Assembly (NCBI GenBank): GCA_015056175.1
Contig: SVGT01000007.1
Span: 1-64,000 of the forward strand
Origin: Clostridiales bacterium
GTDB lineage: Bacteria; Bacillota; Clostridia; Christensenellales; Aristaeellaceae
Reading direction: 5' to 3'
Length of the DNA: 64,000 bases
Shown here: one piece after another, positions 1 to 64,000 of the stretch
Position numbering within the stretch: position 1 is the first letter of the stretch
Layout: every line of letters starts with the position of its first letter
Translations under genes and position numbers: made by a program
The notes under the pieces: generated by a model
Seen by the model: the letters and a program-made list of their open reading frames with translations, nothing else
Told to the model about the DNA's origin: nothing
The model's database searches: none

Positions 1-43
1 CGATTATGCCGCCTGTAAGCATTACGGCCCCATCTATAAGTAA
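1..43 (+). CDS. C-terminal end of an upstream gene (cut by window edge)
   Basis: Frame 2 from the window start reads DYAACKHYGPIYK and then TAA at 41-43. An intrinsic terminator follows directly, so this is probably the last 13 codons of a real gene. Too little remains to assign a family. Confidence 0.55.
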   Translation, partial: DYAACKHYGPIYK

Positions 44-58
44 ATAGAAGAAACCATG

Positions 59-90
59 ACCGGGAAGGCGGTTTTGCCTTCCCGGTTTTT
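59..90 (+). terminator. Rho-independent terminator
   Basis: Perfect stem ACCGGGAAGGC / GCCTTCCCGGT around a short GGTTTT loop, followed by a T run. It closes the partial gene at the window start. Confidence 0.9.
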
Positions 91-128
91 AATGCTTGCC
101 AGGTACACATAGCTGTGCTATGCTGTCT

Positions 129-160
129 TTGCAACCTGCAGTTGCAACCGGTGGTTGCAA
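129..160. promoter_or_regulatory. Candidate operator: alternating TTGCAAC half-sites
   Basis: Three half-sites lie head to head. TTGCAAC (129-135) and GTTGCAA (141-147) form one inverted repeat around CTGCA. TTGCAACC (142-149) and GGTTGCAA (153-160) form a second with a 3-bp spacer. The array sits just upstream of the promoter of an XRE-type regulator gene, which suggests autoregulation. The protein-site link is inferred. Confidence 0.5.
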
Positions 161-183
161 TTCCTCATTCAACCAACAGTTTC

Positions 184-213
184 TTTACAGCGCCTGTTTT
201 TTTCCGCTATGCT
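184..213 (+). promoter_or_regulatory. Likely sigma-A promoter of the XRE gene
   Basis: TTTACA (184-189), an 18-bp spacer and TATGCT (208-213), about 50 bp before the start codon. Both boxes are moderate matches. Confidence 0.5.
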
Positions 214-260
214 CAATGCACAGCAGCGGCCGCTGACTTTGCAAAAAGGAGTTCCCACCC

Positions 261-1520
261 ATGATCGATACCACCGCCGTCGGAAAAACCATCGCCGCCC
301 TGCGCCAGCAAAAGGGGCTGAGCCAGCAGGCGCTGGCAGACCTGTGCAGCGTAACCCATCAGGCCGTCAGCAAATGGGAAAACGGCCTGGCGCTGCCGGA
401 TATCCAGACCCTTCTGTTTTTGAGCCGCCATTTTGGCGTCACCATGGAGGATATTTTAAGCGGCAACGTGCCTGCGCAGGCAGCAGAAGCATCCGCCCCC
501 GAAGCGCCCGTGCAGGATCACCCCGCCATCGAAGAAGCATCCGGCGAACCCGCTGCCGAATCCGCCCGGGAGGATGAAACCGACACATCTCCCGATGGCG
601 AAGATGAAAGCGGCATGGACTGGGAACAGCTGATCGCCATGCTGCCCTTTGCCGGTCAGGAAACGGCGGATCAACTGCTGCTGGACGCCATGCGCAATCC
701 GCAAAACGGAAAGCCCGACAGGCATGTCATCCTGGCCATCCTGCCCTTTGCCAGCCGGGAAGTGACGGAAGCGGTGGTCACCTACGCCATGGAAAATCTG
801 GATGCCGATCTGCTGCCCGCCCTGGCCCCCTTTGTATCCACCCAGTTCCTTGCCGATTTGGTACGCCAAAACGACGCCCTCATGAACGGCGAACAGACCC
901 ACCTTCTGCAGTCGCTCATCCCCTTCCTGCCCGGAGAGCTGGTGGATGAGCTGATCCAAAGGGGCGCAGCCAAGGGTCTTCGCTGGAAAAAGAAGGGTCA
1001 AAAAGGCTCCCTGCGCTATAACCTGGACATTGACCTTGGCAGCATGCGAAAGCTGCAGCACATCGGCAAATATATCGGCGATACCGTCGGCTCCGTATTC
1101 AACAATCTGGGCACCGGTTTACAATCCGCCTCTCCGGAAATGCCCGAAACTCCTTCTGCTCCCGCAGCTCGCAGGGACACCGAGCGCCCCCTCATGCGCA
1201 TCGCTCGCAAAGCCGTAGAATCGGACAACGTTGATTGGCTGGAAGAGCATTTTTACGATCTTGAAGATGACGAAAAAACCGAGCTGTGCCATCTCATCCT
1301 GCGCGAGAAAAAATGGGATATGCTCCCTGACCTGATGTGCGAGCTGAACCATGAACAGGTGCATCTTTTATGCGAGCATGCCGTAAAGATTCAAGACAGC
1401 GAGCTTATCCGCACGCTGGCAGAGGAGGTGGATGACGAAGCATGTCTGCAGCTCCTGTTGGACGCCGCCATCCAGGCAGACGATTGGGAATTGATCGACC
1501 TGCTCAGTGAAAATATGTGA
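261..1520 (+). CDS. XRE-family HTH regulator with tandem alpha-helical repeats
   Basis: The N-terminal 65 residues are a Cro/C1-type helix-turn-helix (LSQQALADLC...VTHQAVSKWENG), so the protein should bind DNA. An acidic, Ala/Pro-rich linker (about 70-115) follows. Then come at least four repeats of about 35 residues built on an LPFA..E..D.L pattern (AMLPFAGQE, AILPFASRE, LAPFVST, LIPFLPGE), and a further helical region to the C-terminus, probably a HEAT-like solenoid for protein contacts. The start is fixed by AGGAG 8-10 bases before ATG. It is a single-gene unit with its own promoter and terminator. Target genes are unknown; the inverted repeats at 129-160 are a candidate site. Confidence 0.8.
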   Translation: MIDTTAVGKTIAALRQQKGLSQQALADLCSVTHQAVSKWENGLALPDIQTLLFLSRHFGVTMEDILSGNVPAQAAEASAPEAPVQDHPAIEEASGEPAAESAREDETDTSPDGEDESGMDWEQLIAMLPFAGQETADQLLLDAMRNPQNGKPDRHVILAILPFASREVTEAVVTYAMENLDADLLPALAPFVSTQFLADLVRQNDALMNGEQTHLLQSLIPFLPGELVDELIQRGAAKGLRWKKKGQKGSLRYNLDIDLGSMRKLQHIGKYIGDTVGSVFNNLGTGLQSASPEMPETPSAPAARRDTERPLMRIARKAVESDNVDWLEEHFYDLEDDEKTELCHLILREKKWDMLPDLMCELNHEQVHLLCEHAVKIQDSELIRTLAEEVDDEACLQLLLDAAIQADDWELIDLLSENM

Positions 1521-1526
1521 TCATGA

Positions 1527-1559
1527 AACCGGAAGGGACCCCTTCCGGTTTTCGTTTTT
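1527..1559 (+). terminator. Rho-independent terminator
   Basis: AACCGGAAGG / CCTTCCGGTT stem with a GACC loop, followed by a T-rich tail. It closes the XRE gene. Confidence 0.9.
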
Positions 1560-1560
1560 G

Positions 1561-1589
1561 TTGCCAGAAAACCCGTTTCACGCTATAAT
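1561..1589 (+). promoter_or_regulatory. Sigma-A promoter for the URO-D / C_GCAxxG_C_C pair
   Basis: TTGCCA (1561-1566), a 17-bp spacer and a perfect TATAAT (1584-1589). Confidence 0.8.
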
Positions 1590-1616
1590 AAGATATCCAA
1601 AGCTCGGGAGGCAGCC

Positions 1617-2747
1617 ATGAATAACCGTCAGCGCGTCAATGCCATCTTACACTTCCAGCCCTGTGACCGTGTGCCTGCGGTAGCCTTTGGCTACTGGAAC
1701 GAAACAGTGGACAAGTGGGCACAGGAAGGCCACATCACCCCGGATGAAGCCCTCGGCTACCGGCAGATGGGCGACGGCTCTCCTGCCGACGTCAGCATCA
1801 TGCAGCGGCTGGGCTTTGATTTCAACTGGTCCAACTGTTTAAGCGGCAACAATACGCTCCACCCGCCCTTTGTGCCGGAGGTGCTGCGGGTGGAAGCAAG
1901 CGGCGCCAAGGTCATGCGCAATCATGAAGGACTGATCGTGCGGGTGCATGACGATATCGTCAGCATTCCTTCCGAGATCGGCACCTCCCTGACAGGCCGC
2001 GAAGCGTGGGAAACCCTGTATCTCCCCCGTCTCCGTTTTTCCCCCGACCGGGTGGATCATGCGCATTTCAAGCGCATGGAGGCGCTGGACGATATCCGCG
2101 ATATTCCGCTGGGCCTGCACCTGGGCAGCCTGTACGGCTTCATTCGCAATCTGCTGGGCGTGGAGGAACTGGCCTACCTGGAAGTGGATGATGAGGAACT
2201 GTATCAGGAGATCATCGATACCGTGGCGGACATGTGCTTTCAATTGGCCGATTACATCCTCCGCACATACAAAATCCACTTTGACTATGCCCACTTCTGG
2301 GAGGATATCTGCTTCAAAAACGGCCCGCTGGTATCTCCCCGCACCTTTGACCGGTTCGTAGGCAGGCACTATAAGCGCCTGACGGACCTGGTGCATGCCC
2401 ACGGCATCGATATTGTTTCCCTGGACTGCGACGGCTGCATCGACGCTCTCATCCCCACCTGGCTGCATAACGGCGTCAACACCATGTTCCCCATCGAGGT
2501 GGGCACCTGGAACGCCAGCATCGCCCCCTGGCGGCAGCAGTACGGCAAATCACTGCGCGGCGTTGGCGGCGTGGACAAGCGCGTCTTTGCCGGGGATAAA
2601 CAGGCCGTGGAACAGGAGATCGAGCGGCTCAAGCCGCTGGTCGACGCAGGCGGCTTCATTCCCTGCATTGACCACCGTATCCCGCCGGACGCACATTTTG
2701 CACTGGTACAGTATTACTGCGAATGCTTCCGCAAAGCATTCGGCTGA
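1617..2747 (+). CDS. Uroporphyrinogen decarboxylase-fold (MtaA/CmuA-like) protein
   Basis: This 376-residue protein begins with the family's typical N-terminus (NNRQRVNAILHFQPCDRVP) and ends with the cofactor-side segment (GGFIPCIDHRIPPD). It belongs to the URO-D superfamily, which includes heme-pathway decarboxylases and corrinoid- or thiol-dependent methyltransferases. No heme-synthesis genes are nearby, so a methyltransferase-like role is more likely than heme synthesis; the substrate is unknown. GGGAGG precedes the start. A small cysteine protein of the C_GCAxxG_C_C family follows 24 bp downstream, so the two are probably co-transcribed. No corrinoid-binding protein gene lies beside it. 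Confidence 0.8.
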   Translation: MNNRQRVNAILHFQPCDRVPAVAFGYWNETVDKWAQEGHITPDEALGYRQMGDGSPADVSIMQRLGFDFNWSNCLSGNNTLHPPFVPEVLRVEASGAKVMRNHEGLIVRVHDDIVSIPSEIGTSLTGREAWETLYLPRLRFSPDRVDHAHFKRMEALDDIRDIPLGLHLGSLYGFIRNLLGVEELAYLEVDDEELYQEIIDTVADMCFQLADYILRTYKIHFDYAHFWEDICFKNGPLVSPRTFDRFVGRHYKRLTDLVHAHGIDIVSLDCDGCIDALIPTWLHNGVNTMFPIEVGTWNASIAPWRQQYGKSLRGVGGVDKRVFAGDKQAVEQEIERLKPLVDAGGFIPCIDHRIPPDAHFALVQYYCECFRKAFG

Positions 2748-2771
2748 TTTTTTTGAACGGAGTATTAAGCC

Positions 2772-3245
2772 ATGATCGATCATGCACAAAAAGCCAGGGA
2801 ACTGTTCCTGGACGGGCTCAACTGCGCCCAGTCCGTTTTCTGCGCCTTCTGCGACGTAACCGGGCTGGATTTTGATACCGCCCGTAAAATGACCTCCTCC
2901 ATGGGCGGCGGCATGGGACGCCTGAGGGAAGCCTGCGGCGCCTGCACCAGCGCCTTTCTCATCATGGGTCTGCTCTACGGATACGAGGGAACGGGCGCAG
3001 ACGGCTCCAAAGCCGCCCATTATGCACAGATCCAGAACTTTGCCCATGCTTTTGAAGAAAAATACGGCAGCTTCATCTGCCGCGATCTGATCGCCAATAT
3101 GAACCTGCCCGTATCCACCGATCCCACCCCCGACGCACGTACGCCCGAATACTACCAGCACCGCGCCTGCGCAAAGCTGGTGGAGGGCGCCGCCGCCATG
3201 CTGGATGAATACATCCGCTCCCGCGGCCTGCCGGAAAAGGAATAA
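2772..3245 (+). CDS. C_GCAxxG_C_C family redox-type protein
   Basis: The 157-residue sequence carries the hallmark cysteines: NCAQSV near residue 20, the glycine-rich MGGGMGR, then CGACTSA near residue 60, plus later cysteines. Members are small, probably metal- or redox-active proteins without a settled function. It is the second gene of a unit with the URO-D-fold gene. GGAG lies 8 bases before ATG. The same core (GGCCAG, GRRNLCGSLGGA) recurs in the Tat-exported protein at 3547-4485, so the window holds one cytoplasmic and one exported relative. Confidence 0.8.
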   Translation: MIDHAQKARELFLDGLNCAQSVFCAFCDVTGLDFDTARKMTSSMGGGMGRLREACGACTSAFLIMGLLYGYEGTGADGSKAAHYAQIQNFAHAFEEKYGSFICRDLIANMNLPVSTDPTPDARTPEYYQHRACAKLVEGAAAMLDEYIRSRGLPEKE

Positions 3246-3316
3246 GCCCCGCGCTATTCCTTTTCCGCCCCTTTCACCACGAACCGAAAAAAGTTTCATT
3301 TTTTTGAAAAAAGGTA

Positions 3317-3345
3317 TTGCTTTTTTCTTTATGCCGATGTATAAT
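3317..3345 (+). promoter_or_regulatory. Promoter of tRNA-Thr
   Basis: TTGCTT (3317-3322), a 17-bp spacer and TATAAT (3340-3345), 12 bp before the tRNA 5' end. Confidence 0.8.
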
Positions 3346-3357
3346 GTCAATGTTGTC

Positions 3358-3433
<76 letters not shown>

Positions 3434-3437
3434 GATA

Positions 3438-3469
3438 AGCAGAAACGAAAGTTTCTGCTTTTTCTTTTT
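3438..3469 (+). terminator. Terminator of the tRNA-Thr unit
   Basis: AGCAGAAAC-GAAA-GTTTCTGCT stem-loop with a GNRA-type loop and a long T tail. Confidence 0.9.
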
Positions 3470-3485
3470 ATCATCAAGACTTATT

Positions 3486-3525
3486 GGCAAAAGAAAAAGG
3501 ACTGCATCGACAGGATGCAGTCCTT
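3486..3525 (-). terminator. Terminator of the Tat-exported flavoprotein gene
   Basis: A 12-bp stem (AAGGACTGCATC / GATGCAGTCCTT) followed on the minus strand by TTTCTTTT. It faces the tRNA terminator. Confidence 0.85.
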
Positions 3526-3546
3526 GCTTATTCAGCTTCAGTTGAA

Positions 3547-4485
3547 TTACTTCACCTGTTCCAGAGCGTTCTTCACAGCAGCCATGATGGCTTCGGAGCT
3601 CTTGGTGGCGCCGGCAACCACGTCCACTTCGGTGGACTGGGCAGCGATGATGGCGTCGGGAATGGCGGGATACGCCTTGGCCCAGAAGTCGGGGGTATCG
3701 TTCTGGCTCAGCACTTCGATGTTGGCGATCTTATCGCCGTCCATGGTGACCTTCACCTTCACTTCGCCGCCGATTTCACTGTTGGCCACGCCGATGTATT
3801 CGTTGGCAGCCAGTTCGGGAGCAGCTTCTTCAGCAGCAACGGGCGCTTCGGCATAGCCAAAGTGGATGTTCAGCAGCTCAATCAGCTTGCCGCCCACATC
3901 AGCAGACAGGGAAGCGCAGCGGGTGCCGCGTTCGGCAGAACCAAATTCGAAGCCGGACTTTTCCATCCAGTTGCCCACGGAATCCTTGCACAGTTCGGAA
4001 CCGGCCACGGAATGCACGGGATGTTCGGGCTTGTCAGCGGGCTGATAGATGGGGAAAGCAGTGCTCTCATACCACTCGTAAATCTGGGTGCGGATGCTGC
4101 TCATGTCGCCGCCGGTGACGAACAGGTTCAGCACGGCGAAGGCACCGCCCAGAGAGCCGCACAGGTTACGACGGCCATAACCGCCGCCGCCATGGGCGAA
4201 CATGCGACCATCGATCTGGTTGTAGGGATAGCCGTACTTTTCAGCCAGCAGATCCAGAATGCCGGAAGCAACGCCGGCGCAGCAGCCGCCCTTTTCAAAG
4301 AAATTGGCGTAGATCTTGTCCTGCACTTCCTTCACATCCAGGGGCTTGTATTCCCAGGGGAAAGCGGGAGCAGCGATTTCGGATTCGGCCTTCACAACGG
4401 CAGGCACGGTGCTAAGCGCAGCGGCGCCCAGGGTCACCTTACCGGCCATGCGCAGAAACTCGCGGCGGGTCTGAGTGATGCTCAT
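3547..4485 (-). CDS. Tat-exported C_GCAxxG_C_C / FMN-binding protein
   Basis: The true start is the internal ATG at 4485, behind AAGGAGG; the longer track ORF adds 45 spurious residues. The 312-residue product opens with a twin-arginine signal (TRREFLRMAG, RR at 7-8) and a hydrophobic stretch ending near residue 34. Residues about 55-125 form a C_GCAxxG_C_C-like region (GGCCAG, RRNLCGSLGG). The C-terminal 90 residues are an FMN_bind domain ending in DVVAGATKSS, where the threonine of GAT is the usual site of covalent flavin attachment. It is probably an extracytoplasmic electron-transfer protein folded before export. It is divergent from tatB-tatA-tatC, suggesting it is a main cargo of that translocase. 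No apbE-like flavin transferase is in the window. Confidence 0.85.
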   Translation of the reverse strand: MSITQTRREFLRMAGKVTLGAAALSTVPAVVKAESEIAAPAFPWEYKPLDVKEVQDKIYANFFEKGGCCAGVASGILDLLAEKYGYPYNQIDGRMFAHGGGGYGRRNLCGSLGGAFAVLNLFVTGGDMSSIRTQIYEWYESTAFPIYQPADKPEHPVHSVAGSELCKDSVGNWMEKSGFEFGSAERGTRCASLSADVGGKLIELLNIHFGYAEAPVAAEEAAPELAANEYIGVANSEIGGEVKVKVTMDGDKIANIEVLSQNDTPDFWAKAYPAIPDAIIAAQSTEVDVVAGATKSSEAIMAAVKNALEQVK

Positions 4486-4530
4486 GATGATATCCTCCTT
4501 ACAATAACTGTAAATGGAACTACTCAATTC

Positions 4531-4559
4531 ATTATAACGCACATAATCAATATAAGCAA
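4531..4559 (-). promoter_or_regulatory. Promoter of the Tat-exported protein gene
   Basis: On the minus strand TTGCTT, a 17-bp spacer and TATAAT, about 45 bp upstream of the chosen start. Confidence 0.75.
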
Positions 4560-4573
4560 TACCGAAAAAAAGA

Positions 4574-4602
4574 TTTACTTTTATTTCTGAATAGGCTATA
4601 AT
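4574..4602 (+). promoter_or_regulatory. Promoter of the tatB-tatA-tatC operon
   Basis: TTTACT (4574-4579), a 17-bp spacer and TATAAT (4597-4602), back to back with the divergent promoter. Confidence 0.75.
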
Positions 4603-4643
4603 AAACACAGCTTGCATCATCTTGTGCAGAAAGGGGCGGATAC

Positions 4644-5003
4644 ATGTTTAATATCGGCATGATGGAACTGGTGCTGATCCTGCTGGTAGCATTTCTCGTG
4701 GTCGGCCCCAAGGACCTGCCCAAGGTGGCCCGCTGGATCGCCCGCCAGATCAAAAACCTACGCAAGCTTGTGCGCGAGGTGAAGAAGGAAACCGGCTGGG
4801 ACGATCTGGCCGCCGAATTCAAGGATACCGGGGATGAGATCCGCGGTACGCTGAAGGAAGCGGATATCCGCACTGAATTGCAGCAGGCCGCGCAGAGCGT
4901 CGAACAGGAAATCAAATCCGTGCAGGATGAGGTCGACGCAGCCACGCAGCAAATCAAAACAGAAACGAAATCGATCCAATCGGATCTTGAAGGAGGAAAC
5001 TAA
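4644..5003 (+). CDS. tatB: Twin-arginine translocase subunit TatB-like (TatA/TatB family)
   Basis: A 119-residue protein with one N-terminal membrane helix (ELVLILLVAFLVV), the hinge GPKDLPKVAR, an amphipathic helix, and a long charged coiled-coil-like tail (about residues 30-119). The GPKDLP hinge and long tail fit TatB better than TatA. It would act with TatC in binding twin-arginine signals. It is the first gene of a three-gene operon; tatA begins 2 bp after its stop. Separate TatB proteins are less usual in Gram-positive bacteria, many of which have TatA and TatC only, so it could also be a second TatA. Confidence 0.8.
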   Translation: MFNIGMMELVLILLVAFLVVGPKDLPKVARWIARQIKNLRKLVREVKKETGWDDLAAEFKDTGDEIRGTLKEADIRTELQQAAQSVEQEIKSVQDEVDAATQQIKTETKSIQSDLEGGN

Positions 5004-5005
5004 TT

Positions 5006-5185
5006 ATGCGACTGGGTATTACGGAGATCATTCTTATTCTGGTCATCGCCCTTGTTCTCTTTGGCGGCAACAAACTGGCAGGCGTAGGCAAGGCGCTGGG
5101 ACAGAGCATCCGCGATTTCAAAAAGGAAGTCAAGAGCGACGACAGCCAGGCAGAAAAAGCCGATGATAACCAGAAGGCCGAATAA
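5006..5185 (+). CDS. tatA: Twin-arginine translocase subunit TatA (59 aa, absent from ORF track)
   Basis: Read directly from sequence: ATG at 5006, AAGGAGG 9 bases upstream, TAA at 5183-5185. The protein starts MRLGITEIILILVIALVLFG. It has one membrane helix, the conserved FG at the membrane border, an amphipathic helix (NKLAGVGKALGQSIRDFKKE) and a short acidic tail. This is the standard TatA layout at typical minimal size. It should oligomerise to form the protein-conducting element for folded Tat cargo. At 59 codons it fell below the track's length cut-off. Confidence 0.92.
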   Translation: MRLGITEIILILVIALVLFGGNKLAGVGKALGQSIRDFKKEVKSDDSQAEKADDNQKAE

Positions 5186-5223
5186 AGCGGCTTTCCGGTA
5201 AAGACTGATTCGGAGGCTTTTTC

Positions 5224-5970
5224 ATGAGTCAAACGCAGGATACCAAGCAGTCGGTCTTTTCGCATCTGGCAGAGCTTCGCAAAATACTGGTCATTTCTGC
5301 CGGGACGATTGCCGTAGCCTTTTTTCTGGTGTTTTATTTTGCGTCGGATATGCTGATGACCCTGCTCCTGTCCCCCATTACGGCACGGGGAATTGAAGTG
5401 ATCTACACCGCCATGTCCGAAGCGCTGATGACCAAAATGAAGGTTTCGCTCATCGCAGCGGTGGTGCTGGTCAGCCCCATCCTCTTCTGGCAGCTCTGGC
5501 GCTTCATCAAGCCGGCGCTTTACCCACACGAAAAGCACACCGTGCGTCTGCTGTTTGCAGTCACCGTGTTCCTGTTCTTGCTGGGCGTGGTGTTTTGCTA
5601 CAGTGCGGTCTACATGCTGGCGGTGGATTTCTTCATCGTTTCCGGCGAGAATCTTGCCGTACCGATGCTGTCCATCGATAAGTACGTGTCCTTCCTGTTT
5701 GGGTTCGTCATTCCCTTCGGGCTTGCGTTTGAGCTGCCCGTTGCGCTGTATCTGACCACGCGGATGGGATTGACCAGCTATCAGATGCTTGCACCCAAAC
5801 GCAAGTTTATCATTCTGGCCGTTGCTGTCATCGCCGCCATCCTGACGCCGCCGGACGTGGTATCCCAGGTCATGCTGGGAATCCCGATTCTGCTGCTGTT
5901 CGAATTGTCTCTGCTGATCTGCCGTCACACCAAACCCCATACGCAGCCGGCCTCTGCCGACGAAGCATGA
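5224..5970 (+). CDS. tatC: Twin-arginine translocase subunit TatC
   Basis: The 248-residue protein is about the usual TatC length. It has the N-terminal FSHLAELRK signature, six hydrophobic segments, and the conserved periplasmic and loop motifs (FIKPALYPHEK, FGLAFELPVALYL, ILTPPDVVSQ). TatC is the receptor for twin-arginine signal peptides. GGAGG precedes the ATG by 8 bases. It is the last gene of the tat operon and is followed by a terminator. Confidence 0.95.
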   Translation: MSQTQDTKQSVFSHLAELRKILVISAGTIAVAFFLVFYFASDMLMTLLLSPITARGIEVIYTAMSEALMTKMKVSLIAAVVLVSPILFWQLWRFIKPALYPHEKHTVRLLFAVTVFLFLLGVVFCYSAVYMLAVDFFIVSGENLAVPMLSIDKYVSFLFGFVIPFGLAFELPVALYLTTRMGLTSYQMLAPKRKFIILAVAVIAAILTPPDVVSQVMLGIPILLLFELSLLICRHTKPHTQPASADEA

Positions 5971-6010
5971 ATCGTATACAGCCGTGAACGGCGCAAATAC
6001 GCCGCTCTGT

Positions 6011-6042
6011 ACAGGAATCCGCAAGGGTTCCTGTTTTTCTTT
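6011..6042 (+). terminator. Terminator of the tat operon
   Basis: ACAGGAA(T)CC / GGTTCCTGT stem with one bulge, followed by TTTTTCTTTT. Confidence 0.85.
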
Positions 6043-6054
6043 TCCCCCCGCGCA

Positions 6055-6083
6055 TTGCAAAGCGCCGGAAAACAAGCTATAAT
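6055..6083 (+). promoter_or_regulatory. Promoter of the second URO-D-like gene
   Basis: TTGCAA (6055-6060), a 17-bp spacer and TATAAT (6078-6083). Confidence 0.75.
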
Positions 6084-6129
6084 AAAGGAAATCACACATC
6101 CATATCACAGCCTTTCAAAGAGGTGTTTT

Positions 6130-7374
6130 ATGAACGATCTTGATATCCTTCGTGGCCTTGCGGACGAATATACCCATATTGCCTTGAGTGATGATAACCG
6201 TGCCATTCCCGGGCGCTATCGCGATCTGAACCGCCCGGATGCCTCCGTGCGCCCGCCCGTGCTGGTGTTTGAAGAGCCCTGGGACGAACTGGAGAATGAG
6301 GAGCTGCGTCCTCTTTGCCGGGACGAGCGGATGCGCAACATGGAAGTCATCCTGCGCCGTGAACTGTTCAAGCTGCGCCATCACCGGGGCGATTATGCCG
6401 TAAAGCCCTATGCCGAAGTCCCCGTGGCGCTTTCGACGGGCGATTGGGGCTTCCGTGTGCAGGACAAGCGCACCATTGAATCCCTGACGGGCAGCGCCAT
6501 CTCCGCCCACAGCTATGTAGACCAGCTTACAGACGAACGGGCGCTGGAAAAATTCCGTCTCCCCGACATTGCCATCGACGATCGGGAGACCTCCGCCCGC
6601 ACGGAGCTTACTTACCGGGTGTTTCACGGTCTGCTGCCGCTCCGCCGCGGCGGCATCTCGCTGTACATGCCCTCCTGGGACGTCATTCCCCGCCTGCACG
6701 GCGTGGAAAACTGCATGATCGACCTGTACGACCGGCCTGAATTCATGCATGCGGTCATCGAGATGTTCACCCGGCTGCACGAGCACGAACTGACGCGCTA
6801 TGAGGAGCTCAATGTGCTGGAAAGCGATCCCTATTACCTCCACTGCACCCCCGCCTGTACCTATGACCTGCCTGTCAAGGATCCGGAAAAGGAGCAGGTG
6901 CTGGCCAGGGACATCTGGTGCCGCTCCATGGCGCAGGTATTTTCCATGGTATCCCCCGAAATGCATGATGAGTTTGATCTCCAATACACACAGCGCCTGT
7001 TTGACCGCTGCGGCCTTTCCTATTACGGCTGCTGCGAGCCCTTGCACAACAAAATCTCCTACCTGCGCAAACGCTTCAAAAACCTGCGCCGTATTTCCAT
7101 CACGCCCTGGGCGGACGTAGATACAGCCGCCGATGAGATGGGCGATGACTATGTGCTCTCCTACAAGTGCAATCCGGCCTTTGTTGCCGGCGGCCATCTG
7201 GATGAAGCCCCTGCCCGCGCCGAAGTGGAGCGGGTGCTGGAAGCCTGCAAACGCAACCGCACGCCCTGCGAGTTCATCCTCAAGGATATCAGCACCGTCG
7301 GCAAGCGCCCCCAGGTGCTGGCTGAATGGGTGGCCATGGTGAATGACACCATCGACCGCAAATGGCAGCCCTGA
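6130..7374 (+). CDS. Divergent URO-D-superfamily protein
   Basis: The start is set at 6130, behind AAGAGGTG and downstream of a good promoter; the track ORF start lies inside that promoter. The 414-residue product has URO-D-like features: conserved tryptophan- and proline-rich N-terminal segment, DLYDRPEFMHAVIEMF, and a C-terminal barrel with YYGCCEPLHNKI and ILKDISTVG. It is far from true HemE and longer than most members. The CC motif near residue 300 could bind metal or thiol. Substrate and partner are unknown; it is a single-gene unit. A corrinoid or methyl-transfer role is possible but not shown. Confidence 0.6.
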   Translation: MNDLDILRGLADEYTHIALSDDNRAIPGRYRDLNRPDASVRPPVLVFEEPWDELENEELRPLCRDERMRNMEVILRRELFKLRHHRGDYAVKPYAEVPVALSTGDWGFRVQDKRTIESLTGSAISAHSYVDQLTDERALEKFRLPDIAIDDRETSARTELTYRVFHGLLPLRRGGISLYMPSWDVIPRLHGVENCMIDLYDRPEFMHAVIEMFTRLHEHELTRYEELNVLESDPYYLHCTPACTYDLPVKDPEKEQVLARDIWCRSMAQVFSMVSPEMHDEFDLQYTQRLFDRCGLSYYGCCEPLHNKISYLRKRFKNLRRISITPWADVDTAADEMGDDYVLSYKCNPAFVAGGHLDEAPARAEVERVLEACKRNRTPCEFILKDISTVGKRPQVLAEWVAMVNDTIDRKWQP

Positions 7375-7387
7375 TCAGCTTTTCCCA

Positions 7388-7415
7388 AGCCCGCAGCATA
7401 TGCGGGCTCTTTGCT
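7388..7415 (+). terminator. Rho-independent terminator
   Basis: AGCCCGCA / TGCGGGCT stem, loop GCATA, followed by a T-rich CTTTGCTTT. Its tail overlaps the start of the next promoter. Confidence 0.8.
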
Positions 7416-7443
7416 TTGCAGCGGCGCCGTTTTGTGGTATAAT
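7415..7443 (+). promoter_or_regulatory. Promoter of the sortase gene
   Basis: TTTGCA (7415-7420), a 17-bp spacer and TATAAT (7438-7443), 40 bp before the start codon. Confidence 0.7.
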
Positions 7444-7482
7444 GGATCGATCCTGTTTTACCTCAGCCAAAAAGGAGACGCC

Positions 7483-8469
7483 ATGAAGTCAAAGGACCCA
7501 GGCCGCGGATATTCCGCCCATTCCTCCCGGCGCAGAGCCAAGCGCACCTACAGAACGCCCCTACCCGGCAGGCACGTTGTGTTTCTTGTGCTTCTTTTTA
7601 TCTTTTCCGGGCTGCTCGCCTACGGCTCCATCCGTCTTTTTACCTATATTAGAGAAGCTCAGCAGGCCCGTCAGGTGGCGGACGCCATACGCCAGGCATA
7701 TTATGCGGTCACCGACGCACCGGCGCAGACGGCCGCGCTGCCTGCCTCCACCGAAACGGCTGCGCCCGCTCCTGCCGCAGATATCCCTGCCCCCACCACC
7801 AATCCAGATCTCCTGCCCGCACGGGGCTATCCCGGCAATCCCTACACCATCGTCACCTCCCGCTTCCGCGAAATCCAGAAGCTCAATGACGATATTATCG
7901 GCTGGCTTTCTGCCGATGATCTGATCGATCAGGCCGTGGTGCAGCGGGATAACGCCTACTATCTGGACCGGGATTATCTGGGCAATCAAAACAGCAACGG
8001 CGCTATCTTCCTGGATGAGCACTGCGATCTTTCCACCCGCCCCTACACCTACCTGCTCTACGGGCACAACATGAAAACAGGCACCATGTTCGGCAGCCTG
8101 CGCAATTACGAAAACGTTACCTATCTCACCTCCTACCCCTTCATCACCTTTGATACCGCCTACGAAACAGGCCGCTACGCAGTCTTTGCCGCCGGCACCG
8201 TCAGCACCGATAAAAGCAGCTGGCAGTATCTGGACCTGACCCGTCTGTGCTCGCCCCTTGCCTCGCTTCGCAGCCAGGCCATCCGCCGCCTGAAGGAGCT
8301 TTCCGTGTTCGATTGTCCCCTGGACGTGCGCCCGGACGATCAGCTTTTGCTGCTCATCACCTGCGTGGAAGATGACAGCGACCGCCGTGTGGTAGCCGCC
8401 CGCCGCATCCGCAATAACGAAAGCGATGCATCCCTTTTGGACGTGATTTCTCATACACACGTAAAATAA
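7483..8469 (+). CDS. srtB: Class B sortase
   Basis: The start at 7483 follows AAAGGAG. The 328-residue protein has a basic cytoplasmic N-terminus, one membrane helix (about 31-53), an Ala/Pro/Thr-rich spacer (75-115), then a sortase fold. The catalytic His is in LLYGHNMKTG (H195), Cys in LLLITC (C294), and Arg in DSDRRVVAARR (about R301/302). GHNM and the long insert between His and Cys fit class B. Sortase B cleaves NPxTG- or (S/P)PxTG-type signals and links proteins to the cell wall. The pilin-like protein at 14049 ends in PPDTG, making it the obvious substrate; the adjacent matrix cluster supports this. Confidence 0.92.
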   Translation: MKSKDPGRGYSAHSSRRRAKRTYRTPLPGRHVVFLVLLFIFSGLLAYGSIRLFTYIREAQQARQVADAIRQAYYAVTDAPAQTAALPASTETAAPAPAADIPAPTTNPDLLPARGYPGNPYTIVTSRFREIQKLNDDIIGWLSADDLIDQAVVQRDNAYYLDRDYLGNQNSNGAIFLDEHCDLSTRPYTYLLYGHNMKTGTMFGSLRNYENVTYLTSYPFITFDTAYETGRYAVFAAGTVSTDKSSWQYLDLTRLCSPLASLRSQAIRRLKELSVFDCPLDVRPDDQLLLLITCVEDDSDRRVVAARRIRNNESDASLLDVISHTHVK

Positions 8470-8574
8470 CCTCGCTCATATTCATTCTCCGCTGAAATAA
8501 TGTTTCTTTTTTGTTGCAATTCGTTCATTCTTTTTCAAAATATTTACAATTGTATCACATTGTTGTCCACAGCA

Positions 8575-8603
8575 TTGTGACCCACAACATTTTGTGGTAT
8601 GGT
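8575..8603 (+). promoter_or_regulatory. Likely promoter of the matrix-protein operon
   Basis: TTGTGA (8575-8580), a 17-bp spacer and TATGGT (8598-8603). Transcription would begin near 8610, inside the left arm of the terminator hairpin that follows. Confidence 0.55.
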
Positions 8604-8604
8604 A

Positions 8605-8636
8605 AAGGCGTGAAAGTATATTCACGCCTTTTTTGC
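8605..8636 (+). terminator. Terminator overlapping the matrix-operon start
   Basis: Stem AAGGCGTGAA / TTCACGCCTT, loop AGTATA, followed by TTTT. It would stop read-through from the sortase gene. The rest of 8470-8723 shows no gene. Confidence 0.8.
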
Positions 8637-8723
8637 TTGTTAAATCATTCCGCAGGCGCGGAATACCTTTGAGCAATGCAAAGGGCACTACCGCAGCAAG
8701 CGGAAAAACGAGGAGAGACTGTC

Positions 8724-9404
8724 ATGAAGAAGAAGTCCCTGATCATGCTGATCTGCGCCGTCCTGGTTCTCACCAGCGCCGCGTTCGGCACCATCGCCTA
8801 CCTGACCGCTCAGGAAGACGTCACCAACACCTTCACCATGGGCGATGTGGACATCACCGTGGATGAAACCGAAGTGGATGAAGACGGCAATCCCGTGCTG
8901 GACGAAGACGACAACAACAAGCGCACCGACGAAGGCAACGAATACCGTCTGGTGCCCGGCAAGGTCTACACCAAGGACCCCACCCTCACCATCAAGGCTA
9001 ACAGCGAAGACTGCTATGCCCGTCTGCTGGTGACCTACAACAACGCTTCCGAGCTGGATGCCATCTTCCCCGCTGTGGACGGCGTCAAGCCCGTATACCT
9101 GGTCAAGGACCTGAACACCGAAAGCTGGGTGCGCGGTGAAGATATCGCGGATACCGCCGCCAACACCATCACCTTCGTGTTCACCTACAAGAACCAGGAC
9201 GGCACCGATATCGCTTCCACCGGCGAAACCGACAACGTGCTGCCCGCCCTGTTCACCCAGATCGAAGTGCCTGCCGCCCTCACCGGCGAACAGCTGGAAA
9301 CGCTGGAAGGCCTGGAGATCAACGCCAAGGGTCAGGCCATCCAGGCTTACTCCTTCGAAACTGCTGCCGACGCCTGGGCTCAGTTCGAAAGCCAGAATCC
9401 CTGA
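8724..9404 (+). CDS. TasA/CalY-like matrix protein with SipW-type signal
   Basis: The ATG at 8724 follows a GGAGAG ribosome site; the track start is 16 codons too early. The 226-residue product opens with a signal of the SipW-cognate type: hydrophobic core, then GTIAYLTAQEDVTNTFTMGD. The rest is an acidic beta-rich domain (LVPGKVYTKDPTLTI...CYARLLVTYNN) of the TasA/camelysin family. Members are secreted and assemble into fibres of the biofilm matrix. It is the first gene of the locus and probably the main fibre subunit. Confidence 0.82.
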   Translation: MKKKSLIMLICAVLVLTSAAFGTIAYLTAQEDVTNTFTMGDVDITVDETEVDEDGNPVLDEDDNNKRTDEGNEYRLVPGKVYTKDPTLTIKANSEDCYARLLVTYNNASELDAIFPAVDGVKPVYLVKDLNTESWVRGEDIADTAANTITFVFTYKNQDGTDIASTGETDNVLPALFTQIEVPAALTGEQLETLEGLEINAKGQAIQAYSFETAADAWAQFESQNP

Positions 9405-9471
9405 TTCACCCGTCACTTCTCAGATCTTGATGATCTGACATCATAACCCCATTCAGGCAGAGAGGGCATTT

Positions 9472-10080
9472 ATGATTTTCAGCAGATTGAAGAGGAACAC
9501 GGCCACCTCCGTGCTCAAAACCCGGTCGCTGCTGCTGATGATGGCATGCGTCATCGTGCTTGGCAGCACTTTCGGGGGCACCGTGGCTTTGCTGATGGGC
9601 GAAACCGCTCCCGTCACCAACGTGTTCTCCCCCACCGATATCAACATCACCCTGTCCGAAACGGACACCGATGACGGTGATGACGATGCCAACACCAACA
9701 CCTACGAACTGCTCCCCGGCGCCACCATCACCAAGGACCCCGTGGTCACGGTGCTCTCCGGCAGCGAGGATGCATGGGTGTTTGTTGTGCTGCAGAAATC
9801 CGAAAACTTTGACGATTTCCTCACCTACGAGGTCGCCGAAGGCTGGACGGCGCTGGACAATGTACCCGGCGTCTATTTCCGCACCGTTCCCGCTTCGGAA
9901 ACGGACGTATCCTTCAGCGTCCTTCAGGATGATACCGTCTCCGTTCTGCCCTCCGTTACTTCGCTCATGCTCAATGCGCTCACCCAGGAGACCTTCCCCA
10001 CGCTGACGGTATCTGCCTGCGCCGTACAGATGGAAGGCATTGCGCTCCCGGGCGACGCCTTTGCGCTGATCGCGGAGTAA
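9472..10080 (+). CDS. Second SipW-type secreted protein, divergent TasA-like
   Basis: The 202-residue protein has a basic start, a hydrophobic core and a SipW-like motif (GTVALLMGETAPVTNVFSPTD). A compact beta domain follows, with the family phrase LLPGATITKDPVVTV, matching LVPGKVYTKDPTLTI in the previous protein. It is shorter and more divergent than its neighbour and may be a minor or capping subunit. It lies 67 bp downstream in the same direction; a CAGATC / GATCTG hairpin sits in the gap. GAGAGG precedes ATG. Confidence 0.72.
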   Translation: MIFSRLKRNTATSVLKTRSLLLMMACVIVLGSTFGGTVALLMGETAPVTNVFSPTDINITLSETDTDDGDDDANTNTYELLPGATITKDPVVTVLSGSEDAWVFVVLQKSENFDDFLTYEVAEGWTALDNVPGVYFRTVPASETDVSFSVLQDDTVSVLPSVTSLMLNALTQETFPTLTVSACAVQMEGIALPGDAFALIAE

Positions 10081-10146
10081 ACCCACCCGGTGTAAACGGC
10101 AGCAGCCGTTCACATAGCGTATCAGTAAGAAAGGAAGGAAACACCC

Positions 10147-11475
10147 ATGAAAATGAACCGCAAGCTGGTTCTCATCCTTGCTCTCGTGCTGAGCGTAGCC
10201 GTCGCCACTACCGGCACTCTGGCTTACCTCACCGACCACGAAACCGAAACCAACGTGTTCACCGTTGGCAATGTTGACATCGACCTGACCGAAGACTTCG
10301 AGCAGGGCGCCACCCTGGTGCCCGGCACCAAGATCACCAAGGTTCCCGTCATCACCAACACCGGCAAGACCGACGCCTGGGTGTGGATGACCGTAGCCAT
10401 CCCCGCCGGCATGGAAGATGAAAGCGGCGATGCCTCCAAGAACCTGCTCCACTGGAACTGGATGGCCGGCACCGACGCCCGCCACATGAACAGCAAGGGT
10501 CAGGATTCCATCGATACCTACATCGATAACGAATGGCTGCCCGAAGGCACCACCATCGAGCAGGTTCGCGCCGGCGATAACTGGACCGTGGATGAAAAGA
10601 CCCCCATCGCCGTGCAGACCATCGACGGCGTTGCCTACAATGTGTACCTCTTCAAGTACAACACCGTCCTGGTGCCCGGCGAAACCACCCTGGGCTCCTT
10701 CTGCCAGGTGTACATGGACACCCGTGTGGATATCGCTCCCGACGGCGAACTGTACTGGGTGGAAAACGGCAATGCCAAAAAGCTGAACTACAACATCAAC
10801 ACCATGGGCAATCCCAAGATCTTCGTGGCTGCCTACGGCATGCAGGCCAACGGCTTTGACACCGTGGATGCTGCCTACAAGGCCTACGGCGAGCAGTGGG
10901 GCGATGACAACAACGCCGATTACAACCTGCCCATCGTTGCCGCTCCCACAGCGGGCTCTACCCGTCCTGCCGGTTACATCCCCTCCACCGAGGGCGGTGT
11001 GCTGGATAACCTCATCGTGCTGGATGACTCCACCGCCGACGATAACCTGCGCGCCATGTACAACGGCGAAGGCGGTGCTTCCAACTACCTGACCGAGGAT
11101 CTGATCATCAACAACTCCTACCTGGACGGCACCTACGCCATCAACCTCTACGCTGTGGAAGCGGAGAACGTGAACCTCATCGCCAACAAGACCACCTTCG
11201 CAGGCTGGTCCAGCTACACCGGCTTTGACAGCGTCACCTTCACCGATTGCACCTTCCGCGAGAACAGCAATCACGAGATCTGGAACGTGGTGCGTCCCTA
11301 TGACGATACCACCTTCGTCAACTGCGAATTCCATGGCACCCAGCTGTTCCTGGACAAGCTGGCCGGCGCTACCGTGACCATGGAAAACTGCACCTTTGAC
11401 GGCGAGCCCATCACCGCCGCCATCCTGGCCGAAATGGTCACCGAGGGCAGCACTTCCAGCGTGACCCTCAAGTAA
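10147..11475 (+). CDS. SipW-type secreted protein: TasA-like domain plus beta-helix-like C-terminus
   Basis: The 442-residue product begins with a clear SipW signal (GTLAYLTDHETETNVFTVGN), then a TasA-like domain (LVPGTKITKVPVI, DAWVWMTVAIP) to about residue 240. The C-terminal 150 residues have repeated short strands ending in N-C-T-F or D-C-T-F (FTDCTFREN, FVNCEFHG, MENCTFDG), typical of a right-handed parallel beta-helix. This suggests a fibre protein carrying an adhesive or carbohydrate-facing tip. AAGGAAGG precedes ATG. The adjacent gene at 11653 has the same two-part layout. Confidence 0.75.
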   Translation: MKMNRKLVLILALVLSVAVATTGTLAYLTDHETETNVFTVGNVDIDLTEDFEQGATLVPGTKITKVPVITNTGKTDAWVWMTVAIPAGMEDESGDASKNLLHWNWMAGTDARHMNSKGQDSIDTYIDNEWLPEGTTIEQVRAGDNWTVDEKTPIAVQTIDGVAYNVYLFKYNTVLVPGETTLGSFCQVYMDTRVDIAPDGELYWVENGNAKKLNYNINTMGNPKIFVAAYGMQANGFDTVDAAYKAYGEQWGDDNNADYNLPIVAAPTAGSTRPAGYIPSTEGGVLDNLIVLDDSTADDNLRAMYNGEGGASNYLTEDLIINNSYLDGTYAINLYAVEAENVNLIANKTTFAGWSSYTGFDSVTFTDCTFRENSNHEIWNVVRPYDDTTFVNCEFHGTQLFLDKLAGATVTMENCTFDGEPITAAILAEMVTEGSTSSVTLK

Positions 11476-11498
11476 TCCCCTCAGTATCTTTTCCCTGC

Positions 11499-11593
11499 GC
11501 CGCCTCCCCGAGAGGCGGCCGGGGATGGAGATAAAACTGCGCGCGCGGCGTAATACAGCACAGCCGCACCGTATGTAACCCCGGTTGTGCTGT
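11499..11593 (+). other. Two intercistronic hairpins
   Basis: GCCGCCT / AGGCGGC (11499-11519) and the longer ACAGCACAGCC / GGTTGTGCTGT (11555-11593, one G-T pair). Neither has a T tail, so processing or mRNA-stability elements are more likely than terminators. Confidence 0.5.
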
Positions 11594-11652
11594 GTTGCGC
11601 GGTAAACGCAACGGACACCCTACTCTATACTATGCACAAGGAGACGAATGGA

Positions 11653-13197
11653 ATGAAAAAGTCTACTCTTCTCACCATCGTTGCGCTGGTTCTGGCGCTG
11701 GCGATGGGCGTCAGCGGCACCATGGCTTACCTGCAGGACACCGACGACGACGTGAACGTGATGACCCTGGGCAACGTGGACATCGAGCAGATCGAGCTCG
11801 AGCGCGATGAAGAAGGCAATCTGCAGAACTTCACCCAGAACAAGGATATGTATCCTGCCGTGGGTACCTACGCTTGGGATCCCGAGCTGGTTTACTGGCC
11901 CGATGTGAGCGCTACCGCTTCTTCCCCCGTGTTTGACGATGAAAAGCTGGCCAACGTGGTCGACAAGTTCGTGTTTGTGGAAAACACCGGCAAGTCCGAT
12001 GCGTATGTCCGCACCATCTTCGCTTTCGAAGTCGGCGAATACGATTTTAACACCGTGATCGGCCATGAAACTTCCCCCCTGGTCCATATCAACAACAATG
12101 ACAAGAATACCAGTGAAACCGAAAAGGTCCACTGGGATTTTACCTGGTTTGAAACCCCTGTGACCATCGACGGCAACAAGTACGTGCTGGCTGAAGCGCT
12201 GTACCTGGGCGCCAACAGCAAGCAGGGCACTCCTGAAGAAGGTATCCTGGTTCCCGGCGCTACCTCCTATCCCAGCCTGCTGCAGCTGTTCCTTGATCCC
12301 TCCGCCACCAACGAAGACATGGTGAAGCTGGATGGCAACGCCAACGGCACCTATGACGTGCTGGTCGTTTCCCAGGCTGTGCAGACCGCCGGTTTTGCCG
12401 ATGCCAAAACCGCTCTGAACACCGCCTTCGGCACCACCTCTGCCACTTGCCATCCCTGGATGGCCGAAGCTGACAATGGCCAGCCCCCCTACATCGAATC
12501 CCCCGTGTTCCCCGGCATGGTGACCAACAACGAAGAACTGGCTGCCGCTATCGCTAACGGCGAAACCGAGATCAAGCTGGCTGCCGGTGAATACAACATC
12601 CCCGCCGCTGCGAAGGGCAAGACCCTCACGCTGACCGGCGTGTCCCCCGAAAAGACCACCATCACTGTTGTTCCCGCCGGTCAGGGCGAAGCCAACGGCC
12701 AGCTGGACTACAACCTGGACGGCTCCACCGTCACCTTCAATGACCTGACCATCAAGACCAACAGCCAGCTGTATGCCGGTTACGCCCGTCTGAGCGCCGA
12801 CTACAACAACTGCGTGATCCAGAACACCTATAACCTGGGTGCCAACTCTGACAACACCTTCACCAACTGCACCATCAACATCTCCAACGAATATCTGCGT
12901 GTGAACGGCGCCGCCAAGGCCACTTTTGACAAGTGCACCTTCAACACCGACGGCCGCGCGATTCTGGTTTACCAGGACGGCAGCAATATTCATCAGGAAG
13001 TGACCGTGAAGGATTGCACCTTTAACGCCACCGCTCCCGCCAAGACCTGGAACGGCATCCACGTTGCCGCTGTGTCCATCGACGGCACCAACGGCACCTA
13101 CACCGTGAACCTGGAAGGCACCAACACCGTCGACGCCGACTTCAACGGCCTCTGGCAGATCAAGACCGGCGACGCCAACGTGACTGTGAACGAATAA
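11653..13197 (+). CDS. Large SipW-type secreted protein with beta-helix-like C-terminus
   Basis: The start at 11653 follows AAGGAGACG; the track ORF begins 22 codons early. The 514-residue product has the SipW signal GTMAYLQDTDDDVNVMTLGN and a matrix domain to about residue 290. That domain holds KFVFVENTGKSDAYVRTIF, also found in shortened form in the protein at 13313. The C-terminal 220 residues repeat NCTI-, KCTF- and DCTF-type turns (FTNCTINIS, FDKCTFNTD, VKDCTFNAT), again pointing to a parallel beta-helix. It is the largest surface protein of the locus, and structural or adhesive function is inferred. Confidence 0.75.
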   Translation: MKKSTLLTIVALVLALAMGVSGTMAYLQDTDDDVNVMTLGNVDIEQIELERDEEGNLQNFTQNKDMYPAVGTYAWDPELVYWPDVSATASSPVFDDEKLANVVDKFVFVENTGKSDAYVRTIFAFEVGEYDFNTVIGHETSPLVHINNNDKNTSETEKVHWDFTWFETPVTIDGNKYVLAEALYLGANSKQGTPEEGILVPGATSYPSLLQLFLDPSATNEDMVKLDGNANGTYDVLVVSQAVQTAGFADAKTALNTAFGTTSATCHPWMAEADNGQPPYIESPVFPGMVTNNEELAAAIANGETEIKLAAGEYNIPAAAKGKTLTLTGVSPEKTTITVVPAGQGEANGQLDYNLDGSTVTFNDLTIKTNSQLYAGYARLSADYNNCVIQNTYNLGANSDNTFTNCTINISNEYLRVNGAAKATFDKCTFNTDGRAILVYQDGSNIHQEVTVKDCTFNATAPAKTWNGIHVAAVSIDGTNGTYTVNLEGTNTVDADFNGLWQIKTGDANVTVNE

Positions 13198-13215
13198 TCA
13201 TTCTCAAGCAATTCA

Positions 13216-13277
13216 CCGTCCACCCCTTCGGGGGTGGGCGGCGATCAAAGGGCATGGTATCCACGCCCTTTGATCGC
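13216..13277 (+). other. Tandem strong hairpins between matrix genes
   Basis: Hairpin 1 is CCGTCCACCCC-TTCG-GGGGTGGGCGG, an 11-bp stem with a stable UUCG tetraloop. Hairpin 2 is GCGATCAAAGGGC / GCCCTTTGATCGC, a perfect 13-bp stem with an 11-base loop. There is no T run after either. They probably protect the 3' end of the upstream mRNA or lower expression of the downstream gene. Confidence 0.7.
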
Positions 13278-13312
13278 CGCAGGTCAAGGCATTGTGAAAG
13301 GCAGGTCATCCT

Positions 13313-14020
13313 GTGAAAAAACGTCCCCTGCTGATCCTGTGTCTGCTGTTGTCCCTGCTGCTCCTGCTCAAAGGCAATGCGCTGTGGCAGCACGCCTCCG
13401 TGGCTTTTGCACAGCTGAAATCCTGCCTCGCCCCCGCTGCTCCCCAGACGCTGAAAGCGGACAGCCGTTTTCTGATCCGGGACGGCATGGGCGGCCTGAC
13501 AAGCGAACGCAGCACCCATCTGGACGCCGCCGCCTATCCCGACAGCTTTGATTTTATGCCCACCGTGCCCTGCACGCTGGACGGACATAAATACTTGCTT
13601 TGGGATGAGCAGGTACTGAAGGGATCTACGGACAAATTCCTGGTGGTGGAAAATCAGGGCGATATGCCCGTGTATTTCCGCACCTGCATTGCCCTGCCCG
13701 TGTGCGATATGCAGCGGTACGTGGTGTTCAACCGCAATACCGCAGACTACCGGTGGACAGATCATGTGCCCGTCACCATTGAGGGACGGAATTACGTCAT
13801 GTATCTGGCCGAATACAGACAGGCGCTACCGCCCGGTCAGTGCGCCCCGGCGTCGCTTTTGCAAATGGCGCTGCAGAAAAACGCGCCCCAGGATCAGGTG
13901 ATCACCTTTGATATCCGCGTCGTCACCCAGCTTGTCGGCGCGGAGGGCTTTGAAGGTCTCAGCGCCACAGAGGTGCTTCAGCAGACCATGCCCGTCACAG
14001 ATACATTCAACCCATTCTAA
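13313..14020 (+). CDS. Secreted paralogue of the matrix domain, without a SipW motif
   Basis: GTG start, 235 residues. A hydrophobic signal or anchor (RPLLILCLLLSLLLLLKG) opens the protein, but the GTxAYxT...N.F motif of its neighbours is absent. The body parallels the matrix domain of the 11653 protein: KFLVVENQGDMPVYFRT against KFVFVENTGKSDAYVRT, and VPVTIEGRNYVMYLAEY against TPVTIDGNKYVLAEALY. It is therefore a shortened relative that may stay membrane-anchored or use the general signal peptidase. A TapA-like assembly or minor-subunit role is a guess. The pilin gene starts 28 bp downstream. Confidence 0.68.
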   Translation: MKKRPLLILCLLLSLLLLLKGNALWQHASVAFAQLKSCLAPAAPQTLKADSRFLIRDGMGGLTSERSTHLDAAAYPDSFDFMPTVPCTLDGHKYLLWDEQVLKGSTDKFLVVENQGDMPVYFRTCIALPVCDMQRYVVFNRNTADYRWTDHVPVTIEGRNYVMYLAEYRQALPPGQCAPASLLQMALQKNAPQDQVITFDIRVVTQLVGAEGFEGLSATEVLQQTMPVTDTFNPF

Positions 14021-14048
14021 ACTGACATTCAGAAAGGAGCGGTGCAGC

Positions 14049-14684
14049 ATGATTTTCCGCCGTCCGTTTGCCCGGCTGGCGCTGATTGTAGCCGCAGTGC
14101 TCATTGCAGCTGTTGCCGTACCCGCCACGATTTCCTATATCGCCGTGCGTACGGATCCCATCGTGAACACCTTTGAGCCGGATTACACCCAGACCGCCGA
14201 CGCCGTGGTGGACGTGCACATTGTGAAAACCGTCACCAATCTGGCAGAGCCGCCTGTCGGCCCCGAAAATTTCCAGTTCCTGCTCACCCGCACGGATACG
14301 GAAAAGGCCATCAAGCTCACCTCCGGCAGCGACGGACGCGCCTTTGGCATGCTCACCTTCTCCAAGGAGGAGGCCGGCAAAACCTATACCTACCGTCTGA
14401 CCGAGGTGAACGATGCGCGCGAGCACATCCTGTATGACGAGACGGAGCACATCGTCACCGTGACGCTGAAATTGAACGATGACGCCACGCTGACCCCCAC
14501 CGTCACGCTGGACGGCCTGAAGGTGGACAAGGTGGAGGTCACCTTTACCAACATCCACACCACCGAGATCCTGCCCCCCGATACCGGCGATGACGCACAG
14601 CCCCTGCTCTACATCTGCATGGTGCTGCTGGGCGTCGCAGGACTTGCTGCACTGGTCATCACCGCAAAGAAACGCACCGCATAA
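14049..14684 (+). CDS. Isopeptide pilin-domain protein with PPDTG sorting signal
   Basis: ATG at 14049 follows AAAGGAG. The 211-residue protein has an N-terminal hydrophobic segment ending in a SipW-like pattern (ATISYIAVRTDPIVNTFEPD). A Spy0128/FctA-type pilin domain follows (about 52-172). The expected Lys (IVK, K60), Glu (RLTEV, E119) and Asn (TFTN, N168) are in place to form an internal isopeptide bond. The C-terminus is a sorting signal: PPDTG (176-180), a hydrophobic helix, then KKRTA. PPDTG fits the (S/P)PxTG pattern used by sortase B of Clostridioides difficile, and a class B sortase gene lies at 7483. It is probably the wall anchor or base of the fibre. Confidence 0.85.
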   Translation: MIFRRPFARLALIVAAVLIAAVAVPATISYIAVRTDPIVNTFEPDYTQTADAVVDVHIVKTVTNLAEPPVGPENFQFLLTRTDTEKAIKLTSGSDGRAFGMLTFSKEEAGKTYTYRLTEVNDAREHILYDETEHIVTVTLKLNDDATLTPTVTLDGLKVDKVEVTFTNIHTTEILPPDTGDDAQPLLYICMVLLGVAGLAALVITAKKRTA

Positions 14685-14693
14685 ACCCATTCA

Positions 14694-14719
14694 CGCTCCG
14701 CCAATCGCGGAGCGTTTTT
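14694..14719 (+). terminator. Terminator at the end of the matrix/pilin operon
   Basis: CGCTCCGC / GCGGAGCG stem followed by TTTTT. Confidence 0.9.
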
Positions 14720-14740
14720 CTGTAAACGGCACAATTTCTG

Positions 14741-14770
14741 TTGCCATCATGCCGCCTCTTATGGTATCAT
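14741..14770 (+). promoter_or_regulatory. Separate promoter of sipW
   Basis: TTGCCA (14741-14746), an 18-bp spacer and TATCAT (14765-14770). The peptidase therefore has its own transcription unit. Confidence 0.65.
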
Positions 14771-14832
14771 AGGAGTAAGATATCTGCACGCAAGCGCCCT
14801 TTGGGGCCTGCTATTTAGACAGGAGTACTTGT

Positions 14833-15888
14833 ATGAAACAGCCAATCGCCAAACTGCTCCGCGGCCTGTCCACCATCCTGGTGATCTTTGCCATCATCAT
14901 CGCCTTCCTGATCTCCGGCATGCGCATTTTCGGTTTTCAGGTGTACGGCGTGCTGACCGGCTCCATGGAACCCACCTATCCCGTGGGATCGCTGATCTAC
15001 GTCAAGGATGTGGACGCCAATACCCTGCGCGTCAACGACGTGATCACCTTCAGCCTGTCCCCCAATGTGGTGGCTACCCACCGCATCGTGGAGCTGGTGC
15101 CCGATGAAGCCAACCCCGCCGTGACCCTGTTCCGCACCAAGGGCGACGCCAACGACGATGTGGACGCATCGCTGGTGGGCGAACGCAACATCATCGGCAA
15201 GGTCAGCTTCTGCGTGCCCATGCTGGGCTACATGGCCAGCTACATCCAGGAGCCTCCGGGAATCTATGTGGCCATCATCGTGTGCCTGCTGATGATCGGC
15301 TTTGTGGTTTATACCGATTCCCTGACCGGCGAAAAGCCCCGGAAAAATCAGCCCGCTCAGGCACAGAAGAAGCCTGCTTTCGATTTTGTGGCCGCCGTCA
15401 ACAAGCTGTCCGTCAAGCTGATGGGCAAGCCGCTGATCAGGCAAAAGCCCCAGCAGCAGCCCAGGCAGGGCTACCAGCCTCAGCAGCAGCCTTACCAGTA
15501 TCAGCAGCAGTACAACCCCCAGGCGCAGCAGCCCTACGGATATCAGCAGCAGCCTTACCAGTATCCCCAGCAGCAGTACAATCCCCAGGCACAGCAGCAG
15601 CCCTACGGATATCCCCAGCAGCCTTACCAGTACCCCCAGCAGCAGTACAATCCCCAGACACAGCAGCAGCCCTACGGCTATCCCCAGCAGCCTTACCAGT
15701 ACCCCCAGCAGCCCTACAATCCCCAGGCACAGCAGCAGCCCTACGGCTATCAGCAGCAGCCTTATCAGTACCCCCAACAGCAGTACAATCCGCAGGCGCA
15801 GCAGCAGCCCTACCAATATCCCCAGCAGCCCTACAATTATCCGCAGCAGGGTGTGCAGCACCCTTCGAACAATCAGAATCAACAGTAA
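14833..15888 (+). CDS. sipW: SipW-type signal peptidase I with Gln/Pro/Tyr-rich repeat tail
   Basis: Residues 1-165 are a signal peptidase of the ER/SipW type: membrane helix (12-30), catalytic Ser in TGSMEPT (S44), His instead of Lys in VVATHRIVE (H83), the RTKGDAND box (about 101-108), and a second membrane helix (about 142-160). Such enzymes process TasA-like precursors, and at least four lie just upstream. The unusual part is residues about 204-351, almost only Gln, Pro, Tyr, Asn, Gly and Ala, in 23-residue repeats (QQQPYGYPQQPYQYPQQ). After a two-helix membrane domain with an outward-facing active site, this tail should lie in the cytoplasm; the topology is inferred. Its function is unknown. 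Confidence 0.92.
   Translation: MKQPIAKLLRGLSTILVIFAIIIAFLISGMRIFGFQVYGVLTGSMEPTYPVGSLIYVKDVDANTLRVNDVITFSLSPNVVATHRIVELVPDEANPAVTLFRTKGDANDDVDASLVGERNIIGKVSFCVPMLGYMASYIQEPPGIYVAIIVCLLMIGFVVYTDSLTGEKPRKNQPAQAQKKPAFDFVAAVNKLSVKLMGKPLIRQKPQQQPRQGYQPQQQPYQYQQQYNPQAQQPYGYQQQPYQYPQQQYNPQAQQQPYGYPQQPYQYPQQQYNPQTQQQPYGYPQQPYQYPQQPYNPQAQQQPYGYQQQPYQYPQQQYNPQAQQQPYQYPQQPYNYPQQGVQHPSNNQNQQ
15478..15855 (+). repeat. 69-bp tandem repeat within sipW
   Basis: The marker CCCTACGG recurs at 15532, 15601, 15670 and 15739, and as CCCTACCA at 15808, an exact 69-bp (23-codon) period. Units are near-identical with synonymous changes, so copy number may vary between strains. Confidence 0.9.
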
Positions 15889-15895
15889 CCCAAAG

Positions 15896-15920
15896 GCCGT
15901 GCCGGGTGCACGGCTTTTTC
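15896..15920 (+). terminator. Terminator of sipW
   Basis: GCCGTGC / GCACGGC stem, loop CGGGT, followed by TTTTTCTTTT. Confidence 0.9.
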
Positions 15921-15936
15921 TTTTACCCTAACGCCG

Positions 15937-15965
15937 TTGACGCATGCAAAAATACGTGCTACAAT
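15937..15965 (+). promoter_or_regulatory. Promoter of the B12 uptake operon
   Basis: TTGACG (15937-15942), a 17-bp spacer and TACAAT (15960-15965). Transcription would start about 20 bp before the riboswitch. Confidence 0.8.
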
Positions 15966-15990
15966 AAATTGACAACTGAACAGATAAAGT

Positions 15991-16168
15991 AGATACGGTT
16001 CGATGAGCCATCGCTCGGTAGATGTAAAAGGGAATCCGGTGCAAATCCGGAACAACCGCCATTACTGTCATTGCCTATGGGGAAGCAGAAGCCATTGAAG
16101 CTACGCTTTGAGAAGGCGCTTCCTGCGCGTTGATCGCGCCGGCATAAGTCAGGAGACCTGCCGTATCT
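15991..16168 (+). promoter_or_regulatory. Cobalamin riboswitch (aptamer)
   Basis: The conserved cores are present: GGGAATCCGGTGCAAATCCGG, then CCGCCATTACTGT, and near the 3' end GTCAGGAGACCTGCC. The ends close a perfect 8-bp P1 stem (AGATACGG 15991-15998 with CCGTATCT 16161-16168). It should bind a cobalamin and switch off the downstream uptake genes when the vitamin is plentiful. Confidence 0.93.
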
Positions 16169-16287
16169 TACGGGTCCAACACGATTTGGTGTGAAGAGTG
16201 CAGCCGGTTTATCATGATATTCCTCGGAATGGTGCTGCGCTTTGCGCCGCATCCGTTGCCGTTTCTTTTCCGTGATGAATTTGCTGT

Positions 16288-16320
16288 ACTCTTCCGGCCT
16301 GCGTGTCGGAAGAGTTTTTT
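16288..16320 (+). terminator. Riboswitch expression-platform terminator
   Basis: ACTCTTCCG / CGGAAGAGT stem followed by TTTTT. Its left arm can instead pair with GAAGAGTGCAG (16193-16203) to make an antiterminator, so the layout supports transcriptional control. AGGAGG of the first gene lies just beyond. Confidence 0.85.
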
Positions 16321-16338
16321 GCTACAGGAGGTGAATGC

Positions 16339-16608
16339 ATGGCTGATGAAAAGCAAATCGCGTGGGCTGTGACGCAACTGAAGGAAAAAGGCGCCGCCCT
16401 CGCCCGCCTGCCGAAAAAAGATGACTTTGATCCCGTGACGCTGTCCCGCATCAAAGCCTTCCTGGGCCCCTGGCCCCGTGCACTGGAGGCTGCCGGTCTG
16501 AAAATGAAAAAAGCAGCGCCAATCCCCGCAAGGAAACGCAGGCACGCTTCCTCGCCTGACCGTTCCCCCTCCCCCGATATGAAAACTCATGATAATGAAA
16601 AGGAGTAA
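16339..16608 (+). CDS. Small protein with a homing-endonuclease-associated repeat
   Basis: The ATG at 16339 sits 7 bases after AGGAGG; the track ORF start lies inside the terminator. The 89-residue protein has one copy of the HNH/homing-endonuclease-associated repeat (SRIKAFLGPWPRALEAAGLK, about 36-55), a small DNA-binding helical unit. A basic, disordered C-terminus (PARKRRHASSPDRSPSP) follows. There is no nuclease domain. It is the first gene after the B12 riboswitch and 4 bp before the lipoprotein gene. Its role is unknown; a regulator is possible. Confidence 0.65.
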   Translation: MADEKQIAWAVTQLKEKGAALARLPKKDDFDPVTLSRIKAFLGPWPRALEAAGLKMKKAAPIPARKRRHASSPDRSPSPDMKTHDNEKE

Positions 16609-16612
16609 AACC

Positions 16613-17311
16613 ATGAAAAAGTTTGCTGCCCTTCTGATCGCCCTGATGCTGCTCCTCTCCTTCTCCGCCTGCGCGGAAGAAGCCCCTGCCGCCGTCAACG
16701 TATACGTATCCATCACCGATGATACCGGCGCGCTGGTGCTGGCCTATGTCCCTGTCGCCGTCACGGATACGGATGAAGACGGCATTGTATCCATCCACGA
16801 TGCGCTACTCTGCGCCCATACCGCCAATCACGAAAACGGCGCCGACGCCTTTGCCAGCGCGCAGACCGAGTATGGCATCTCCATGACCCGTCTGTGGGGC
16901 GTTGAAAACGGCGGCAGCTACGGCTATTACCTGAACGACGCCTCCGCCTGGAGCCTGATGGACCCCGTGCAGGAAAACGATCACGTGAAAGCGTTTGCTT
17001 ACACCGATCTTGCGGCCTGGAGCGACACCTACTGCTTCTTTGACGCCGTCCATGCGGAAGTACAGCCCGGCGCAGAAATCGTGCTGACGCTGTCTGTGGC
17101 CGGCTACGACGAAACCTGGGCGCCCGTTACCCTGCCCGCCGCCGACGCCGTGATTACCGTGAACGGCGAAGCTGCCGACGTCATGACCGATGCGGAAGGC
17201 AAGTGCACCCTGACCTTTGATGAGGAAGGCGTGTATGTGATCTCCGCCAAATCCGAAACCCAGACCCTGGTGGCTCCCGTGTGCGTTGTCACCGTGGCTG
17301 CCGCGCAATAA
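16613..17311 (+). CDS. Lipoprotein with a transcobalamin-like (DUF4430-type) beta domain
   Basis: The ATG at 16613 follows AAAGGAG. The 232-residue product has a lipoprotein signal (LLSFSAC) and then a domain of about 115 residues patterned like the C-terminal beta domain of transcobalamin/intrinsic factor: a DAL segment, RLWGVENGGSYGYYLND, and a closing ENDHVKAFAYTD. The last 90 residues look like an Ig-type beta sandwich (GAEIVLTLSVAGY...DEEGVYVISAKS). With the riboswitch and ECF genes around it, extracellular cobalamin capture or hand-over is the best inference. The match is by pattern, not alignment. Confidence 0.65.
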   Translation: MKKFAALLIALMLLLSFSACAEEAPAAVNVYVSITDDTGALVLAYVPVAVTDTDEDGIVSIHDALLCAHTANHENGADAFASAQTEYGISMTRLWGVENGGSYGYYLNDASAWSLMDPVQENDHVKAFAYTDLAAWSDTYCFFDAVHAEVQPGAEIVLTLSVAGYDETWAPVTLPAADAVITVNGEAADVMTDAEGKCTLTFDEEGVYVISAKSETQTLVAPVCVVTVAAAQ

Positions 17312-17317
17312 GGACGT

Positions 17318-18856
17318 ATGAAAAAGACACTTTTTTCTCTGCTGCTTTGCCTGACGCTGTGCGTGGGATGCTTCACGCCTGCGTCCGGCGCAGCCTCGGA
17401 TGCGCCGGATGCGCTCATCCGGGGCATTCTGCATTGCCTGTATCAGCAGGGCAATGCCGATCATGCCCAGCAGTATCTGGACGATTATCTTCCCTCCGCA
17501 GCCGGGATCGGCGCCGAATGGCAGGTCATCGCGCTGTGCCAGACGGGCAGCTACGATTTTTCCGCCTATCGCAATGCGCTGAGCAGTTATCTTGCAGATA
17601 ACCAGGTCGCATCCGCCTCTACAAGGCTGAAATTTGCGCTGGCGCTGCTGGCGTCCGGCGACCGGGAAAACCCCTACATCGCCTCCACCATGGCGGATGC
17701 GCCGGGAAAACAGGGCATTATGAGCATCGTGTACGCGCTGCACATGATGAACAACCATTGCACAAGCCCCCTCATGACCCAAGAGGACGCTGTCCGGCAA
17801 TTGCTTGCGCTGCAGCTTGAGGACGGCGGCTGGGCGATCAGCGGCAAGGCAGGCGACGCGGACGTAACCGCCATGACGGTGCAGGCGCTCACGCCCCATC
17901 GGGATGACGAGGCCGTCCAAAGCGCCATCGACCGCGCCGTCGGGTTCCTTTCCTCCCGCCAGACGGAGGACGGCGGCTATATCAGCTACGGCGTTCCCAA
18001 TCCGGAAAGCGCCGCGCAGGTATGGATCGCACTTTGCGGGCTGGATATCAACGCGCTTTCCGACAGCCGCTTCATCAAAAACGGCTGCACCGTGCTGGAC
18101 GCCATTTTGTCCTACCGGCTGGAAGATCACAGCTTCAGCCACACGCTGGGCGGCAAAAGCAACGCCAACGCCACCGTGCAGGTGCTTCATGCGCTCATCG
18201 CCCAGCAGCGGATGACGGAAGGCAAAACGCCGCTGCTGATCCTGGATGCGCAGCAGCAAAGCGATACCAGTTTTTCCCTTTCGTCCCTGGGCTACAAGCC
18301 CATCGCCGCAGCTGCGGTACTGGCGCTTGCTGTCATCGTCTGCATCGTGCTGCTGCTCCTCAAAAAGAAGAGCCCCAAGAATTTCCTGCTGGTGGCTCTC
18401 TGCGCGCTTATGCTGATCCTGTTCATCTTCACCACCAGCTTTTCATCCACTGCGGATTACTACAAAACCGCACCCGAAAAGAAAGCCGCCACAGGCAAGG
18501 TCACCCTGTCCATCCTCTGCGACAAGGTTCCGGAGCTGGAAAGCAGCGACTATTTACCCCGGGACGGCGTCATTCTCCCCGCCACCGTCTTTGATATTGC
18601 AGAGGGCGATACCGTGTACACCGTACTGACGGATGCGGCGCGGGCACACGAGATCCACCTGGAAAGCAGCGGCCCGGACGGCATGATCTACATGCGCGGC
18701 ATTGATAACCTGTATGAGCTGCAGTACGGCGATCTGTCCGGCTGGATCTACTTTGTCAACGGCACGTCCCCGTCCCTGAGCTGCGATCAGTACACCTTGC
18801 AAAACGGAGATACCATCCTCTGGCGCTATTCCTGCGAAATGGGCAGCGACCTGTAA
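17318..18856 (+). CDS. Membrane-anchored intrinsic-factor/transcobalamin-like protein
   Basis: This 512-residue protein starts 6 bp after the lipoprotein stop. It has a signal peptide (about 1-27), then an alpha/alpha-toroid of the prenyltransferase/terpenoid-cyclase/cobalamin-binding type (about 30-320) with the repeats QLEDGGWAISG and QTEDGGYISYG each followed by helices. Two adjacent membrane helices (about 325-352 and 358-378) are joined by a short KKKSPKN loop. The C-terminal 115 residues are a DUF4430-like beta domain (GDTVYTVLTDAA, LSGWIYFVNGT, NGDTILWRYS). Animal intrinsic factor has the same toroid plus beta domain. The helix pair would leave both domains outside. Cobalamin binding is inferred from domains, riboswitch and ECF context. 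Confidence 0.78.
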   Translation: MKKTLFSLLLCLTLCVGCFTPASGAASDAPDALIRGILHCLYQQGNADHAQQYLDDYLPSAAGIGAEWQVIALCQTGSYDFSAYRNALSSYLADNQVASASTRLKFALALLASGDRENPYIASTMADAPGKQGIMSIVYALHMMNNHCTSPLMTQEDAVRQLLALQLEDGGWAISGKAGDADVTAMTVQALTPHRDDEAVQSAIDRAVGFLSSRQTEDGGYISYGVPNPESAAQVWIALCGLDINALSDSRFIKNGCTVLDAILSYRLEDHSFSHTLGGKSNANATVQVLHALIAQQRMTEGKTPLLILDAQQQSDTSFSLSSLGYKPIAAAAVLALAVIVCIVLLLLKKKSPKNFLLVALCALMLILFIFTTSFSSTADYYKTAPEKKAATGKVTLSILCDKVPELESSDYLPRDGVILPATVFDIAEGDTVYTVLTDAARAHEIHLESSGPDGMIYMRGIDNLYELQYGDLSGWIYFVNGTSPSLSCDQYTLQNGDTILWRYSCEMGSDL

Positions 18857-18878
18857 AACACAGAAAGGAGGCACAGAT

Positions 18879-19745
18879 ATGAAACGCCTGGACAGTATGA
18901 ACCCTATCGCCGTATCGGCGCTGTATCTGTGCGCCGCGCTGATCCCGCTTGTGAAAACAGACCCCGTCCTCGCCTGCCTCTTCGCATCCGGCGCACTGCT
19001 GAATTTGCTGCTTTACTGCGGCCAGAAGGGCGGCCACGGCTTTTCTCTGCTGCTGTTTTTCGGCATTGCGCTGCTCAACCCCCTGGTCTCCCACAAGGGC
19101 GTGACGGTGCTGTTTGTGATGAACCACAACCCCATCACCCTGGAAGCGCTGCTCTACGGCGTCTTTACCGGCGGAATCGTGCTGGCATCCCTGTACTGGT
19201 TCCGTACCTACTCCCACTTGATGACCTCGGACAAGCTTTTGTATCTCTTTGGCGCCCTGTCGCCCAAGCTGTCCCTTGTCCTGTCCATGGCGCTCCGATA
19301 CGTGCCGCTGTTTGGGCAGCAGATCAAAAAGGTACAGCAAGCCCAGACGGCATGCGGCCTGTACAGGGAGGATAACCTCCCCGACCGCTTCCGGGGCGGC
19401 ATGCGCATTTTTTCCGTCATGATCACATGGGCGCTTGAAAACGGCATCACCACCGCCGACAGCATGACCGCCCGCGGCTACGGCCTGCAAAAGCGCTCCC
19501 GTTTTTCTCTGTTCAAATGGACGGCGGGCGATATAGTGCTTCTGTGCGCATCGCTGCTGCTTTGCGTCTGCTCGCTGCTGCTTTTGCAAAACCATACCTT
19601 CACCTTTTACCCCGTGCTGCATATGACATCGCCCAATCCCCTTGTAACGCTTGGCTATATCTGCTACACATTATTGATCCTTCTCCCCGCGATCATCCAT
19701 GTAAAGGAGGTGCTCAGATGGCGCTGCTTGACGTCCGGCATGTAA
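18879..19745 (+). CDS. ecfT: ECF transporter transmembrane component EcfT (CbiQ family)
   Basis: The 288-residue membrane protein has several hydrophobic segments and the cytoplasmic coupling region of EcfT: ALRYVPLFGQQIKKVQQAQ, then DSMTARGYGL, the Ala-Arg-Gly motif that docks on the ATPases. It couples ATP hydrolysis to toppling of the S component. AAAGGAGG precedes ATG. Its 3' end overlaps the ATPase gene by 28 bp, indicating translational coupling. Confidence 0.9.
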   Translation: MKRLDSMNPIAVSALYLCAALIPLVKTDPVLACLFASGALLNLLLYCGQKGGHGFSLLLFFGIALLNPLVSHKGVTVLFVMNHNPITLEALLYGVFTGGIVLASLYWFRTYSHLMTSDKLLYLFGALSPKLSLVLSMALRYVPLFGQQIKKVQQAQTACGLYREDNLPDRFRGGMRIFSVMITWALENGITTADSMTARGYGLQKRSRFSLFKWTAGDIVLLCASLLLCVCSLLLLQNHTFTFYPVLHMTSPNPLVTLGYICYTLLILLPAIIHVKEVLRWRCLTSGM

Positions 19746-21355
19746 GCTTCACCTATCCCCTGCAAACGCATCCCGCCGTCTGCGATTGCACCTTTTCCGT
19801 GGAGAAGGGAGAGTTTGTGACCGTCTGCGGCCCCACAGGCAGCGGCAAATCCACCCTGCTGCGGCTGTTCAAAAAGGAGATCATGCCCCTGGGCGATATG
19901 CAGGGCACGGTGCTCCTTAACGGCACGGAGCGGGATCAATTGGACGACCGGGCCTCTGCCTACCTGATCGGGTATGTGATGCAGCGGCCGGAGCAGCAAT
20001 TGGTCACGGACAAGGTCTGGCACGAGCTGGCCTTCGGCCTTGAAAACATGGGCGTGGACAGGCGCTCCATCGGCCGCCGCATTGCGGAAATGGCCGCCTA
20101 TTTCGGCATTGAAAACTGGTTTGAAAGGGACGTTTCCACCCTGTCCGGCGGGCAAAAGCAGCTGCTGAATCTGGCAGCCATCATGGTCATGCAGCCATCG
20201 CTCCTGATCCTGGATGAGCCTACTGCCCAGCTGGATCCCATCGCCGCCTCCGATTTTATCGCCACACTGCACAAGATCAACCGGGAGCTGGGCACCACCA
20301 TCCTGATCACCGAGCACCGTCTGGAGGACGTGATCCCCGTGTCCGACAAGCTGCTGGTCATGCAGGACGGCGCCATCGCCCATTTTGACGCCCCGAGATG
20401 CGTGCTGAGCCGTCTGGATCAAAACGATCCGCTGCTCCACGCCATGCCCGCAGCCGCCCAGGTATACCACCAGACCGGCATGCACGGCCCCTGCCCCATG
20501 ACCGTCCGCGAGGGGCGCGATTATATCCAGACCTATTTTGACAACCGCCTGCCCGCGTGCGATGAACAGTCCGCGCCGCAGACGGCGGAAAATGCCCTTT
20601 CCTTCCGCCACGTATCCTTCCGCTACGAAAAAAACAGCCCGGACGTGCTGAAAGATCTGACCTTTGACGTGAAACAAGGCGAGATCTTCTGCATTCTGGG
20701 CGGCAACGGCTCGGGCAAAACCACCACGCTGCTCACCTGCGCCGGGCTGCTGCGCCCCTACGACGGCGAAGTGCGCGTCTTTGGCAAAAAAATCAGGGAT
20801 TACAAGAACCAGTCCCTGTATCAGAATTGCGTCACCCTGCTGCCGCAGGACGTGCAGACCCTGTTCCTGCGCCACACCGTGAGGGAGGAGCTTGCAGACA
20901 GCCGTGCGGAAGCCAATCTCCTGCCTGTGGATCTTCAAAAACTTCTGGACAAGCACCCCTATGATCTGTCCGGCGGCGAACAGCAATTGGTGGGTCTTGC
21001 CAAGGTGCTTGCCACCCATCCCCGCCTTTTGCTGATGGATGAGCCCACCAAGGGCGTGGACGCCGCAGCCAGACGCCGCCTGATCGACATTCTCAAAAAG
21101 CTGCGCGACGAGGGCATGACGCTGGTGATCGTCACCCACGACGTGGAATTTGCCGCCCGCTGTGCGGATCGCTGCGCCATGTTCTTCCGGGGCAATATGG
21201 TATCTGTCGGCACGCCCAGGAGCTTCTTTTGCGAAAACAGCTTCTATACCACCGCCGTCAGCCGCATGAGCCGCGGCTACTATCGGGGCTGCGTCACGGT
21301 AGAGGACCTGGCTGCCCGTTGCCTGGAAAACGGCCCGCGGGAGGTGCATGCATGA
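19718..21355 (+). CDS. ecfA: Fused ECF ATPase (EcfA-EcfA, two ABC domains)
   Basis: The start is ATG 19718 behind AAAGGAGG; the track ORF extends 67 codons too far upstream. The 545-residue protein holds two full ABC domains. Domain 1 has GPTGSGKST, LSGGQKQ and LLILDEPT; domain 2 has GGNGSGKTT, LSGGEQQ and LLLMDEPTKGVD. Most ECF systems encode the two ATPases separately; here they are one chain, which suits a dedicated transporter. It overlaps ecfT upstream and the S-component gene downstream (ATGA). Confidence 0.93.
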   Translation: MALLDVRHVSFTYPLQTHPAVCDCTFSVEKGEFVTVCGPTGSGKSTLLRLFKKEIMPLGDMQGTVLLNGTERDQLDDRASAYLIGYVMQRPEQQLVTDKVWHELAFGLENMGVDRRSIGRRIAEMAAYFGIENWFERDVSTLSGGQKQLLNLAAIMVMQPSLLILDEPTAQLDPIAASDFIATLHKINRELGTTILITEHRLEDVIPVSDKLLVMQDGAIAHFDAPRCVLSRLDQNDPLLHAMPAAAQVYHQTGMHGPCPMTVREGRDYIQTYFDNRLPACDEQSAPQTAENALSFRHVSFRYEKNSPDVLKDLTFDVKQGEIFCILGGNGSGKTTTLLTCAGLLRPYDGEVRVFGKKIRDYKNQSLYQNCVTLLPQDVQTLFLRHTVREELADSRAEANLLPVDLQKLLDKHPYDLSGGEQQLVGLAKVLATHPRLLLMDEPTKGVDAAARRRLIDILKKLRDEGMTLVIVTHDVEFAARCADRCAMFFRGNMVSVGTPRSFFCENSFYTTAVSRMSRGYYRGCVTVEDLAARCLENGPREVHA

Positions 21356-22038
21356 TCATCATCCGCAACGCCCGTACACGATGCGTGCTGCAAAAAGCCG
21401 TCCCGCTTTTAATCATCCCGCTGGTGGTGCTGCTGGGCGCAGTGCTGCTGCGCGGACAGCATTACCTGCTCATCTCCTTCGCAGTAGCGCTGCTATCCCT
21501 GCTGCTTTTCATCGCAGGCTTTGAAAAAAAACAGACCGGCGCACGAAGGCTGGTGATCGCCGCCGTCATGACCGCCCTTTGCATCGCGGGCCGATTCATT
21601 CCCCTGTTTAAGCCCATCACGGCGCTGACCGTGATCACCGCCATCTACCTGGGCGGCGAAACGGGGTTTCTCGTAGGTGCGCTCAGCGCGCTGCTCAGCA
21701 ATTTCTCCTTCGGTCAGGGGCCCTGGACGCCTTTCCAGATGCTGGCCTGGGGGCTGATCGGCCTGCTGGCGGGCGCACTTTCCAAGCCATTGGAAAAAAG
21801 CAAGTGGCTGCTGTGCATTTTCGGCGTGCTGTGCGGCATTGCCTACTCCTTCATCATGGATATCTGGACCGTGCTGTGGTACAGCAGCGGTCTGGATGCA
21901 ACGCTGTATCTGAGCGCCATCGTTACCGCACTGCCTCACACCATCCTCTACGCCGTTTCCAATTTCCTGTTCCTGTATCTCTTTGCCAAACCCTTTGGCG
22001 AAAAAATGACCCGCATCAAGCTGAAATACGGCGTATGA
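21352..22038 (+). CDS. ECF transporter substrate-binding (S) component, probably cobalamin
   Basis: The ATG at 21352 overlaps the ATPase stop (ATGA). The 228-residue protein is wholly hydrophobic, with about six to seven membrane helices. It has S-component features: ALCIAGRFIPLFKPITA, and FSFGQGPWTPFQMLAWGLIGLLAG. Substrate is not readable from sequence alone. The B12 riboswitch and cobalamin-binding-like surface proteins in the same operon point to cobalamin or a related corrinoid (CbrT-like role). A B12 precursor is the main alternative. Confidence 0.82.
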   Translation: MIIIRNARTRCVLQKAVPLLIIPLVVLLGAVLLRGQHYLLISFAVALLSLLLFIAGFEKKQTGARRLVIAAVMTALCIAGRFIPLFKPITALTVITAIYLGGETGFLVGALSALLSNFSFGQGPWTPFQMLAWGLIGLLAGALSKPLEKSKWLLCIFGVLCGIAYSFIMDIWTVLWYSSGLDATLYLSAIVTALPHTILYAVSNFLFLYLFAKPFGEKMTRIKLKYGV

Positions 22039-22070
22039 AAAAAGCCCCCGAAAACGGGGGCTTTTTGTTG
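22038..22070. terminator. Bidirectional terminator between the B12 operon and the minus-strand genes
   Basis: AGCCCCCG-AAAA-CGGGGGCT with T runs on both strands. It ends the B12 operon and the convergent minus-strand unit. Confidence 0.93.
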
Positions 22071-22595
22071 TTATTCCGCCTGCAACAATTCCACGCCGCA
22101 GGGCAGCTTTTCCTGCGCATCGGGAAGCGCTTCACCCATGTGCCGCTGGCGGAGCCTTTGGGAAATCTCCTGCAGCCTGCGGGTGCGGCTTTGCACCCTG
22201 GCGCCCAGCAGCGCCTTGCTCTTATACTGATCCAGCAGCGCACGCACGCTCATAGCCGTAGGGATCGCCGCAATGGGGCCGCCGGCTGCAAAAGCCAGTG
22301 CACCTGCCCCCATGGCTGCGCCCGTTTTGACCATGCGGAACACCGTATTTTCCGCAGCGGTGCGCTGGGAGGATTTGCCCAGGATCACCTTGCACTGCTC
22401 GGTCACCGCAATAAAGGCAAAGGGCAGCGCCGCACCCACCGTTTCCAGTGTATCGGCAAGCACGCCCGTATCCTCCAGAAGTCCCAGGTCCACCGCCACA
22501 TTATCGGCATAGGTAAGGCCGGTAGCCACGGTATCCAGCAGCGTATCCTTCTGCCGCTTTCTGTATTTTTCTACCAGTTCGTTGTATGTCGCCAT
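22071..22595 (-). CDS. Unrecognised protein with Ala/Gly-rich hydrophobic centre
   Basis: The start at 22595 is chosen because it lies 7 bp after the endonuclease IV stop; the track ORF runs 91 codons into that gene. The 174-residue protein has a charged N-terminus (NELVEKYRKRQKD), a middle region with two hydrophobic stretches (TVGAALPFAFIAV; TGAAMGAGALAFAAGGPIAAIPTAM) and a basic helical C-terminus. It may be membrane-associated. I recognise no family. It shares a transcript with nfo. Confidence 0.6.
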   Translation of the reverse strand: MATYNELVEKYRKRQKDTLLDTVATGLTYADNVAVDLGLLEDTGVLADTLETVGAALPFAFIAVTEQCKVILGKSSQRTAAENTVFRMVKTGAAMGAGALAFAAGGPIAAIPTAMSVRALLDQYKSKALLGARVQSRTRRLQEISQRLRQRHMGEALPDAQEKLPCGVELLQAE

Positions 22596-22602
22596 GGTAT
22601 CC

Positions 22603-23451
22603 TCACTTGAGCGCGTCATAAATTGCGCGCATGGTTCCGGCGTCCTCCGCCATGGTGCCTTTGCATTCGCAGATGATGGTGGGCGCATACTCCCGCTCAC
22701 GGAGCAGCGGCGCCAGGTGTTCAAAGCGGGGGCCGTATTGATCCTCCGCAAAGGTGCGGTGCTGCTTTTCGCCCGCCGGAGTAAACTCAATGGTGGAAAA
22801 GTGCACGTGCATATACCGGGCCCGTTCCCTGCCCAGGATTCTCTCCATTTCATCCAGCACCTGCGCAAAATCCTCCGTACTGTTCAGTGCGCCGCCGTGC
22901 AGCGCATGGAGGTGGGCAAAATCAATACAGGGGATCAGCCTTTCATCCATCAGGCAGAAATCCAGCGTTTCCTGCAGATCGCCGATCTGGCTCTTTTTGC
23001 CCATGGTTTCGGGGCAAATATGGATGTGGCCAAGCCCCATATCGTCCAGATGCTTCAGCGCCTCGGCCAGATTCTTTTTGCAGCTTTCCACAGCCGTTTT
23101 TCTTTCCTGCTTCTGCTGAGCGCCGATGTGCACCACCAGCCTGTTTCCGCCAAGGAAGTTCAGCGCCTTTGCGCCTTCGGTAATATAACGGAACGAGTTC
23201 TCGATTTTTTCCCGCTCGGGATTGGCCAGGTTGATAAAGTACGGCGCATGTGCGCTGACGGTGATCCCGTATTTTTCCGCCTCCGCCCGGATCTTGCCGG
23301 CGCTTTCCTCCGACAGGTTCACACCCCGGCCAAAGGAATATTCGTAGGCGTTCAAACCCCTTTCCTGCAGCCATTTGGGCGCCTGCCAGGTGCTTTTATA
23401 TCCCTGCGCATAGAAGCTTTCGCTGTTGCCCGCAGGTCCGAATTTGATCAT
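22603..23451 (-). CDS. nfo: Endonuclease IV-type AP endonuclease (TIM barrel)
   Basis: The 282-residue protein has the Nfo-like metal-ligand pattern along a TIM barrel: SAHAPYF (His), LVVHIGA (His), CPETMG (Glu), CIDFAHLHA (Asp, His), MHVHFS (His) and IICECKG (Glu). It should cut at abasic sites in DNA repair, relevant to spores and oxidative damage. It resembles the shorter, divergent branch rather than E. coli Nfo, so another sugar-phosphate substrate cannot be fully excluded. GAAAGGGT precedes ATG. Confidence 0.82.
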   Translation of the reverse strand: MIKFGPAGNSESFYAQGYKSTWQAPKWLQERGLNAYEYSFGRGVNLSEESAGKIRAEAEKYGITVSAHAPYFINLANPEREKIENSFRYITEGAKALNFLGGNRLVVHIGAQQKQERKTAVESCKKNLAEALKHLDDMGLGHIHICPETMGKKSQIGDLQETLDFCLMDERLIPCIDFAHLHALHGGALNSTEDFAQVLDEMERILGRERARYMHVHFSTIEFTPAGEKQHRTFAEDQYGPRFEHLAPLLREREYAPTIICECKGTMAEDAGTMRAIYDALK

Positions 23452-23534
23452 CGTACATACCCTTTCTGTGGTGTTCTCACATGTCTATTGTACCCTATTT
23501 TTCCCCGTCCCGCCAGTATGCGGCGCATTTTTCT

Positions 23535-24218
23535 TTACGTCCGCTCCAATTCCTCCCGGATGCTCCTGACAGCACGGCTTTCCAACCGGGATACATAGGA
23601 TCTGGAAACACCCAGCACCTGAGCCACCTGATGCTGGGCGTACTGCCTGCCGTCCAGCAGGCCGTAGCGCATGGATATCACTGTTTTTTCACGCCTTGGC
23701 AGCTTGCCGATGGCCCTTCTCACCTTTTCCATGGACACCCGGCGGATCACCTCATCCTCCACCTGTCCCTCCGGCGTACCCAGAATGTCCGCAAAGGAAA
23801 TATCGTTGCCCTCGCCGTCCGTACCCAGGGAATCAAACAGCGATACCTCGCCCTTTTGCTTTTTACTGGCACGCAGCAGCATGAGCACCTCGTTTTCGAT
23901 GCAGCGGGCGGCATAGGTGGTCAGCTTGGTGCCGGAGGACGTTTTATAGGAGTTGATGGCCTTGATCAACCCCAGCGTACCCACCGATACCAGATCCTCC
24001 TGGGTATAGCCCGGCACGGTATACTTGCGCACCACGTGGGATACCAGACGGAGATTATGCACAATCAGCTTCTGCCGCGCCTCCTCATCCCCCTGCTGCA
24101 TACTTTCCAGACACCTGTGCTCCTCCTGAGCGCTGAGGGGCTTGGGAAAACTGCCGCCCGCCGCCGCAATGCCAAAGAAGAACAGCGCGCCGCGAAACAG
24201 CCAGAACAAAAACGCCAT
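23535..24218 (-). CDS. sigK: Sporulation sigma factor, sigma-K type
   Basis: The 227-residue protein has a hydrophobic N-terminus of about 20 residues (FLFWLFRGALFFFGIAAAGG), then SFPKPLSAQEE, the typical junction of the SigK pro-sequence and core. Region 2 follows (HNLRLVSHVVRKY, EDLVSVGTLGLIKAINSY), and region 4 with a helix-turn-helix (LPRREKTVISMRYGL, QVAQVLGVSRSYVSRLE). Sigma-K drives late mother-cell genes; the pro-sequence keeps it inactive at the membrane until cleaved. The gene is uninterrupted, with no skin-type element. Sigma-E is the closest alternative. Confidence 0.88.
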   Translation of the reverse strand: MAFLFWLFRGALFFFGIAAAGGSFPKPLSAQEEHRCLESMQQGDEEARQKLIVHNLRLVSHVVRKYTVPGYTQEDLVSVGTLGLIKAINSYKTSSGTKLTTYAARCIENEVLMLLRASKKQKGEVSLFDSLGTDGEGNDISFADILGTPEGQVEDEVIRRVSMEKVRRAIGKLPRREKTVISMRYGLLDGRQYAQHQVAQVLGVSRSYVSRLESRAVRSIREELERT

Positions 24219-24274
24219 ATTTTTCGCACCTCCACGCTACCATACGGAAAAGCAGCGTGAAACATGCCTGATCT

Positions 24275-24307
24275 GATCAAAAAAGCGCCCCCGGCAGGAG
24301 GCGCTTT
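24275..24307 (-). terminator. Terminator of the DUF4434 gene
   Basis: On the minus strand AAAGCGCC / GGCGCTTT flank the loop and are followed by T's. Confidence 0.85.
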
Positions 24308-24316
24308 GCATTGTCA

Positions 24317-25282
24317 TTACTTGTTCAGCTTGTCCAGCCAGGCTTTGTAATCGTTATACAGCCGGATGGAATCGGGATGACCGCAGAAGGCGGTGGTGCC
24401 GGGCTTGTTGAACATGCCCGGGTACTGATAAATGAGGATCTCATCCACAAAGGGCGACAGACTTCTGATCTGCCGGTCGATGCGTTCCATGGCAGCCGGA
24501 TACAGCGCGCTCTTGTATACATCTCCCTCAAACTCAAACACTTCCATATCCGCCCACAGCTTGCTGGTACCGGCCTTATCATGGGCCTTGCGCAGCGCCT
24601 CGTAGAAGGCAGGCGTTTCCTCGGGGCGGGATTTGCGCACGCCGATCTCATCCTGATAGGCAATGATATCGCACTTCATTTCTTCCAGCTGCCTGACGTA
24701 CGTATCGTCCGCCTTGAGATGATTGGTGCCGTAGGGCGCGATGAGGATCTGATGCCTGGGATCCATGCTCTTGCCAAAGGCGGAATACTCGTTCACATAC
24801 TTGATGAACAGATCCTGATAGTAGGGGTAGGTGCCCGTTTCATCCGGCAGGTACCAGCCGTAGAACGCAGGGCTCCTGCCGTACTGGGCATAAAGCTCTT
24901 CCATCGCCTGAAAGGCCCGCTTCTGCACGTCGGGGCTGGTCATATTGCCGATGGTATCCGTCCACACGCCGTAGAAGCCGGCGGACATGAACACCTTGAT
25001 GCCACTGCGCTCACAGGCACGCATCATGGCGCCGATGGGATCCTTGGCGCCCATATCGGCAAAGGGATAGATGTCCGTCCTGAAATAGCTTTCGCTCCAG
25101 TCCTCATACCGGAGGGCGGAGGCCGTCAGCACGATGTACTTCATGCCCAGCGATGCGATCTCGTCGACTTTGGTTTCCCACTGCGCATCACTGAACCAGC
25201 GGCAGACAGGATTCCAGTATTTGCCTTCGGCGATATTGTGGTGATGGAATTCAAACCAGGTACCGGTAATGGGCTTCAGCAT
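24317..25282 (-). CDS. DUF4434 family glycoside-hydrolase-like protein
   Basis: The 321-residue protein looks like a TIM barrel with ITGTWFEFHHHNIAEG at the start, strand motifs SLGMKYIVLTAS and IKVFMSAGFYG, YGWYLPDETG, and CDIIAYQDEIG. These are typical of DUF4434 proteins, relatives of glycosidases with carboxylates at strand ends (PDE, QDE). No signal peptide is visible, so it acts in the cytoplasm. GGGG precedes ATG weakly. The substrate is unknown. It lies 55 bp after the LOG gene. Confidence 0.75.
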   Translation of the reverse strand: MLKPITGTWFEFHHHNIAEGKYWNPVCRWFSDAQWETKVDEIASLGMKYIVLTASALRYEDWSESYFRTDIYPFADMGAKDPIGAMMRACERSGIKVFMSAGFYGVWTDTIGNMTSPDVQKRAFQAMEELYAQYGRSPAFYGWYLPDETGTYPYYQDLFIKYVNEYSAFGKSMDPRHQILIAPYGTNHLKADDTYVRQLEEMKCDIIAYQDEIGVRKSRPEETPAFYEALRKAHDKAGTSKLWADMEVFEFEGDVYKSALYPAAMERIDRQIRSLSPFVDEILIYQYPGMFNKPGTTAFCGHPDSIRLYNDYKAWLDKLNK

Positions 25283-25337
25283 GGTTCCGCACCCCTTTGT
25301 ATATATACTTGGATTTCAAAAACCGTTTGCGTACTGC

Positions 25338-25880
25338 TCACACTTCATCCAGCGCACGGAGCAGTTCCTCCGCATTGTCCCGGATGATCAGCAGCTTTTC
25401 ATCCGCTTCCTTGAGGAACCCTTCCTCCACCATGTGATGCACAAAGGCCGCCAGGGCATTATAGTAGCCTTTCACGTTCAAAAGGCCGATGGGCTTATCC
25501 GTCTGGTGCAATTGCAGCATGGCCAGGATCTCGCACAGTTCGTCCAGCGTACCGATGCCGCCGGGCAGAGCGATAAAGGCGTCCGAGATTTCCAGCATCT
25601 TTACCTTGCGGTCCTGCAGCGTTTTGGTGACGATGTATTCATCCTCGTTCTGCACCCGGTCCGGAAAATCGAACTTCACAATATTGACGCCCGTCACATG
25701 GCAGCCGTTTTCCTGGGCTGCGGTCGCCACCGCGCCCATCAGGCCGTACAGGCTGGAGCCGTATACCAGTTCTCTCTTCTGCTGACCAAGCAAACGGCCC
25801 ACTTCCTTCGCCGCTTCGGTATATGCAGGATCCTGGCCAAAGGACGATGCGCAGAACACACAGACGCGCTTTTTCAACAT
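25338..25880 (-). CDS. LOG-family (TIGR00730) nucleoside monophosphate phosphoribohydrolase
   Basis: The start at 25880 has AAAGGAG 9 bases upstream; the track start 8 codons earlier overlaps that site. The 180-residue Rossmann-like protein carries the LOG signature PGGIGTLDE and an upstream GSSLYGLMG. Family members release free base from nucleoside 5'-monophosphates (cytokinin activation in plants and pathogens; AMP or other nucleotide turnover in bacteria). The substrate here is not known. Confidence 0.88.
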   Translation of the reverse strand: MLKKRVCVFCASSFGQDPAYTEAAKEVGRLLGQQKRELVYGSSLYGLMGAVATAAQENGCHVTGVNIVKFDFPDRVQNEDEYIVTKTLQDRKVKMLEISDAFIALPGGIGTLDELCEILAMLQLHQTDKPIGLLNVKGYYNALAAFVHHMVEEGFLKEADEKLLIIRDNAEELLRALDEV

Positions 25881-25937
25881 GCTTTTGTTCTCCTTTATTC
25901 CCAATGAGAAGGATATATCACGAACGCTTCGGCTTTG

Positions 25938-27116
25938 TCAAGCCCGGCATTTTTTCGCCGCGCCGCTTTGCAACGCCGCATGATATACCGCCCGGGCCAC
26001 CGCATCATGAGCCCGCTGGTCGTAGGCATAGGGCAGGATATAGTCCGCGCACAATTCCTCATCGCTGACGCAGGAAGCAATGCCACGTGCCGCCGCCATC
26101 ATCATGTCCGCATTGACCGTATGAGCCCGTGCATCCAGTGCGCCGCGGAACAAGCCCGGGAACACCAGCACATTGTTGATCTGGTTGGGGTTCTGGGAAG
26201 AGCCGGTGCCCACAATAAATGCGCCGGCTTCCTTGGCGTCCTCCGGCTCAATTTCCGGCACAGGATTGGCGCAGGTAAACAGGATGGGCTTTTGCGCCAT
26301 GCTGCGCACCATATCCCGGCTTACGCAATGGGCGGCCGATACGCCGATCAGCACGTCCGCCCCCTTCATGGCGTCCTGCAGCGTTCCCTGCAGCCTGCGG
26401 GGATTGGTGTCCAGCGCCAATTGCCGCTGGATGGGGTTAAAGCGCTCGTCATCCTGCAAAATGCCCGCCTTATCGCACACCGTCATATCCCGAACGCCCA
26501 GCGCCATCAGAAAACGGGTAATGGCAATGCCCGCCGCGCCTGCGCCGTTGACCACCACGCATACGCTATCCATCTGCTTTCCTGCCAGCTTCAGCGCGTT
26601 GATCAGCGCCGCAGCCATCACAATAGCCGTGCCGTGCTGATCGTCATGAAAGACGGGGATATCCAGCTCTTCTTTCAGCCGCCGCTCAATTTCAAAGCAG
26701 CGGGGCGCGGAAATATCCTCCAGATTAACTCCGCCAAAGGAGCCTGCAAGGAGCTTTACGGTGTTCACGATCTCATCCACGTCCCTGGAGCGGATGCAAA
26801 GCGGATAGGCGTCCACCCCGCCAAAGGCCTTGAACAGCGCACACTTGCCCTCCATCACCGGCATGCCGGCTTCGGGGCCGATATCGCCCAGCCCCAGCAC
26901 CGCCGTACCGTCCGTGATCACCGGCACCGTATTCCACCGGCGCGTCAATTCAAAGCTTTTTTCAATATCGTGATGAATGGCCATGCAGGGCTCAGCAACG
27001 CCCGGCGTATAAGCAAGGGACAGTTTTTCCCGGTCGTTTACCTCCACGCGGGATATGATCTCAATTTTGCCCTTCCATTCTCCATGCTTTTTCAGCGATT
27101 CTTCCCGAACGTTCAT
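25938..27116 (-). CDS. NAD(P)-dependent malic enzyme
   Basis: The 392-residue protein begins with the malic-enzyme N-domain ([33 protein letters not shown]) containing the conserved Lys and metal-binding segments (DDQHGTAIV). A Rossmann domain follows ([13 protein letters not shown]). It oxidatively decarboxylates malate to pyruvate. The length fits the short bacterial type. GAGGAGAG precedes ATG. It starts 17 bp after the sulfatase stop, so the two genes are co-transcribed, an odd pairing with no clear metabolic link. Confidence 0.93.
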
Positions 27117-27133
27117 ATATTGCTCTCCTCAAA

Positions 27134-28630
27134 TCAGCTCTCGCCCTTGACCCGCGTTTCCTCTCTCATGGGCAGGCCGGTCATATAATCCAGCTGGCGG
27201 TAGCCGCCCTCCTCCTGCTTGCGCTGGCGGGTCATGCCGTCCACCGCCCAGGAGGGCTTTTTATCCTCCCGCCAGGGGCGGCACTGCCACTGATAGCCGC
27301 GGAAGGGATCGCGGGTCTCGTTCATCCAGGCGATGAGCCGGTCGTGCAGCGCATTCCGCGCCTCACGATGCTTTTCATCCAGAATGCAGTTGCGCATTTC
27401 ATGCGGATCATTTTTCAGATCGTACATTTCGTCTTCGTCCAGCAGATTGATCTGCAGTTTATAATCCCTCGTCACAATGGCGCGCATGGGCTGGAAGCCG
27501 CCAAAGCCGTCGTGATCGATCTCGTATCTTGCAAACTCCACAAACGCTTCGTCCACATGACCGTGTTCCGCTTCGCCGGCCAGTAAGGGCATCAGGCTTT
27601 TCCCCTCAAAGCAGCGGGGCACCGAAACGCCCATATAATCCAGCACCGTGGCAGGCAGATCGATATGGGATACCACGCCGTCATACACCTGTCCTTTTGC
27701 GATCATGGGGCCGCTGATGATGAGGGGTACGCGGGCGATGCCGTCATAGGCAGTGGGGCCCTTGGCCCACAAACAATGCTCCTCCATACCGTCGCCGTGA
27801 TCGGAGGTATACAGGATCGTGGCGTCGGGCAGCATGGAGCGCACCTTTGCAATCACCCGGCCGATCTGGCTGTCCACGTAGGAATTGCAGCCCAGCAAGC
27901 CTGCATTCATAGGTTCGATCTTGTCCCTGTCCTCCTGCCTGCCGCCTGCGCCCCAGAGCTGCTGGTACAAGGGTTTACCCTCCAGCGTGTCATAATGGCT
28001 GGGATTCTTTTCCCACGTTTTTCCCAGATACATGCTGCAGTAGGGTTCCGGACACAAGCCGGGATCGTGGGGCTCGTCAAAGGACAGCGTGAGGAAAAAG
28101 TCCTCCTCCCGATGAGCATCCATGTACCGAAGCGCCCTGTCCGTGCAGCGGTGGGCAAAGGTAAATTCGCTTTTTATGCCGCCGGGAATAAAATTACTTT
28201 CCTTCTTTCTGGAAAACACCCGTTCCTCCGGCGTCAATTCGTCCAGATAGTTTTTCATATCAAACCAGTAGCCTTCATCCCAGCCGGGCGGGCAGACGCC
28301 GTTGCCAAAGTAATCGCCGCCGTCCAGGTGCCACTTGCCGATGTAGGCGCAGGAGATCCCCTTGTCACGGAGCCGCTGCCCCAGCGTCAGCACATCGGCG
28401 CCCAGGGGCATGCAATTACCCCAGCTCTGGTTGGAATGGGGAAACTGCCCCGTAAACAGCGCAGAGCGCGCGGGGCCGCATACGGGCTGCGTGGTATAAG
28501 CCCGCTCAAAGCGCATGCCCTCCTGCGCCAAAGCGTCCAGACAGGGCGTTTTGACCACCGGGTTTCCGTAGCAGCCGATCATATCGTACCGGGTACTGTC
28601 GCTCATGATCCAGATAAACTGTCTCTTCAT
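27134..28630 (-). CDS. Cysteine-type sulfatase
   Basis: The start at 28630 follows TAAGGAG; the track adds 14 residues. The 498-residue protein has the sulfatase signature PVCGPARSALFTG, where C51 would become formylglycine. It also has metal-binding residues in IMSDSTRYDM and YTSDHGDGMEEH. No signal peptide is seen, so it should act on small sulfated sugars or aryl sulfates taken into the cell. Cys-type maturation in anaerobes needs a radical-SAM enzyme, which is not in this window. Confidence 0.92.
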   Translation of the reverse strand: MKRQFIWIMSDSTRYDMIGCYGNPVVKTPCLDALAQEGMRFERAYTTQPVCGPARSALFTGQFPHSNQSWGNCMPLGADVLTLGQRLRDKGISCAYIGKWHLDGGDYFGNGVCPPGWDEGYWFDMKNYLDELTPEERVFSRKKESNFIPGGIKSEFTFAHRCTDRALRYMDAHREEDFFLTLSFDEPHDPGLCPEPYCSMYLGKTWEKNPSHYDTLEGKPLYQQLWGAGGRQEDRDKIEPMNAGLLGCNSYVDSQIGRVIAKVRSMLPDATILYTSDHGDGMEEHCLWAKGPTAYDGIARVPLIISGPMIAKGQVYDGVVSHIDLPATVLDYMGVSVPRCFEGKSLMPLLAGEAEHGHVDEAFVEFARYEIDHDGFGGFQPMRAIVTRDYKLQINLLDEDEMYDLKNDPHEMRNCILDEKHREARNALHDRLIAWMNETRDPFRGYQWQCRPWREDKKPSWAVDGMTRQRKQEEGGYRQLDYMTGLPMREETRVKGES

Positions 28631-28711
28631 GATGATTGACTCCTTACAAGTCTGCCGCCCGTCCTTGCACACTTCCTGTCGGGCAGAATTTTTGGTTTTC
28701 CTGATACCTGT

Positions 28712-28740
28712 ATCATACCGCTTTTTACGGAATAAGTCAA
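28712..28740 (-). promoter_or_regulatory. Promoter of the sulfatase-malic enzyme operon
   Basis: On the minus strand TTGACT, a 17-bp spacer and TATGAT. Confidence 0.75.
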
Positions 28741-28746
28741 AAGAAA

Positions 28747-28769
28747 ACGGAGACGCCCTACGTCTCCGT
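28747..28769 (-). terminator. Terminator of the third URO-D gene
   Basis: ACGGAGACG / CGTCTCCGT stem followed on the minus strand by TTTCTTTT. It abuts the sulfatase promoter. Confidence 0.88.
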
Positions 28770-28797
28770 CTGCACTTTGATGCGTTTTCTTTTCATG

Positions 28798-29859
28798 TCA
28801 GTATTTTCCCAGTTCGCGCACGCGCTCCATAATGCGCTTGAATTCCGCAGCGCTCACATTGTCCGGCACGCTGTGATCCGTGCCGAAAATGAAGCCGCCC
28901 TGCTGCTTCATCACCGGCACCAGGCGCTCCACTTCCGCTTCCACCCTTTGGGGATCCGCCCACTCCAGGGAATTGAGCCCGCCCCAGAACAACAGCTTAT
29001 CGCCGTACTTTTCCTTGAGCATATAGGGATCCATGCCCGCCTTCACTTCCAGGGGATTGAGCCCGTCAATGCCGATCTCGATAAAATCCGGCACAAAAGG
29101 CCGCACGTCGCCGCAGGAATGGAGCATCGCCTTGCAGCCTCTTTCGTGCGCCCAGTCCACCGCCTTTTTGTGGAAGGGCTTGCTCATTTCCCTGTACGTG
29201 TCGAGAGAGAAAAACTGCGCGTGCTTATATCCCATATCATCCGGCCAATAGATCTGATCAAAGTGATAACCCGCCTCCCAGATTTTGTCCAGAATCTGAA
29301 GGTGAAGGTTAAGCTGCGTTTCATAAATATCCTTGCACCAGTCCGGATCGTCGATCATCATCATCAGGAAATCTTCCGTACCGATCATCCAGGAATGGGT
29401 CACGTCAAACCCAAACCACAAATTGGCCACGATCCACGCGCCCTCTTTTTGCCAGACAGGATACTGGGTTTTCAATTCATCCCAGTCGATGCGGCTCATA
29501 TCAAAGGTCATGCGTTTTTTCGCTTCGTGCCACTTTTCCAGATCCCTGATGGAAAAATCCAGAAACTGGGGTGTGGATGTGGCGTGCTTCCAGTTTTTCA
29601 GCGTCACACCCCATTCGGTGGTATGGATGATGTAATTATCCGTTTCTTCCACCACCTTATAGGGATAACGGGGCGAATTATCCGTGCCGATCTGGCGATA
29701 CTGATCCAATCCCATATAGACCGGCCAGTCCTCCACGCCTTCTTTTTCCCATCGTTCCACGGTGGAATCCCAGGGCTCTTCCAGAATGGGAATGCGATCC
29801 GCTTCCCGGTGTTCAAACATCCGCTTGATTCTTTCGCGACTGGTCATTTCCTGTGCCAT
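28798..29859 (-). CDS. URO-D-fold (methyltransferase-like) protein
   Basis: I place the start at 29859 (MAQEMTSRERIKRMF), the usual family N-terminus, with AAAGGA about 10 bases upstream; the track adds 13 residues. The 353-residue protein has URO-D/MtaA features: READRIPILEEPW, ILDKIWEAGYHFDQIYWPDD, AMLHSCGDVRPFVPDFIEIGIDGLNPLEVKAGMD, and GGFIFGTDHSVPDNVS. The HSCG and late GTDHS segments are where MtaA-like enzymes hold their metal. It is probably a corrinoid- or sugar-related methyl or decarboxylation enzyme; substrate unknown. Confidence 0.82.
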   Translation of the reverse strand: MAQEMTSRERIKRMFEHREADRIPILEEPWDSTVERWEKEGVEDWPVYMGLDQYRQIGTDNSPRYPYKVVEETDNYIIHTTEWGVTLKNWKHATSTPQFLDFSIRDLEKWHEAKKRMTFDMSRIDWDELKTQYPVWQKEGAWIVANLWFGFDVTHSWMIGTEDFLMMMIDDPDWCKDIYETQLNLHLQILDKIWEAGYHFDQIYWPDDMGYKHAQFFSLDTYREMSKPFHKKAVDWAHERGCKAMLHSCGDVRPFVPDFIEIGIDGLNPLEVKAGMDPYMLKEKYGDKLLFWGGLNSLEWADPQRVEAEVERLVPVMKQQGGFIFGTDHSVPDNVSAAEFKRIMERVRELGKY

Positions 29860-30018
29860 CCAGCCCCCATCCTTTCCTGAAAAAGCTATATTTACCATCT
29901 CTGCGACTATTCTATCCCCCTCCCTTTTCAGCTGTCAATCATCACTTTATGCTGGACAAAGATACAGGAAAGGTATATCATATATACTATATAAATCATA
30001 TATCAAGGAGACATACGC

Positions 30019-31416
30019 ATGAGGCGGTTTGGCAAAAAACAGATAGATTCTCCCCAGAGTATCACGGAAGGCGTCATCTGGAAGCAGCTGCTCGTCTTCT
30101 TTTTCCCCATCCTGCTGGGTACCTTCTTCCAGCAGCTCTACAATACCGCCGACGCCATCATCGTGGGCAAATTTGTAGGCACCCATGCGCTGGCCGCCGT
30201 AGGCGCCACAGGCAGTCTGATCAACCTGATCGTAGGCTTCTTCATGGGCCTTGCGTCCGGCGCCACCGTCATCGTATCCCAGTACTACGGCGCCCGCAAC
30301 GAGCAGAGCGTGAGCCATACCGTGCATACCGCCATGGCCTTTGCGCTGGCCGCAGGTCTGATGCTCACCTTTGTGGGCTATGCCATTTCTCCTGCGCTTC
30401 TGCGCATGATGGGCACGCCTGAGGACATCATGCCCTACGCCACCACCTACATCCGCATCTACTTTGTCGGCATGATCCCCATGCTGATCTACAATATCGG
30501 TTCCGGCATCCTGCGCGCCATCGGCGATTCCAGAAGGCCCCTGTACTTCCTCATCGCCTCCTGCATGGTGAACATCGTGCTGGACGTGCTGCTGGTGCTG
30601 GGTCTGAACATGGGCGTGGCGGGCGCTGCCTGGGCCACCACCATTTCTCAGTTCTTCAGCGCCGTGCTGGTGCTGACAACGCTGCTGCGCAGCCAGACCT
30701 CCTACCAGCTGCACGTCAACAAGATCCGCTTCCACGGCAGCATCATGAAGGACATGGTGCGCATCGGTTTGCCTGCCGGCCTGCAGAGCGTCATGTATTC
30801 AATCTCCAACGTGATCATCCAGAGCACGGTCAATTCCTTCGGCACGGACGTCATCGCCGCCTGGACGGCATTTGGCAAGCTGGACGCCGTATTCTGGATG
30901 ATCATCAGCGCCTTTGGCATTTCCATTACCACCTTTGTGGGACAGAACTTCGGCGCGCATAAGTACGACCGCATGAAAAAGAGCGTGCATACCTGCCTGG
31001 CCATGTCCTTTGGCGCATCGCTGATCGTCATCGCCGTGATGCTGCTGCTGGGCAGACCGCTTTACGGTATGTTTACCAGCGAAGAGCATGTGCTGGAGCT
31101 GGGCATGCAGATCCTCCGCCAGCTGGCTCCCTTCTGGCTGACCTACGTATGCATCGAGATCTATTCCGGCGCACTGCGCGGCGCGGGCGATTCGCTTTTG
31201 CCCACCGTGTTCACGCTGGTAGGCGTATGCCTACTGCGCGTGGTTTGGCTGCTTGTCATCGTACCCGGCACCGGCAGCCTGACGCTGACCCTCTACTGCT
31301 ACCCCATCACCTGGACCATCACTTCCGTGCTGTTCCTCCTGTATTACTACAAATGGGGCTGGCTCAAGCGCTGCAAAAAGAAATACGGCCATGAGGATGC
31401 GCCTGCAGAAGGCTGA
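30019..31416 (+). CDS. MATE family efflux transporter
   Basis: The 465-residue protein has about 12 membrane helices in two similar halves. MATE patterns are visible: FFFPILLGTFFQQLYNTADAIIVGKFVG in the first half and WTAFGKLDAVFWMIISAFGISITTFVGQNFGA in the second. It exports drugs or metabolites using a sodium or proton gradient; the cargo cannot be named. CAAGGAG precedes ATG. It is a single-gene unit ending in a bidirectional terminator. Confidence 0.95.
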   Translation: MRRFGKKQIDSPQSITEGVIWKQLLVFFFPILLGTFFQQLYNTADAIIVGKFVGTHALAAVGATGSLINLIVGFFMGLASGATVIVSQYYGARNEQSVSHTVHTAMAFALAAGLMLTFVGYAISPALLRMMGTPEDIMPYATTYIRIYFVGMIPMLIYNIGSGILRAIGDSRRPLYFLIASCMVNIVLDVLLVLGLNMGVAGAAWATTISQFFSAVLVLTTLLRSQTSYQLHVNKIRFHGSIMKDMVRIGLPAGLQSVMYSISNVIIQSTVNSFGTDVIAAWTAFGKLDAVFWMIISAFGISITTFVGQNFGAHKYDRMKKSVHTCLAMSFGASLIVIAVMLLLGRPLYGMFTSEEHVLELGMQILRQLAPFWLTYVCIEIYSGALRGAGDSLLPTVFTLVGVCLLRVVWLLVIVPGTGSLTLTLYCYPITWTITSVLFLLYYYKWGWLKRCKKKYGHEDAPAEG

Positions 31417-31424
31417 TCCACCCA

Positions 31425-31460
31425 TCAAAAAAGCCCGACCATGCGGTCGGGCTTTCTTCA
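31425..31460. terminator. Bidirectional terminator between MATE and GH2 genes
   Basis: AGCCCGACC-ATGC-GGTCGGGCT with A/T tracts on both sides. Confidence 0.92.
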
Positions 31461-31463
31461 TGC

Positions 31464-33188
31464 TTATTCTTCCTCGCAGGCGGCCTTGCGGCTGTTGATC
31501 CGGTGGATCACCTCGGGCGGGAACTTGGGCTTACGGTCAAAGGTGTACAGACCGTTCTGCTCCTGCTCCACGTCGGTGAGCTGGGTGTAGCAGAAGGCAA
31601 AGTGATCGGGATTATCCAGCAGCACATCCGTCAACCCCTTGTAGCGCGCCAGGAATTCTTCCCGGTTCTTCACGCGCTCGCCGTAGCCCCAGCCGTCCTT
31701 GTCCGTATCGCTCCACCAGATGCCGCCGTATTCGCTGACGAACACCGGCTTCTTGCCATCGTAATGCTGGCGCTTGCTGAAATTATCGTAAATCGGCTTG
31801 GTGCCGGCGCCCAGGCGCTCCTTGTAGGTGACGGGGTTTTGATCGTAATCATGTACGTCAAAGATATCCGTTTCCACGTGGAAGTTGCCGCTGGTATCGA
31901 TGCAGGGACGGGTCTTGTCAAACAGCTTGGTGATTCGGTAGATCATGCGCAGGTTATCGTCATACTGCTGATGGCCTTCCACATCCCAGGTCTCGTTAAA
32001 GGGGCACCAGCCGATGATGCAGGGCGCGCTGTAATCCCGCTCCAGCTCCACCAGCCAGTCGTTGAGGAAATCGGCCAGAGCGTATTCCTTGCTGGTATCC
32101 AGGCCCCAGTTGGCCATTTCGCCCCAGCACAGGTAGCCCAGATGATCCGCATGGTACAGGAAGCGGGGCTCAAACACCTTTTCGTGGAGACGGGCGCCGT
32201 TAAAGCCCATGGCCTGAGACATGATGATGTCATTCTTCAGTGCTTCATCGGTGGGTGCGGTATACACACCGTCGGGATAGAAGCCCTGGTCCAGCACCAG
32301 GCGCTGGAACACCGGCTTATCGTTGATAAAGAAGCGGCGGCCTTCAAACCGGAGGGAACGCAGGCCAAAATAGCTCTGCATCTCGTCCACCGTTTCACCG
32401 TTTTTCTTCAGGGTCAATTGCAGATCATACAGTTTGGGCTCTCCCACATTCCAGGGATGGCTTTCGGAAAGCTTCACCGTGGTTTCCGCAACGCCACCAA
32501 AGGCATGCGCAGCACCGTCGCCCATGGGCTTTCCCTCAAAGGAGGCTGCGATCTCCACGTCGCAATCTTCGCTTGCTATCACCTTCACCGTCACGGCGCA
32601 ATCCGCATAATGCGGGGTAATAAGCACCTTTTCAATGTGGCACGCATCCACCCATTCCAGCCACACGGTCTGCCAGATGCCGGTGGTGCGGGTATAGTCG
32701 CAGTCGTGGGATTCGTACCGCTTGCTCTGCTTGCCGCTGGGCTGATGGGGAGAGCGGGTATCATCCTGGGCGCGGAGCACCACGGTGTTTTCGTCCGCCT
32801 TGAGGGCATCGGTAATGTCAAAGGAGAAGGGCACATAGCCGCCCTTGTGCTGACCCATTTCCTGACCGTTTACCCACACGGTCGCCAGATAATCCACCGC
32901 GCCGAAATGGAGGATCACCCGCTTGCCGCAGGCTTCCTCGGGCAGAGTGAAGCTGCGCTTATACCATACCGCCGGCATGAAATCCCTGTTGCCGACGCCG
33001 GACAGCTTGCTTTCCGGGCAGAAGGGCACCAGAATGGTGCCATCCAGCTTTTCCTTGGTCACAAGGCCGCGGCTCATGCCGCTGTTGCCCATATCCATTT
33101 CAAATTCCCATACGCCGTTCAGGTTCATCCAGCCCTCGCGCACAAACTGCGGACGGGGGTATTCGGGACGCGGCATCACTTGATTCAT
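31464..33188 (-). CDS. Glycoside hydrolase family 2 enzyme
   Basis: The start at 33188 follows TTGGAGG; the track ORF extends 84 codons through the promoter. The 574-residue protein has a jelly-roll sugar-binding domain (VWYKRSFTLPEE, HFGAVDYLATVWVNGQ), an Ig-like domain, and a TIM barrel with acid/base CPFNETWD (E399) and nucleophile FVSEYGG (E486). It lacks a signal peptide, so it acts on imported oligosaccharides. It is shorter than classical LacZ and could be a beta-galactosidase, glucuronidase or mannosidase; the sequence does not decide. Confidence 0.92.
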   Translation of the reverse strand: MNQVMPRPEYPRPQFVREGWMNLNGVWEFEMDMGNSGMSRGLVTKEKLDGTILVPFCPESKLSGVGNRDFMPAVWYKRSFTLPEEACGKRVILHFGAVDYLATVWVNGQEMGQHKGGYVPFSFDITDALKADENTVVLRAQDDTRSPHQPSGKQSKRYESHDCDYTRTTGIWQTVWLEWVDACHIEKVLITPHYADCAVTVKVIASEDCDVEIAASFEGKPMGDGAAHAFGGVAETTVKLSESHPWNVGEPKLYDLQLTLKKNGETVDEMQSYFGLRSLRFEGRRFFINDKPVFQRLVLDQGFYPDGVYTAPTDEALKNDIIMSQAMGFNGARLHEKVFEPRFLYHADHLGYLCWGEMANWGLDTSKEYALADFLNDWLVELERDYSAPCIIGWCPFNETWDVEGHQQYDDNLRMIYRITKLFDKTRPCIDTSGNFHVETDIFDVHDYDQNPVTYKERLGAGTKPIYDNFSKRQHYDGKKPVFVSEYGGIWWSDTDKDGWGYGERVKNREEFLARYKGLTDVLLDNPDHFAFCYTQLTDVEQEQNGLYTFDRKPKFPPEVIHRINSRKAACEEE

Positions 33189-33240
33189 GCTGTTTACCTC
33201 CAAACAATATGTATCCGGATCATTGTTTTGCGTTGGATTT

Positions 33241-33269
33241 ATTATATCATGAAAAAATGATTTTTCAAA
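33241..33269 (-). promoter_or_regulatory. Promoter of the GH2 gene
   Basis: On the minus strand TTTGAA, a 17-bp spacer and TATAAT, about 55 bp from the start. Confidence 0.65.
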
Positions 33270-33286
33270 GCCCTGGAGCCCATGTG

Positions 33287-33297
33287 TCACAATGTGA
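33287..33297. promoter_or_regulatory. Perfect palindrome TCACA-A-TGTGA in the GH2/purE intergenic region
   Basis: An 11-bp palindrome just upstream of the GH2 promoter, overlapping a plus-strand TATAAT (33298-33303) that has no clear -35 box. It may be an operator for a sugar regulator. No gene is supported between 33189 and 33741; the rest holds the purine promoter and riboswitch. Confidence 0.4.
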
Positions 33298-33548
33298 TAT
33301 AATGATACGATGCCGTTTCCGGCAGTCTTGCGCAGCGGAGAACACATTTTCCCCGCGGCGTCCATCCGGCGAACGATCGCCCATGTGCTTGCGGGCTTTC
33401 CATCCTGGCGATCCTTCTGTTTTCGTAAACAAAAAGTCATTCTATGCCTTATAAAACAACTGTTTTTGTCACAGCCGGAAGTTCTTTCGAGTAAATGGCA
33501 AGAAACCGAACATTTAAATACATCCCATCAAAATTGTTTGCTTTTACA

Positions 33549-33577
33549 TTGACTTTATATCCTCTTCATGGTACAAT
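33549..33577 (+). promoter_or_regulatory. Promoter of the purine operon
   Basis: TTGACT (33549-33554), a 17-bp spacer and TACAAT (33572-33577), about 20 bp before the riboswitch. Confidence 0.8.
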
Positions 33578-33596
33578 TTGTGTGTTAAGCGAATAT

Positions 33597-33686
33597 CGTT
33601 CTCTGCGACTGACGGAAGTAACGTGGGTAACCACGGGGAAACAGAGGGCGTACACGGGATGCCCCATTTCGCCGACCGTCTGGGCG
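33597..33686 (+). promoter_or_regulatory. ZTP (pfl) riboswitch
   Basis: The aptamer shows P1 (CGTTCTCTG / CAGAGGGCG), the GACTGACGG internal loop, the P2 hairpin ACGTGGG-TAA-CCACGGGGA, and the separate 3' domain CCGACCGTCTGGGC. These match the pfl/ZTP motif. It senses ZMP/ZTP, which build up when 10-formyl-THF is short, and should switch on the operon that follows. Confidence 0.92.
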
Positions 33687-33723
33687 CACATACTCGAATC
33701 GGAGTAAGTGTACCCTTTTTTGA
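33682..33723 (+). terminator. ZTP riboswitch terminator
   Basis: The stem starts inside the aptamer's 3' CTGGGC: GGGCGCACATACTC pairs with GAGTAAGTGTACCC (two mismatches, one G-T), followed by TTTTTT. Ligand binding would block its left arm. Confidence 0.8.
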
Positions 33724-33741
33724 TTTTTTGAAGGAGGCACC

Positions 33742-34233
33742 ATGAAAAAAGTTGGTATCATCATGGGCAGCGACAGCGATCTGCCCATCATCCGCAAGGC
33801 TACGGACATGCTGTCCCTGCTGGAGATCCCTTTTGAAGTACATGTTTACTCTGCTCACCGCACGCCTGATGAGGCCAGGGATTTTGCCCGCAGCGCCCGC
33901 GATAACGGCTTTGGCGTGCTGATTGCCGCCGCCGGCATGGCCGCCCATCTGGCCGGCGCCGTGGCTGCCAATACCACCTTGCCCGTCATCGGCATTCCCT
34001 GCAAGAGCAGCGTGCTGGACGGCATGGACGCACTGCTTTCCACCGTGATGATGCCCAGCGGCATCCCGGTTGCCACCGTGGCCATCAACGGCGGCCAGAA
34101 CGCCGCCCTGCTCGCTGCCCAGATCCTGGCTCTGTCCGACGATGCACTTGCTGCCCGTCTTGACAAAAAGCGCCGGGACGATGCGGAAAACGTGCTCAAA
34201 AAGGACGCCGCTGTTTCCGCCGAATTCCAATAA
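33742..34233 (+). CDS. purE: N5-CAIR mutase PurE (class I)
   Basis: The 163-residue protein has the class I PurE pattern: [19 protein letters not shown] and [10 protein letters not shown]. It rearranges N5-CAIR to CAIR in purine synthesis. AAGGAGG precedes ATG. It is the first gene after the ZTP riboswitch. Class I PurE normally needs PurK to make N5-CAIR, and no purK is in this window. Confidence 0.96.
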
Positions 34234-34262
34234 TCCATTTGCACAAACGAGGAGACACAGCC

Positions 34263-34976
34263 ATGGAAAAACGGGACCTGCTCTATGACGGTACCGCCAA
34301 GCGCATTTATACCACGGACGACGAGCACGTACTCCTGGTCAGCTACAAGGATATTGCCACCGACTTTTTCGGCCTGAAGATGAGCACCATTCCCGGCAAG
34401 GGCGCCATCTGCAACAGGGTCAGCAATCATCTGATGACTGTGCTGGAAAATGCGGGCATCGCCACCCACTTCCTGTCCGAAAGCAGCGAAACGGACTGCC
34501 TGGTGCGCAGGGTGAAGATCATCCCCCTGGCCGTCATCGTGCGCAACATTTCCGCAGGCGCCTTCGCCAAGCGCTACGGCGTGGAAGAGGGCATCGTGTT
34601 TGATGAACCCACCATCGAATTTTACCTGAAAAACGATATGCTGGGCGATCCGCTCATCAACACCTATCACGCAGTGGCGCTGAAGATCGAAAGCCGGGAG
34701 CGCATTGAGGAAATGAAGGCGCTGGCCTTCCGCATCAACGAGATCCTCAAGGCATACTTCCAGTCCGTCCGCATCCACCTGGTGGATTTCCGCATGGAGT
34801 TTGGCCTGACGGAGGACGGCACGCTGGTACTGGCGGATGAGATCTCTCCCGACACCTGCCGCCTGTGGGATATCGATACCCACTTCCGTCTGGACAAGGA
34901 CCGCTTCCGTCTGGATATGGAGCAGATGGACGCCGGCTATCACGAAATCCTGCGCCGCCTGCTTGGCAACGCATAA
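34263..34976 (+). CDS. purC: SAICAR synthetase PurC
   Basis: The 237-residue protein starts at 34263 behind GAGGAG. It begins [13 protein letters not shown] and has the conserved [22 protein letters not shown] and [11 protein letters not shown] segments of PurC. It joins aspartate to CAIR using ATP. It lies 29 bp after purE. The length is typical. Confidence 0.97.
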
Positions 34977-35000
34977 CACACATTAGAATCGGAGGAATAT

Positions 35001-36425
35001 ATGGGTGGTTTTTTTGGTGCCGCGCTGAAGCGCGACGCGATCTACGACGTATTTTTCGGTACCGACTACCACTCCCACCTGGCCCCCCGCCGGGGCGGCA
35101 TGGCTGCATACGACGAAAAAATCGGCCTGCAGCGGGAGATCCACAATATCAGTAACTCCCCTTTCCGCACCAAGTTTGAACACATTTTTGACGAGATGAA
35201 GGGCTGCTCCGCCATCGGCTGCATCAGCGATACCGATCCCCAGCCCCTGCTCATCCGCTCCAACCTGGGCACGTATGCCCTGTGCACCACCGGCCTCATC
35301 AACAACGCCGAGCAGCTGATCAGCCAGTACCTGTCCTTCAGCGGCGGTCATTTTGACGCCATGCAGGGCGGCAGAGTCAACACCACCGAGCTGGTCGCCG
35401 CCATGATCAACCAGAAGAGCAGCTTCTCCGAGGGCATCCGCTTTGCCCAGCAGGTGATCAAGGGCACCTGCTCCATCCTGATCCTCAAGGACGACGGTCA
35501 CCTGATCGCCGCCCGCGACAAAGTAGGCCGTCTGCCCGTGCTGCTGGGAAAGGGCGAGGACGGCTACTGCGTATCCTTTGAATCCCACGCCTACCAGAAG
35601 CTGGATTATGCAGACGAACGGGAACTGGGCCCGGGCGAGATCGTGGAGATCACGCCGGATGAAGTGATCCAGCTTTCCCCTCCCGGCGAAAAAATGCGCA
35701 TCTGCTCCTTCCTGTGGACCTATTACGGCTATTCCACCGCCCGCTACGAGGGCGTGAACGTGGAAACCATGCGCTACCGCAACGGCGAGATCATGGCCAA
35801 GCAGGACGAACTGAACGGTTCCAACAAGGACGTGGATTATGTGGGCGGCGTGCCCGATTCCGGTACGCCCCACGCCATCGGCTACGCCAACAAGAGCCAC
35901 ATCCCCTTCGCCCGCCCCTTCATCAAGTACACGCCCACCTGGCCCCGCTCCTTTACCTCCACCAGGCAAAGCCAGCGCAACCAGATCGCCAAGATGAAGC
36001 AGATTGCCGTTCCCGATCTGATCCAGGACAAAAACCTCCTGTTTGTGGACGATTCCATCGTCCGCGGCACGCAGCTGCAGGAAACGGTGGAATTCCTCTA
36101 TGAAAACGGCGCCAAGGCCGTGCACATGCGCTCTGCCTGCCCGCCTATCATGTACGGCTGCAAATACCTCAACTTTTCCCGCTCCACCGGCGATATGGAA
36201 TTGATCACCCGCCGCACCATCCTGGAATTGGAGGGCGAGGAAGGTCTCAACCACATCGACGAATACAGCGATTCCTCCACCGAGCGCGGACAAAACCTGC
36301 GCCGCGCCATCTGCGAAAAGTTCCATTTTGCATCGCTTGAATTCCAGTCCCTGGAAGGTCTGGTGGAAGCGATCGGCCTTCCCAAATGCAAACTTTGTAC
36401 CTACTGCCTTGACGGCGAGGAATAA
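35001..36425 (+). CDS. purF: Amidophosphoribosyltransferase PurF homologue lacking the N-terminal catalytic Cys
   Basis: The 474-residue protein has PurF architecture: an Ntn-type glutaminase domain (FFGTDYHSHLAPRRGGM...) and a phosphoribosyltransferase domain with the PRPP loop LLFVDDSIVRGTQ and GVPDSGTPHAIGYA. It begins MGGFFG where canonical PurF, once processed, begins with nucleophilic Cys (MCGI). The ATG is fixed by GGAGG 8 bases upstream, so the Cys is not hidden upstream. A C-terminal cysteine cluster (CKLCTYC) could hold an Fe-S centre. It may use ammonia or another glutaminase partner. No other PurF gene is in the window. Confidence 0.88.
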   Translation: MGGFFGAALKRDAIYDVFFGTDYHSHLAPRRGGMAAYDEKIGLQREIHNISNSPFRTKFEHIFDEMKGCSAIGCISDTDPQPLLIRSNLGTYALCTTGLINNAEQLISQYLSFSGGHFDAMQGGRVNTTELVAAMINQKSSFSEGIRFAQQVIKGTCSILILKDDGHLIAARDKVGRLPVLLGKGEDGYCVSFESHAYQKLDYADERELGPGEIVEITPDEVIQLSPPGEKMRICSFLWTYYGYSTARYEGVNVETMRYRNGEIMAKQDELNGSNKDVDYVGGVPDSGTPHAIGYANKSHIPFARPFIKYTPTWPRSFTSTRQSQRNQIAKMKQIAVPDLIQDKNLLFVDDSIVRGTQLQETVEFLYENGAKAVHMRSACPPIMYGCKYLNFSRSTGDMELITRRTILELEGEEGLNHIDEYSDSSTERGQNLRRAICEKFHFASLEFQSLEGLVEAIGLPKCKLCTYCLDGEE

Positions 36426-36458
36426 CCCAACGTCTGACGCAAGAAAGGAAAGAGAACC

Positions 36459-37505
36459 ATGCACAACAATTCCCGTTCCGAGAGCTACGCCGCGGCAGGC
36501 GTGGATATCACCGCCGGCTACAAGGCCGTGGAGCTGATGAAGAAGCACATCGCCCGTACCCGCAACGAAGGCTGCCTGGATGACGTAGGCGGCTTTGGCG
36601 GCTGCTTTGGCCTGCCCGTACAGGGCATGGAAGAGCCCGTTCTGGTTTCCGGCACCGACGGCTGCGGCACCAAGGTGAAGCTGGCCATTCTCATGGACAA
36701 GCACGATACCATCGGCATCGACGCCGTGGCCATGTGCGTCAATGACATCATTTGCTGCGGCGCCAGGCCCCTGTTCTTCCTGGATTACATCGCCTGCGGC
36801 AAGAACGTGCCCGAAAAGATCGCCCAGATCGTTTCCGGCGTGGCCGAAGGCTGCGTGCAGAGCGGCGCTGCCCTGATCGGCGGCGAAACGGCGGAGCATC
36901 CCGGCCTGATGCCCGTGGAGGATTATGACCTGGCCGGCTTTGCCGTGGGTCTTGTGGACAAAAAGAAGATCATCGACAACAAGCGCATGCAGGCAGGCGA
37001 CGCAGTCATCGCCCTGGCCTCCACCGGCATCCATTCCAACGGCTTCTCCCTGTGCCGCAAGGTGTTTGATATCGATCAGAACCCTCCGTCCCTCTACGTT
37101 CCCCGCGAGGAGCTTCAGGGCAAAACGGTGGCCGAAGCGCTGCTGACCCCCACCCGCATTTATGTAAAGAGCATCCTGGCGCTGCTGAAAGAGGTGGATG
37201 TGAAGGGCATCTCCCACATCACCGGCGGCGGCTTCTATGAAAACATCCCGCGCTCCATTCCCGACGGGCTGGGCGCAAAGATCGATAAGAGCGCCGTCCG
37301 GGTGCTGCCCATCTTCGACCTGATCATGAAGGAAGGCAACATTCCCGAGCGCGATATGTACAACACCTACAACATGGGTGTGGGCATGAGCGTGGTGGTT
37401 CCTGCAGCCGAAGTGGAAACGGCGCTCAAGATCCTCCGCGACAACGGCGAAGATGCTTATGTGATCGGCGAAATCATCGCCTCCGACGAAAAGGTGATCC
37501 TGTGA
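36459..37505 (+). CDS. purM: AIR synthetase PurM
   Basis: The 348-residue protein carries the PurM pattern: SYAAAGVDITAGYKAVELMK, SGTDGCGTKVKLA, AMCVNDIICCGARPLFFLDY and ISHITGGGFYENIPR. It closes the imidazole ring by converting FGAM to AIR with ATP. AAGGAAAG precedes ATG. Its stop overlaps the purN start (TGATG). Confidence 0.97.
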   Translation: MHNNSRSESYAAAGVDITAGYKAVELMKKHIARTRNEGCLDDVGGFGGCFGLPVQGMEEPVLVSGTDGCGTKVKLAILMDKHDTIGIDAVAMCVNDIICCGARPLFFLDYIACGKNVPEKIAQIVSGVAEGCVQSGAALIGGETAEHPGLMPVEDYDLAGFAVGLVDKKKIIDNKRMQAGDAVIALASTGIHSNGFSLCRKVFDIDQNPPSLYVPREELQGKTVAEALLTPTRIYVKSILALLKEVDVKGISHITGGGFYENIPRSIPDGLGAKIDKSAVRVLPIFDLIMKEGNIPERDMYNTYNMGVGMSVVVPAAEVETALKILRDNGEDAYVIGEIIASDEKVIL

Positions 37506-38140
37506 TGAAAAACACCCGTATTGCCGTGCTGGTTTCCGGCGGCGGCACCAATCTGCAGGCGCTGATTGACGCGCAGCAGCGCGGCGAGCTTGGCGGCGGT
37601 GTGATCGCAGCCGTCATCTCCACCAAGGAAGGCGCCTATGCGCTGGAGCGGGCCGCCAAGGCCGGCATCCCGGGCTATGTTTTGCCCCGCAAAAGCTATG
37701 ACAGCAATCAGAGCATGACCGTCGCCATGGTGGAAAAGCTCCGTGAACTGGACATCCAGCTGGTGGTGCTGGCAGGCTGCATGGTGATCTTTACGGAAGA
37801 GCTCACCTCCGCCTACCCCAACGCCATCATGAACGTGCATCCCGCCCTCATCCCCGTCTTCTGCGGCAAGGGCTTCTACGGCCTCCATGTGCACGAAGCC
37901 GCCCTGGCCTACGGCGTCAAGCTTTCCGGCGCTACCGTCCACTTTGTCAGTCCCGAATGCGACGGCGGCCCCATCATCGCCCAAAAGGCTGTGCCCGTGC
38001 TGGAAAACGATACCCCCGAAACGTTGCAAAAGCGCATCATGGAGGAAGCGGAATGGATTTTGCTGCCCCATGCCGTCAAGCTGTTCTGTGAAGGCCGCCT
38101 GTCCGTAAACGGCCGCATCGTGAGCATTAAGGAGAATTGA
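37505..38140 (+). CDS. purN: GAR transformylase PurN
   Basis: The ATG at 37505 overlaps the purM stop. The 211-residue protein has VLVSGGGTNLQALID, MNVHPALIPVFCGKGFYG and GATVHFVSPECDGGPII with the catalytic Asn-His-Asp set. It uses 10-formyl-THF to formylate GAR. This links it to fhs at the operon's end and to the ZTP riboswitch. Confidence 0.97.
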   Translation: MKNTRIAVLVSGGGTNLQALIDAQQRGELGGGVIAAVISTKEGAYALERAAKAGIPGYVLPRKSYDSNQSMTVAMVEKLRELDIQLVVLAGCMVIFTEELTSAYPNAIMNVHPALIPVFCGKGFYGLHVHEAALAYGVKLSGATVHFVSPECDGGPIIAQKAVPVLENDTPETLQKRIMEEAEWILLPHAVKLFCEGRLSVNGRIVSIKEN

Positions 38141-38142
38141 TC

Positions 38143-38856
38143 ATGAACGTGTACGAAGTGAAAACCATGCAGGAGCGCCTTGAAAACAACACCTATCCCG
38201 GCCGCGGCATTGTGCTGGGCGTCAGCGAAAACGGCAAATACGCCGTGTGCGCCTACTTCATCATGGGCCGCAGTGTAAACAGCCGCAACCGTGTGTTTGT
38301 GGGCGAGCCGGACGGCATCCGCACCCAGGCGCACGATCCCTCCCTGATGGTGGATCCCCACCTGATCATCTACCATCCCGTGCGCGAATGCGGCTGCGGC
38401 CTCATCGTGACCAACGGCGACCAGACCGACACCATCTGGGAAGCCCTCTCCCGCGGCGAAAGCTGGGAAAGCGCCCTGCGCACCCGTCAGTTTGAAGACG
38501 ACAAGCCCAACTGGACGCCCCGCATTTCCGGCCTACAAAGCAGGGACGGCAGCTACAAGATGTCCATCCTCAAGGCCGCCGATGCAGAAGGCACCGCCTG
38601 CGCCCGCTTCTTCTATGAATACCCCGCCATCCCGGGTCTGGGCCACTTCCTGCACACCTATGTGTGCGACGGCAATCCCGTCATCCCCACCTTCCAGGGC
38701 GAGCCTGAGCGGGTGAAGATTCCCGACTGCATCGATGCTTTCACCGATAACCTGTGGGAAAGCCTCAATGAAGACAACAAGATTTCCCTGTACGTCCGCT
38801 ATACCGAGATCGAAACCGGCAACTGCGAAGAACGCATGATCAACAAGCACGAATAA
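38143..38856 (+). CDS. purO: IMP cyclohydrolase, PurO type
   Basis: The ATG at 38143 has AAGGAG 8 bases upstream; the track start is 2 codons early. The 237-residue protein matches the archaeal-type IMP cyclohydrolase family: NTYPGRGIVLGVSENGKYAVCAYFIMGRS at the start, later DPHLIIYHPVRECG and GLGHFLHTYVCDG. It closes the second purine ring, FAICAR to IMP. In most bacteria this activity is the N-terminal half of bifunctional PurH. Here it is separate and sits next to a lone AICAR transformylase. Confidence 0.88.
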   Translation: MNVYEVKTMQERLENNTYPGRGIVLGVSENGKYAVCAYFIMGRSVNSRNRVFVGEPDGIRTQAHDPSLMVDPHLIIYHPVRECGCGLIVTNGDQTDTIWEALSRGESWESALRTRQFEDDKPNWTPRISGLQSRDGSYKMSILKAADAEGTACARFFYEYPAIPGLGHFLHTYVCDGNPVIPTFQGEPERVKIPDCIDAFTDNLWESLNEDNKISLYVRYTEIETGNCEERMINKHE

Positions 38857-38877
38857 TCAAGCGAAGGAGTGTCCGTC

Positions 38878-40062
38878 ATGAAAGAGTTTGAACTGAAATA
38901 CGGCTGTAACCCCAACCAGAAGCCCGCCAAGATCTACATGCACGACGGCAGCGAACTGCCCATCGAAATCCTCAGCGGCCGTCCCGGCTACATCAACTTT
39001 CTGGACGCCTTCAACTCCTGGCAGCTGGTCAAGGAACTGAAGGAAGCGCTGGGGCTTCCCGCCGTCACCTCCTTCAAGCACGTGTCCCCCACCTCTGCCG
39101 CCGTGGGTCTGCCCCTTTCCGATAAGCTGAAGAAGGCCTGCTTTGTGGACGATATCGAGGGTCTGGACGAAAGCCCCCTGGCCTGCGCCTATGCCCGCGC
39201 CCGCGGCACCGACCGCATGTGCTCCTTCGGCGACTGGGTGGCCCTTTCCGACGTGTGCGACGTGACCACCGCCAAGCTCATCAAGCGCGAAGTGAGCGAC
39301 GGCATCATCGCCCCCGGCTATGAGCCCGAAGCGCTGGAGATCCTCAAAACCAAGCGCAAGGGCAATTACAACATCGTCAAGATCGATCCCAACTACGTGC
39401 CCGCCCAGCAGGAACACAAGCAGGTGTTCGGCATCACCTTCGAGCAGGGCCGCAACAATTTTGAGATCAACAAGGAACTGCTTTCCAACATCGTCACCGA
39501 GAACAAGGACATGCCCGAATCCGCTGTCCGCGATCTGATCATCTCCCTGATCACCCTGAAGTACACCCAGAGCAACTCCGTGTGCTACGCGGTGGACGGT
39601 CAGGCCATCGGCGTGGGCGCCGGCCAGCAGAGCCGCATCCACTGTACCCGTCTTGCCGGCACCAAGGCAGATACCTGGTTCCTGCGTCAGCATGACAAGG
39701 TGCTTGCCCTGCCCTTCCTGCCCACTCTGGGCCGTCCCGACCGCGATAACGTGATCGACGGCTATATCAACAAGAACGAAGAGGACGTGTGCGCAGACGG
39801 CGTGTGGCAGCAGTACTTTACCCGCCAGCCCGAACCCCTCACCGAGGAAGAGATCCGCGAATACCTGGCCACCATCGACAACGTGGCGCTGGGCTCCGAC
39901 GCCTTCTTCCCCTTCAGCGACAATATCGAACGCGCCCGCAAGAGCGGCGTGCGCTACGTGGCCGAGCCCGGCGGCTCCATCCGCGATGACGCCGTCATCG
40001 AATGCTGCAACAAGCACCATATGGCCATGGCCTTCACCGGCATGCGCCTGTTCCACCATTGA
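38878..40062 (+). CDS. purH: Free-standing AICAR transformylase (PurH C-terminal domain)
   Basis: The ATG at 38878 sits 8 bases after AAGGAG. The 394-residue protein is the AICARFT domain only: LKYGCNPNQKPAKIY at the start, the catalytic FKHVSPTSAAVG, RDLIISLITLKYTQSNSVCYAVDGQAIGVGAGQQSRIHC, and FPFSDNIERARKSGV. The cyclohydrolase half of PurH is absent and is replaced by the PurO-type gene just upstream. It formylates AICAR (ZMP), the very molecule sensed by the riboswitch. Confidence 0.95.
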   Translation: MKEFELKYGCNPNQKPAKIYMHDGSELPIEILSGRPGYINFLDAFNSWQLVKELKEALGLPAVTSFKHVSPTSAAVGLPLSDKLKKACFVDDIEGLDESPLACAYARARGTDRMCSFGDWVALSDVCDVTTAKLIKREVSDGIIAPGYEPEALEILKTKRKGNYNIVKIDPNYVPAQQEHKQVFGITFEQGRNNFEINKELLSNIVTENKDMPESAVRDLIISLITLKYTQSNSVCYAVDGQAIGVGAGQQSRIHCTRLAGTKADTWFLRQHDKVLALPFLPTLGRPDRDNVIDGYINKNEEDVCADGVWQQYFTRQPEPLTEEEIREYLATIDNVALGSDAFFPFSDNIERARKSGVRYVAEPGGSIRDDAVIECCNKHHMAMAFTGMRLFHH

Positions 40063-40080
40063 TCTTTGGAGGATAGTCCT

Positions 40081-41352
40081 ATGAAAGTATTGGTCGTGGG
40101 CGGCGGCGGCCGCGAGCACGCCATCATCAAAAAGGTGAAGGAGAATCCTGCCGTCACCGAGATTTTCGCCCTGCCCGGCAACGGCGGCATCGCTGCCGAC
40201 GCCACCTGCGTGGAGATTGGCGCCACCGACATTGCCGGCATTGTGGATTTCGCCGTCAGCAACCGTGTGGATTACGCCATCGTGGCTCCCGACGATCCTC
40301 TGGTGCTGGGCTGCGTGGATCTGCTGGAGGAAAAGGGCATCCCCTGCTTCGGCCCCCGGAAAAACGCCGCCATCATTGAGGGCAGCAAGGTGTTTTCCAA
40401 AAACCTGATGAAGAAATACGGCATTCCCACCGCGCAGTACGAGGTGTTTGCCGATGTGCAGGCCGCGCTTGATTATGTGAGCGCCTGCCGCATTCCCGTG
40501 GTGATCAAGGCGGACGGCCTGGCCCTTGGCAAGGGCGTGATCATCGCCCAGACCCGCGAGGAAGCCGTATCTGCCGTCAAATCCATCATGGAGGACAAGC
40601 AGTTTGGCAAGAGCGGCGATCAGATCGTGGTGGAGGAATTCCTCACCGGTCCCGAGGTGAGCGTGCTGTGCTTCACCGACGGCCGCTGTGTTAAGCCCAT
40701 GATATCCTCCATGGATCACAAGCGCGCACTGGACGGCGATCAGGGTCTTAACACCGGCGGCATGGGCACCGTAGCGCCCAACCCCTATTACACCGGGGCT
40801 GTGGCACAGCGCTGCATGGAAGAGATCTTCCTCCCCACCGTGAACGCCATGAACGCCGAAAACCGCACCTTCAAGGGCTGTCTGTACTTTGGCCTCATGC
40901 TCACTCCCGACGGCCCCAAGGTGATCGAGTACAACTGCCGCTTCGGCGATCCCGAAACGCAGGTGGTGCTGCCGCTGCTCAAGAGCGATCTCCTCACCGT
41001 TATGCAGGCCGTCACCAACGAAACGCTTGCCGATACCCCTGTGGAATTTATGGACGCCCATGCCTGCTGCGTGGTGCTGGCCTCCAGGGGCTATCCCACC
41101 CACTATGAAAAGGGCTTTGAGATCACCATGACGGAAGAAGCCCGCAAGAGCACCTACGTTGCCGGCGCGGCACTGAAGGAAGGCAAGCTCCTTACCTCCG
41201 GCGGCCGCGTGCTGGGCGTCACCGCCATCGGCGACACCCTTGAAAACGCCATCCAAAAGGCCTATGCCCTGGCCGATACCATCCACTTTGACAACGCCTT
41301 CTGCCGCCGTGATATCGGCGTGCGTGCACTGAAGGCTCAGGCGGAGGAATAA
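40081..41352 (+). CDS. purD: GAR synthetase PurD
   Basis: The start at 40081 follows TGGAGGA. The 423-residue ATP-grasp protein opens with VLVVGGGGREHAI and has VVIKADGLALGKGVIIA, EEFLTGPEVSVLCFTDG and NTGGMGTVAPNPYY. It joins glycine to phosphoribosylamine, directly after the PurF step. Length and motifs are typical. Confidence 0.97.
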   Translation: MKVLVVGGGGREHAIIKKVKENPAVTEIFALPGNGGIAADATCVEIGATDIAGIVDFAVSNRVDYAIVAPDDPLVLGCVDLLEEKGIPCFGPRKNAAIIEGSKVFSKNLMKKYGIPTAQYEVFADVQAALDYVSACRIPVVIKADGLALGKGVIIAQTREEAVSAVKSIMEDKQFGKSGDQIVVEEFLTGPEVSVLCFTDGRCVKPMISSMDHKRALDGDQGLNTGGMGTVAPNPYYTGAVAQRCMEEIFLPTVNAMNAENRTFKGCLYFGLMLTPDGPKVIEYNCRFGDPETQVVLPLLKSDLLTVMQAVTNETLADTPVEFMDAHACCVVLASRGYPTHYEKGFEITMTEEARKSTYVAGAALKEGKLLTSGGRVLGVTAIGDTLENAIQKAYALADTIHFDNAFCRRDIGVRALKAQAEE

Positions 41353-41355
41353 CAC

Positions 41356-44300
41356 ATGGTTTACAGAGTATTTGTGGAAAAGAAACCCGGTCTGGATAAT
41401 GAAGCCCGTTCTCTGCGCTATGACGCACGCCACCTGCTTGGCATCAAAAGCCTGGAAAGCGTGCGCCTGCTCAACCGCTACGATGCCGAGAACATGAGCC
41501 GCGAACTGTTTGATTATGCCATTCAGACGGTGTTTGCAGAGCCTCAATTGGACAACGCCTCCGAAGAATGCGATCTTTCCGGCGCGTACGTATTTGCCGT
41601 GGAATACCTCCCCGGTCAGTTTGACCAGCGTGCCGACAGCGCCGCCCAGTGCATCCAGATCATCTCCCAGGGTGAGCGTCCCCTGATCCGCACCGCCAAG
41701 GTCTATGCTCTCTACGGCAATCTGACCGAAAGCGAGATCGCCGAAATCAAAAAGTACGTGATCAACCCCGTGGAAAGCCGCGAGGCTTCCCTGGATATGC
41801 CCAAGACTCTGGTCATGGATTACGTGGTGCCCACGGAAGTCAAAACCCTCCACGGCTTTATCGATCTGGACCGTCAGGGTCTTGAGCAGTTTGTGGCCGA
41901 AAAAGGTCTGGCCATGGATGCGGACGATATCGCCTTCTGCCAGCAGTATTTCCGCAGCGAGCACCGCGATCCCACCATCACCGAGATCCGCATGATCGAT
42001 ACCTACTGGTCCGACCACTGCCGCCATACCACCTTCCTCACCGTCATTGACGATGTGCGCTTTGAAGATCCGCTGCTGCAGAGCGCCTATGAGGATTACC
42101 TCCAGGTGCGCCGGGATCTGAACCGCACCAAGCCCATCTGCCTGATGGATATCGCCACCATCGCCGTGCGTCAGCTGAAGAAGGACGGCAAACTGGACAA
42201 GCTGGACGAATCCGAAGAGATCAACGCCTGCACGGTGAAGATCGACGTGGACGTGGACGGCGTTACCGAGCCCTGGCTGCTGCTGTTCAAAAACGAAACC
42301 CATAACCATCCCACCGAGATCGAACCCTTCGGCGGCGCTGCCACCTGCATCGGCGGTGCCATCCGCGATCCTCTGTCCGGCCGCAGCTACGTGTACGGCG
42401 CCATGCGCGTTACCGGCGCTGCCGATCCTACCGTGCCGGTAAATGAGACCATCCCCGGCAAACTGCCCCAGCGCAAGATCGTTACCACCGCTGCCGCGGG
42501 CTATTCCTCCTACGGCAACCAGATCGGCCTGGCCACGGGCATCGTGGACGAAGTGTACCATCCCGGCTATGCGGCCAAGCGCATGGAAATCGGCGCTGTG
42601 ATCGCCGCTGCGCCCGCCGAAAACGTGCGCCGCGAGGTGCCCGCCCCCGGCGATATCGTGATCCTCCTGGGCGGCAGCACCGGCCGCGACGGCATCGGCG
42701 GCGCCACCGGCTCCTCCAAGGCCCATACCGCCAAGTCCGTGGAATTGTGCGGCGCAGAAGTGCAGAAGGGCAACGCCCCCGAAGAGCGCAAGCTGCAGCG
42801 CCTGTTCCGCAATCCCACCGTCACCCGCATGATCAAGCGCTGCAACGACTTTGGCGCAGGCGGCGTAAGCGTTGCCATCGGCGAACTGGCCGACGGTCTG
42901 GTGATCGACCTGAACAAGGTACCCAAGAAGTACGAAGGCCTGGACGGCACCGAGCTTGCCATCTCCGAATCTCAGGAGCGCATGGCCGTGGTGGTGGAAA
43001 AGGAAAATGTGGACGCTTTCCTCGCCCTTGCCGCCGAAGAAAACCTGCAGGCCTGCCCCGTTGCCACCGTGCAGGAGGAAGCCCGTCTGGTGATGCACTG
43101 GAACGGCAAAAAGATCGTGGATCTGAGCCGCGAATTCCTCAACTCCAACGGCGCGGACAAGCATATTTCCATCACCCCCGAAGCCCCCAAGGCATTTGAT
43201 AAGAAGATCACCGGCACCTTTGCGGAAAACTACACCGCCCTTGCCCAGGACCTGAACATCTGCTCCAAGCGCGGCCTTTCCGAGCGCTTTGACTCCACCA
43301 TCGGCGCCGGCACCGTGCTGATGCCCTTTGGCGGCAAAAATCAGCTGACCCCCATCCAGGCCATGGTGCAGAAGATCTCCGTGGAAAAGAAGCATACCGA
43401 CAACTGCTCTCTGATGAGCTTTGGCTACAACCCCTTCATTGCGGAAAACAGCCCCTATCACGGCGCATACCTGGCCGTGGTGGAATCCGTGTGCAAGCTG
43501 ATTGCCACCGGCGCCAGCTTTGAGGACGTGTACCTCACCTTCCAGGAATACTTCGAGCATCCCCGCAAGGACGGCAAGCGCTGGGGCAAGCCCCTGTCCG
43601 CGCTGCTGGGTGCCTTCAAGGCGCAGCTGGAGCTGGGCATCGGCTCCATCGGCGGCAAGGACTCCATGTCCGGCTCCTTTGAGCAGCTGGACGTGCCGCC
43701 TACGCTGGTCTCCTTTGCCGTGACCACCCAGAAGACTTCCGATATCGTGTCCAACGAATTCAAGCAGGCCGGTCATTCCGTGGTGCTGCTGTGCCCGGAA
43801 TATGACGAAAACGGTCTGCCCAAGACCCAGTCCCTTGTGGACGTGTTTACCCGCGTCACCGCGCTGATGCGCAGCGGCAAGGCGGTCGCCTGCTATACCC
43901 CCGGCATGGGCGGCATTGCGGAAGCCGTGCTGAAGATGGGGCTGGGCAACGGACTTGGCTTCAAGTACGATGACAAGCTGTGCTGCCAGGGCATCTTTGA
44001 CTACTGCTACGGCGCCTTCCTGCTGGAAGTCACCGAGCCTGTTGAAAACGCCATGCCCGTAGGCACGGTGACGGACGACGGCTGCATCACGCTGCATGAC
44101 GAAAGCATCAGCCTGAACGAGCTGCTGGGTCTGTATGAAAACAAGCTGGAAAAGGTGTACAGCTGCAACATCGAGCACAAAGAGCAGCCCATGGAAACCT
44201 TCTCCTATCAGGCCGAAAAGCGCGTTGCTCCCGCCATTAAGGTGGCCAAGCCCCGCGTGCTCATTCCCGCCTTCCCCGGCACCAACTGCGAATATGACAG

Positions 44301-45045
44301 CGCTAAGGCCATGCGCGATGCAGGCGCCGAACCCGAGATCTTTGTGATCAACAACCTGAGCGCCTCCGGCATCTCCCGCAGCGTGGAGCAGTTTGCCAGC
44401 CTGGTCCGGGAAAGCCAGATGATCTTCATCCCCGGCGGCTTCTCCGGCGGCGACGAGCCGGACGGCAGCGGCAAGTTCATCACCGCCTTCTTCCGCAACG
44501 CTGCGGTGAAGGAGAGCGTCACCGAGCTGCTGGAAAACCGCGACGGCCTGATGTGCGGCATCTGCAACGGCTTCCAGGCGCTGATCAAGCTGGGTCTGGT
44601 GCCCTATGGCAAGATCATCGATACCGATGAACACTGCCCCACCCTGACCTACAACACCATCGCCCGTCACCAGAGCCGCGTGGTACGCACCCGCATCGCC
44701 TCCAACAAGAGCCCCTGGCTGGCTCTGACCAACGTTGGCGACGTGTACAACGTGCCCATCTCCCACGGCGAAGGCCGCTTCCTTGCCGAGGAAGCGCTCA
44801 TCCGTCAGCTTGCCGAAAACGGCCAGATCGCCACCCAGTATGTGGACTTTGACGGCAACGCTACCAGCGATATCCACTTCAACCCCAACGATTCCATGTA
44901 CGCCATCGAGGGCATCACCTCCCCCGACGGCCGCGTCATCGGCAAGATGGGCCACAGCGAGCGCATCGGCCAGGGCCTGTACAAGAACGTTCCCGGCGAG
45001 TTTGACATCCGCATGTTTGAAAGCGCCGTCCGCTATTTCCGCTAA
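41356..45045 (+). CDS. purL: FGAM synthase PurL, single-chain type with glutaminase domain
   Basis: The 1229-residue protein fuses PurS-like, PurL and PurQ-like parts. It has the N-terminal VYRVFVEKKPG, the synthase centre (SDHCRHTTF, NETHNHPTEIEPFGGAATCIGG, SIGGKDSMSGSF), and a C-terminal class I glutaminase with FPGTNCEYD, the nucleophile GICNGFQ and SHGEGRF. It turns FGAR into FGAM. The layout fits the clostridial long form rather than the Bacillus three-subunit enzyme. It starts 3 bp after purD, with GGAGG inside the purD end. Confidence 0.97.
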   Translation: MVYRVFVEKKPGLDNEARSLRYDARHLLGIKSLESVRLLNRYDAENMSRELFDYAIQTVFAEPQLDNASEECDLSGAYVFAVEYLPGQFDQRADSAAQCIQIISQGERPLIRTAKVYALYGNLTESEIAEIKKYVINPVESREASLDMPKTLVMDYVVPTEVKTLHGFIDLDRQGLEQFVAEKGLAMDADDIAFCQQYFRSEHRDPTITEIRMIDTYWSDHCRHTTFLTVIDDVRFEDPLLQSAYEDYLQVRRDLNRTKPICLMDIATIAVRQLKKDGKLDKLDESEEINACTVKIDVDVDGVTEPWLLLFKNETHNHPTEIEPFGGAATCIGGAIRDPLSGRSYVYGAMRVTGAADPTVPVNETIPGKLPQRKIVTTAAAGYSSYGNQIGLATGIVDEVYHPGYAAKRMEIGAVIAAAPAENVRREVPAPGDIVILLGGSTGRDGIGGATGSSKAHTAKSVELCGAEVQKGNAPEERKLQRLFRNPTVTRMIKRCNDFGAGGVSVAIGELADGLVIDLNKVPKKYEGLDGTELAISESQERMAVVVEKENVDAFLALAAEENLQACPVATVQEEARLVMHWNGKKIVDLSREFLNSNGADKHISITPEAPKAFDKKITGTFAENYTALAQDLNICSKRGLSERFDSTIGAGTVLMPFGGKNQLTPIQAMVQKISVEKKHTDNCSLMSFGYNPFIAENSPYHGAYLAVVESVCKLIATGASFEDVYLTFQEYFEHPRKDGKRWGKPLSALLGAFKAQLELGIGSIGGKDSMSGSFEQLDVPPTLVSFAVTTQKTSDIVSNEFKQAGHSVVLLCPEYDENGLPKTQSLVDVFTRVTALMRSGKAVACYTPGMGGIAEAVLKMGLGNGLGFKYDDKLCCQGIFDYCYGAFLLEVTEPVENAMPVGTVTDDGCITLHDESISLNELLGLYENKLEKVYSCNIEHKEQPMETFSYQAEKRVAPAIKVAKPRVLIPAFPGTNCEYDSAKAMRDAGAEPEIFVINNLSASGISRSVEQFASLVRESQMIFIPGGFSGGDEPDGSGKFITAFFRNAAVKESVTELLENRDGLMCGICNGFQALIKLGLVPYGKIIDTDEHCPTLTYNTIARHQSRVVRTRIASNKSPWLALTNVGDVYNVPISHGEGRFLAEEALIRQLAENGQIATQYVDFDGNATSDIHFNPNDSMYAIEGITSPDGRVIGKMGHSERIGQGLYKNVPGEFDIRMFESAVRYFR

Positions 45046-45063
45046 TGTGAAAGGAGAAGCGCC

Positions 45064-46740
45064 ATGCAGTATAAATCCGATATCGAAATCGCACAGAGCT
45101 GCGAAATGAAGCCCATCACCCAGATCGCCGCTGCCGCCCATGTGGACGAAAAGTACATCGAGCAGTACGGCCGGTATAAGGCCAAGATCGACCTGAAGCT
45201 GCTGGAGGAAACCAAGCGCGAGGACGGCAAACTGATCCTGGTTACCGCCATCACCCCCACCCCTGCGGGCGAAGGCAAAACCACCACCACCATCGGTCTT
45301 GCCGACGGCCTCAAGCGCATCGGCAAGGACGTGACCGTGGCGCTGCGCGAGCCCTCCCTGGGCCCGGTGTTCGGTGTCAAGGGCGGCGCTGCCGGCGGCG
45401 GCTATGCCCAGGTCGTGCCCATGGAGGATATCAATCTGCACTTTACCGGCGATTTCCACGCCATCGGCGCTGCCAACAATCTGCTGGCCGCCATGCTGGA
45501 CAACCACATCCAGCAGGGCAACAGCCTGAATATCGACGTGCGCAAGATCACCTGGAAGCGCTGCGTGGATATGAACGACCGCCAGCTGCGCTTCATTGTG
45601 GACGGCATGGGCGGCAAGGCCAACGGCACCCCCCGCGAGGACGGCTTTGATATTACCGTCGCCAGCGAGATCATGGCCGTGCTGTGCCTGTCCAACTCCA
45701 TCGCTGATCTCAAGGAGCGCCTGTCCCGCATCATCGTGGGTTACACCTATGACGATCAGCCCGTCACCTGCGGCCAATTGAAGGCTCAGGGCGCCATGAC
45801 CGCCCTGCTCAAGGATGCGCTCAAGCCCAACCTGGTGCAGACCCTGGAAGGCACGCCCGCCTTTGTGCACGGTGGCCCCTTTGCCAACATCGCCCACGGC
45901 TGCAACAGCGTGATGGCCACCAAGCTGGCCCTGAAGATGGGCGATTATGCCGTTACCGAAGCGGGCTTCGGTGCGGATCTGGGCGCCGAAAAGTTCCTGG
46001 ATATCAAGTGCCGCATGGCCGGCCTCACCCCCTCTGCCGTGGTGGTGGTCGCCACCGTCCGCGCGCTGAAGATGCACGGCGGGCTTCCCAAGACCGCGCT
46101 GGCCAATGAAGATCTGTCCGCGCTGGAAAAGGGCATTCCCAACCTGCTGCGCCACGTGAGCAACATCAAGAACGTATACAAGCTGCCCTGCGTGGTGGCT
46201 GTCAACCGTTTCCCCACCGATACGGATAACGAAATTGACTTCATCATCGCCAAGTGCCGTGAGCTGGGCGTCAACACCGTGCTTTCCACCGTGTGGGCCG
46301 AAGGCGGCAAGGGCGGCGAGGCGCTGGCCCGCGAGGTGGTGCGCCTGTGCGAAGAGGAAAAGGGCGATTTCACCTTCTCCTACGAACTTGAAGGCACCAT
46401 CGAAGAAAAGATCGAAGCCATCGTCAAAAGGGTATACGGCGGCAAGGGCATCATCGTGACTCCCGCTGCCAAGAAGCAGATCGACAGCCTCACCAGACTG
46501 GGCTTTGCCAACTGCCCCATCTGCGTGGCCAAAACCCAGTACTCCTTCTCCGACGATCCCACCAAGCTGGGCGCGCCCGAAGGCTTTGACGTGACCATCA
46601 AGAACGTGAAGATCTCCGCCGGCGCCGGCTTCATCGTGGTGCTCACCGGCGATATCCTCACCATGCCGGGTCTCCCCAAGGTTCCCGCCGCCGAAAAGAT
46701 CGACGTGGACGAAAACGGCAAGATCACCGGCCTGTTCTGA
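45064..46740 (+). CDS. fhs: Formate-tetrahydrofolate ligase
   Basis: The 558-residue protein has the P-loop [43 protein letters not shown] and NGMGG-like [16 protein letters not shown]. It makes 10-formyl-THF from formate, THF and ATP, supplying PurN and the AICAR transformylase in the same operon. AAAGGAG precedes ATG. It is the last gene before the terminator. Its placement under a ZTP riboswitch fits relief of folate shortage. Confidence 0.98.
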
Positions 46741-46750
46741 TCCGACAAAA

Positions 46751-46785
46751 AGGCGCTGTGTTTTCAGGCACAGCGTCTTTTTTTG
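46751..46785 (+). terminator. Terminator of the purine operon
   Basis: AGGCGCTGTG / CACAGCGTCT stem (one G-T pair) followed by TTTTTT. Confidence 0.9.
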
Positions 46786-46794
46786 ATTCCCTTC

Positions 46795-46823
46795 TTGCAT
46801 TTATCCGGCTGTATACGTAAAAT
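46795..46823 (+). promoter_or_regulatory. Promoter of the two-component genes
   Basis: TTGCAT (46795-46800), a 17-bp spacer and TAAAAT (46818-46823). Confidence 0.65.
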
Positions 46824-46856
46824 GAATACGAAAATTTCCTTTCAAGGAGCTACCTC

Positions 46857-47531
46857 ATGATTTATTACGTGGAAGATGACGACAATATCCGGGAGCTTGT
46901 GATCTACACCCTGCGCCAGATGGGCATGCCTGCCAAAGGCTTTGCGGAAGGCTCGGGGTTTCTTTCCGCCCTTGAAAAGGAGCTGCCCGACCTGGTGCTG
47001 CTGGACGTGATGCTGCCCGGCGAGGACGGCCTTTCCCTGCTCCGCCGGCTCCGTGCCGATGCACGCACCGCCGCGCTGCCCGTGATCATGCTCACCGCAA
47101 AGGGCGCAGAGTTTGACAAGGTGCAGGGGCTGGATCTGGGCGCGGACGATTATATTACCAAGCCCTTTGGCATGGCCGAATTGGTGGCGCGCATCCGTGC
47201 CCGGCTGCGCCGCACTGCAGCACGCCCCGCGGAGGATTTGCTCACCCATGGCGATCTGCACATCGACAAGCGTGCACACCGGGTCTTTGTCTGCGGCGAA
47301 GAAAAGACGCTGACCCTCAAGGAATACGAGCTGTTGCTGCTGCTTATGGAAAACGGCGGCGCTGCGTTCACCAGAGAGCAGCTATTGGACCGGGTGTGGG
47401 ATATGAGCTATGAAGGCGGCACCCGCACGGTGGACGTGCATATCCAAACCCTGCGCGCCAAGCTGGGCCCCTGCGGCGCGCTGATTGAAACAGTGCGCGG
47501 CGTGGGCTACCGGCTGGGAGGCGGCAAATGA
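46857..47531 (+). CDS. phoP: OmpR/PhoB-family response regulator (PhoP-like)
   Basis: The 224-residue protein has a receiver domain with acidic pocket EDDD, phospho-acceptor LLDVMLPGEDG (D50), the conserved Thr and Lys (MLTAKG, YITKPF), and a C-terminal winged helix (LTLKEYELLLLL, RTVDVHIQTLRAKLG). It should be phosphorylated by the histidine kinase whose gene overlaps its stop. The phosphate role is inferred from the downstream Na/Pi cotransporter with a candidate Pho box. Confidence 0.9.
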   Translation: MIYYVEDDDNIRELVIYTLRQMGMPAKGFAEGSGFLSALEKELPDLVLLDVMLPGEDGLSLLRRLRADARTAALPVIMLTAKGAEFDKVQGLDLGADDYITKPFGMAELVARIRARLRRTAARPAEDLLTHGDLHIDKRAHRVFVCGEEKTLTLKEYELLLLLMENGGAAFTREQLLDRVWDMSYEGGTRTVDVHIQTLRAKLGPCGALIETVRGVGYRLGGGK

Positions 47532-49183
47532 CACGGCGCATATTTTCCACCATCCTGATCACCGCCGTTGTGGCCGTGCTGCTGGCCTCGTTCCTCATGG
47601 CGGGAACCGTGTATGCCGCATACGAGGAACGCATCACAGGCGAATTGCGCAGCAAAGCAGACCACATCGTCCAGGCGCTGAACCATCTGACGGATGACGA
47701 AGCATATCTGGCGGATCTTGTTTCCTCCGAGCGCATCACGCTGATCAATCAGGACGGCGTCGTCATTTTTGACAACATATTGGATGAAGGCAGCCTCTCC
47801 GACCACAGCGACCGCCCGGAGGTCATGGAGGCAATCCAAACAGGCGCCGGGGAAAGCAGGCGGTATTCGGATTCCCTGGCTCAGATGACCCACTATATCG
47901 CCCGCCGCACCCAGGATGGCAGCATCCTGCGTATCTCTTATACCCGCAGCTCCATCTTCGGTGTGTTCGCGGATCTGGTTCCCCAGTTGATCTGCATGCT
48001 GCTGGCCGTCACCGGGCTTTCGCTGCTCATCGCCCGGATCTCTGCCAAAATGATCGTGGCGCCCGTCAACAACCTGAACCTGAAGGCGCCCCTTGAAAAT
48101 GACGTGTACGATGAGTTGACGCCCCTGCTCACCCGTATGGACCGGCAGTACACCCAAATCCGTCAGCACATGCACGACCTGGAGCAGGCGCAGAGCGAGA
48201 TCAACGCCATTATGGAAGGCATGCAGGAGGGCATGATCCTGCTGGACAAAAACAATCAGCTGCTTACCGCCAACGAAAGCGCCGCCGTGCTGTTCGATCC
48301 GGGTGCGACGCCCGAAATTGGCGCGCCGCTCTCCGCCCTGTGCCATGATGACGCCATCCTTGCCATCGTCCGGGATGCGCAGCATGGCAAAAGCGGCGAT
48401 GCGCTGCTGCGCAAGGACGGCAAAACCCACCGCTGCTTTGCCTCCCCCGTCATGCACAGAAAGAAAATCGGCGGCGTAGTGCTTCTGATCATGGATATTT
48501 CCGCCCAGTACGCGGCAGAAGAAAGCCGCAGGGAGTTTTCCGCCAACGTATCTCACGAGCTGAAAACGCCGCTTACGGCCATTTCCGGTTTTGCGGAGAT
48601 CATCCGTGACGGCATTGCAAGGCCGGAGGATATTCCGTCCTTTGCAGGCAAAATTCACGCAGAATCCAAGCGTCTGCTGACGCTGGTCAACGATATTCTG
48701 GATCTGTCGCGGCTGGACGAAAAGCAGTCGCTTGGGCAAATGGAGGAAGTGCAGCTGCTGCCGCTCCTCCACCGGCTTTACGAAAGCTTCCGTCCCATTG
48801 CCGCGGACAAGGGCGTTTCCCTGACCATCCGCGGCACGGAGCAGTGCATTATGGGCTATCCCATGCTGCTTGAAGAGCTGTTCCACAACCTGATCGACAA
48901 CGCCGTCAAGTACACCCCTGCCGGCGGCAGCGTGACCGTCACGCTGGCCAAGGATGCAGATCACGTCCTGTGTACGGTGGAGGACACCGGCATCGGCATC
49001 CCAAAGGAGCACATTCCCCACATTTACGAACGCTTCTACCGGGTGGACAAAAGCCACTCCCGGCAGACGGGCGGCACCGGTCTTGGGCTTGCCATCGTCA
49101 AACACACCGCAGAGGCGCACGGCGCCCAGCTTACGCTGCAAAGCACCGTAGGCAAGGGCACCCGCATCAGCGTCCGTTTCTGA
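47528..49183 (+). CDS. phoR: PhoR-like sensor histidine kinase
   Basis: ATG overlaps the regulator stop (ATGA). The 551-residue protein has a membrane helix (about 8-30), an extracytoplasmic sensor region, a second helix (about 150-175), a linker, a PAS-like domain, a HisKA box (SANVSHELKTPLTAISGF) and a full ATPase domain (NLIDNAVKYTPAGG, DTGIGIPKEHIPHIYERFYR, GTGLGLAIVKH). It is the likely kinase for the upstream regulator. A terminator-like palindrome follows. Confidence 0.9.
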   Translation: MTRRIFSTILITAVVAVLLASFLMAGTVYAAYEERITGELRSKADHIVQALNHLTDDEAYLADLVSSERITLINQDGVVIFDNILDEGSLSDHSDRPEVMEAIQTGAGESRRYSDSLAQMTHYIARRTQDGSILRISYTRSSIFGVFADLVPQLICMLLAVTGLSLLIARISAKMIVAPVNNLNLKAPLENDVYDELTPLLTRMDRQYTQIRQHMHDLEQAQSEINAIMEGMQEGMILLDKNNQLLTANESAAVLFDPGATPEIGAPLSALCHDDAILAIVRDAQHGKSGDALLRKDGKTHRCFASPVMHRKKIGGVVLLIMDISAQYAAEESRREFSANVSHELKTPLTAISGFAEIIRDGIARPEDIPSFAGKIHAESKRLLTLVNDILDLSRLDEKQSLGQMEEVQLLPLLHRLYESFRPIAADKGVSLTIRGTEQCIMGYPMLLEELFHNLIDNAVKYTPAGGSVTVTLAKDADHVLCTVEDTGIGIPKEHIPHIYERFYRVDKSHSRQTGGTGLGLAIVKHTAEAHGAQLTLQSTVGKGTRISVRF

Positions 49184-49197
49184 TTTTTCCGCCTTTC

Positions 49198-49225
49198 AGC
49201 GCCTGATATCAGGCGCTGTTTTCAT
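49198..49225 (+). terminator. Terminator of the two-component operon
   Basis: Palindromic CAGCGCCTGAT / ATCAGGCGCTG followed by TTTTCATTTT. Confidence 0.75.
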
Positions 49226-49284
49226 TTTACACAGATTTTACAAAGGGCTGATTCAACCGTGACCTGTACATGCTACATTACAAT
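49226..49284 (+). promoter_or_regulatory. Candidate Pho box and promoter of the Na/Pi cotransporter
   Basis: TTTACA (49226-49231) and TTTACA (49237-49242) are 11 bp apart, as in Bacillus PhoP sites built of TT(A/T/C)ACA hexamers. TACAAT (49279-49284) follows with no recognisable -35 box, consistent with activation. Confidence 0.5.
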
Positions 49285-49332
49285 GGTAAACTCCGCATAT
49301 TACACACGATGATCGATTGCGAGGGATTCACC

Positions 49333-51081
49333 ATGAACTACACCAACGTTCTGTCTTTGATTGGCGGTCTGGCCATTTTCCTGTACGGCATGACCATGAT
49401 GGGCGATGCCCTGGAGCGCTTTGCAGGCAACCGCCTCAAGAGCATCCTCACCCGCCTGACGTCCAATCCCCTGTCCGGATTCCTGCTGGGTCTGGGCGTT
49501 ACTGCCGTCATTCAATCCTCCTCCGCCACGACGGTCATGGTCGTTGGTTTTGTCAACTCCGGCATCATGACGCTGGCGCAGAGCGTGTACATCATCATGG
49601 GCGCCAACGTGGGTACCTCCGTCACCGCTTGGCTGATCAGCCTTGCAGGTCTGGACGGCAGCGCCTGGTACATCACCATGTTCAAGCCCAGCACCTTTAC
49701 GCCCATTCTGGCCCTGATCGGCATCATCCTGATCATGTCCGCCAAAAAGCAGCGCAAAAAGGATCTGGCCTGCATCCTGCTGGGCTTTGCCATTCTCATG
49801 TTCGGCATGGACATGATGAGCGACGCCGTGAAACCCCTGAAGGACATGCCTTCTTTTACCAACCTGATGACCATGTTCCAGAACCCCGTTATGGGCGTGC
49901 TGGTAGGTGCGGTGCTGACGGCCATCATCCAGTCCTCCTCCGCCTCCGTGGGTATCCTGCAGGCGCTGTCCCTCACCGGCACGGTATCCTACGCCGCCGC
50001 CATTCCCATCATCATGGGTCAGAACATCGGCACCTGCGTCACCGCACTGCTTTCCTCCGTGGGCGCCACCAAGGACGCCCGCCGCGCCTCCATGGTGCAC
50101 CTGTGCTTTAACATTGTGGGCGTGATCGTATGGCTCACCGTGTTCTGCCTGTTCCGCTGGATCGCAGATCCCGCATTCCTGAATCAGGCCATTTCTCCCT
50201 TCGGCATCGCCGTGGCACACAGCTGCTTCAACATTCTGGCCACCTGCACGCTGGCGCCCTTTGGCAGGCAGCTGGCGGCACTGGCTACCCGACTGGTACC
50301 CGAAGGCAAGCAGAAGCAGGAGATCGCCATGCTGGACGAGCGCCTGTTCGTCACCCCCGCCATTGCCCTGGAGCGCAGCCACGAAGTGCTGCTGGACATG
50401 GCCGACCTGAGCATCCGCTCCCTGAAGGATTCCCTGCAGCTTCTGGACAAATACGATGAGAAAAAAGCCGATCGAATCGTGGATGACGAGAGCAGGGTGG
50501 ACATGTACGAGGATAAGCTGGGCACTTATCTGGTCAAGCTGACCGCCCAGCCGCTCAGCGCCCAGGACAGCCGCGAATTGACCAAGTACCTCCACATGAT
50601 CGGCGATCTGGAGCGCATCAGCGACCATGCCGTCAACCTGATGGAATCCGCGCAGGAGTTGCATGAAAAGCAGCTGTCCTTCTCCGCAGACGCCAAAAAG
50701 GAACTGATGACGCTGTGCAGCGCCATTGACGAGATTCTGAGCAATGCGCTAACCTCACTCCATCAGGAGAATCTGACCGTGGCCGGTCACGTAGAGCCCC
50801 TGGAGCAGGTGATCGACCGCCTGACCAAACTGATCCGCAGCCATCACATCGACCGCCTCACCCGCGGCGACTGCACCACGGAAATGGGCTTTATCCTGAG
50901 CGATATTCTGACCAATCTGGAACGCGTCTCCGACCACTGCTCCAACATCGCCGTAGCCATCATCGAGATCGCAGCCGGCGCCTTCGACGTGCATGAGTAT
51001 CTGCAGCGTGTCAAGGAAGGCCCGGGCGATTATCGGGAAAACTTTGAAATGTACCTGCGCAAATACAGCCTGCAGGCGTAA
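49333..51081 (+). CDS. Na/Pi cotransporter family protein with PhoU-like C-terminus
   Basis: The ATG at 49333 follows GAGGG; the track start is 21 codons early. The 582-residue protein has two Na/Pi-cotransport repeats with the signature QSSSA twice (VIQSSSATTVMVV, IIQSSSASVGILQ), about eight helices, and a C-terminal PhoU-like helical domain (about 360-560; DLERISDHAVNLME, ERVSDHCSNIAVAIIE). It imports phosphate with sodium. Gene order after a PhoPR-like pair supports a phosphate-response unit. Confidence 0.93.
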   Translation: MNYTNVLSLIGGLAIFLYGMTMMGDALERFAGNRLKSILTRLTSNPLSGFLLGLGVTAVIQSSSATTVMVVGFVNSGIMTLAQSVYIIMGANVGTSVTAWLISLAGLDGSAWYITMFKPSTFTPILALIGIILIMSAKKQRKKDLACILLGFAILMFGMDMMSDAVKPLKDMPSFTNLMTMFQNPVMGVLVGAVLTAIIQSSSASVGILQALSLTGTVSYAAAIPIIMGQNIGTCVTALLSSVGATKDARRASMVHLCFNIVGVIVWLTVFCLFRWIADPAFLNQAISPFGIAVAHSCFNILATCTLAPFGRQLAALATRLVPEGKQKQEIAMLDERLFVTPAIALERSHEVLLDMADLSIRSLKDSLQLLDKYDEKKADRIVDDESRVDMYEDKLGTYLVKLTAQPLSAQDSRELTKYLHMIGDLERISDHAVNLMESAQELHEKQLSFSADAKKELMTLCSAIDEILSNALTSLHQENLTVAGHVEPLEQVIDRLTKLIRSHHIDRLTRGDCTTEMGFILSDILTNLERVSDHCSNIAVAIIEIAAGAFDVHEYLQRVKEGPGDYRENFEMYLRKYSLQA

Positions 51082-51157
51082 ACAAAAAAAGCTCTGTACC
51101 CAGGGAGCGTGATGAAAAGGAAGAGTTATCCTTCACTTACCATTATGCAAATAATGA

Positions 51158-51189
51158 AACCGCAAGCCTTTGAATGGCTTGCGGTTTTG
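51158..51189 (+). terminator. Terminator after the Na/Pi cotransporter
   Basis: AACCGCAAGCC / GGCTTGCGGTT stem with a 7-base loop and TT tail. Confidence 0.88.
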
Positions 51190-51247
51190 TGTAGTGCTGT
51201 GATAGAATGAAAGCGATAAACTTGAATTTATAGAAGGGAACGATAAT

Positions 51248-51691
51248 ATGATACGACATGCAACGATAGCAGATGCATCAAGAATAGCAGAAATATTGAT
51301 ATTTACAAAGAGAATGAATTATAGAAAGATTTTTCAGAATGATAAGGTATCATTTGGAGAAATGCAAGTATACCCATTGGCAAAAAGTTATATTGATAAT
51401 TCGGATGAATTGGAGGGAATATGGGTTTATGATGATGAATTTGTTAAAGGAGTAATACATCATGATGGAAAACAGATTGTAGAATTGTATGTTGATTCAT
51501 TTTTTGAAAATCAAGGGATTGGGAGTAAGCTTATAAAATATGCTATTGAGCAGCTAGATTGTGATTTTTTATGGGTTCTTGAAAAGAATATAAAGGCAAT
51601 ACGATTTTATCAAAGGCACGGTTTTGTGATTACAGATGAAAAACAATATGAAGAAGGCACAACAGAATATATTGTCAAAATGAAGCGATAA
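51248..51691 (+). CDS. GNAT-family N-acetyltransferase, AT-rich
   Basis: The 147-residue protein has the GNAT core: VELYVDSFFENQGIGSKLIKYAIEQ (acetyl-CoA loop) and VLEKNIKAIRFYQRHGFVITDE. The substrate is unknown. The DNA is clearly AT-rich, with A/T-ending codons (AGA, ATA, GAT, TTT), unlike every neighbour, which suggests recent horizontal gain. It is a single gene between hairpins. GAAGGGAACG precedes ATG. Confidence 0.88.
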   Translation: MIRHATIADASRIAEILIFTKRMNYRKIFQNDKVSFGEMQVYPLAKSYIDNSDELEGIWVYDDEFVKGVIHHDGKQIVELYVDSFFENQGIGSKLIKYAIEQLDCDFLWVLEKNIKAIRFYQRHGFVITDEKQYEEGTTEYIVKMKR

Positions 51692-51741
51692 CTTCCAATT
51701 TGTCGGGCAGACGAAAAATGAATTCCCATCTTTTTATGAGG

Positions 51742-51825
51742 ACGCAATTATACGCACGGCATCCGTGCATTGCGTTTGTATACCTACGTATGCAAAGGAG
51801 CATCTAAACGTCGGATGCTCCTTTG
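51742..51825. terminator. Two hairpins between the GNAT and DUF2284 genes
   Basis: First, nested ACGCAAT / ATTGCGT with inner GCACGG / CCGTGC (51742-51775). Second, a perfect 12-bp CAAAGGAGCATC / GATGCTCCTTTG (51793-51825). They probably end the convergent genes, though T runs are short. Confidence 0.6.
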
Positions 51826-51889
51826 TTCGTTGCTGGATAAATTGTTCCTTAAGAATTCTCCCGCCAGTGGTACAGAGCTTTTTGATTGC

Positions 51890-52435
51890 TCAGTCATTGA
51901 AAAGCACAATGCCAAAGTAGGTCACGGTATTGGCGCCGTTGATGTACTTAAGGCCCGTCCCCTCCGTGGTCCTGTACACGTCCACGCCGTACATTTCCAG
52001 CGAAGAGAGGGCTTTATCCGGCATCCGGCAGGGCTCGTTATCCAGAATGGTGCATCTTTCGCACAGCCCGCAGCCGCCCTTGCCCAAGTGCAGCATCTCC
52101 TTGCCCAGCTGGGGCTTTACCGCCTCGTTGATGCGCTGACACAATCGCACGTGCTCGTCGCCTACCTCTGTCATGCCCTCAAAATCAAAGCTGTCTTCAA
52201 TATCACCGATCAATTGATACCACAAGCCGTATTTGAAGGAGCGCACTTTATCCATCAGCGTATCAATATCGCCAATGGTGGGCGAGCACATCCAGCACTT
52301 CTGATACATGCCGCAGCCGTTATCCTCGCAGATCTTCCGGAAGGAAGCGCTCATCACGATCTTGTCCGTGGGGATGATCACCGCCTTGGTGGCGCCTGCA
52401 TCCAGCGCCAGCTGCACCAAATCCTGTCTGTCCAT
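51890..52435 (-). CDS. DUF2284 predicted metal-binding protein
   Basis: The 181-residue protein has two cysteine clusters: CEDNGCGMYQKCWMCSP (about 36-52) and GGCGLCERCTILDNEPC (about 120-136). This is the DUF2284 layout, probably holding Fe-S or zinc. Length is typical. CGGAGG precedes ATG. It is divergent from rhaA, but no link to rhamnose use is evident. Function unknown. Confidence 0.82.
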   Translation of the reverse strand: MDRQDLVQLALDAGATKAVIIPTDKIVMSASFRKICEDNGCGMYQKCWMCSPTIGDIDTLMDKVRSFKYGLWYQLIGDIEDSFDFEGMTEVGDEHVRLCQRINEAVKPQLGKEMLHLGKGGCGLCERCTILDNEPCRMPDKALSSLEMYGVDVYRTTEGTGLKYINGANTVTYFGIVLFND

Positions 52436-52645
52436 ATCGGCCTCCGAAAGATGCGTATTATCAATCAGGCATCTGTTTTTTCTTATTCTATCACAGATTT
52501 CCCTTTGCAGGCAACGTTTTTTGCCGTTTTCTCTTTCCTTCCGATATGCCGGTCAACTTTTTCTTTTCTTTTTTCCGTTTTCGCGGTATGATATAGGCAG
52601 AAAAAAGTACATGCTGCGGCCTGACCGCACCCGGGAGGAACATAT

Positions 52646-53893
52646 ATGGCAACTCGTTTTCAGGAAGCTGCGCAGCGCTATGCCCGTCTGAACGTGGACG
52701 CAGAGCTGGCGATGAAGAAGCTGAGTACATTCCCCATCTCCATCCACTGCTGGCAGGGCGATGACGTGACCGGCTTTGAAAACAGCGGCGAAGCACTGTC
52801 CGGCGGCATCCAGACCACCGGCAATTACCCAGGCAAAGCCCGCAATTTTCAGGAACTGACGGCGGATTTTGATCTGGCACTGTCCCTGATCCCCGGCATG
52901 AAGCGCATCAATTTGCACGCTTCCTATTCGGTGCAGCAGGGCGCCTTTCACGACCGCGACGCCCTTACGCCCGAAGATTTTGCCCCCTGGGTGGAATATG
53001 CCAAAGCGCGCGGCCTGGGGATCGATTTTAACCCCACCTTCTTTTCCCATCCCATGGTGAAGGACGGCCTCACCCTGTCCAGCCCGGATGAACAGGTGCG
53101 CGCCTTCTGGGTGCGCCACGGCATCGCCTGCCGCAGGATTGCCGCGCATTTTGCCAGGGAGCTTCACACCCACTGCCTGTGCAACGTGTGGATCCCCGAC
53201 GGTCTCAAGGACGTGCCTGCCGACCGGCTGACGCCCCGTTTGCTCCTGCGAGATTCGCTGGACCAGATCTTTGCAGAAAAACTACCCGGCGTCATCGACT
53301 GCGTGGAAAGCAAGGTGTTCGGCATCGGCGTGGAAGCGTATACCGTGGGCAGCAGCGAGTTTTACATGGGGTATGCCGCCACCCATCCCGGCGTATACGA
53401 TCTGATGGACAACGGCCATTACCATCCCACCGAGACGATCAGCGATAAGCTGCCTGCCATGCTGTGCTTCTTTGACAAAATTCCGCTGCACGTGACCCGC
53501 CCCATGCGCTGGGACAGCGATCACGTGGTGCGCTTTGACGATGAGATCCGCGAGATCGCCACGGAGATCGTCCGCAACGACGCCATGGACAAGGTGCTGT
53601 GCGGTCTTGACTATTTTGACGCCTCCATCAATCGCGTGGCCGCCTGGGTCATCGGCACCCGCAACATGCAAAAAGCCCTGCTCTACGCCCTCACACAGCC
53701 CCACGAAACCCTGAAAAAGCTGCAGCAGGAGGGCGATTTTACCCGCCTTTTGATGCTGCAGGAGGAGTGCAAAACATTGCCCTTCGGGGATATCTGGGAA
53801 GCGTACTGCGAAAGGATGGGTGTGCCCGGGGATGACAGCTGGTACCGGCAGATCCTGGACTACGAAAGCACCGTGCTGAAGGAGAGAACATAA
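52646..53893 (+). CDS. rhaA: L-rhamnose isomerase
   Basis: The 415-residue protein matches RhaA in length and motifs: FPISIHCWQGDDVTGFE near the start, INLHASYS, GLGIDFNPTFFSHP, DSLDQIFAEK and VESKVFGIGVEAYTVGSSEFY. It converts L-rhamnose to L-rhamnulose. A CGGGAGG ribosome site precedes ATG; TATGAT (52587-52592) may be its -10 box. No rhamnulokinase gene (rhaB) is in the window. Confidence 0.96.
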   Translation: MATRFQEAAQRYARLNVDAELAMKKLSTFPISIHCWQGDDVTGFENSGEALSGGIQTTGNYPGKARNFQELTADFDLALSLIPGMKRINLHASYSVQQGAFHDRDALTPEDFAPWVEYAKARGLGIDFNPTFFSHPMVKDGLTLSSPDEQVRAFWVRHGIACRRIAAHFARELHTHCLCNVWIPDGLKDVPADRLTPRLLLRDSLDQIFAEKLPGVIDCVESKVFGIGVEAYTVGSSEFYMGYAATHPGVYDLMDNGHYHPTETISDKLPAMLCFFDKIPLHVTRPMRWDSDHVVRFDDEIREIATEIVRNDAMDKVLCGLDYFDASINRVAAWVIGTRNMQKALLYALTQPHETLKKLQQEGDFTRLLMLQEECKTLPFGDIWEAYCERMGVPGDDSWYRQILDYESTVLKERT

Positions 53894-54718
53894 ATGAGCA
53901 TTCTGAATCTGGACGTACTGAAAAACTATATCCGCGCCTGTAACGACGGCTGGGAGCTGGATTGGCACGAGCGCAACGGCGGCAATCTGACCTATCTGAT
54001 GAGCGCCGAGGAGGTAGCAGCCTGCCGTCCCTACTTTAAGTCTGTGCCCGGCGAATGGGTTCAAATGGATGTGCAGGCGGATAATCTGAAAAACGCCTAT
54101 TTCCTGTCCACCGGCAGCGGCAAGTACTTCCGCAACGTGGTGCTCGCTCCGCAGGACAACATCTGCATCCTGGAGATCAACGACGCCGGCGACAGCTGGC
54201 GCATCGTATGGGGGTTGGAAAAGGGCGGAAAGCCCACCAGCGAATTCCCCAGCCATTTCCTCAACCACAGCGTGCGTCTGCGAGCGACGGACGGCAAAAA
54301 CCGGGTGATCTATCACGCCCACCCCGCCAACATCATCGCCATGACCTATATCCTGCCGCTTACACACCGCGCCTTTTCAAGAGCGCTGTGGCAAAGCGCC
54401 ACCGAATGCCCCGTGGTTTTCCCCCAGGGCGTGGGCGTGGTGGAATGGATGGTGCCCGGCGGACGGGATATCGCGCTGGCCACCAGCAAGCTGATGCAGG
54501 AATTCCCCGCCGCCGTATGGGCGCACCACGGCCTGTTTGTGTCCGGTCAGGATCTGGACGAGGCCTTCGGCCTGATGCATACCATCGAAAAGGCAGCGCA
54601 AATCTACATGCTGGTCACCTCCTCCGGGCATCCCGTCATGCAGACCATTTCGGATGACGCCATGCGCGCCATCGCCAACGACTTTGGCCTGACGCTGCGG
54701 GAAGAATTCCTGGATTAA
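53894..54718 (+). CDS. rhaD: Rhamnulose-1-phosphate aldolase
   Basis: ATG follows the rhaA stop directly. The 274-residue class II aldolase has zinc-ligand segments AHPANIIAMTY and WAHHGLFVSG and the GNLTYLM start region. It cleaves rhamnulose-1-phosphate to DHAP and lactaldehyde. Its ribosome site GAAGGAG lies inside rhaA, indicating translational coupling. Confidence 0.95.
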   Translation: MSILNLDVLKNYIRACNDGWELDWHERNGGNLTYLMSAEEVAACRPYFKSVPGEWVQMDVQADNLKNAYFLSTGSGKYFRNVVLAPQDNICILEINDAGDSWRIVWGLEKGGKPTSEFPSHFLNHSVRLRATDGKNRVIYHAHPANIIAMTYILPLTHRAFSRALWQSATECPVVFPQGVGVVEWMVPGGRDIALATSKLMQEFPAAVWAHHGLFVSGQDLDEAFGLMHTIEKAAQIYMLVTSSGHPVMQTISDDAMRAIANDFGLTLREEFLD

Positions 54719-54730
54719 CGGGAGGCTTCC

Positions 54731-55324
54731 GTGAACGTAAGACAAGCGCTGACTGATCTGAAGGGAAATGATCCTCTGATCCGCCTCAATGACGTGGAGG
54801 TTGATCCTGCCTCTGTCCGCGCCGTCCTGATCAACGAAGTGGTGCCCGAGGATCCCAGACAGGATTTTTACGGCAGCAGCGGAGAACTGTATCTTTCTAC
54901 CACCCTTCCTCTCTTTCAAAAGGCAGGCCTTAACGTCCGCAGCATCCGGGACATTCTGGATCTGGGCATCTACATCACCAACGCTGTAAAAATGCCCAAA
55001 ACAGCCTACGCCGTTGATCCGGAAAACATGGACCAAAGCCTGCCCTGGCTGGAAGCAGAGCTCGCGCTGTTCCCGAATGTCAAGGTGATCCTCCTCATGG
55101 GCGACGTGGCCAAGAAAATGTACAACCGCATCGCGCGAAAAACACTGCAGCGGAATGTGATCCCATCCCTGGCCACCTACAAGCTGCGCGGCACGCCCTT
55201 TTACCACGGCGATATCCGCGTGATGCCCTCCTACATCATGACGGGCGGCAACATATTGATCGAAAAGAGCAAAATGCAGATGGCAGCAGAGGACATTGCA
55301 GAAATGTACCGGCTCATCCGCTGA
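54731..55324 (+). CDS. Uracil-DNA glycosylase-superfamily protein
   Basis: GTG start at 54731, 6 bases after GGAGG. The 197-residue protein has features of the UDG fold: AVLINEVVPEDP, an active-site-like ITNAVKMPK, VILLMGDVAKK and a late MPSYIMTGG where UDGs have HPS. True catalytic residues are not clearly conserved. It is the third gene of the rhamnose unit, 12 bp after rhaD, with no obvious functional link. DNA repair is possible, not shown. Confidence 0.62.
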   Translation: MNVRQALTDLKGNDPLIRLNDVEVDPASVRAVLINEVVPEDPRQDFYGSSGELYLSTTLPLFQKAGLNVRSIRDILDLGIYITNAVKMPKTAYAVDPENMDQSLPWLEAELALFPNVKVILLMGDVAKKMYNRIARKTLQRNVIPSLATYKLRGTPFYHGDIRVMPSYIMTGGNILIEKSKMQMAAEDIAEMYRLIR

Positions 55325-55336
55325 TTTGGGCACAAT

Positions 55337-55372
55337 AAAACGCCGGCGTGCAAATGCACCCGGCGTTTTTGT
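55337..55372. terminator. Terminator shared by the rhamnose unit and the convergent ABC transporter
   Basis: AACGCCGG(CG)TGCA / TGCACCCGGCGTT hairpin with TTTTT on the plus strand and an A-rich flank giving T's on the minus strand. Confidence 0.85.
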
Positions 55373-55377
55373 TTTGC

Positions 55378-56415
55378 TTAGTTGTTTTCCTTCTTCTGCA
55401 GCATTACGGCCGCGATTACGATGACGCCCTTGAACGCCTCGCGCAGGAAGGGCGGCACGCCGATCAGGTTGAGCAGGTTGTTCATCACAGCCAGGATCAG
55501 CATACCCAGCACAGTACCCACCACGGAGCCCTTGCCGCCGCTCATGCTGGTGCCGCCGATGATGACCGCCGCGATGGCGTCCATCTCATAGCCACTGCCG
55601 GCGTTGGCATAGTCCATACTGCCGATACGGGAGATCTGGATCACCGCGGTGACCGCCACCAGCATGCCCATCAGTGCATACACGCGGCGCTTGACCTTGT
55701 TCACATTCACGCCGGAAAGGCGGCTGGTGCGCTCGTTGGAACCCACAGCGAACACCTGACGGCCAAAGGCGGTATGCTTACTGACGATGTAGAGGAGCAC
55801 GGCGATGACCAGCCAGTAAATGATGGGCAGGATCAGTTCGCCGCCGATGCGGGTGCCGGTGATGGCCAGGAAGCCCTTGGGCACGGTGGGGTTGGACTGG
55901 ATGGTCATCTGCTGGGTCACACTGCGGCAGATCTTCATCATACCCAGCGTGGCAATGAAGGGCGGCAATTTGCCCTTGGATACCAGAAGGCCCGTGCATT
56001 CGCCCAGCAGCATGCCCACAATGAGCCCCGCCACGATGGCAATGGCATAGGCAGGTACGCCGGTGATGCCAATCGTCTGCAGCCAGCCGTTTGCGCCACT
56101 GTCGATCATGGCCATGACCACAGCGCCGATGGTGACCATGGTGGAGCCAACCGCCAGATCAATGCCGCCGGAAATGATGACGAAGGTCATGCCCAGCGCC
56201 ACAATGCCCACGCCTGCGTTATTACGCAGGATGTTGATCCAGTTCCTGCCCCAGGCGGTAAACCAATCGCCAAGGGTGGGATAATCAAAGCCCAGCGCCA
56301 GCGTCTGCAGCACGATCATCACCAGCAGCGCACAGCCCGTGGAAAAGAGCGGTTTGTTTTTCCAGCAGTCCGCCAGAAACTGGAAGAAATTCTTTTTCTT
56401 CATCGAAGTAACCAT
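55378..56415 (-). CDS. Sugar ABC transporter permease (RbsC family)
   Basis: The second ATG (56415) is preferred because AGGAGG is 8 bases upstream; the first ATG (56421) is only 2 bases from it. The 345-residue permease has about ten helices and the RbsC signature (GVGIVALGMTFVIISGGIDLAVGS, late GAGYEMDAIAAVIIGGTSMSGGKG). It pairs with the ATPase upstream and the binding protein. Being last of three genes and convergent with rhaAD, it may import rhamnose or another pentose/deoxy-sugar. Confidence 0.92.
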   Translation of the reverse strand: MVTSMKKKNFFQFLADCWKNKPLFSTGCALLVMIVLQTLALGFDYPTLGDWFTAWGRNWINILRNNAGVGIVALGMTFVIISGGIDLAVGSTMVTIGAVVMAMIDSGANGWLQTIGITGVPAYAIAIVAGLIVGMLLGECTGLLVSKGKLPPFIATLGMMKICRSVTQQMTIQSNPTVPKGFLAITGTRIGGELILPIIYWLVIAVLLYIVSKHTAFGRQVFAVGSNERTSRLSGVNVNKVKRRVYALMGMLVAVTAVIQISRIGSMDYANAGSGYEMDAIAAVIIGGTSMSGGKGSVVGTVLGMLILAVMNNLLNLIGVPPFLREAFKGVIVIAAVMLQKKENN

Positions 56416-56445
56416 GTTCATATCCTCCTGTACCGCATTTCCACA

Positions 56446-57927
56446 TCAGCCGCCCGTTGCCAGGCGCATGATCTCATGCTCGTTCATTCTGTCGCCGCGA
56501 ACCTCATCCACCACTTTGCCGTGGTACATGACCAGCGCGCGATCACACACGCGGATAACCTCCTGCGCTTCGGAAGAGAGCACCACCACGGCCACGCCTT
56601 CCTTAGCCAGCCGCAGGATGATCTCATAAATCTCTTCCTTGGCGCCCACATCCACGCCCTGAGTAGGGTTGTCCAGGATCAGCAGCCTGGGGTTGCGGGT
56701 CAGCCATTTGGCCAGTACGACTTTTTGCTGATTACCGCCGGACAAACTGGTGATGCCGTTGCGCACGTCATCCAGCTTGATGCGCAGCGCTTCCTTCTGG
56801 GCGTTGAAATCCGCCCGCTGCTTTTTGTGATCCAGCAGACCGTTCTTGCCGGTAAGCACGTCCCAGGTCACAATGGAGCCGTTATCCAGGATATCCATAT
56901 CCTTGATAATGCCGTTCTCCTTGCGGTTGCGGGGTACATAACCGATCCCCAGCTTCATGGCCTGCAGCGTGTTTTTGATCCTGACCTGCCTGCCTTCCAG
57001 ACAGATATCGCCGGTATAGCCCTCCAGGCTGCCAAATACGGAAGCGAACAGCTCGCTTCTGCCGTCGCCCAGAAGACCCGTAATGCCCAGCACCTCGCCG
57101 GCATGGACGCACAGCGATACGTTTTCAAAATACGGAGCGTGGCTGAGGTTTTCCAGCTTCAGCACTTCCCTGCCGGAAATTTCCTGCACTTCCCGATAGC
57201 CGGAAACCACGTCATGCCCCACCATGTGACGGGCCAGATCATCCGTGGTCACATCCTGCACGGCGCCCTGCGCCACCATCACGCCATCGCGCAGCACGGT
57301 GTAGCGGTCGCAGATCTCCATCACCTCGCGCAGCTTGTGGGAAATAAACACGATACCCACCTGCTGCTTTTTCAGCGTACGCAGCATGCCGAACACCCGC
57401 TGGATTTCAGGATCGGTCAGCGACGTAGTGGGCTCGTCCATGATGATAAACTTTGCGTTCATCATCAGCGCACGGGAAATTTCCACAATCTGCTTGTAGG
57501 AAGCGTCCAGGTCCCGCACCATGGCACGGGGATTGACGTCCATACCGATCTGATCAAACACCTTCTGGGTTTCTCGGATCATGGCCTTATGGTCCAGCAA
57601 ACCGCTTTTCTTCTGCAGCTCACGGCCGATGAACATGTTTTCATACACCGTCAGGTCGTTGATCAGGTTCAGCTCCTGATGGATAAAGGCAATGCCTGCA
57701 TTCAGCGACTGGGCAGGCGTAGCAAAATGCTGCTTTACTCCACCCAGCAAGATTTCGCCCTGATCGGCAGGAATCACGCCGCCCAGGATATTCATCAGGG
57801 TGGATTTGCCCGCGCCGTTTTCGCCAAGCAGCGCGCAGATTTCGCCCTCATTCAGATGAAAACGCACGTTTTTCAGCACGGCATTTTGACCAAACGCCTT
57901 GCTGATCCCGTTCATTTCCAGCTTCAT
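56446..57927 (-). CDS. Sugar ABC transporter ATPase (RbsA family, two ABC domains)
   Basis: The 493-residue protein is a tandem ABC ATPase. The first domain has GENGAGKST and IIMDEPTTSL with an intact set of motifs. The second has the altered Walker A region (GLLGDGRSE) typical of RbsA-type proteins, and LSGGNQQK, LLILDNPTQGVD. The Asn in place of Glu in the last motif is common in this family's second site. It powers sugar uptake with the neighbouring permease and binding protein. Confidence 0.93.
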   Translation of the reverse strand: MKLEMNGISKAFGQNAVLKNVRFHLNEGEICALLGENGAGKSTLMNILGGVIPADQGEILLGGVKQHFATPAQSLNAGIAFIHQELNLINDLTVYENMFIGRELQKKSGLLDHKAMIRETQKVFDQIGMDVNPRAMVRDLDASYKQIVEISRALMMNAKFIIMDEPTTSLTDPEIQRVFGMLRTLKKQQVGIVFISHKLREVMEICDRYTVLRDGVMVAQGAVQDVTTDDLARHMVGHDVVSGYREVQEISGREVLKLENLSHAPYFENVSLCVHAGEVLGITGLLGDGRSELFASVFGSLEGYTGDICLEGRQVRIKNTLQAMKLGIGYVPRNRKENGIIKDMDILDNGSIVTWDVLTGKNGLLDHKKQRADFNAQKEALRIKLDDVRNGITSLSGGNQQKVVLAKWLTRNPRLLILDNPTQGVDVGAKEEIYEIILRLAKEGVAVVVLSSEAQEVIRVCDRALVMYHGKVVDEVRGDRMNEHEIMRLATGG

Positions 57928-57982
57928 ACGCTTTCACATCCGTTTCTGAAAGTGCTCTACAGGTTTCAATAAATGGAAGAAG

Positions 57983-58012
57983 AAGGAGCTGCGGTCGCGC
58001 CGCAGCCCCTTC
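57983..58012 (-). other. Hairpin between binding-protein and ATPase genes
   Basis: GCTGCGG-TCGCG-CCGCAGC core with flanking pairs. It lies just after the highly expressed binding-protein gene and may lower read-through into the ATPase gene. Confidence 0.6.
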
Positions 58013-58060
58013 CTGTTGTCGAACGCATTGACCTGCGGGTCAATACCTCGGCAGATGAAA

Positions 58061-59050
58061 TCAATACACGGTGTTGTTGGGGTCGATGTAGTCAGCCACG
58101 TTGGTGCGGTCCACGATGGAGGTGGGGATCACAACCACGGCTTCTTCCACGGTTTCGCCCTGGGCCAGCTTCACAGCCATGTCCACAGCGTCCTTCATCA
58201 TCAGGGGGCTGTACAGAGCGGAAGAGATCCAGATGTTCTCGTTTTCGGGCATCATCTTGAAGTAGGTCTGAGCGCCGCCGCCGCCGGTGATGGCCTTGAT
58301 GTCGGTACGGCCGGCTTCTTCGATGGCCTTCAGCACGCCGATGGAGGATTCGTCATCGATGGAGAACACGGCGTCGATCTGGGGGTTCTTGGTCAGAACG
58401 TCAGCAAAGACAGCCTGGCCGTCGGCAGCCGCGAAGGAAGGCAGCGCGTATTCCAGAATGGTCATGTCGGGAGCGATCTCAGCCATCTTTTCCTTGAAGC
58501 CCTTCATGCGCAGTTCGTTGACGGAACCGGAAGAAGGGTTGGGCAGAGCCACGACGGTACCGGTGGTGCCGATCTTTTCCACGATGTATTCGGCGCCCTT
58601 GGTGCCCATGCCTTCGTTGTCGCCGGTCACCTTGTAGATGCCGGTGCAAGCGATGTCGATGTCGAAGTTCACGAACTTGATGCCTTCATCGATGGCAGCC
58701 TGAACGGGCACTTCCATGCCTTCCCACTGGGGGAAAGCCACGATGGCGTCGGCGCCCCAGGTCTTCAGGTCGTCCAGCTGAGCGGTCATTTCTTCGGCGT
58801 TGTTGGAGGTGGCAACCTTGTATTCCACAGTGTCAGCCAGCTCGATGCAGCGCTGTTCGGCCTGATAAGCCACACCGGCAACCCAACCGTGGGTCACAGC
58901 GGGGGCCAGGATGCCGATCTTCAGCTTGGCAACGGGAGCTTCGGTGGGATCAGCGGGAGCTTCGGTGGGGTCGGCCTGCTTGGGAGCGGTGCACGCGGTC
59001 AGACCAACGCACAGAACCAGCGCCAGCAGAATGGCAAGCAGTTTCTTCAT
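58061..59050 (-). CDS. Sugar-binding lipoprotein of the ABC transporter (RbsB-like)
   Basis: The 329-residue protein has a lipoprotein signal (LLALVLCVGLTAC), a short repeated linker (ADPTEAP twice) and a type I periplasmic-binding fold (KIGILAPAVTHGWVAGVAYQAE, GADAIVAFPQWEG, VNFDIDIACTG, IDAVFSIDDES). It captures the sugar and delivers it to the permease. The ligand is unknown; the convergent rhamnose genes make rhamnose a fair guess. GAGG precedes ATG. Confidence 0.92.
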   Translation of the reverse strand: MKKLLAILLALVLCVGLTACTAPKQADPTEAPADPTEAPVAKLKIGILAPAVTHGWVAGVAYQAEQRCIELADTVEYKVATSNNAEEMTAQLDDLKTWGADAIVAFPQWEGMEVPVQAAIDEGIKFVNFDIDIACTGIYKVTGDNEGMGTKGAEYIVEKIGTTGTVVALPNPSSGSVNELRMKGFKEKMAEIAPDMTILEYALPSFAAADGQAVFADVLTKNPQIDAVFSIDDESSIGVLKAIEEAGRTDIKAITGGGGAQTYFKMMPENENIWISSALYSPLMMKDAVDMAVKLAQGETVEEAVVVIPTSIVDRTNVADYIDPNNTVY

Positions 59051-59149
59051 AGTAGAGTTTCCTCCGTTTCTTGATTCCCGGAACGTTACGATCCCGGGCA
59101 GCAGAGAGTGTCAAAAACGACTGTTTCTCCGCATTTATTACTTAATGAA

Positions 59150-59179
59150 ATAATAGCACAACCGCTTGGATATTGTCAA
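59150..59179 (-). promoter_or_regulatory. Promoter of the sugar ABC operon
   Basis: On the minus strand a perfect TTGACA, an 18-bp spacer and TATTAT. Confidence 0.75.
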
Positions 59180-59308
59180 TTGAAACGCGCATTCGTTTTG
59201 TGCCATAATCGCCCATATTTTTGTCATTTTATGCACTCTCTTTTCCCAATTCGTCCCGCATGCCCCTCCGTCTGTGTGCATTGTTCTTCTGCGTATTTTG
59301 GACATTTC

Positions 59309-59338
59309 TTGACACGGATGCAGGCTGTGTGGTACAAT
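59309..59338 (+). promoter_or_regulatory. Promoter of the ABC-2 exporter operon
   Basis: Perfect TTGACA (59309-59314), an 18-bp spacer and TACAAT (59333-59338), leaving a leader of about 200 bases. Confidence 0.8.
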
Positions 59339-59353
59339 AACCCACCATCCCTC

Positions 59354-59427
59354 TCACGGAAAGACCTCGAGCCCGTCCTCCTGCAGCGCCCAACGCAGGT
59401 GGCGGCGGCGCTTCGCAACTTCCGTGA
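59354..59427 (+). other. Structured leader RNA upstream of the ABC-2 exporter
   Basis: TCACGGAA (59354-59361) pairs perfectly with TTCCGTGA (59420-59427), enclosing about 58 bases with competing inner pairs (CCTGC / GCAGG, AGCGCC / GGCGCT). It starts about 10 bases after the predicted transcription start. I match it to no known riboswitch. No gene is seen in 59180-59546. Confidence 0.5.
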
Positions 59428-59546
59428 TCATCGTTAAAAAGTGGAGAATCCACCTGCTTTTGCGCGCCGTTTTCACGCAAAAGTGGGTATTTTGCGCCAT
59501 TTTCGGCACAAAACTCCGCGCTGTACCTCAAGAAAGGACATATCCC

Positions 59547-60509
59547 ATGTCTTACATTCAGGTATCGGCACTTCAAAAAACCTTCACCCTGCGCAAAAAG
59601 CGCCCCCACAGCTTCATACGGGACAAAGAAACGGTGCACGCGCTGACAGACGTGTCTTTTTCCATTGAAAAAGGCGAGCTGGTGGGCTACATCGGCCCCA
59701 ACGGCGCAGGCAAATCCACCACTGTCAAGATCCTTTCCGGCATCCTCACCCCGGACGGCGGCATGGCTACCGTAGGCGGCCGCATCCCCTGGAAGGAGCG
59801 CAAGGAGCACGTGCGCCACATCGGCGTGGTATTCGGCCAGCGCACCCAATTGTGGTGGGACGTAAGTCCCCTGGACAGCTACAGCCTGCTCAAGGATATC
59901 TACCGCATCCCGGAAAGCAGCTACAAAAACCGTCTGGAGGAGCTGACGGAGGCGCTGGATATTGCCGCCTTCATCCGTACGCCCCTGCGCCAGTTGAGCC
60001 TGGGCCAGCGGATGCGGGCAGAGCTTTGCGCATCGCTGCTGCACAGCCCGGAGCTTCTGTTCCTGGACGAACCCACCATCGGCCTTGACGCCGTGAGCAA
60101 ACTGAAGCTGCGGGAGTTTCTGCTGGCGGAAAACGCCCGCAACAAAACCACCATCCTGCTGACCACCCATGATATGGACGATATCCAGGAATTGTGCAGC
60201 CGCGTATGCGTGCTGGGACACGGAAAGCTTCTCTACGACGGAAAGCTGGATCAGCTTCTCAGCCGCTACGATACCAGCCGGACGCTCAGCGTGCGCTACG
60301 GCACGCCCGTAAAGCTTGGCAGCCTGCCTTTGGGCTGCAGCGTCCATGCAGATGACGGCGCATACCGCATCTCCTACGATCCGGCCCGCGTATCCATGCA
60401 ACAATTGCTTCCCATTCTGCAGGAAGCAGGCCCCATCCAGGAGATGAACGCCGGCCGGCAATCGGTGGATCACATGATCGCCCGGATGTATGAGGAAATG
60501 CAGCTATGA
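59547..60509 (+). CDS. ABC-2 type exporter ATPase (COG4586-like)
   Basis: The start at 59547 follows AAGAAAGGA; the track ORF adds 41 codons of leader. The 320-residue protein has Walker A GPNGAGKST, the signature LSLGQRMRAELC, Walker B LLFLDEPT, and FGQRTQLWWDVSPLDSY, characteristic of COG4586 ATPases. It drives the two membrane proteins encoded next. The cargo is unknown. Confidence 0.9.
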   Translation: MSYIQVSALQKTFTLRKKRPHSFIRDKETVHALTDVSFSIEKGELVGYIGPNGAGKSTTVKILSGILTPDGGMATVGGRIPWKERKEHVRHIGVVFGQRTQLWWDVSPLDSYSLLKDIYRIPESSYKNRLEELTEALDIAAFIRTPLRQLSLGQRMRAELCASLLHSPELLFLDEPTIGLDAVSKLKLREFLLAENARNKTTILLTTHDMDDIQELCSRVCVLGHGKLLYDGKLDQLLSRYDTSRTLSVRYGTPVKLGSLPLGCSVHADDGAYRISYDPARVSMQQLLPILQEAGPIQEMNAGRQSVDHMIARMYEEMQL

Positions 60510-61318
60510 AAAAGTTCATTTCCTTTCTGCGCCCGTATCTGAGCGTGTTCGTCATGCGCTTCCGCATCGAAACCCAGTACCGGGGCGCTGCGCTGGGCGG
60601 CATCATCACCCAGCTGTTCTTTGGTTTGATGCTGGTGGCGCTCTACAAAGCCCTGTACGAAAGCGCCCCGCAAAGCATCCCCCTTGCCCAGACGGTCACC
60701 TATGTGTGGCTGCAGCAAAGCTGCTTCCGCATGCTGCTTTCCACGGACACGGAGCTGATGCAGTCCGTACGCACCGGCGGCATCGGCTATGAAATGTGCC
60801 GTCCGCTGTCGCCCTACGGCTTCTATTACGCCCGCGCACTAGCCCAGAAGCTGGTGGGCAGCGCTCTTCGCGCAGGGCCCATGGTGCTGTGCGCCGCGCT
60901 GCTGCCTTCTCCCTGGGGCATTTCGGCGCCTGCGGGGCTGTGGCAGTTTATGATGTTCCTGGCGGCGCTGCTGCTTGGCCTTTTGTGCACCTGCGCGCTT
61001 TCCAACATCGCCATGGCCTTCACCATCCGCTCGCTGGACATGAGCGGTATCACCGGCATGCTGAATCTGCTGCTGGTCACCTTCAGCGGCAATCTCCTGC
61101 CGCTGACGCTGTTCCCGGATGCCTGGCAAAAGGCCATCAGGCTTACGCCCTATGCGCAATTGCTTGATGCACCCATCCGCATCTACACTGGGGAATACAC
61201 CTTCCCGCAATCTCTGGAAACGCTGCTTATTCAATTGTTTTGGACGCTGTGCCTTGGCCTTGTGGGCTATCTCATGTGGCAGAGCAACCAGAAAAAAATG
61301 ATCGTGCAGGGAGGTTAA
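60506..61318 (+). CDS. ABC-2 exporter permease, first subunit
   Basis: ATG overlaps the ATPase stop (ATGA). The 270-residue protein has about six helices and the ABC-2/COG4587-type start (FVMRFRIETQYRGAALGGIITQLFFGLML). It forms a heterodimer with the next gene's product. No substrate clue is visible. Confidence 0.85.
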   Translation: MKKFISFLRPYLSVFVMRFRIETQYRGAALGGIITQLFFGLMLVALYKALYESAPQSIPLAQTVTYVWLQQSCFRMLLSTDTELMQSVRTGGIGYEMCRPLSPYGFYYARALAQKLVGSALRAGPMVLCAALLPSPWGISAPAGLWQFMMFLAALLLGLLCTCALSNIAMAFTIRSLDMSGITGMLNLLLVTFSGNLLPLTLFPDAWQKAIRLTPYAQLLDAPIRIYTGEYTFPQSLETLLIQLFWTLCLGLVGYLMWQSNQKKMIVQGG

Positions 61319-61321
61319 GTG

Positions 61322-62119
61322 ATGGATACTGTCAAACTTTATCTCCGATCCATGAAAATGCTCATGCGCTGCCAGATGGAGTATCCCGTTTCCTTCCTAC
61401 TCAATACGCTTTCCCAGCTGGTCATGATGGGCGGCGAGTTGATGGCCGTTCTGCTGCTGGTGGATCGGTTTCAGCAGGTAGGCAGGTGGAGCGGCAGCCA
61501 TATCCTGTTCTTCTTCGGTCTGATGACCATCACCTTCTACCTGATGGAGTGCTTTGCAAGGGGGATCACCACCTTCGGCCCCATCGTTCAATCCGGTTCT
61601 CTGGATACCATGCTGCTGCGTCCCCGGGGCGTGCTGACGCAGGTATGCTGCCATGCCGTCGATCCCCGCCGTATCGGCTGCATTGCAATCGGTGCCGCCG
61701 CGCTGTTCGTAGGATCCCGGGAAAGCCAGGTGCTCTGGACGTGGAAAAAAGTCGTCGTGCTTCTTGAGAGCATGGCAGGCGGCTCCCTGCTGATCACAGC
61801 TCTCTTCCTCATCCAGGCCGTCACCTGTATGCACTCCATCAAATCCGTGGAAATGGTCAACGTGTTCACCTACGGCGGACGCAGCACATGCCAGTACCCC
61901 ATCGACATTTACCCGGGGCCGCTGAAAATCATGTTCACGGTGGTGGCGCCCTTTGCGCTGACCATGCATGTGCCGGCAGCGTACATCCTGGATATGCCCA
62001 TTCTTAATCTGCCCGCCTGGAGTGCATTCCTGACGCCTCTTTCCGGGCTCGTCTCCTTCCTGATTATGTACCGTGTATTTCAGCACGGTCTCAAGTACTA
62101 CCGTTCCACCGGGAGCTGA
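61322..62119 (+). CDS. ABC-2 exporter permease, second subunit
   Basis: ATG at 61322 lies 7 bases after GGGAGG; the GTG at 61319 is less likely. The 265-residue protein has about six helices and resembles COG3694-type permeases (MEYPVSFLLNTLSQLVMMGGELMAVLLL, ITTFGPIVQSGSLDTMLLRPRG). With the two upstream genes it makes a complete exporter. Confidence 0.85.
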   Translation: MDTVKLYLRSMKMLMRCQMEYPVSFLLNTLSQLVMMGGELMAVLLLVDRFQQVGRWSGSHILFFFGLMTITFYLMECFARGITTFGPIVQSGSLDTMLLRPRGVLTQVCCHAVDPRRIGCIAIGAAALFVGSRESQVLWTWKKVVVLLESMAGGSLLITALFLIQAVTCMHSIKSVEMVNVFTYGGRSTCQYPIDIYPGPLKIMFTVVAPFALTMHVPAAYILDMPILNLPAWSAFLTPLSGLVSFLIMYRVFQHGLKYYRSTGS

Positions 62120-62123
62120 TCAA

Positions 62124-62849
62124 ATGCCATCTGTCAAAACGCTGGCCATCGTGCTGCGCCATGCGGATTATCGGGAAAACGACCGCATGCTGACGCTGCT
62201 GTCCCCCACCCACGGCCGCATCGACGCGCTGTGCCGGGGCTGCAAGCGCCCCCAAAGCCCGCTGCTTGGCTGCAGCGAGTGGTTTGCCCTGGGCGAATAT
62301 GTATTGTTTTCCGGCAAAGGACGCATGACGGTATCCGCCTGCCAATTGCAGGACAGCTTCTATCCCCTCAGGGAGGATTACGAATTGCTGACCTGGGCCA
62401 CCTACATGCTGTCCGTGTGCGAAACGGCAGCGCAGCCCGGCGAACGGGCTGTGGAGCTGTTTACGCTGCTCAGCCGGTCGCTTTCCCGCATCGCCTACAA
62501 GGATATGGATCCCCGGGCGGTGACCAGCGCGTTTCTGCTGTTGTTCTCCGCTCACATGGGTTACCGTCCGCGGCTTGAGCACTGTATCCGCTGCGGCAAG
62601 CGTATTGAGCCGGAGCAGGCATACCTGATGGACGTGGAGGAAGGCGGCCTGTGCTGCAGGGAGTGCGCCGACAGCCTGAAGGGCGGCGTGCGCATCTACC
62701 CCAAGCAGATCCTCTGGATGCGGGACGTGCTGAAAAACGGCATCGAAAAAACAGCCTGCCCGCCGGAGGACGCGCCCTTCCTGCTGCTGCGGGAATATGT
62801 GGAAAACAGATTGGAAAGAAAAATCCCCGCCGGACGGGGACTAAGGTAA
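62124..62849 (+). CDS. recO: DNA repair protein RecO
   Basis: The start at 62124 follows GGGAGC and lies 4 bp after the permease stop. The 241-residue protein has the RecO OB-fold start (TLAIVLRHADYRENDRMLTLLSPTHGRIDALCRG) and the zinc-binding CIRCGK...CCREC cysteines. It loads RecA with RecF/RecR during repair. Its position at the end of an exporter operon appears incidental. Confidence 0.92.
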   Translation: MPSVKTLAIVLRHADYRENDRMLTLLSPTHGRIDALCRGCKRPQSPLLGCSEWFALGEYVLFSGKGRMTVSACQLQDSFYPLREDYELLTWATYMLSVCETAAQPGERAVELFTLLSRSLSRIAYKDMDPRAVTSAFLLLFSAHMGYRPRLEHCIRCGKRIEPEQAYLMDVEEGGLCCRECADSLKGGVRIYPKQILWMRDVLKNGIEKTACPPEDAPFLLLREYVENRLERKIPAGRGLR

Positions 62850-62850
62850 C

Positions 62851-62886
62851 AAAAAAAGTGACGGGATCTGATTCCGTCACTTTTCT
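62851..62886. terminator. Bidirectional terminator after recO
   Basis: AAGTGACGG / CCGTCACTT stem with an A run before and TTTTCTT after. Confidence 0.88.
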
Positions 62887-63374
62887 TATGTCAGGAAAGG
62901 GTCTGTCAGCACGTTTCTGCGTTTGGCCAGCACCTTGGCCTTGTACCCGCTGCGGGCGGTGTACACATAGGCGTTGTCCATCTGGCCGTTGGGGCGCATC
63001 ACCTTGTAACGGCGCAGGCGGTACTGCCTGGCGCTCTGCAATTGGGCAAGATCCAGCGCCAGCACCTGGCTCAGCGCATGCACCTTGCGGGCGTTCATGT
63101 AGCGATATCCGCCTACGGACAGTTCAAACACGCCGATGCACCCGGGCGGGATCATGCTGAAAAAGGAGATCCGGTCACGCTCGATGCGGATTTCGTCCAG
63201 ATCGTAGCGCTGCGCATAGAGGATCAGGTCGTAGAGCTCTGCGTACATGGCGCTTTCGCGCATACGCTTCATGGCCAGTTCCTGATGGGCACGGCGGACG
63301 CGTTCACCGATCAGAAGGGCCATGGATGCTATGAAACACAGCACCATCCCCGCGAACACAAATCCGTTCATCAT
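62886..63374 (-). CDS. Unrecognised single-pass membrane protein
   Basis: I use the ATG at 63374, behind CGAGG; the track start is 7 codons earlier. The 162-residue protein has one N-terminal helix (GFVFAGMVLCFIASMALLIG) and a basic cytoplasmic domain with many Arg/Tyr residues (LYDLILYAQRYDLDEIRIERDRISFF; QYRLRRYKVMRPNGQ). I recognise no family. It is a single-gene unit with its own promoter and the shared terminator, so it is likely a true gene. Confidence 0.65.
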   Translation of the reverse strand: MMNGFVFAGMVLCFIASMALLIGERVRRAHQELAMKRMRESAMYAELYDLILYAQRYDLDEIRIERDRISFFSMIPPGCIGVFELSVGGYRYMNARKVHALSQVLALDLAQLQSARQYRLRRYKVMRPNGQMDNAYVYTARSGYKAKVLAKRRNVLTDPFLT

Positions 63375-63421
63375 CCGTACCTCGTTTGCACACAAAAAAT
63401 CGGCAAAAGCCTACATATTGT

Positions 63422-63450
63422 ATATTAGCAGAAAGACGAACCAATTTCAA
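63422..63450 (-). promoter_or_regulatory. Promoter of the small membrane-protein gene
   Basis: On the minus strand TTGAAA, a 17-bp spacer and TAATAT. The region 63375-63623 otherwise holds no gene. Confidence 0.6.
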
Positions 63451-63582
63451 TACGCCAAAGAAAATGTGCGAAAAATGTAATATTATGTCCTGAAAAGGGT
63501 ATATTTTGTGGTTTTTGATCTGCACGATGCGGATATATGGGCTCTGCACCTCCCCAAATTTTACCCAAAGGAATGTAACAAA

Positions 63583-63620
63583 AAAAGATCCGCCTCCACA
63601 AGACGGATCTTTTGTTTTTT
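63583..63620 (-). terminator. Terminator of the PfkB kinase gene
   Basis: AAAAGATCCG / CGGATCTTTT stem followed on the minus strand by a long T run. Confidence 0.88.
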
Positions 63621-63623
63621 TCG

Positions 63624-64000
63624 TCAGATCAGGCCGTCCACTTCGTCCCGGAAGGGTACGGACAGCGCAGCGCCCGGCCGGCTGACCGCAATGGAGGCAG
63701 CCAGCGCCGCACGCTTCAAGGCAAGCTGCACGTCCATGCCCTCCAGCATGGCGCCCAGAAAATATCCGGTAAAGGTATCGCCCGCCGCCGTGGTATCCAC
63801 CGCCCTGACGGGGAAGGCCGCCTGGCTGATGCGCTCGCTGCCGTGGGCATATACAGCGCCTTTGTGTCCAAGCGTCAGCACGATGCGCATGTCCGGATAC
63901 TTCCCAATCAGCGAAGAGAGCATCTTGTCCGGCTCCGTTTCGCCCGTCAGATCCTCGCCCTCCACTTCGTTGAGCAGCAGCCAGCTCGCATGCTGATAGG
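63624..64000 (-). CDS. PfkB-family carbohydrate kinase (C-terminal part, cut by window edge)
   Basis: The frame stays open to the window end; residues before the track start read YQHASWLLLNEVEGEDLTGE, so the GTG used by the track is internal. The visible 125 residues include VLTLGHKGAVYAHG and the anion-hole/catalytic signature DTTAAGDTFTGYFLGA. Such kinases phosphorylate sugars such as ribose or fructose, or nucleosides. The N-terminal substrate-determining part lies outside the window. Confidence 0.9.
   Translation of the reverse strand, partial: YQHASWLLLNEVEGEDLTGETEPDKMLSSLIGKYPDMRIVLTLGHKGAVYAHGSERISQAAFPVRAVDTTAAGDTFTGYFLGAMLEGMDVQLALKRAALAASIAVSRPGAALSVPFRDEVDGLI

Follow-up and report, generated by a model that had tools for sequence, protein, structure and literature searches.

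An FctA-domain protein with a SipW/TasA-type N-terminus and a PPDTG sorting signal, a candidate wall anchor of a TasA-like fibre in Clostridia

The window analysed here (64,000 nucleotides, positions 1 to 64,000 of contig SVGT01000007.1 of a Clostridiales bacterium, assembly GCA_015056175.1) encodes at 14049-14684 a 211-aa protein that carries a SipW/TasA-type N-terminus, an FctA/Spy0128 domain and a C-terminal PPDTG sorting signal; this gene and all other window features described below lie on the + strand. The pairing of such an N-terminus with a PPDTG signal in a single protein is well beyond chance. Judged from its sequence, the protein is in all likelihood a substrate of both SipW and sortase B, and we favour, with modest confidence and by analogy to TapA, a role as the wall anchor that starts or caps a TasA-like biofilm fibre.

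The architecture of the protein was derived from domain matches, ortholog alignment, profile searches and a structural model. Residues 1-29 (14049-14135, ending in VPATIS) form a predicted signal peptide according to the ortholog alignment, its cleavage position being placed as in TasA and TapA. Residues 30-45 (YIAVRTDPIVNTFEPD, 14136-14183) are the predicted mature N-terminal strand, which on the alignment and a split profile is a candidate donor strand. A beta-sandwich core with the isopeptide triad K60-E119-N168 occupies residues 52-170 (14202-14558; domain match, alignment and model) and is followed by the PPDTG sortase motif at residues 176-180 (14574-14588; sequence, motif scan and alignment) and by a C-terminal membrane helix with a KKR tail at residues 185-211 (14601-14681; motif scan and model). 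The coordinates and motifs given in the initial annotation proved exact, and the C-terminal PPDTG, helix and KKR are all present in the translation; PPDTGD spans residues 176-181 in the context LPPDTGDD, hydrophobic helix, KKRTA, which gives the protein all three elements of a sorting signal: an (S/P)PxTG-like motif, a hydrophobic segment and a positively charged tail. The FctA domain is recognised at residues 57-170 by Pfam PF12892 (E 1.2e-12, 49.1 bits against a cut-off of 22.1), and TIGR03786 matches at 42 bits (cut-off 31.85).

The AlphaFold2 model of the 211-aa protein has a mean pLDDT of 88.8; the core 52-170 is confident (pLDDT about 95-98) and segment 35-50 is disordered in the monomer. 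The closest solved fold is that of FctB, the basal pilin of Streptococcus pyogenes (E 1.5e-7, target TM up to 0.75), with Spy0128 next and the Spy0128 mutants E117A and N168A among the fold matches. In the model K60, E119 and N168 sit in strands 52-64, 112-119 and 162-170, respectively; among the extracellular lysines, K60 of the triad is the only one conserved across orthologs. The protein had been labelled a pilin; since FctB is the closest fold and no lysine but K60 is conserved, the term fits a basal anchor better than a polymerising shaft. Sequence and fold searches of the PDB with the 211-aa protein return pilins and not TapA.

The N-terminus had been said to resemble the SipW signals of the neighbouring proteins. 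The SipW signal family TIGR04088 gives no match to the window protein at E<=10 and does not appear in the family listing of any of the 20 orthologs described below; therefore a dedicated profile was built solely from the N-termini of the TasA-like neighbours at 21 loci and searched against 1524 ORFs from these loci. It matches the window protein with E = 2.7e-5. When the TasA set is left out, the first 18 matches are 18 of the 20 orthologs, followed by the co-encoded protein of the type found at 13313, and the best ORF that is neither an ortholog nor a co-encoded neighbour reaches only E = 0.44. When the profile is split in two, it is the cleavage junction and the mature strand that carry the likeness; the hydrophobic segment of the signal has no discriminating power and was dropped as evidence of likeness. 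N40 and F42 lie 11-13 residues beyond the predicted cut, at fixed spacing from it, and are invariant in 20/20 orthologs; selection therefore extends into the mature protein, and this conservation past the cut suggests that the strand is used after export.

The full-length orthologs were collected by a profile search of the 308 genomes in the GTDB family of the host. There are 20 of them, in 19 of the 308 genomes and in five genera, with 24-36% identity to the window protein. The isopeptide residues K60, E119 and N168 are retained in 19/20 and xPxTGD in 17/20; anchoring does not seem universal among the orthologs, because two have PPPAGD and one PPHTYD instead. The single sequence with PPHTYD (genome G083, loci L019/L048) has lost K60, E119 and N168 as well as PxTG, and keeps VNAF at the NxF position. 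Searches widened to the order and the class added no full-length ortholog from beyond the family, but only larger open frames that match part of the profile, so that at this sampling the architecture looks family-restricted. A related-loci search with a narrower alignment gave eight MAG loci, mostly from goat or sheep gut.

The class B sortase of the locus is encoded at 7483-8469 (TIGR03064, E 4e-32; PDB matches to sortase B). A different sortase elsewhere in the genome, which the initial annotation named as a counter-argument, was not found: this class B enzyme is the only sortase detected in the 2.0-Mb assembly, which is 90.7% complete and has a single FctA domain. A homologous class B sortase is present in every single-sortase carrier examined. 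The genome motif scan proposed earlier was performed as a DNA pattern search with inspection of the regions found, and covered PxTG followed by D or E. This pattern occurs 62 times in the genome, about as often as a reversed-pattern control (70 times); only in the protein at 14049-14684 is it followed by a hydrophobic segment and a positively charged end, which makes this the sole C-terminal PxTG[D/E] signal detected. PF00746 gives no protein over its cut-off in the genome, and it misses even the PPDTG protein itself and is therefore not useful as a negative. That sortase B of Clostridioides difficile accepts (S/P)PxTG, as the initial annotation stated, is borne out by the literature: in vitro, the enzyme cleaves the T-G bond of PPKTG and SPxTG (PMC4155245). 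At two loci (L158 and L160; G083:C30 and G180:C17) proteins of 680-760 aa combine a class B sortase domain with a cysteine-peptidase-like region (GCGPTAVAM motif) fused at the C-terminus.

Five genes of the locus lie between the sortase gene and the FctA gene. Four encode TasA-like proteins: a TasA/camelysin-like protein with a SipW signal at 8724-9404 (TIGR04088 and PF12389 over cut-off), a homologous protein with an NVF motif at 9472-10080, a third with a beta-helix-like C-terminus at 10147-11475 (TIGR04088, PF12389), and a fourth with a SipW-type signal at 11653-13197 (TIGR04088 over cut-off in the genome scan). The fifth, at 13313-14020, is on alignment and profile a TasA-related accessory protein that lacks the NxF strand motif and ends in FNPF. 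PF12389 matches 13/14 members of the protein 1 set and 10/10 of the protein 3 set, covering only the N-terminal part in the window proteins. Searches of the PDB by sequence, and by fold with a moderate model (pLDDT 77), did not return TasA for these neighbours; a TasA fold is proposed for them on their N-terminal camelysin and SipW-signal matches, and is the least secure element of the fibre model described below. Among the orthologs of the 13313-14020 protein most have a SipW-like cleavage region and the conserved FNPF end, and the NxF strand motif is lacking; a TasA-like subunit of this kind, having no donor strand, could cap a fibre.

The FctA gene is the last of the same-strand run 8724-14684. 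It is followed by a terminator-like hairpin (14693-14715) and a promoter-like site (14741-14770), both consensus matches only, and then by the gene at 14833-15888 for a signal peptidase of SipW type whose C-terminal tail is rich in Q, P and Y (NF046067, TIGR02228), which carries the Ser/His/Asp motifs and would be read from its own promoter-like site. Of the 308 family genomes, 36 encode an archaeal/SipW-type peptidase. Every carrier of the FctA protein (19/19) is among them, compared with 17/289 of the remaining genomes (Fisher p ~1e-20, kinship not corrected), and in 14 of the 19 carriers the peptidase is at the same locus as the FctA protein. The gene adjoining the FctA gene is that of SipW in five genomes (G000, G180, G978, G1031 and G1033) and that of SrtB, 13-18 bases off, in four (G114, G163, G980 and G981); in G068 and G979 SipW and SrtB are adjacent to each other and away from the FctA gene. 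Synteny of the FctA gene with the TasA-like genes is conserved.

It is proposed that these parts work together in the following way. The 211-aa protein would be exported by Sec and cut by SipW after S29, which would free YIAVRTDPIVNTFEPD, and the C-terminal helix would keep it membrane-bound. The class B sortase, on the model of C. difficile SrtB, would then cleave PPDTG at the T-G bond and attach the protein to peptidoglycan. The single FctA domain carries the residues for a K60-N168 bond aided by E119, and would be a rigid plug unable to accept a strand because it is isopeptide-locked. In TasA fibres each subunit donates its mature N-terminal strand to complete the one that follows, with F29, I32 and F39 as donor-strand contacts (PMC9674648), and TapA, with a complete Ig fold and a flexible N-terminus, only donates a strand and starts the fibre (PMC10151520). 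The free strand of the 211-aa protein may likewise insert into the first TasA-like subunit of the same operon and nucleate or tether the fibre, a TapA-like working on a sortase basal-pilin scaffold with a complete, isopeptide-lockable domain, a free strand and a wall anchor. Donation of strand 30-45 to a TasA-like subunit has in our estimate an even chance of being correct, and slightly more tentatively we suggest that a sortase-attached basal pilin with a TasA-type donor strand seeds a non-covalent donor-strand fibre.

The chief alternative is that the protein is an ordinary sortase-anchored surface protein without contact to a TasA-like fibre, in which NxF serves SipW recognition only and SipW is explained by operon position. 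In the neighbours, NxF falls within the stretch matched by the 34-position model TIGR04088 and may thus be there for the peptidase; the conserved NxF might be a part of SipW recognition and not of a donor strand. NxF, however, is invariant and sits 11-13 residues inside the mature chain, and it is suggested to be dispensable for export because the accessory protein at 13313 has a SipW-like cleavage region without it in most orthologs; together with the conserved synteny with TasA-like genes, this makes an ordinary surface protein unlikely. A finding in C. perfringens also counts against the wall anchor: neither BsaA polymers nor pellicles required the srtB gene beside sipW-bsaA (PMC7395162), and linkage alone is therefore no proof of function.

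The combination of an FctA/Spy0128 domain, a class B sortase and a signal-peptidase relative in one cluster also recalls S. pyogenes, and the protein could be imagined as a shaft pilin whose copies are linked through a lysine by the class B sortase, as in an FCT-type pilus of group A streptococci, with SipW acting in export only. This is improbable, as K60 is the sole conserved extracellular lysine, the protein has one domain only, its closest fold is the basal subunit FctB and not a shaft, and the conserved TasA-like N-terminus would be left unexplained; we rejected the reading on the missing conservation of an acceptor lysine. That a general type I signal peptidase and not SipW processes the protein, its N-terminal likeness being convergent, is less probable still. 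The absence of TIGR04088 from the families listed for any ortholog and the predicted P1 residue, Ser and not Ala in the window protein, speak for it, but the neighbour profile retrieves 18/20 orthologs and the rare SipW co-occurs in all 19 carrier genomes. We accordingly retain the wall anchor of a TasA-like fibre as the preferred reading.

Each of its modules has a known counterpart. Like TapA of B. subtilis (tapA-sipW-tasA; PMC10151520, PMC9674648), the 211-aa protein would be a SipW-linked, sub-stoichiometric partner of a TasA-type fibre, with a complete Ig-like fold and a flexible N-terminal strand resembling that of TasA; TapA, however, is built on a V-set Ig fold and lacks both a sortase signal and an isopeptide triad, where the protein described here has an FctA domain with PPxTG, and no sequence relation between the two was found. 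With the FCT pili of S. pyogenes (3klq, 3b2m) it shares the FctB fold as best match, the K/E/N isopeptide positions of Spy0128, and clustering with a class B sortase and a signal-peptidase relative, whereas that relative, SipA, is without catalytic residues and not SipW-type (PMC4049620), and the streptococcal system has neither TasA-like proteins nor an NxF N-terminal strand. In C. perfringens a class B-type srtB adjoins the SipW-dependent fibre operon sipW-bsaABCRSD; BsaA has no LPXTG-like motif, and the accessible part of the paper describes no FctA-domain substrate (PMC7395162). C. difficile offers the same motif class and a single class B sortase (PMC4155245), but the SrtB substrates known there are adhesins and hydrolases, as opposed to an FctA protein whose N-terminus is TasA-like. 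CapP of B. cereus is likewise a cell-wall-located helper of TasA/CalY filaments; it is described as sortase-independent, and it is an unrelated repeat protein (PMC13082335).

What is new is the combination of these modules in one protein. Our search of the open-access literature found no description of a SipW/TasA-type N-terminus with an FctA domain and a sorting signal, nor do the accessible parts of the C. perfringens (PMC7395162) and B. cereus (PMC13082335) papers describe such a dual protein. If the proposal is true, two Gram-positive fibre systems, donor-strand and sortase, are joined in one molecule. This small surface protein of gut Clostridia probably fastens a biofilm fibre to the cell. 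What keeps TasA-type fibres attached to cells is not well established and varies from species to species (TapA, CapP), and a protein that by its sequence is a substrate of both SipW/TasA type and sortase type makes the question of fibre anchoring testable. It would also give a role to the class B sortases beside sipW operons in Clostridia, for which the one tested case showed no fibre phenotype.

Two side observations concern SipW. In the window (15400-15888) and at loci L040, L043, L090, L155 and L156 the tail consists of 160-270 aa of Q/P/Y-rich repeats after the second membrane helix and is predicted to be cytoplasmic. Taking the best match per genome, SipW frames are 323-476 aa long in carriers of the FctA protein and mostly 133-266 aa in non-carriers, with one 418-aa frame of weaker match in G1032; the tail thus tracks the anchor system. 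The window genome also has a second set of proteins with SipW-type signals (G000:C19:4450-12857, L049), including a 1863-aa protein with an intein/Hedgehog-like C-terminal region (CVAPETLVTLADGSKKEI..), and despite this second set the SipW peptidase of the window is the only one over cut-off in the assembly.

Follow-up and report, generated by a model that had tools for sequence, protein, structure and literature searches.

The F gene (17318..18856, + strand) encodes a protein of 512 amino acids that is probably a tethered, two-lobed corrinoid clamp, similar to intrinsic factor, that would feed the B12 ECF transporter of the neighboring genes. F is located in the window, by which we mean the whole 64,000-nucleotide stretch of Clostridiales DNA analyzed here. 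B12 capture at the surface of Gram-positive gut bacteria is largely unknown, while the Bacteroides side has been well studied, and the F family represents a compact and testable candidate for B12 capture in many gut Clostridia. F would provide ECF transporters with an extracellular capture step, which has been thought unneeded for them, and it bears on a proposal made in 2007 that bacteria of this type were the source of intrinsic factor and transcobalamin in animals.

Domain composition and membrane topology of F

F is an uninterrupted reading frame in the list of open reading frames of the window. It starts with ATG, has an AAGGA ribosome-binding site just 5′ of the start, and begins 7 bases past the stop codon of the preceding gene. 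All of its features are on the + strand. The amino terminus consists of MKK and then a hydrophobic stretch (residues 1-19), and we assign a signal peptide to residues 1-25 (17318..17392) based on this hydrophobic segment and on a helix at residues 2-18 of the AlphaFold2 model. The model was built from a 69-sequence alignment and has a mean pLDDT of 92.6 and a pTM of 0.62, with the two domains placed apart and their overall arrangement less certain. Residues 30-300 (17405..18217) fold as an alpha/alpha-toroid in AlphaFold2, with pLDDT mostly >95, and were also identified as such by Foldseek; in Pfam, residues 137-297 gave matches that did not reach the Pfam cut-offs, with an E-value of 2.3e-5 for SQHop_cyclase_C and of 0.0015 for Prenyltrans. 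Hydrophobicity, homolog statistics and AlphaFold2 identify two membrane helices after the toroid, one at residues 326-347 (18293..18358) running from outside to inside, and one at residues 353-372 (18374..18433) running from inside to outside. They are separated by a cytosolic turn at residues 348-352 (18359..18373) with the cationic stretch KKKSPKN. Residues 393-505 (18494..18832) form a DUF4430 or transcobalamin-type beta-grasp (SLBB) domain according to Pfam, AlphaFold2 and Foldseek, and DUF4430 itself is matched at residues 430-505 with an E-value of 5.9e-15. The first-pass annotation, which had been made from the sequence without database searches, described F as a signal peptide, a toroid, a helix pair with a KKKSPKN loop and a DUF4430-like domain. 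These parts are now seen by Pfam, hydrophobicity and AlphaFold2, and the profile search that it had proposed against the DUF4430 family gave a match of 55.9 bits, over the curated Pfam cut-off of 23.8.

In 80 of 83 distinct fused homologs, the toroid is followed by exactly one pair of neighboring membrane helices, and with this many proteins sharing the helix pair we conclude that the hairpin is not due to chance. A signal-peptide-like amino terminus is present in 81 of the 83. Across the fused homologs the loop between the helices contains on average 4.05 lysine or arginine residues as compared with 0.04 aspartate or glutamate residues. According to the positive-inside rule, a loop that is rich in K/R and poor in D/E is cytosolic, which places both lobes of F outside of the cell. 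The proposal that a helix pair would keep both halves outside is therefore supported by the positive-inside statistics of 80 homologs.

The lobes of the F homologs are tethered at unequal lengths. The beta domain begins a median of 15 residues past helix 2 (IQR 14-16) and the interhelix loop has a median length of 8, while the linker from the toroid to helix 1 ranges from 12 to 179 residues. Linkers of more than 40 residues are on average 74% P, T, S, E, A, D, G, N and Q, which is a disordered-type composition. The difference in tether length suggests that the beta lobe is fixed at the membrane and that the toroid is carried on a flexible arm. In the mechanism that we propose, the hairpin of two membrane helices would hold both lobes on the outer side of the cell. 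The DUF4430 beta-grasp lobe would sit next to the transporter, at a distance of approximately 15 residues from the membrane, and the toroid lobe would swing on its flexible linker and catch a corrinoid. The toroid would then close on the beta lobe, and we infer that the ligand would be sandwiched between them as it is in intrinsic factor.

Alternatively, the DUF4430 lobe could bind the corrinoid alone, without a sandwich of the intrinsic factor type, and the toroid could do something else, for instance bind a different component of the surface or a B12 carrier of the host. The span of linker lengths fits such a division of labor, as does the finding that many Clostridia encode the toroid as a protein of its own, secreted or SLH-anchored, while DUF4430 stays at the membrane. 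However, the toroid and DUF4430 are adjacent and keep their order even as separate genes, and according to Burroughs et al. (PMC1796856) both lobes touch the ligand in the animal carriers. We consider binding by a single lobe unlikely and favor the two-lobed clamp.

The riboswitch-controlled operon and its CbrT-like transporter

The operon that contains F is on the + strand. A promoter-like pair of hexamers, TTGACG-17-TACAAT, in which TG precedes the second one, occurs at 15937..15965 and is proposed from consensus only (10/12 matches). A cobalamin riboswitch (RF00174, 94.4 bits, E 3.4e-22) follows at 15979..16179, and a whole-genome scan showed that it is the sole cobalamin riboswitch in the genome. 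At 16288..16315 is a terminator-like hairpin of 11 pairs (6 GC) and then TTTTT, which, judging by its sequence, is possibly the expression platform of the riboswitch. The first gene of the operon (16339..16608) encodes a small HNH_repeat protein of 89 amino acids from its ATG (PF18780, E 1.5e-6, above the cut-off) or 101 amino acids from an alternative GTG start at 16303. It is followed by U (16613..17311), which encodes a secreted surface protein of 232 amino acids with a beta-grasp-like amino terminal domain and an Ig-like domain, and then by F. Directly 3′ of F are T (18879..19745), the ECF transmembrane (CbiQ/EcfT) component (PF02361, E 1.7e-8); A (19718..21355), with two fused ECF ATPase domains (TIGR04520, E 1.3e-99); and S (21352..22038), a CbrT-like substrate-specific component identified by ECF_trnsprt, ECF-ribofla_trS and PDB 6fnp_A. 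An intrinsic terminator with a 12-pair hairpin and a T-rich tail closes the operon (22039..22066). With T, A and S immediately downstream and RF00174 upstream, F does lie beside an ECF transporter in one riboswitch-controlled operon, as had been proposed from the sequence.

The substrate-specific component points to vitamin B12. When S was compared with the PDB, the sole match (E 9.5e-10) was 6fnp_A, which is chain A in the structure of the B12-specific transporter ECF-CbrT, and the best PDB match of T is an EcfT sequence that is also found in the 6fnp entry. The genome encodes an MtgC/MtbC-like corrinoid protein and a methylaspartate mutase S subunit, and neither corrin-ring methyltransferases nor a corrin-ring pathway are visible in it. 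There are only two tetrapyrrole-methylase matches in the genome, and we read them from size and sequence as a protein of 291 amino acids with the size of RsmI and a probable MazG-type fusion. Since no corrin-ring pathway is visible, the bacterium appears to need an external corrinoid. The system resembles ECF-CbrT of Lactobacillus delbrueckii (6fnp, PMC5997447) in its CbrT-like S and in the EcfT-type best match of T. ECF-CbrT works without a binding protein outside the cell and relies on an ECF module that is shared, whereas the operon in the window encodes a dedicated module with fused ATPases and two surface proteins.

Based on these assignments, we suggest that the operon would be turned on when cellular cobalamin is low, that the closed clamp would deliver its corrinoid, which we infer to be B12, to the CbrT-like S component, and that S would import it by ATP-driven toppling. 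Secreted U would probably act as an outer first catcher or as a scaffold in the cell wall. In ECF transporters generally the substrate is bound by the S component alone, and thus an extracellular clamp may be dispensable. We give an even chance to the broader proposal that gut Clostridia have a subclass of ECF transporters that, instead of depending only on S, receives B12 from a tethered clamp homologous to intrinsic factor, with the toroid reaching out and the beta lobe located at S. If true, the hand-over step would be new for ECF transporters, and F would be a living bacterial counterpart of a protein family for which such bacteria may have been the source in animals.

A related ligand also deserves consideration. 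The operon could import cobinamide, another cobamide precursor or cobalt instead of complete B12, in which case F would bind that ligand. CbiQ/CbiO-type subunits are common to cobalt importers, and cobalt transport is also found under cobalamin riboswitches (PMC11477304). S is CbrT-like, however, and not CbiM, and the genome has no corrin-ring methyltransferases that would need cobalt, an argument that leaves room for corrinoid precursors. We regard a ligand of this kind as quite improbable and B12 as the likely substrate of the clamp and transporter.

The other two products of the operon are less well defined. U is the conserved first large gene of the operon and was modeled by AlphaFold2 with a pLDDT of 95, and 3 of 28 U homologs carry a Gram_pos_anchor (LPXTG). 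The amino terminal domain of U may be a divergent relative of DUF4430: hhalign gave a collinear alignment with an E-value of 4.8e-4 but a probability of 13.5%, and the fold search was unsupportive, with mainly Ig folds and no transcobalamin in the Foldseek top 50. The HNH_repeat protein is a stand-alone domain and the only one in the genome. We identified homologs in 28 other loci, positioned just 3′ of the riboswitch or 5′ of the operon, with the core motif KAFLGPWPRALEAAGLKxP. The gene is found after a second riboswitch, between F and T, in L031 and L043, and after the riboswitch ahead of T in L041. The HNH_repeat protein appears to track the riboswitch and is possibly a regulator; we found no description of this small protein in the open-licence literature.

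Structural resemblance to animal B12 carriers

Comparison of the F model to the PDB with Foldseek returned human intrinsic factor (2pmv) as the top match, with an E-value of 4.8e-10. Intrinsic factor, transcobalamin and haptocorrin occupy all of ranks 1-14, and their alignments extend over more than 500 columns and include both domains. The first-pass annotation had staked its reading on F being predicted to form an alpha/alpha-toroid plus a beta domain, and this is the fold that was obtained, with the three animal carriers as its best matches in the PDB. The rmsd between F and the carriers is about 24 Å because the model holds the two lobes of F apart, and identity in the structural alignments is approximately 11-15% overall. 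The isolated beta domain of human transcobalamin (5no0) aligned to F with a target-normalized TM of 0.78 in Foldseek.

The resemblance is much less apparent in sequence. The DUF4430 profile of the F family scored 6.1 bits on human intrinsic factor, compared with a maximum of 3.8 bits among 1000 shuffles, and the F-family toroid profile scored 3.2 bits, which is not above its shuffles; the intrinsic factor query was checked against PDB chains 3kq4_A and 2pmv_A. Sequence-profile searches of the PDB with F did not return the animal carriers, which were found by fold comparison and by the direct comparison with intrinsic factor. When structure is set aside, the sequence points to only a faint kinship between F and the carriers. 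A search of viral structures found nothing. The likeness to animal intrinsic factor, transcobalamin and haptocorrin (2pmv, 2bb5 and 4kki) consists of the two domains, a toroid and then a transcobalamin-type beta-grasp. The animal proteins are soluble and secreted and have a plain linker, whereas F has a membrane hairpin with a cytosolic turn in the place of the linker. We propose that F would work like intrinsic factor but, given this hairpin, do not file it in the animal carrier family.

The best sequence matches of F are squalene-hopene and drimenyl diphosphate synthases, which would allow the toroid to be a squalene-hopene or class II terpene cyclase enzyme with an incidental link to B12 import. 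The catalytic motif of class II terpene cyclases is DXDD. A DxD is conserved in the F family (D180 in 96% and D182 in 100%), but the fourth position is valine in 93% of the family (DxDV), F has one toroid and not two, and the Foldseek E-values of the animal B12 carriers are better than those of cyclases by a factor of roughly 10^5. With the DXDD motif incomplete and the matches below the Pfam and NCBIfam cut-offs, we rejected a terpene cyclase for the F toroid, and we consider a cyclase role highly improbable.

Distribution, two-gene equivalents and origin of the hairpin

When 150 other genomes from the family were examined, 11 had an F homolog (12 matches including the window's own), and one genome of the same genus (G015) is without the F gene. 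Among GTDB species genomes, we found at least 560 relatives in gut Clostridia, including one in the isolate Pseudoruminococcus massiliensis. The gene order U-F-T-A-S is kept in 47 of 87 distinct loci. There are 79 testable loci, which are those with at least 500 bases upstream, and 44 of them have a same-strand cobalamin riboswitch immediately 5′ of the operon; in the remaining 35 the model search gave no riboswitch at the expected place, and only 6 counted matches occurred elsewhere in F loci. Under the Rfam models, shorter aptamers pass the gathering score in two loci (L042 and L066), fall just below it in a third (L060) and are weak in a fourth (L023). The co-occurrence with B12 genes in related genomes, on which the first-pass annotation had also made its reading depend, is strong and consists of cobalamin riboswitches and the CbrT-like ECF transporter. 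F belongs to a conserved family in gut Clostridia, the halves of which are often separate genes, and is not a rarity.

Individual loci showed further variation. Two have a second cobalamin riboswitch inside the operon, between F and the ECF genes (L031:11704-11836 and L043:11675-11807). In another, an FMN riboswitch lies past the end of the B12 ECF operon and is encoded on the other strand (L042:16571-16686, - strand). One has a tandem pair of toroid genes (L095:9950-12375), and we recognized no DUF4430 domain in the stretch covered.

The DUF4430 clade of F is represented in 104 of the 291 genomes of a sample drawn from the whole class. The toroid and DUF4430 are separate adjacent genes before T, A and S in most of 20 loci; a large SLBB/Ig surface protein is often upstream in the split-gene loci, and many of these operons have a riboswitch. 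In L121, the toroid gene ends with a terminal membrane helix and RIRKRQKVKR, and 2 bases further on is a DUF4430 gene that begins with MKK and a signal anchor. The toroid gene of L159 ends in ...AAIVLIRRRYAQK-stop and overlaps the DUF4430 gene by 14 bases, and the sequence MLKNKRIVLPIIIVVL...SAENYYNEA of that DUF4430 gene corresponds to ...VLLLLKKKSPKNFLLVALCALM...STADYYKTA of the window. In both loci, the signal anchor of the stand-alone DUF4430 gene is a homolog of helix 2 of F, and L165 and L169, from the family of L159, have the joined form. The presence in relatives of adjacent anchored genes, one a toroid with a membrane helix and the other a membrane helix with DUF4430, indicates that the hairpin is such a pair joined, or that a joined gene was later split. 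According to an unrooted ATPase tree, the arrangement must have switched between joined and split at least 6-7 times, which fits either fusion or fission, and both forms can be viewed as one machine that is built as one gene or as two. It has next to no probability that the hairpin arises artificially, from reading through an overlooked stop codon or frame boundary between two genes. Although two-gene versions exist with the short gap in L121 and the overlap in L159, F is a single open frame in the window, as it is in about 80 independent homologs that come from many assemblies.

The combination of these domains has been anticipated. As described by Burroughs et al. 2007 (PMC1796856), bacterial SLBB and toroid proteins occur with the domains in either order, and their operons contain CbiO and CbiQ and often a second surface SLBB protein. 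The same paper predicts B12 scavenging for these proteins, relates them to the animal B12 carriers, and predicts the transfer of such a gene to animals. F has in common with them the domain pair, the CbiO/CbiQ operons and the second SLBB-type surface protein. As described there, those proteins are secreted or Gram-positive-anchored with directly fused domains, whereas F is split by a hairpin, and the available portion of PMC1796856 mentions no hairpin split, riboswitch or CbrT link. The first-pass statement that no B12 receptor with this topology was known stands for the hairpin and not for the general idea, which was predicted in the 2007 paper. We found no description in the open-licence literature of a hairpin between the lobes, of the two-gene equivalents, or of the linkage to a riboswitch and CbrT. 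We conclude that the topology with a hairpin is new, together with its origin and distribution, the connection to CbrT and a riboswitch, and the conserved small HNH_repeat protein, and that the idea of a B12 scavenger made of a toroid and SLBB was already known as a prediction. BtuF/BtuCD and the Bacteroides B12 surface lipoproteins, namely BtuG, BtuH and the DUF4465 proteins (for the last, PMC13398666), have folds that are unrelated to F and use another type of importer. Their role, that of a surface binder feeding an importer, is analogous.

Elsewhere in the window, a cluster of secreted-protein genes is located at 11587-14684 (+). One member has an FctA isopeptide domain (E 1.9e-12), and two others have amino termini that read as TasA/camelysin-like with no Pfam match. 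The cluster is followed by an S26 signal peptidase (14833-15888, +) that looks SipW-like and has a long carboxy-terminal tail of repeated PYQYPQQ/PYGYQQ units. The cluster is possibly a surface fibre locus. A ZMP/ZTP riboswitch (RF01750, 56.6 bits) is present at 33595-33692 (+).
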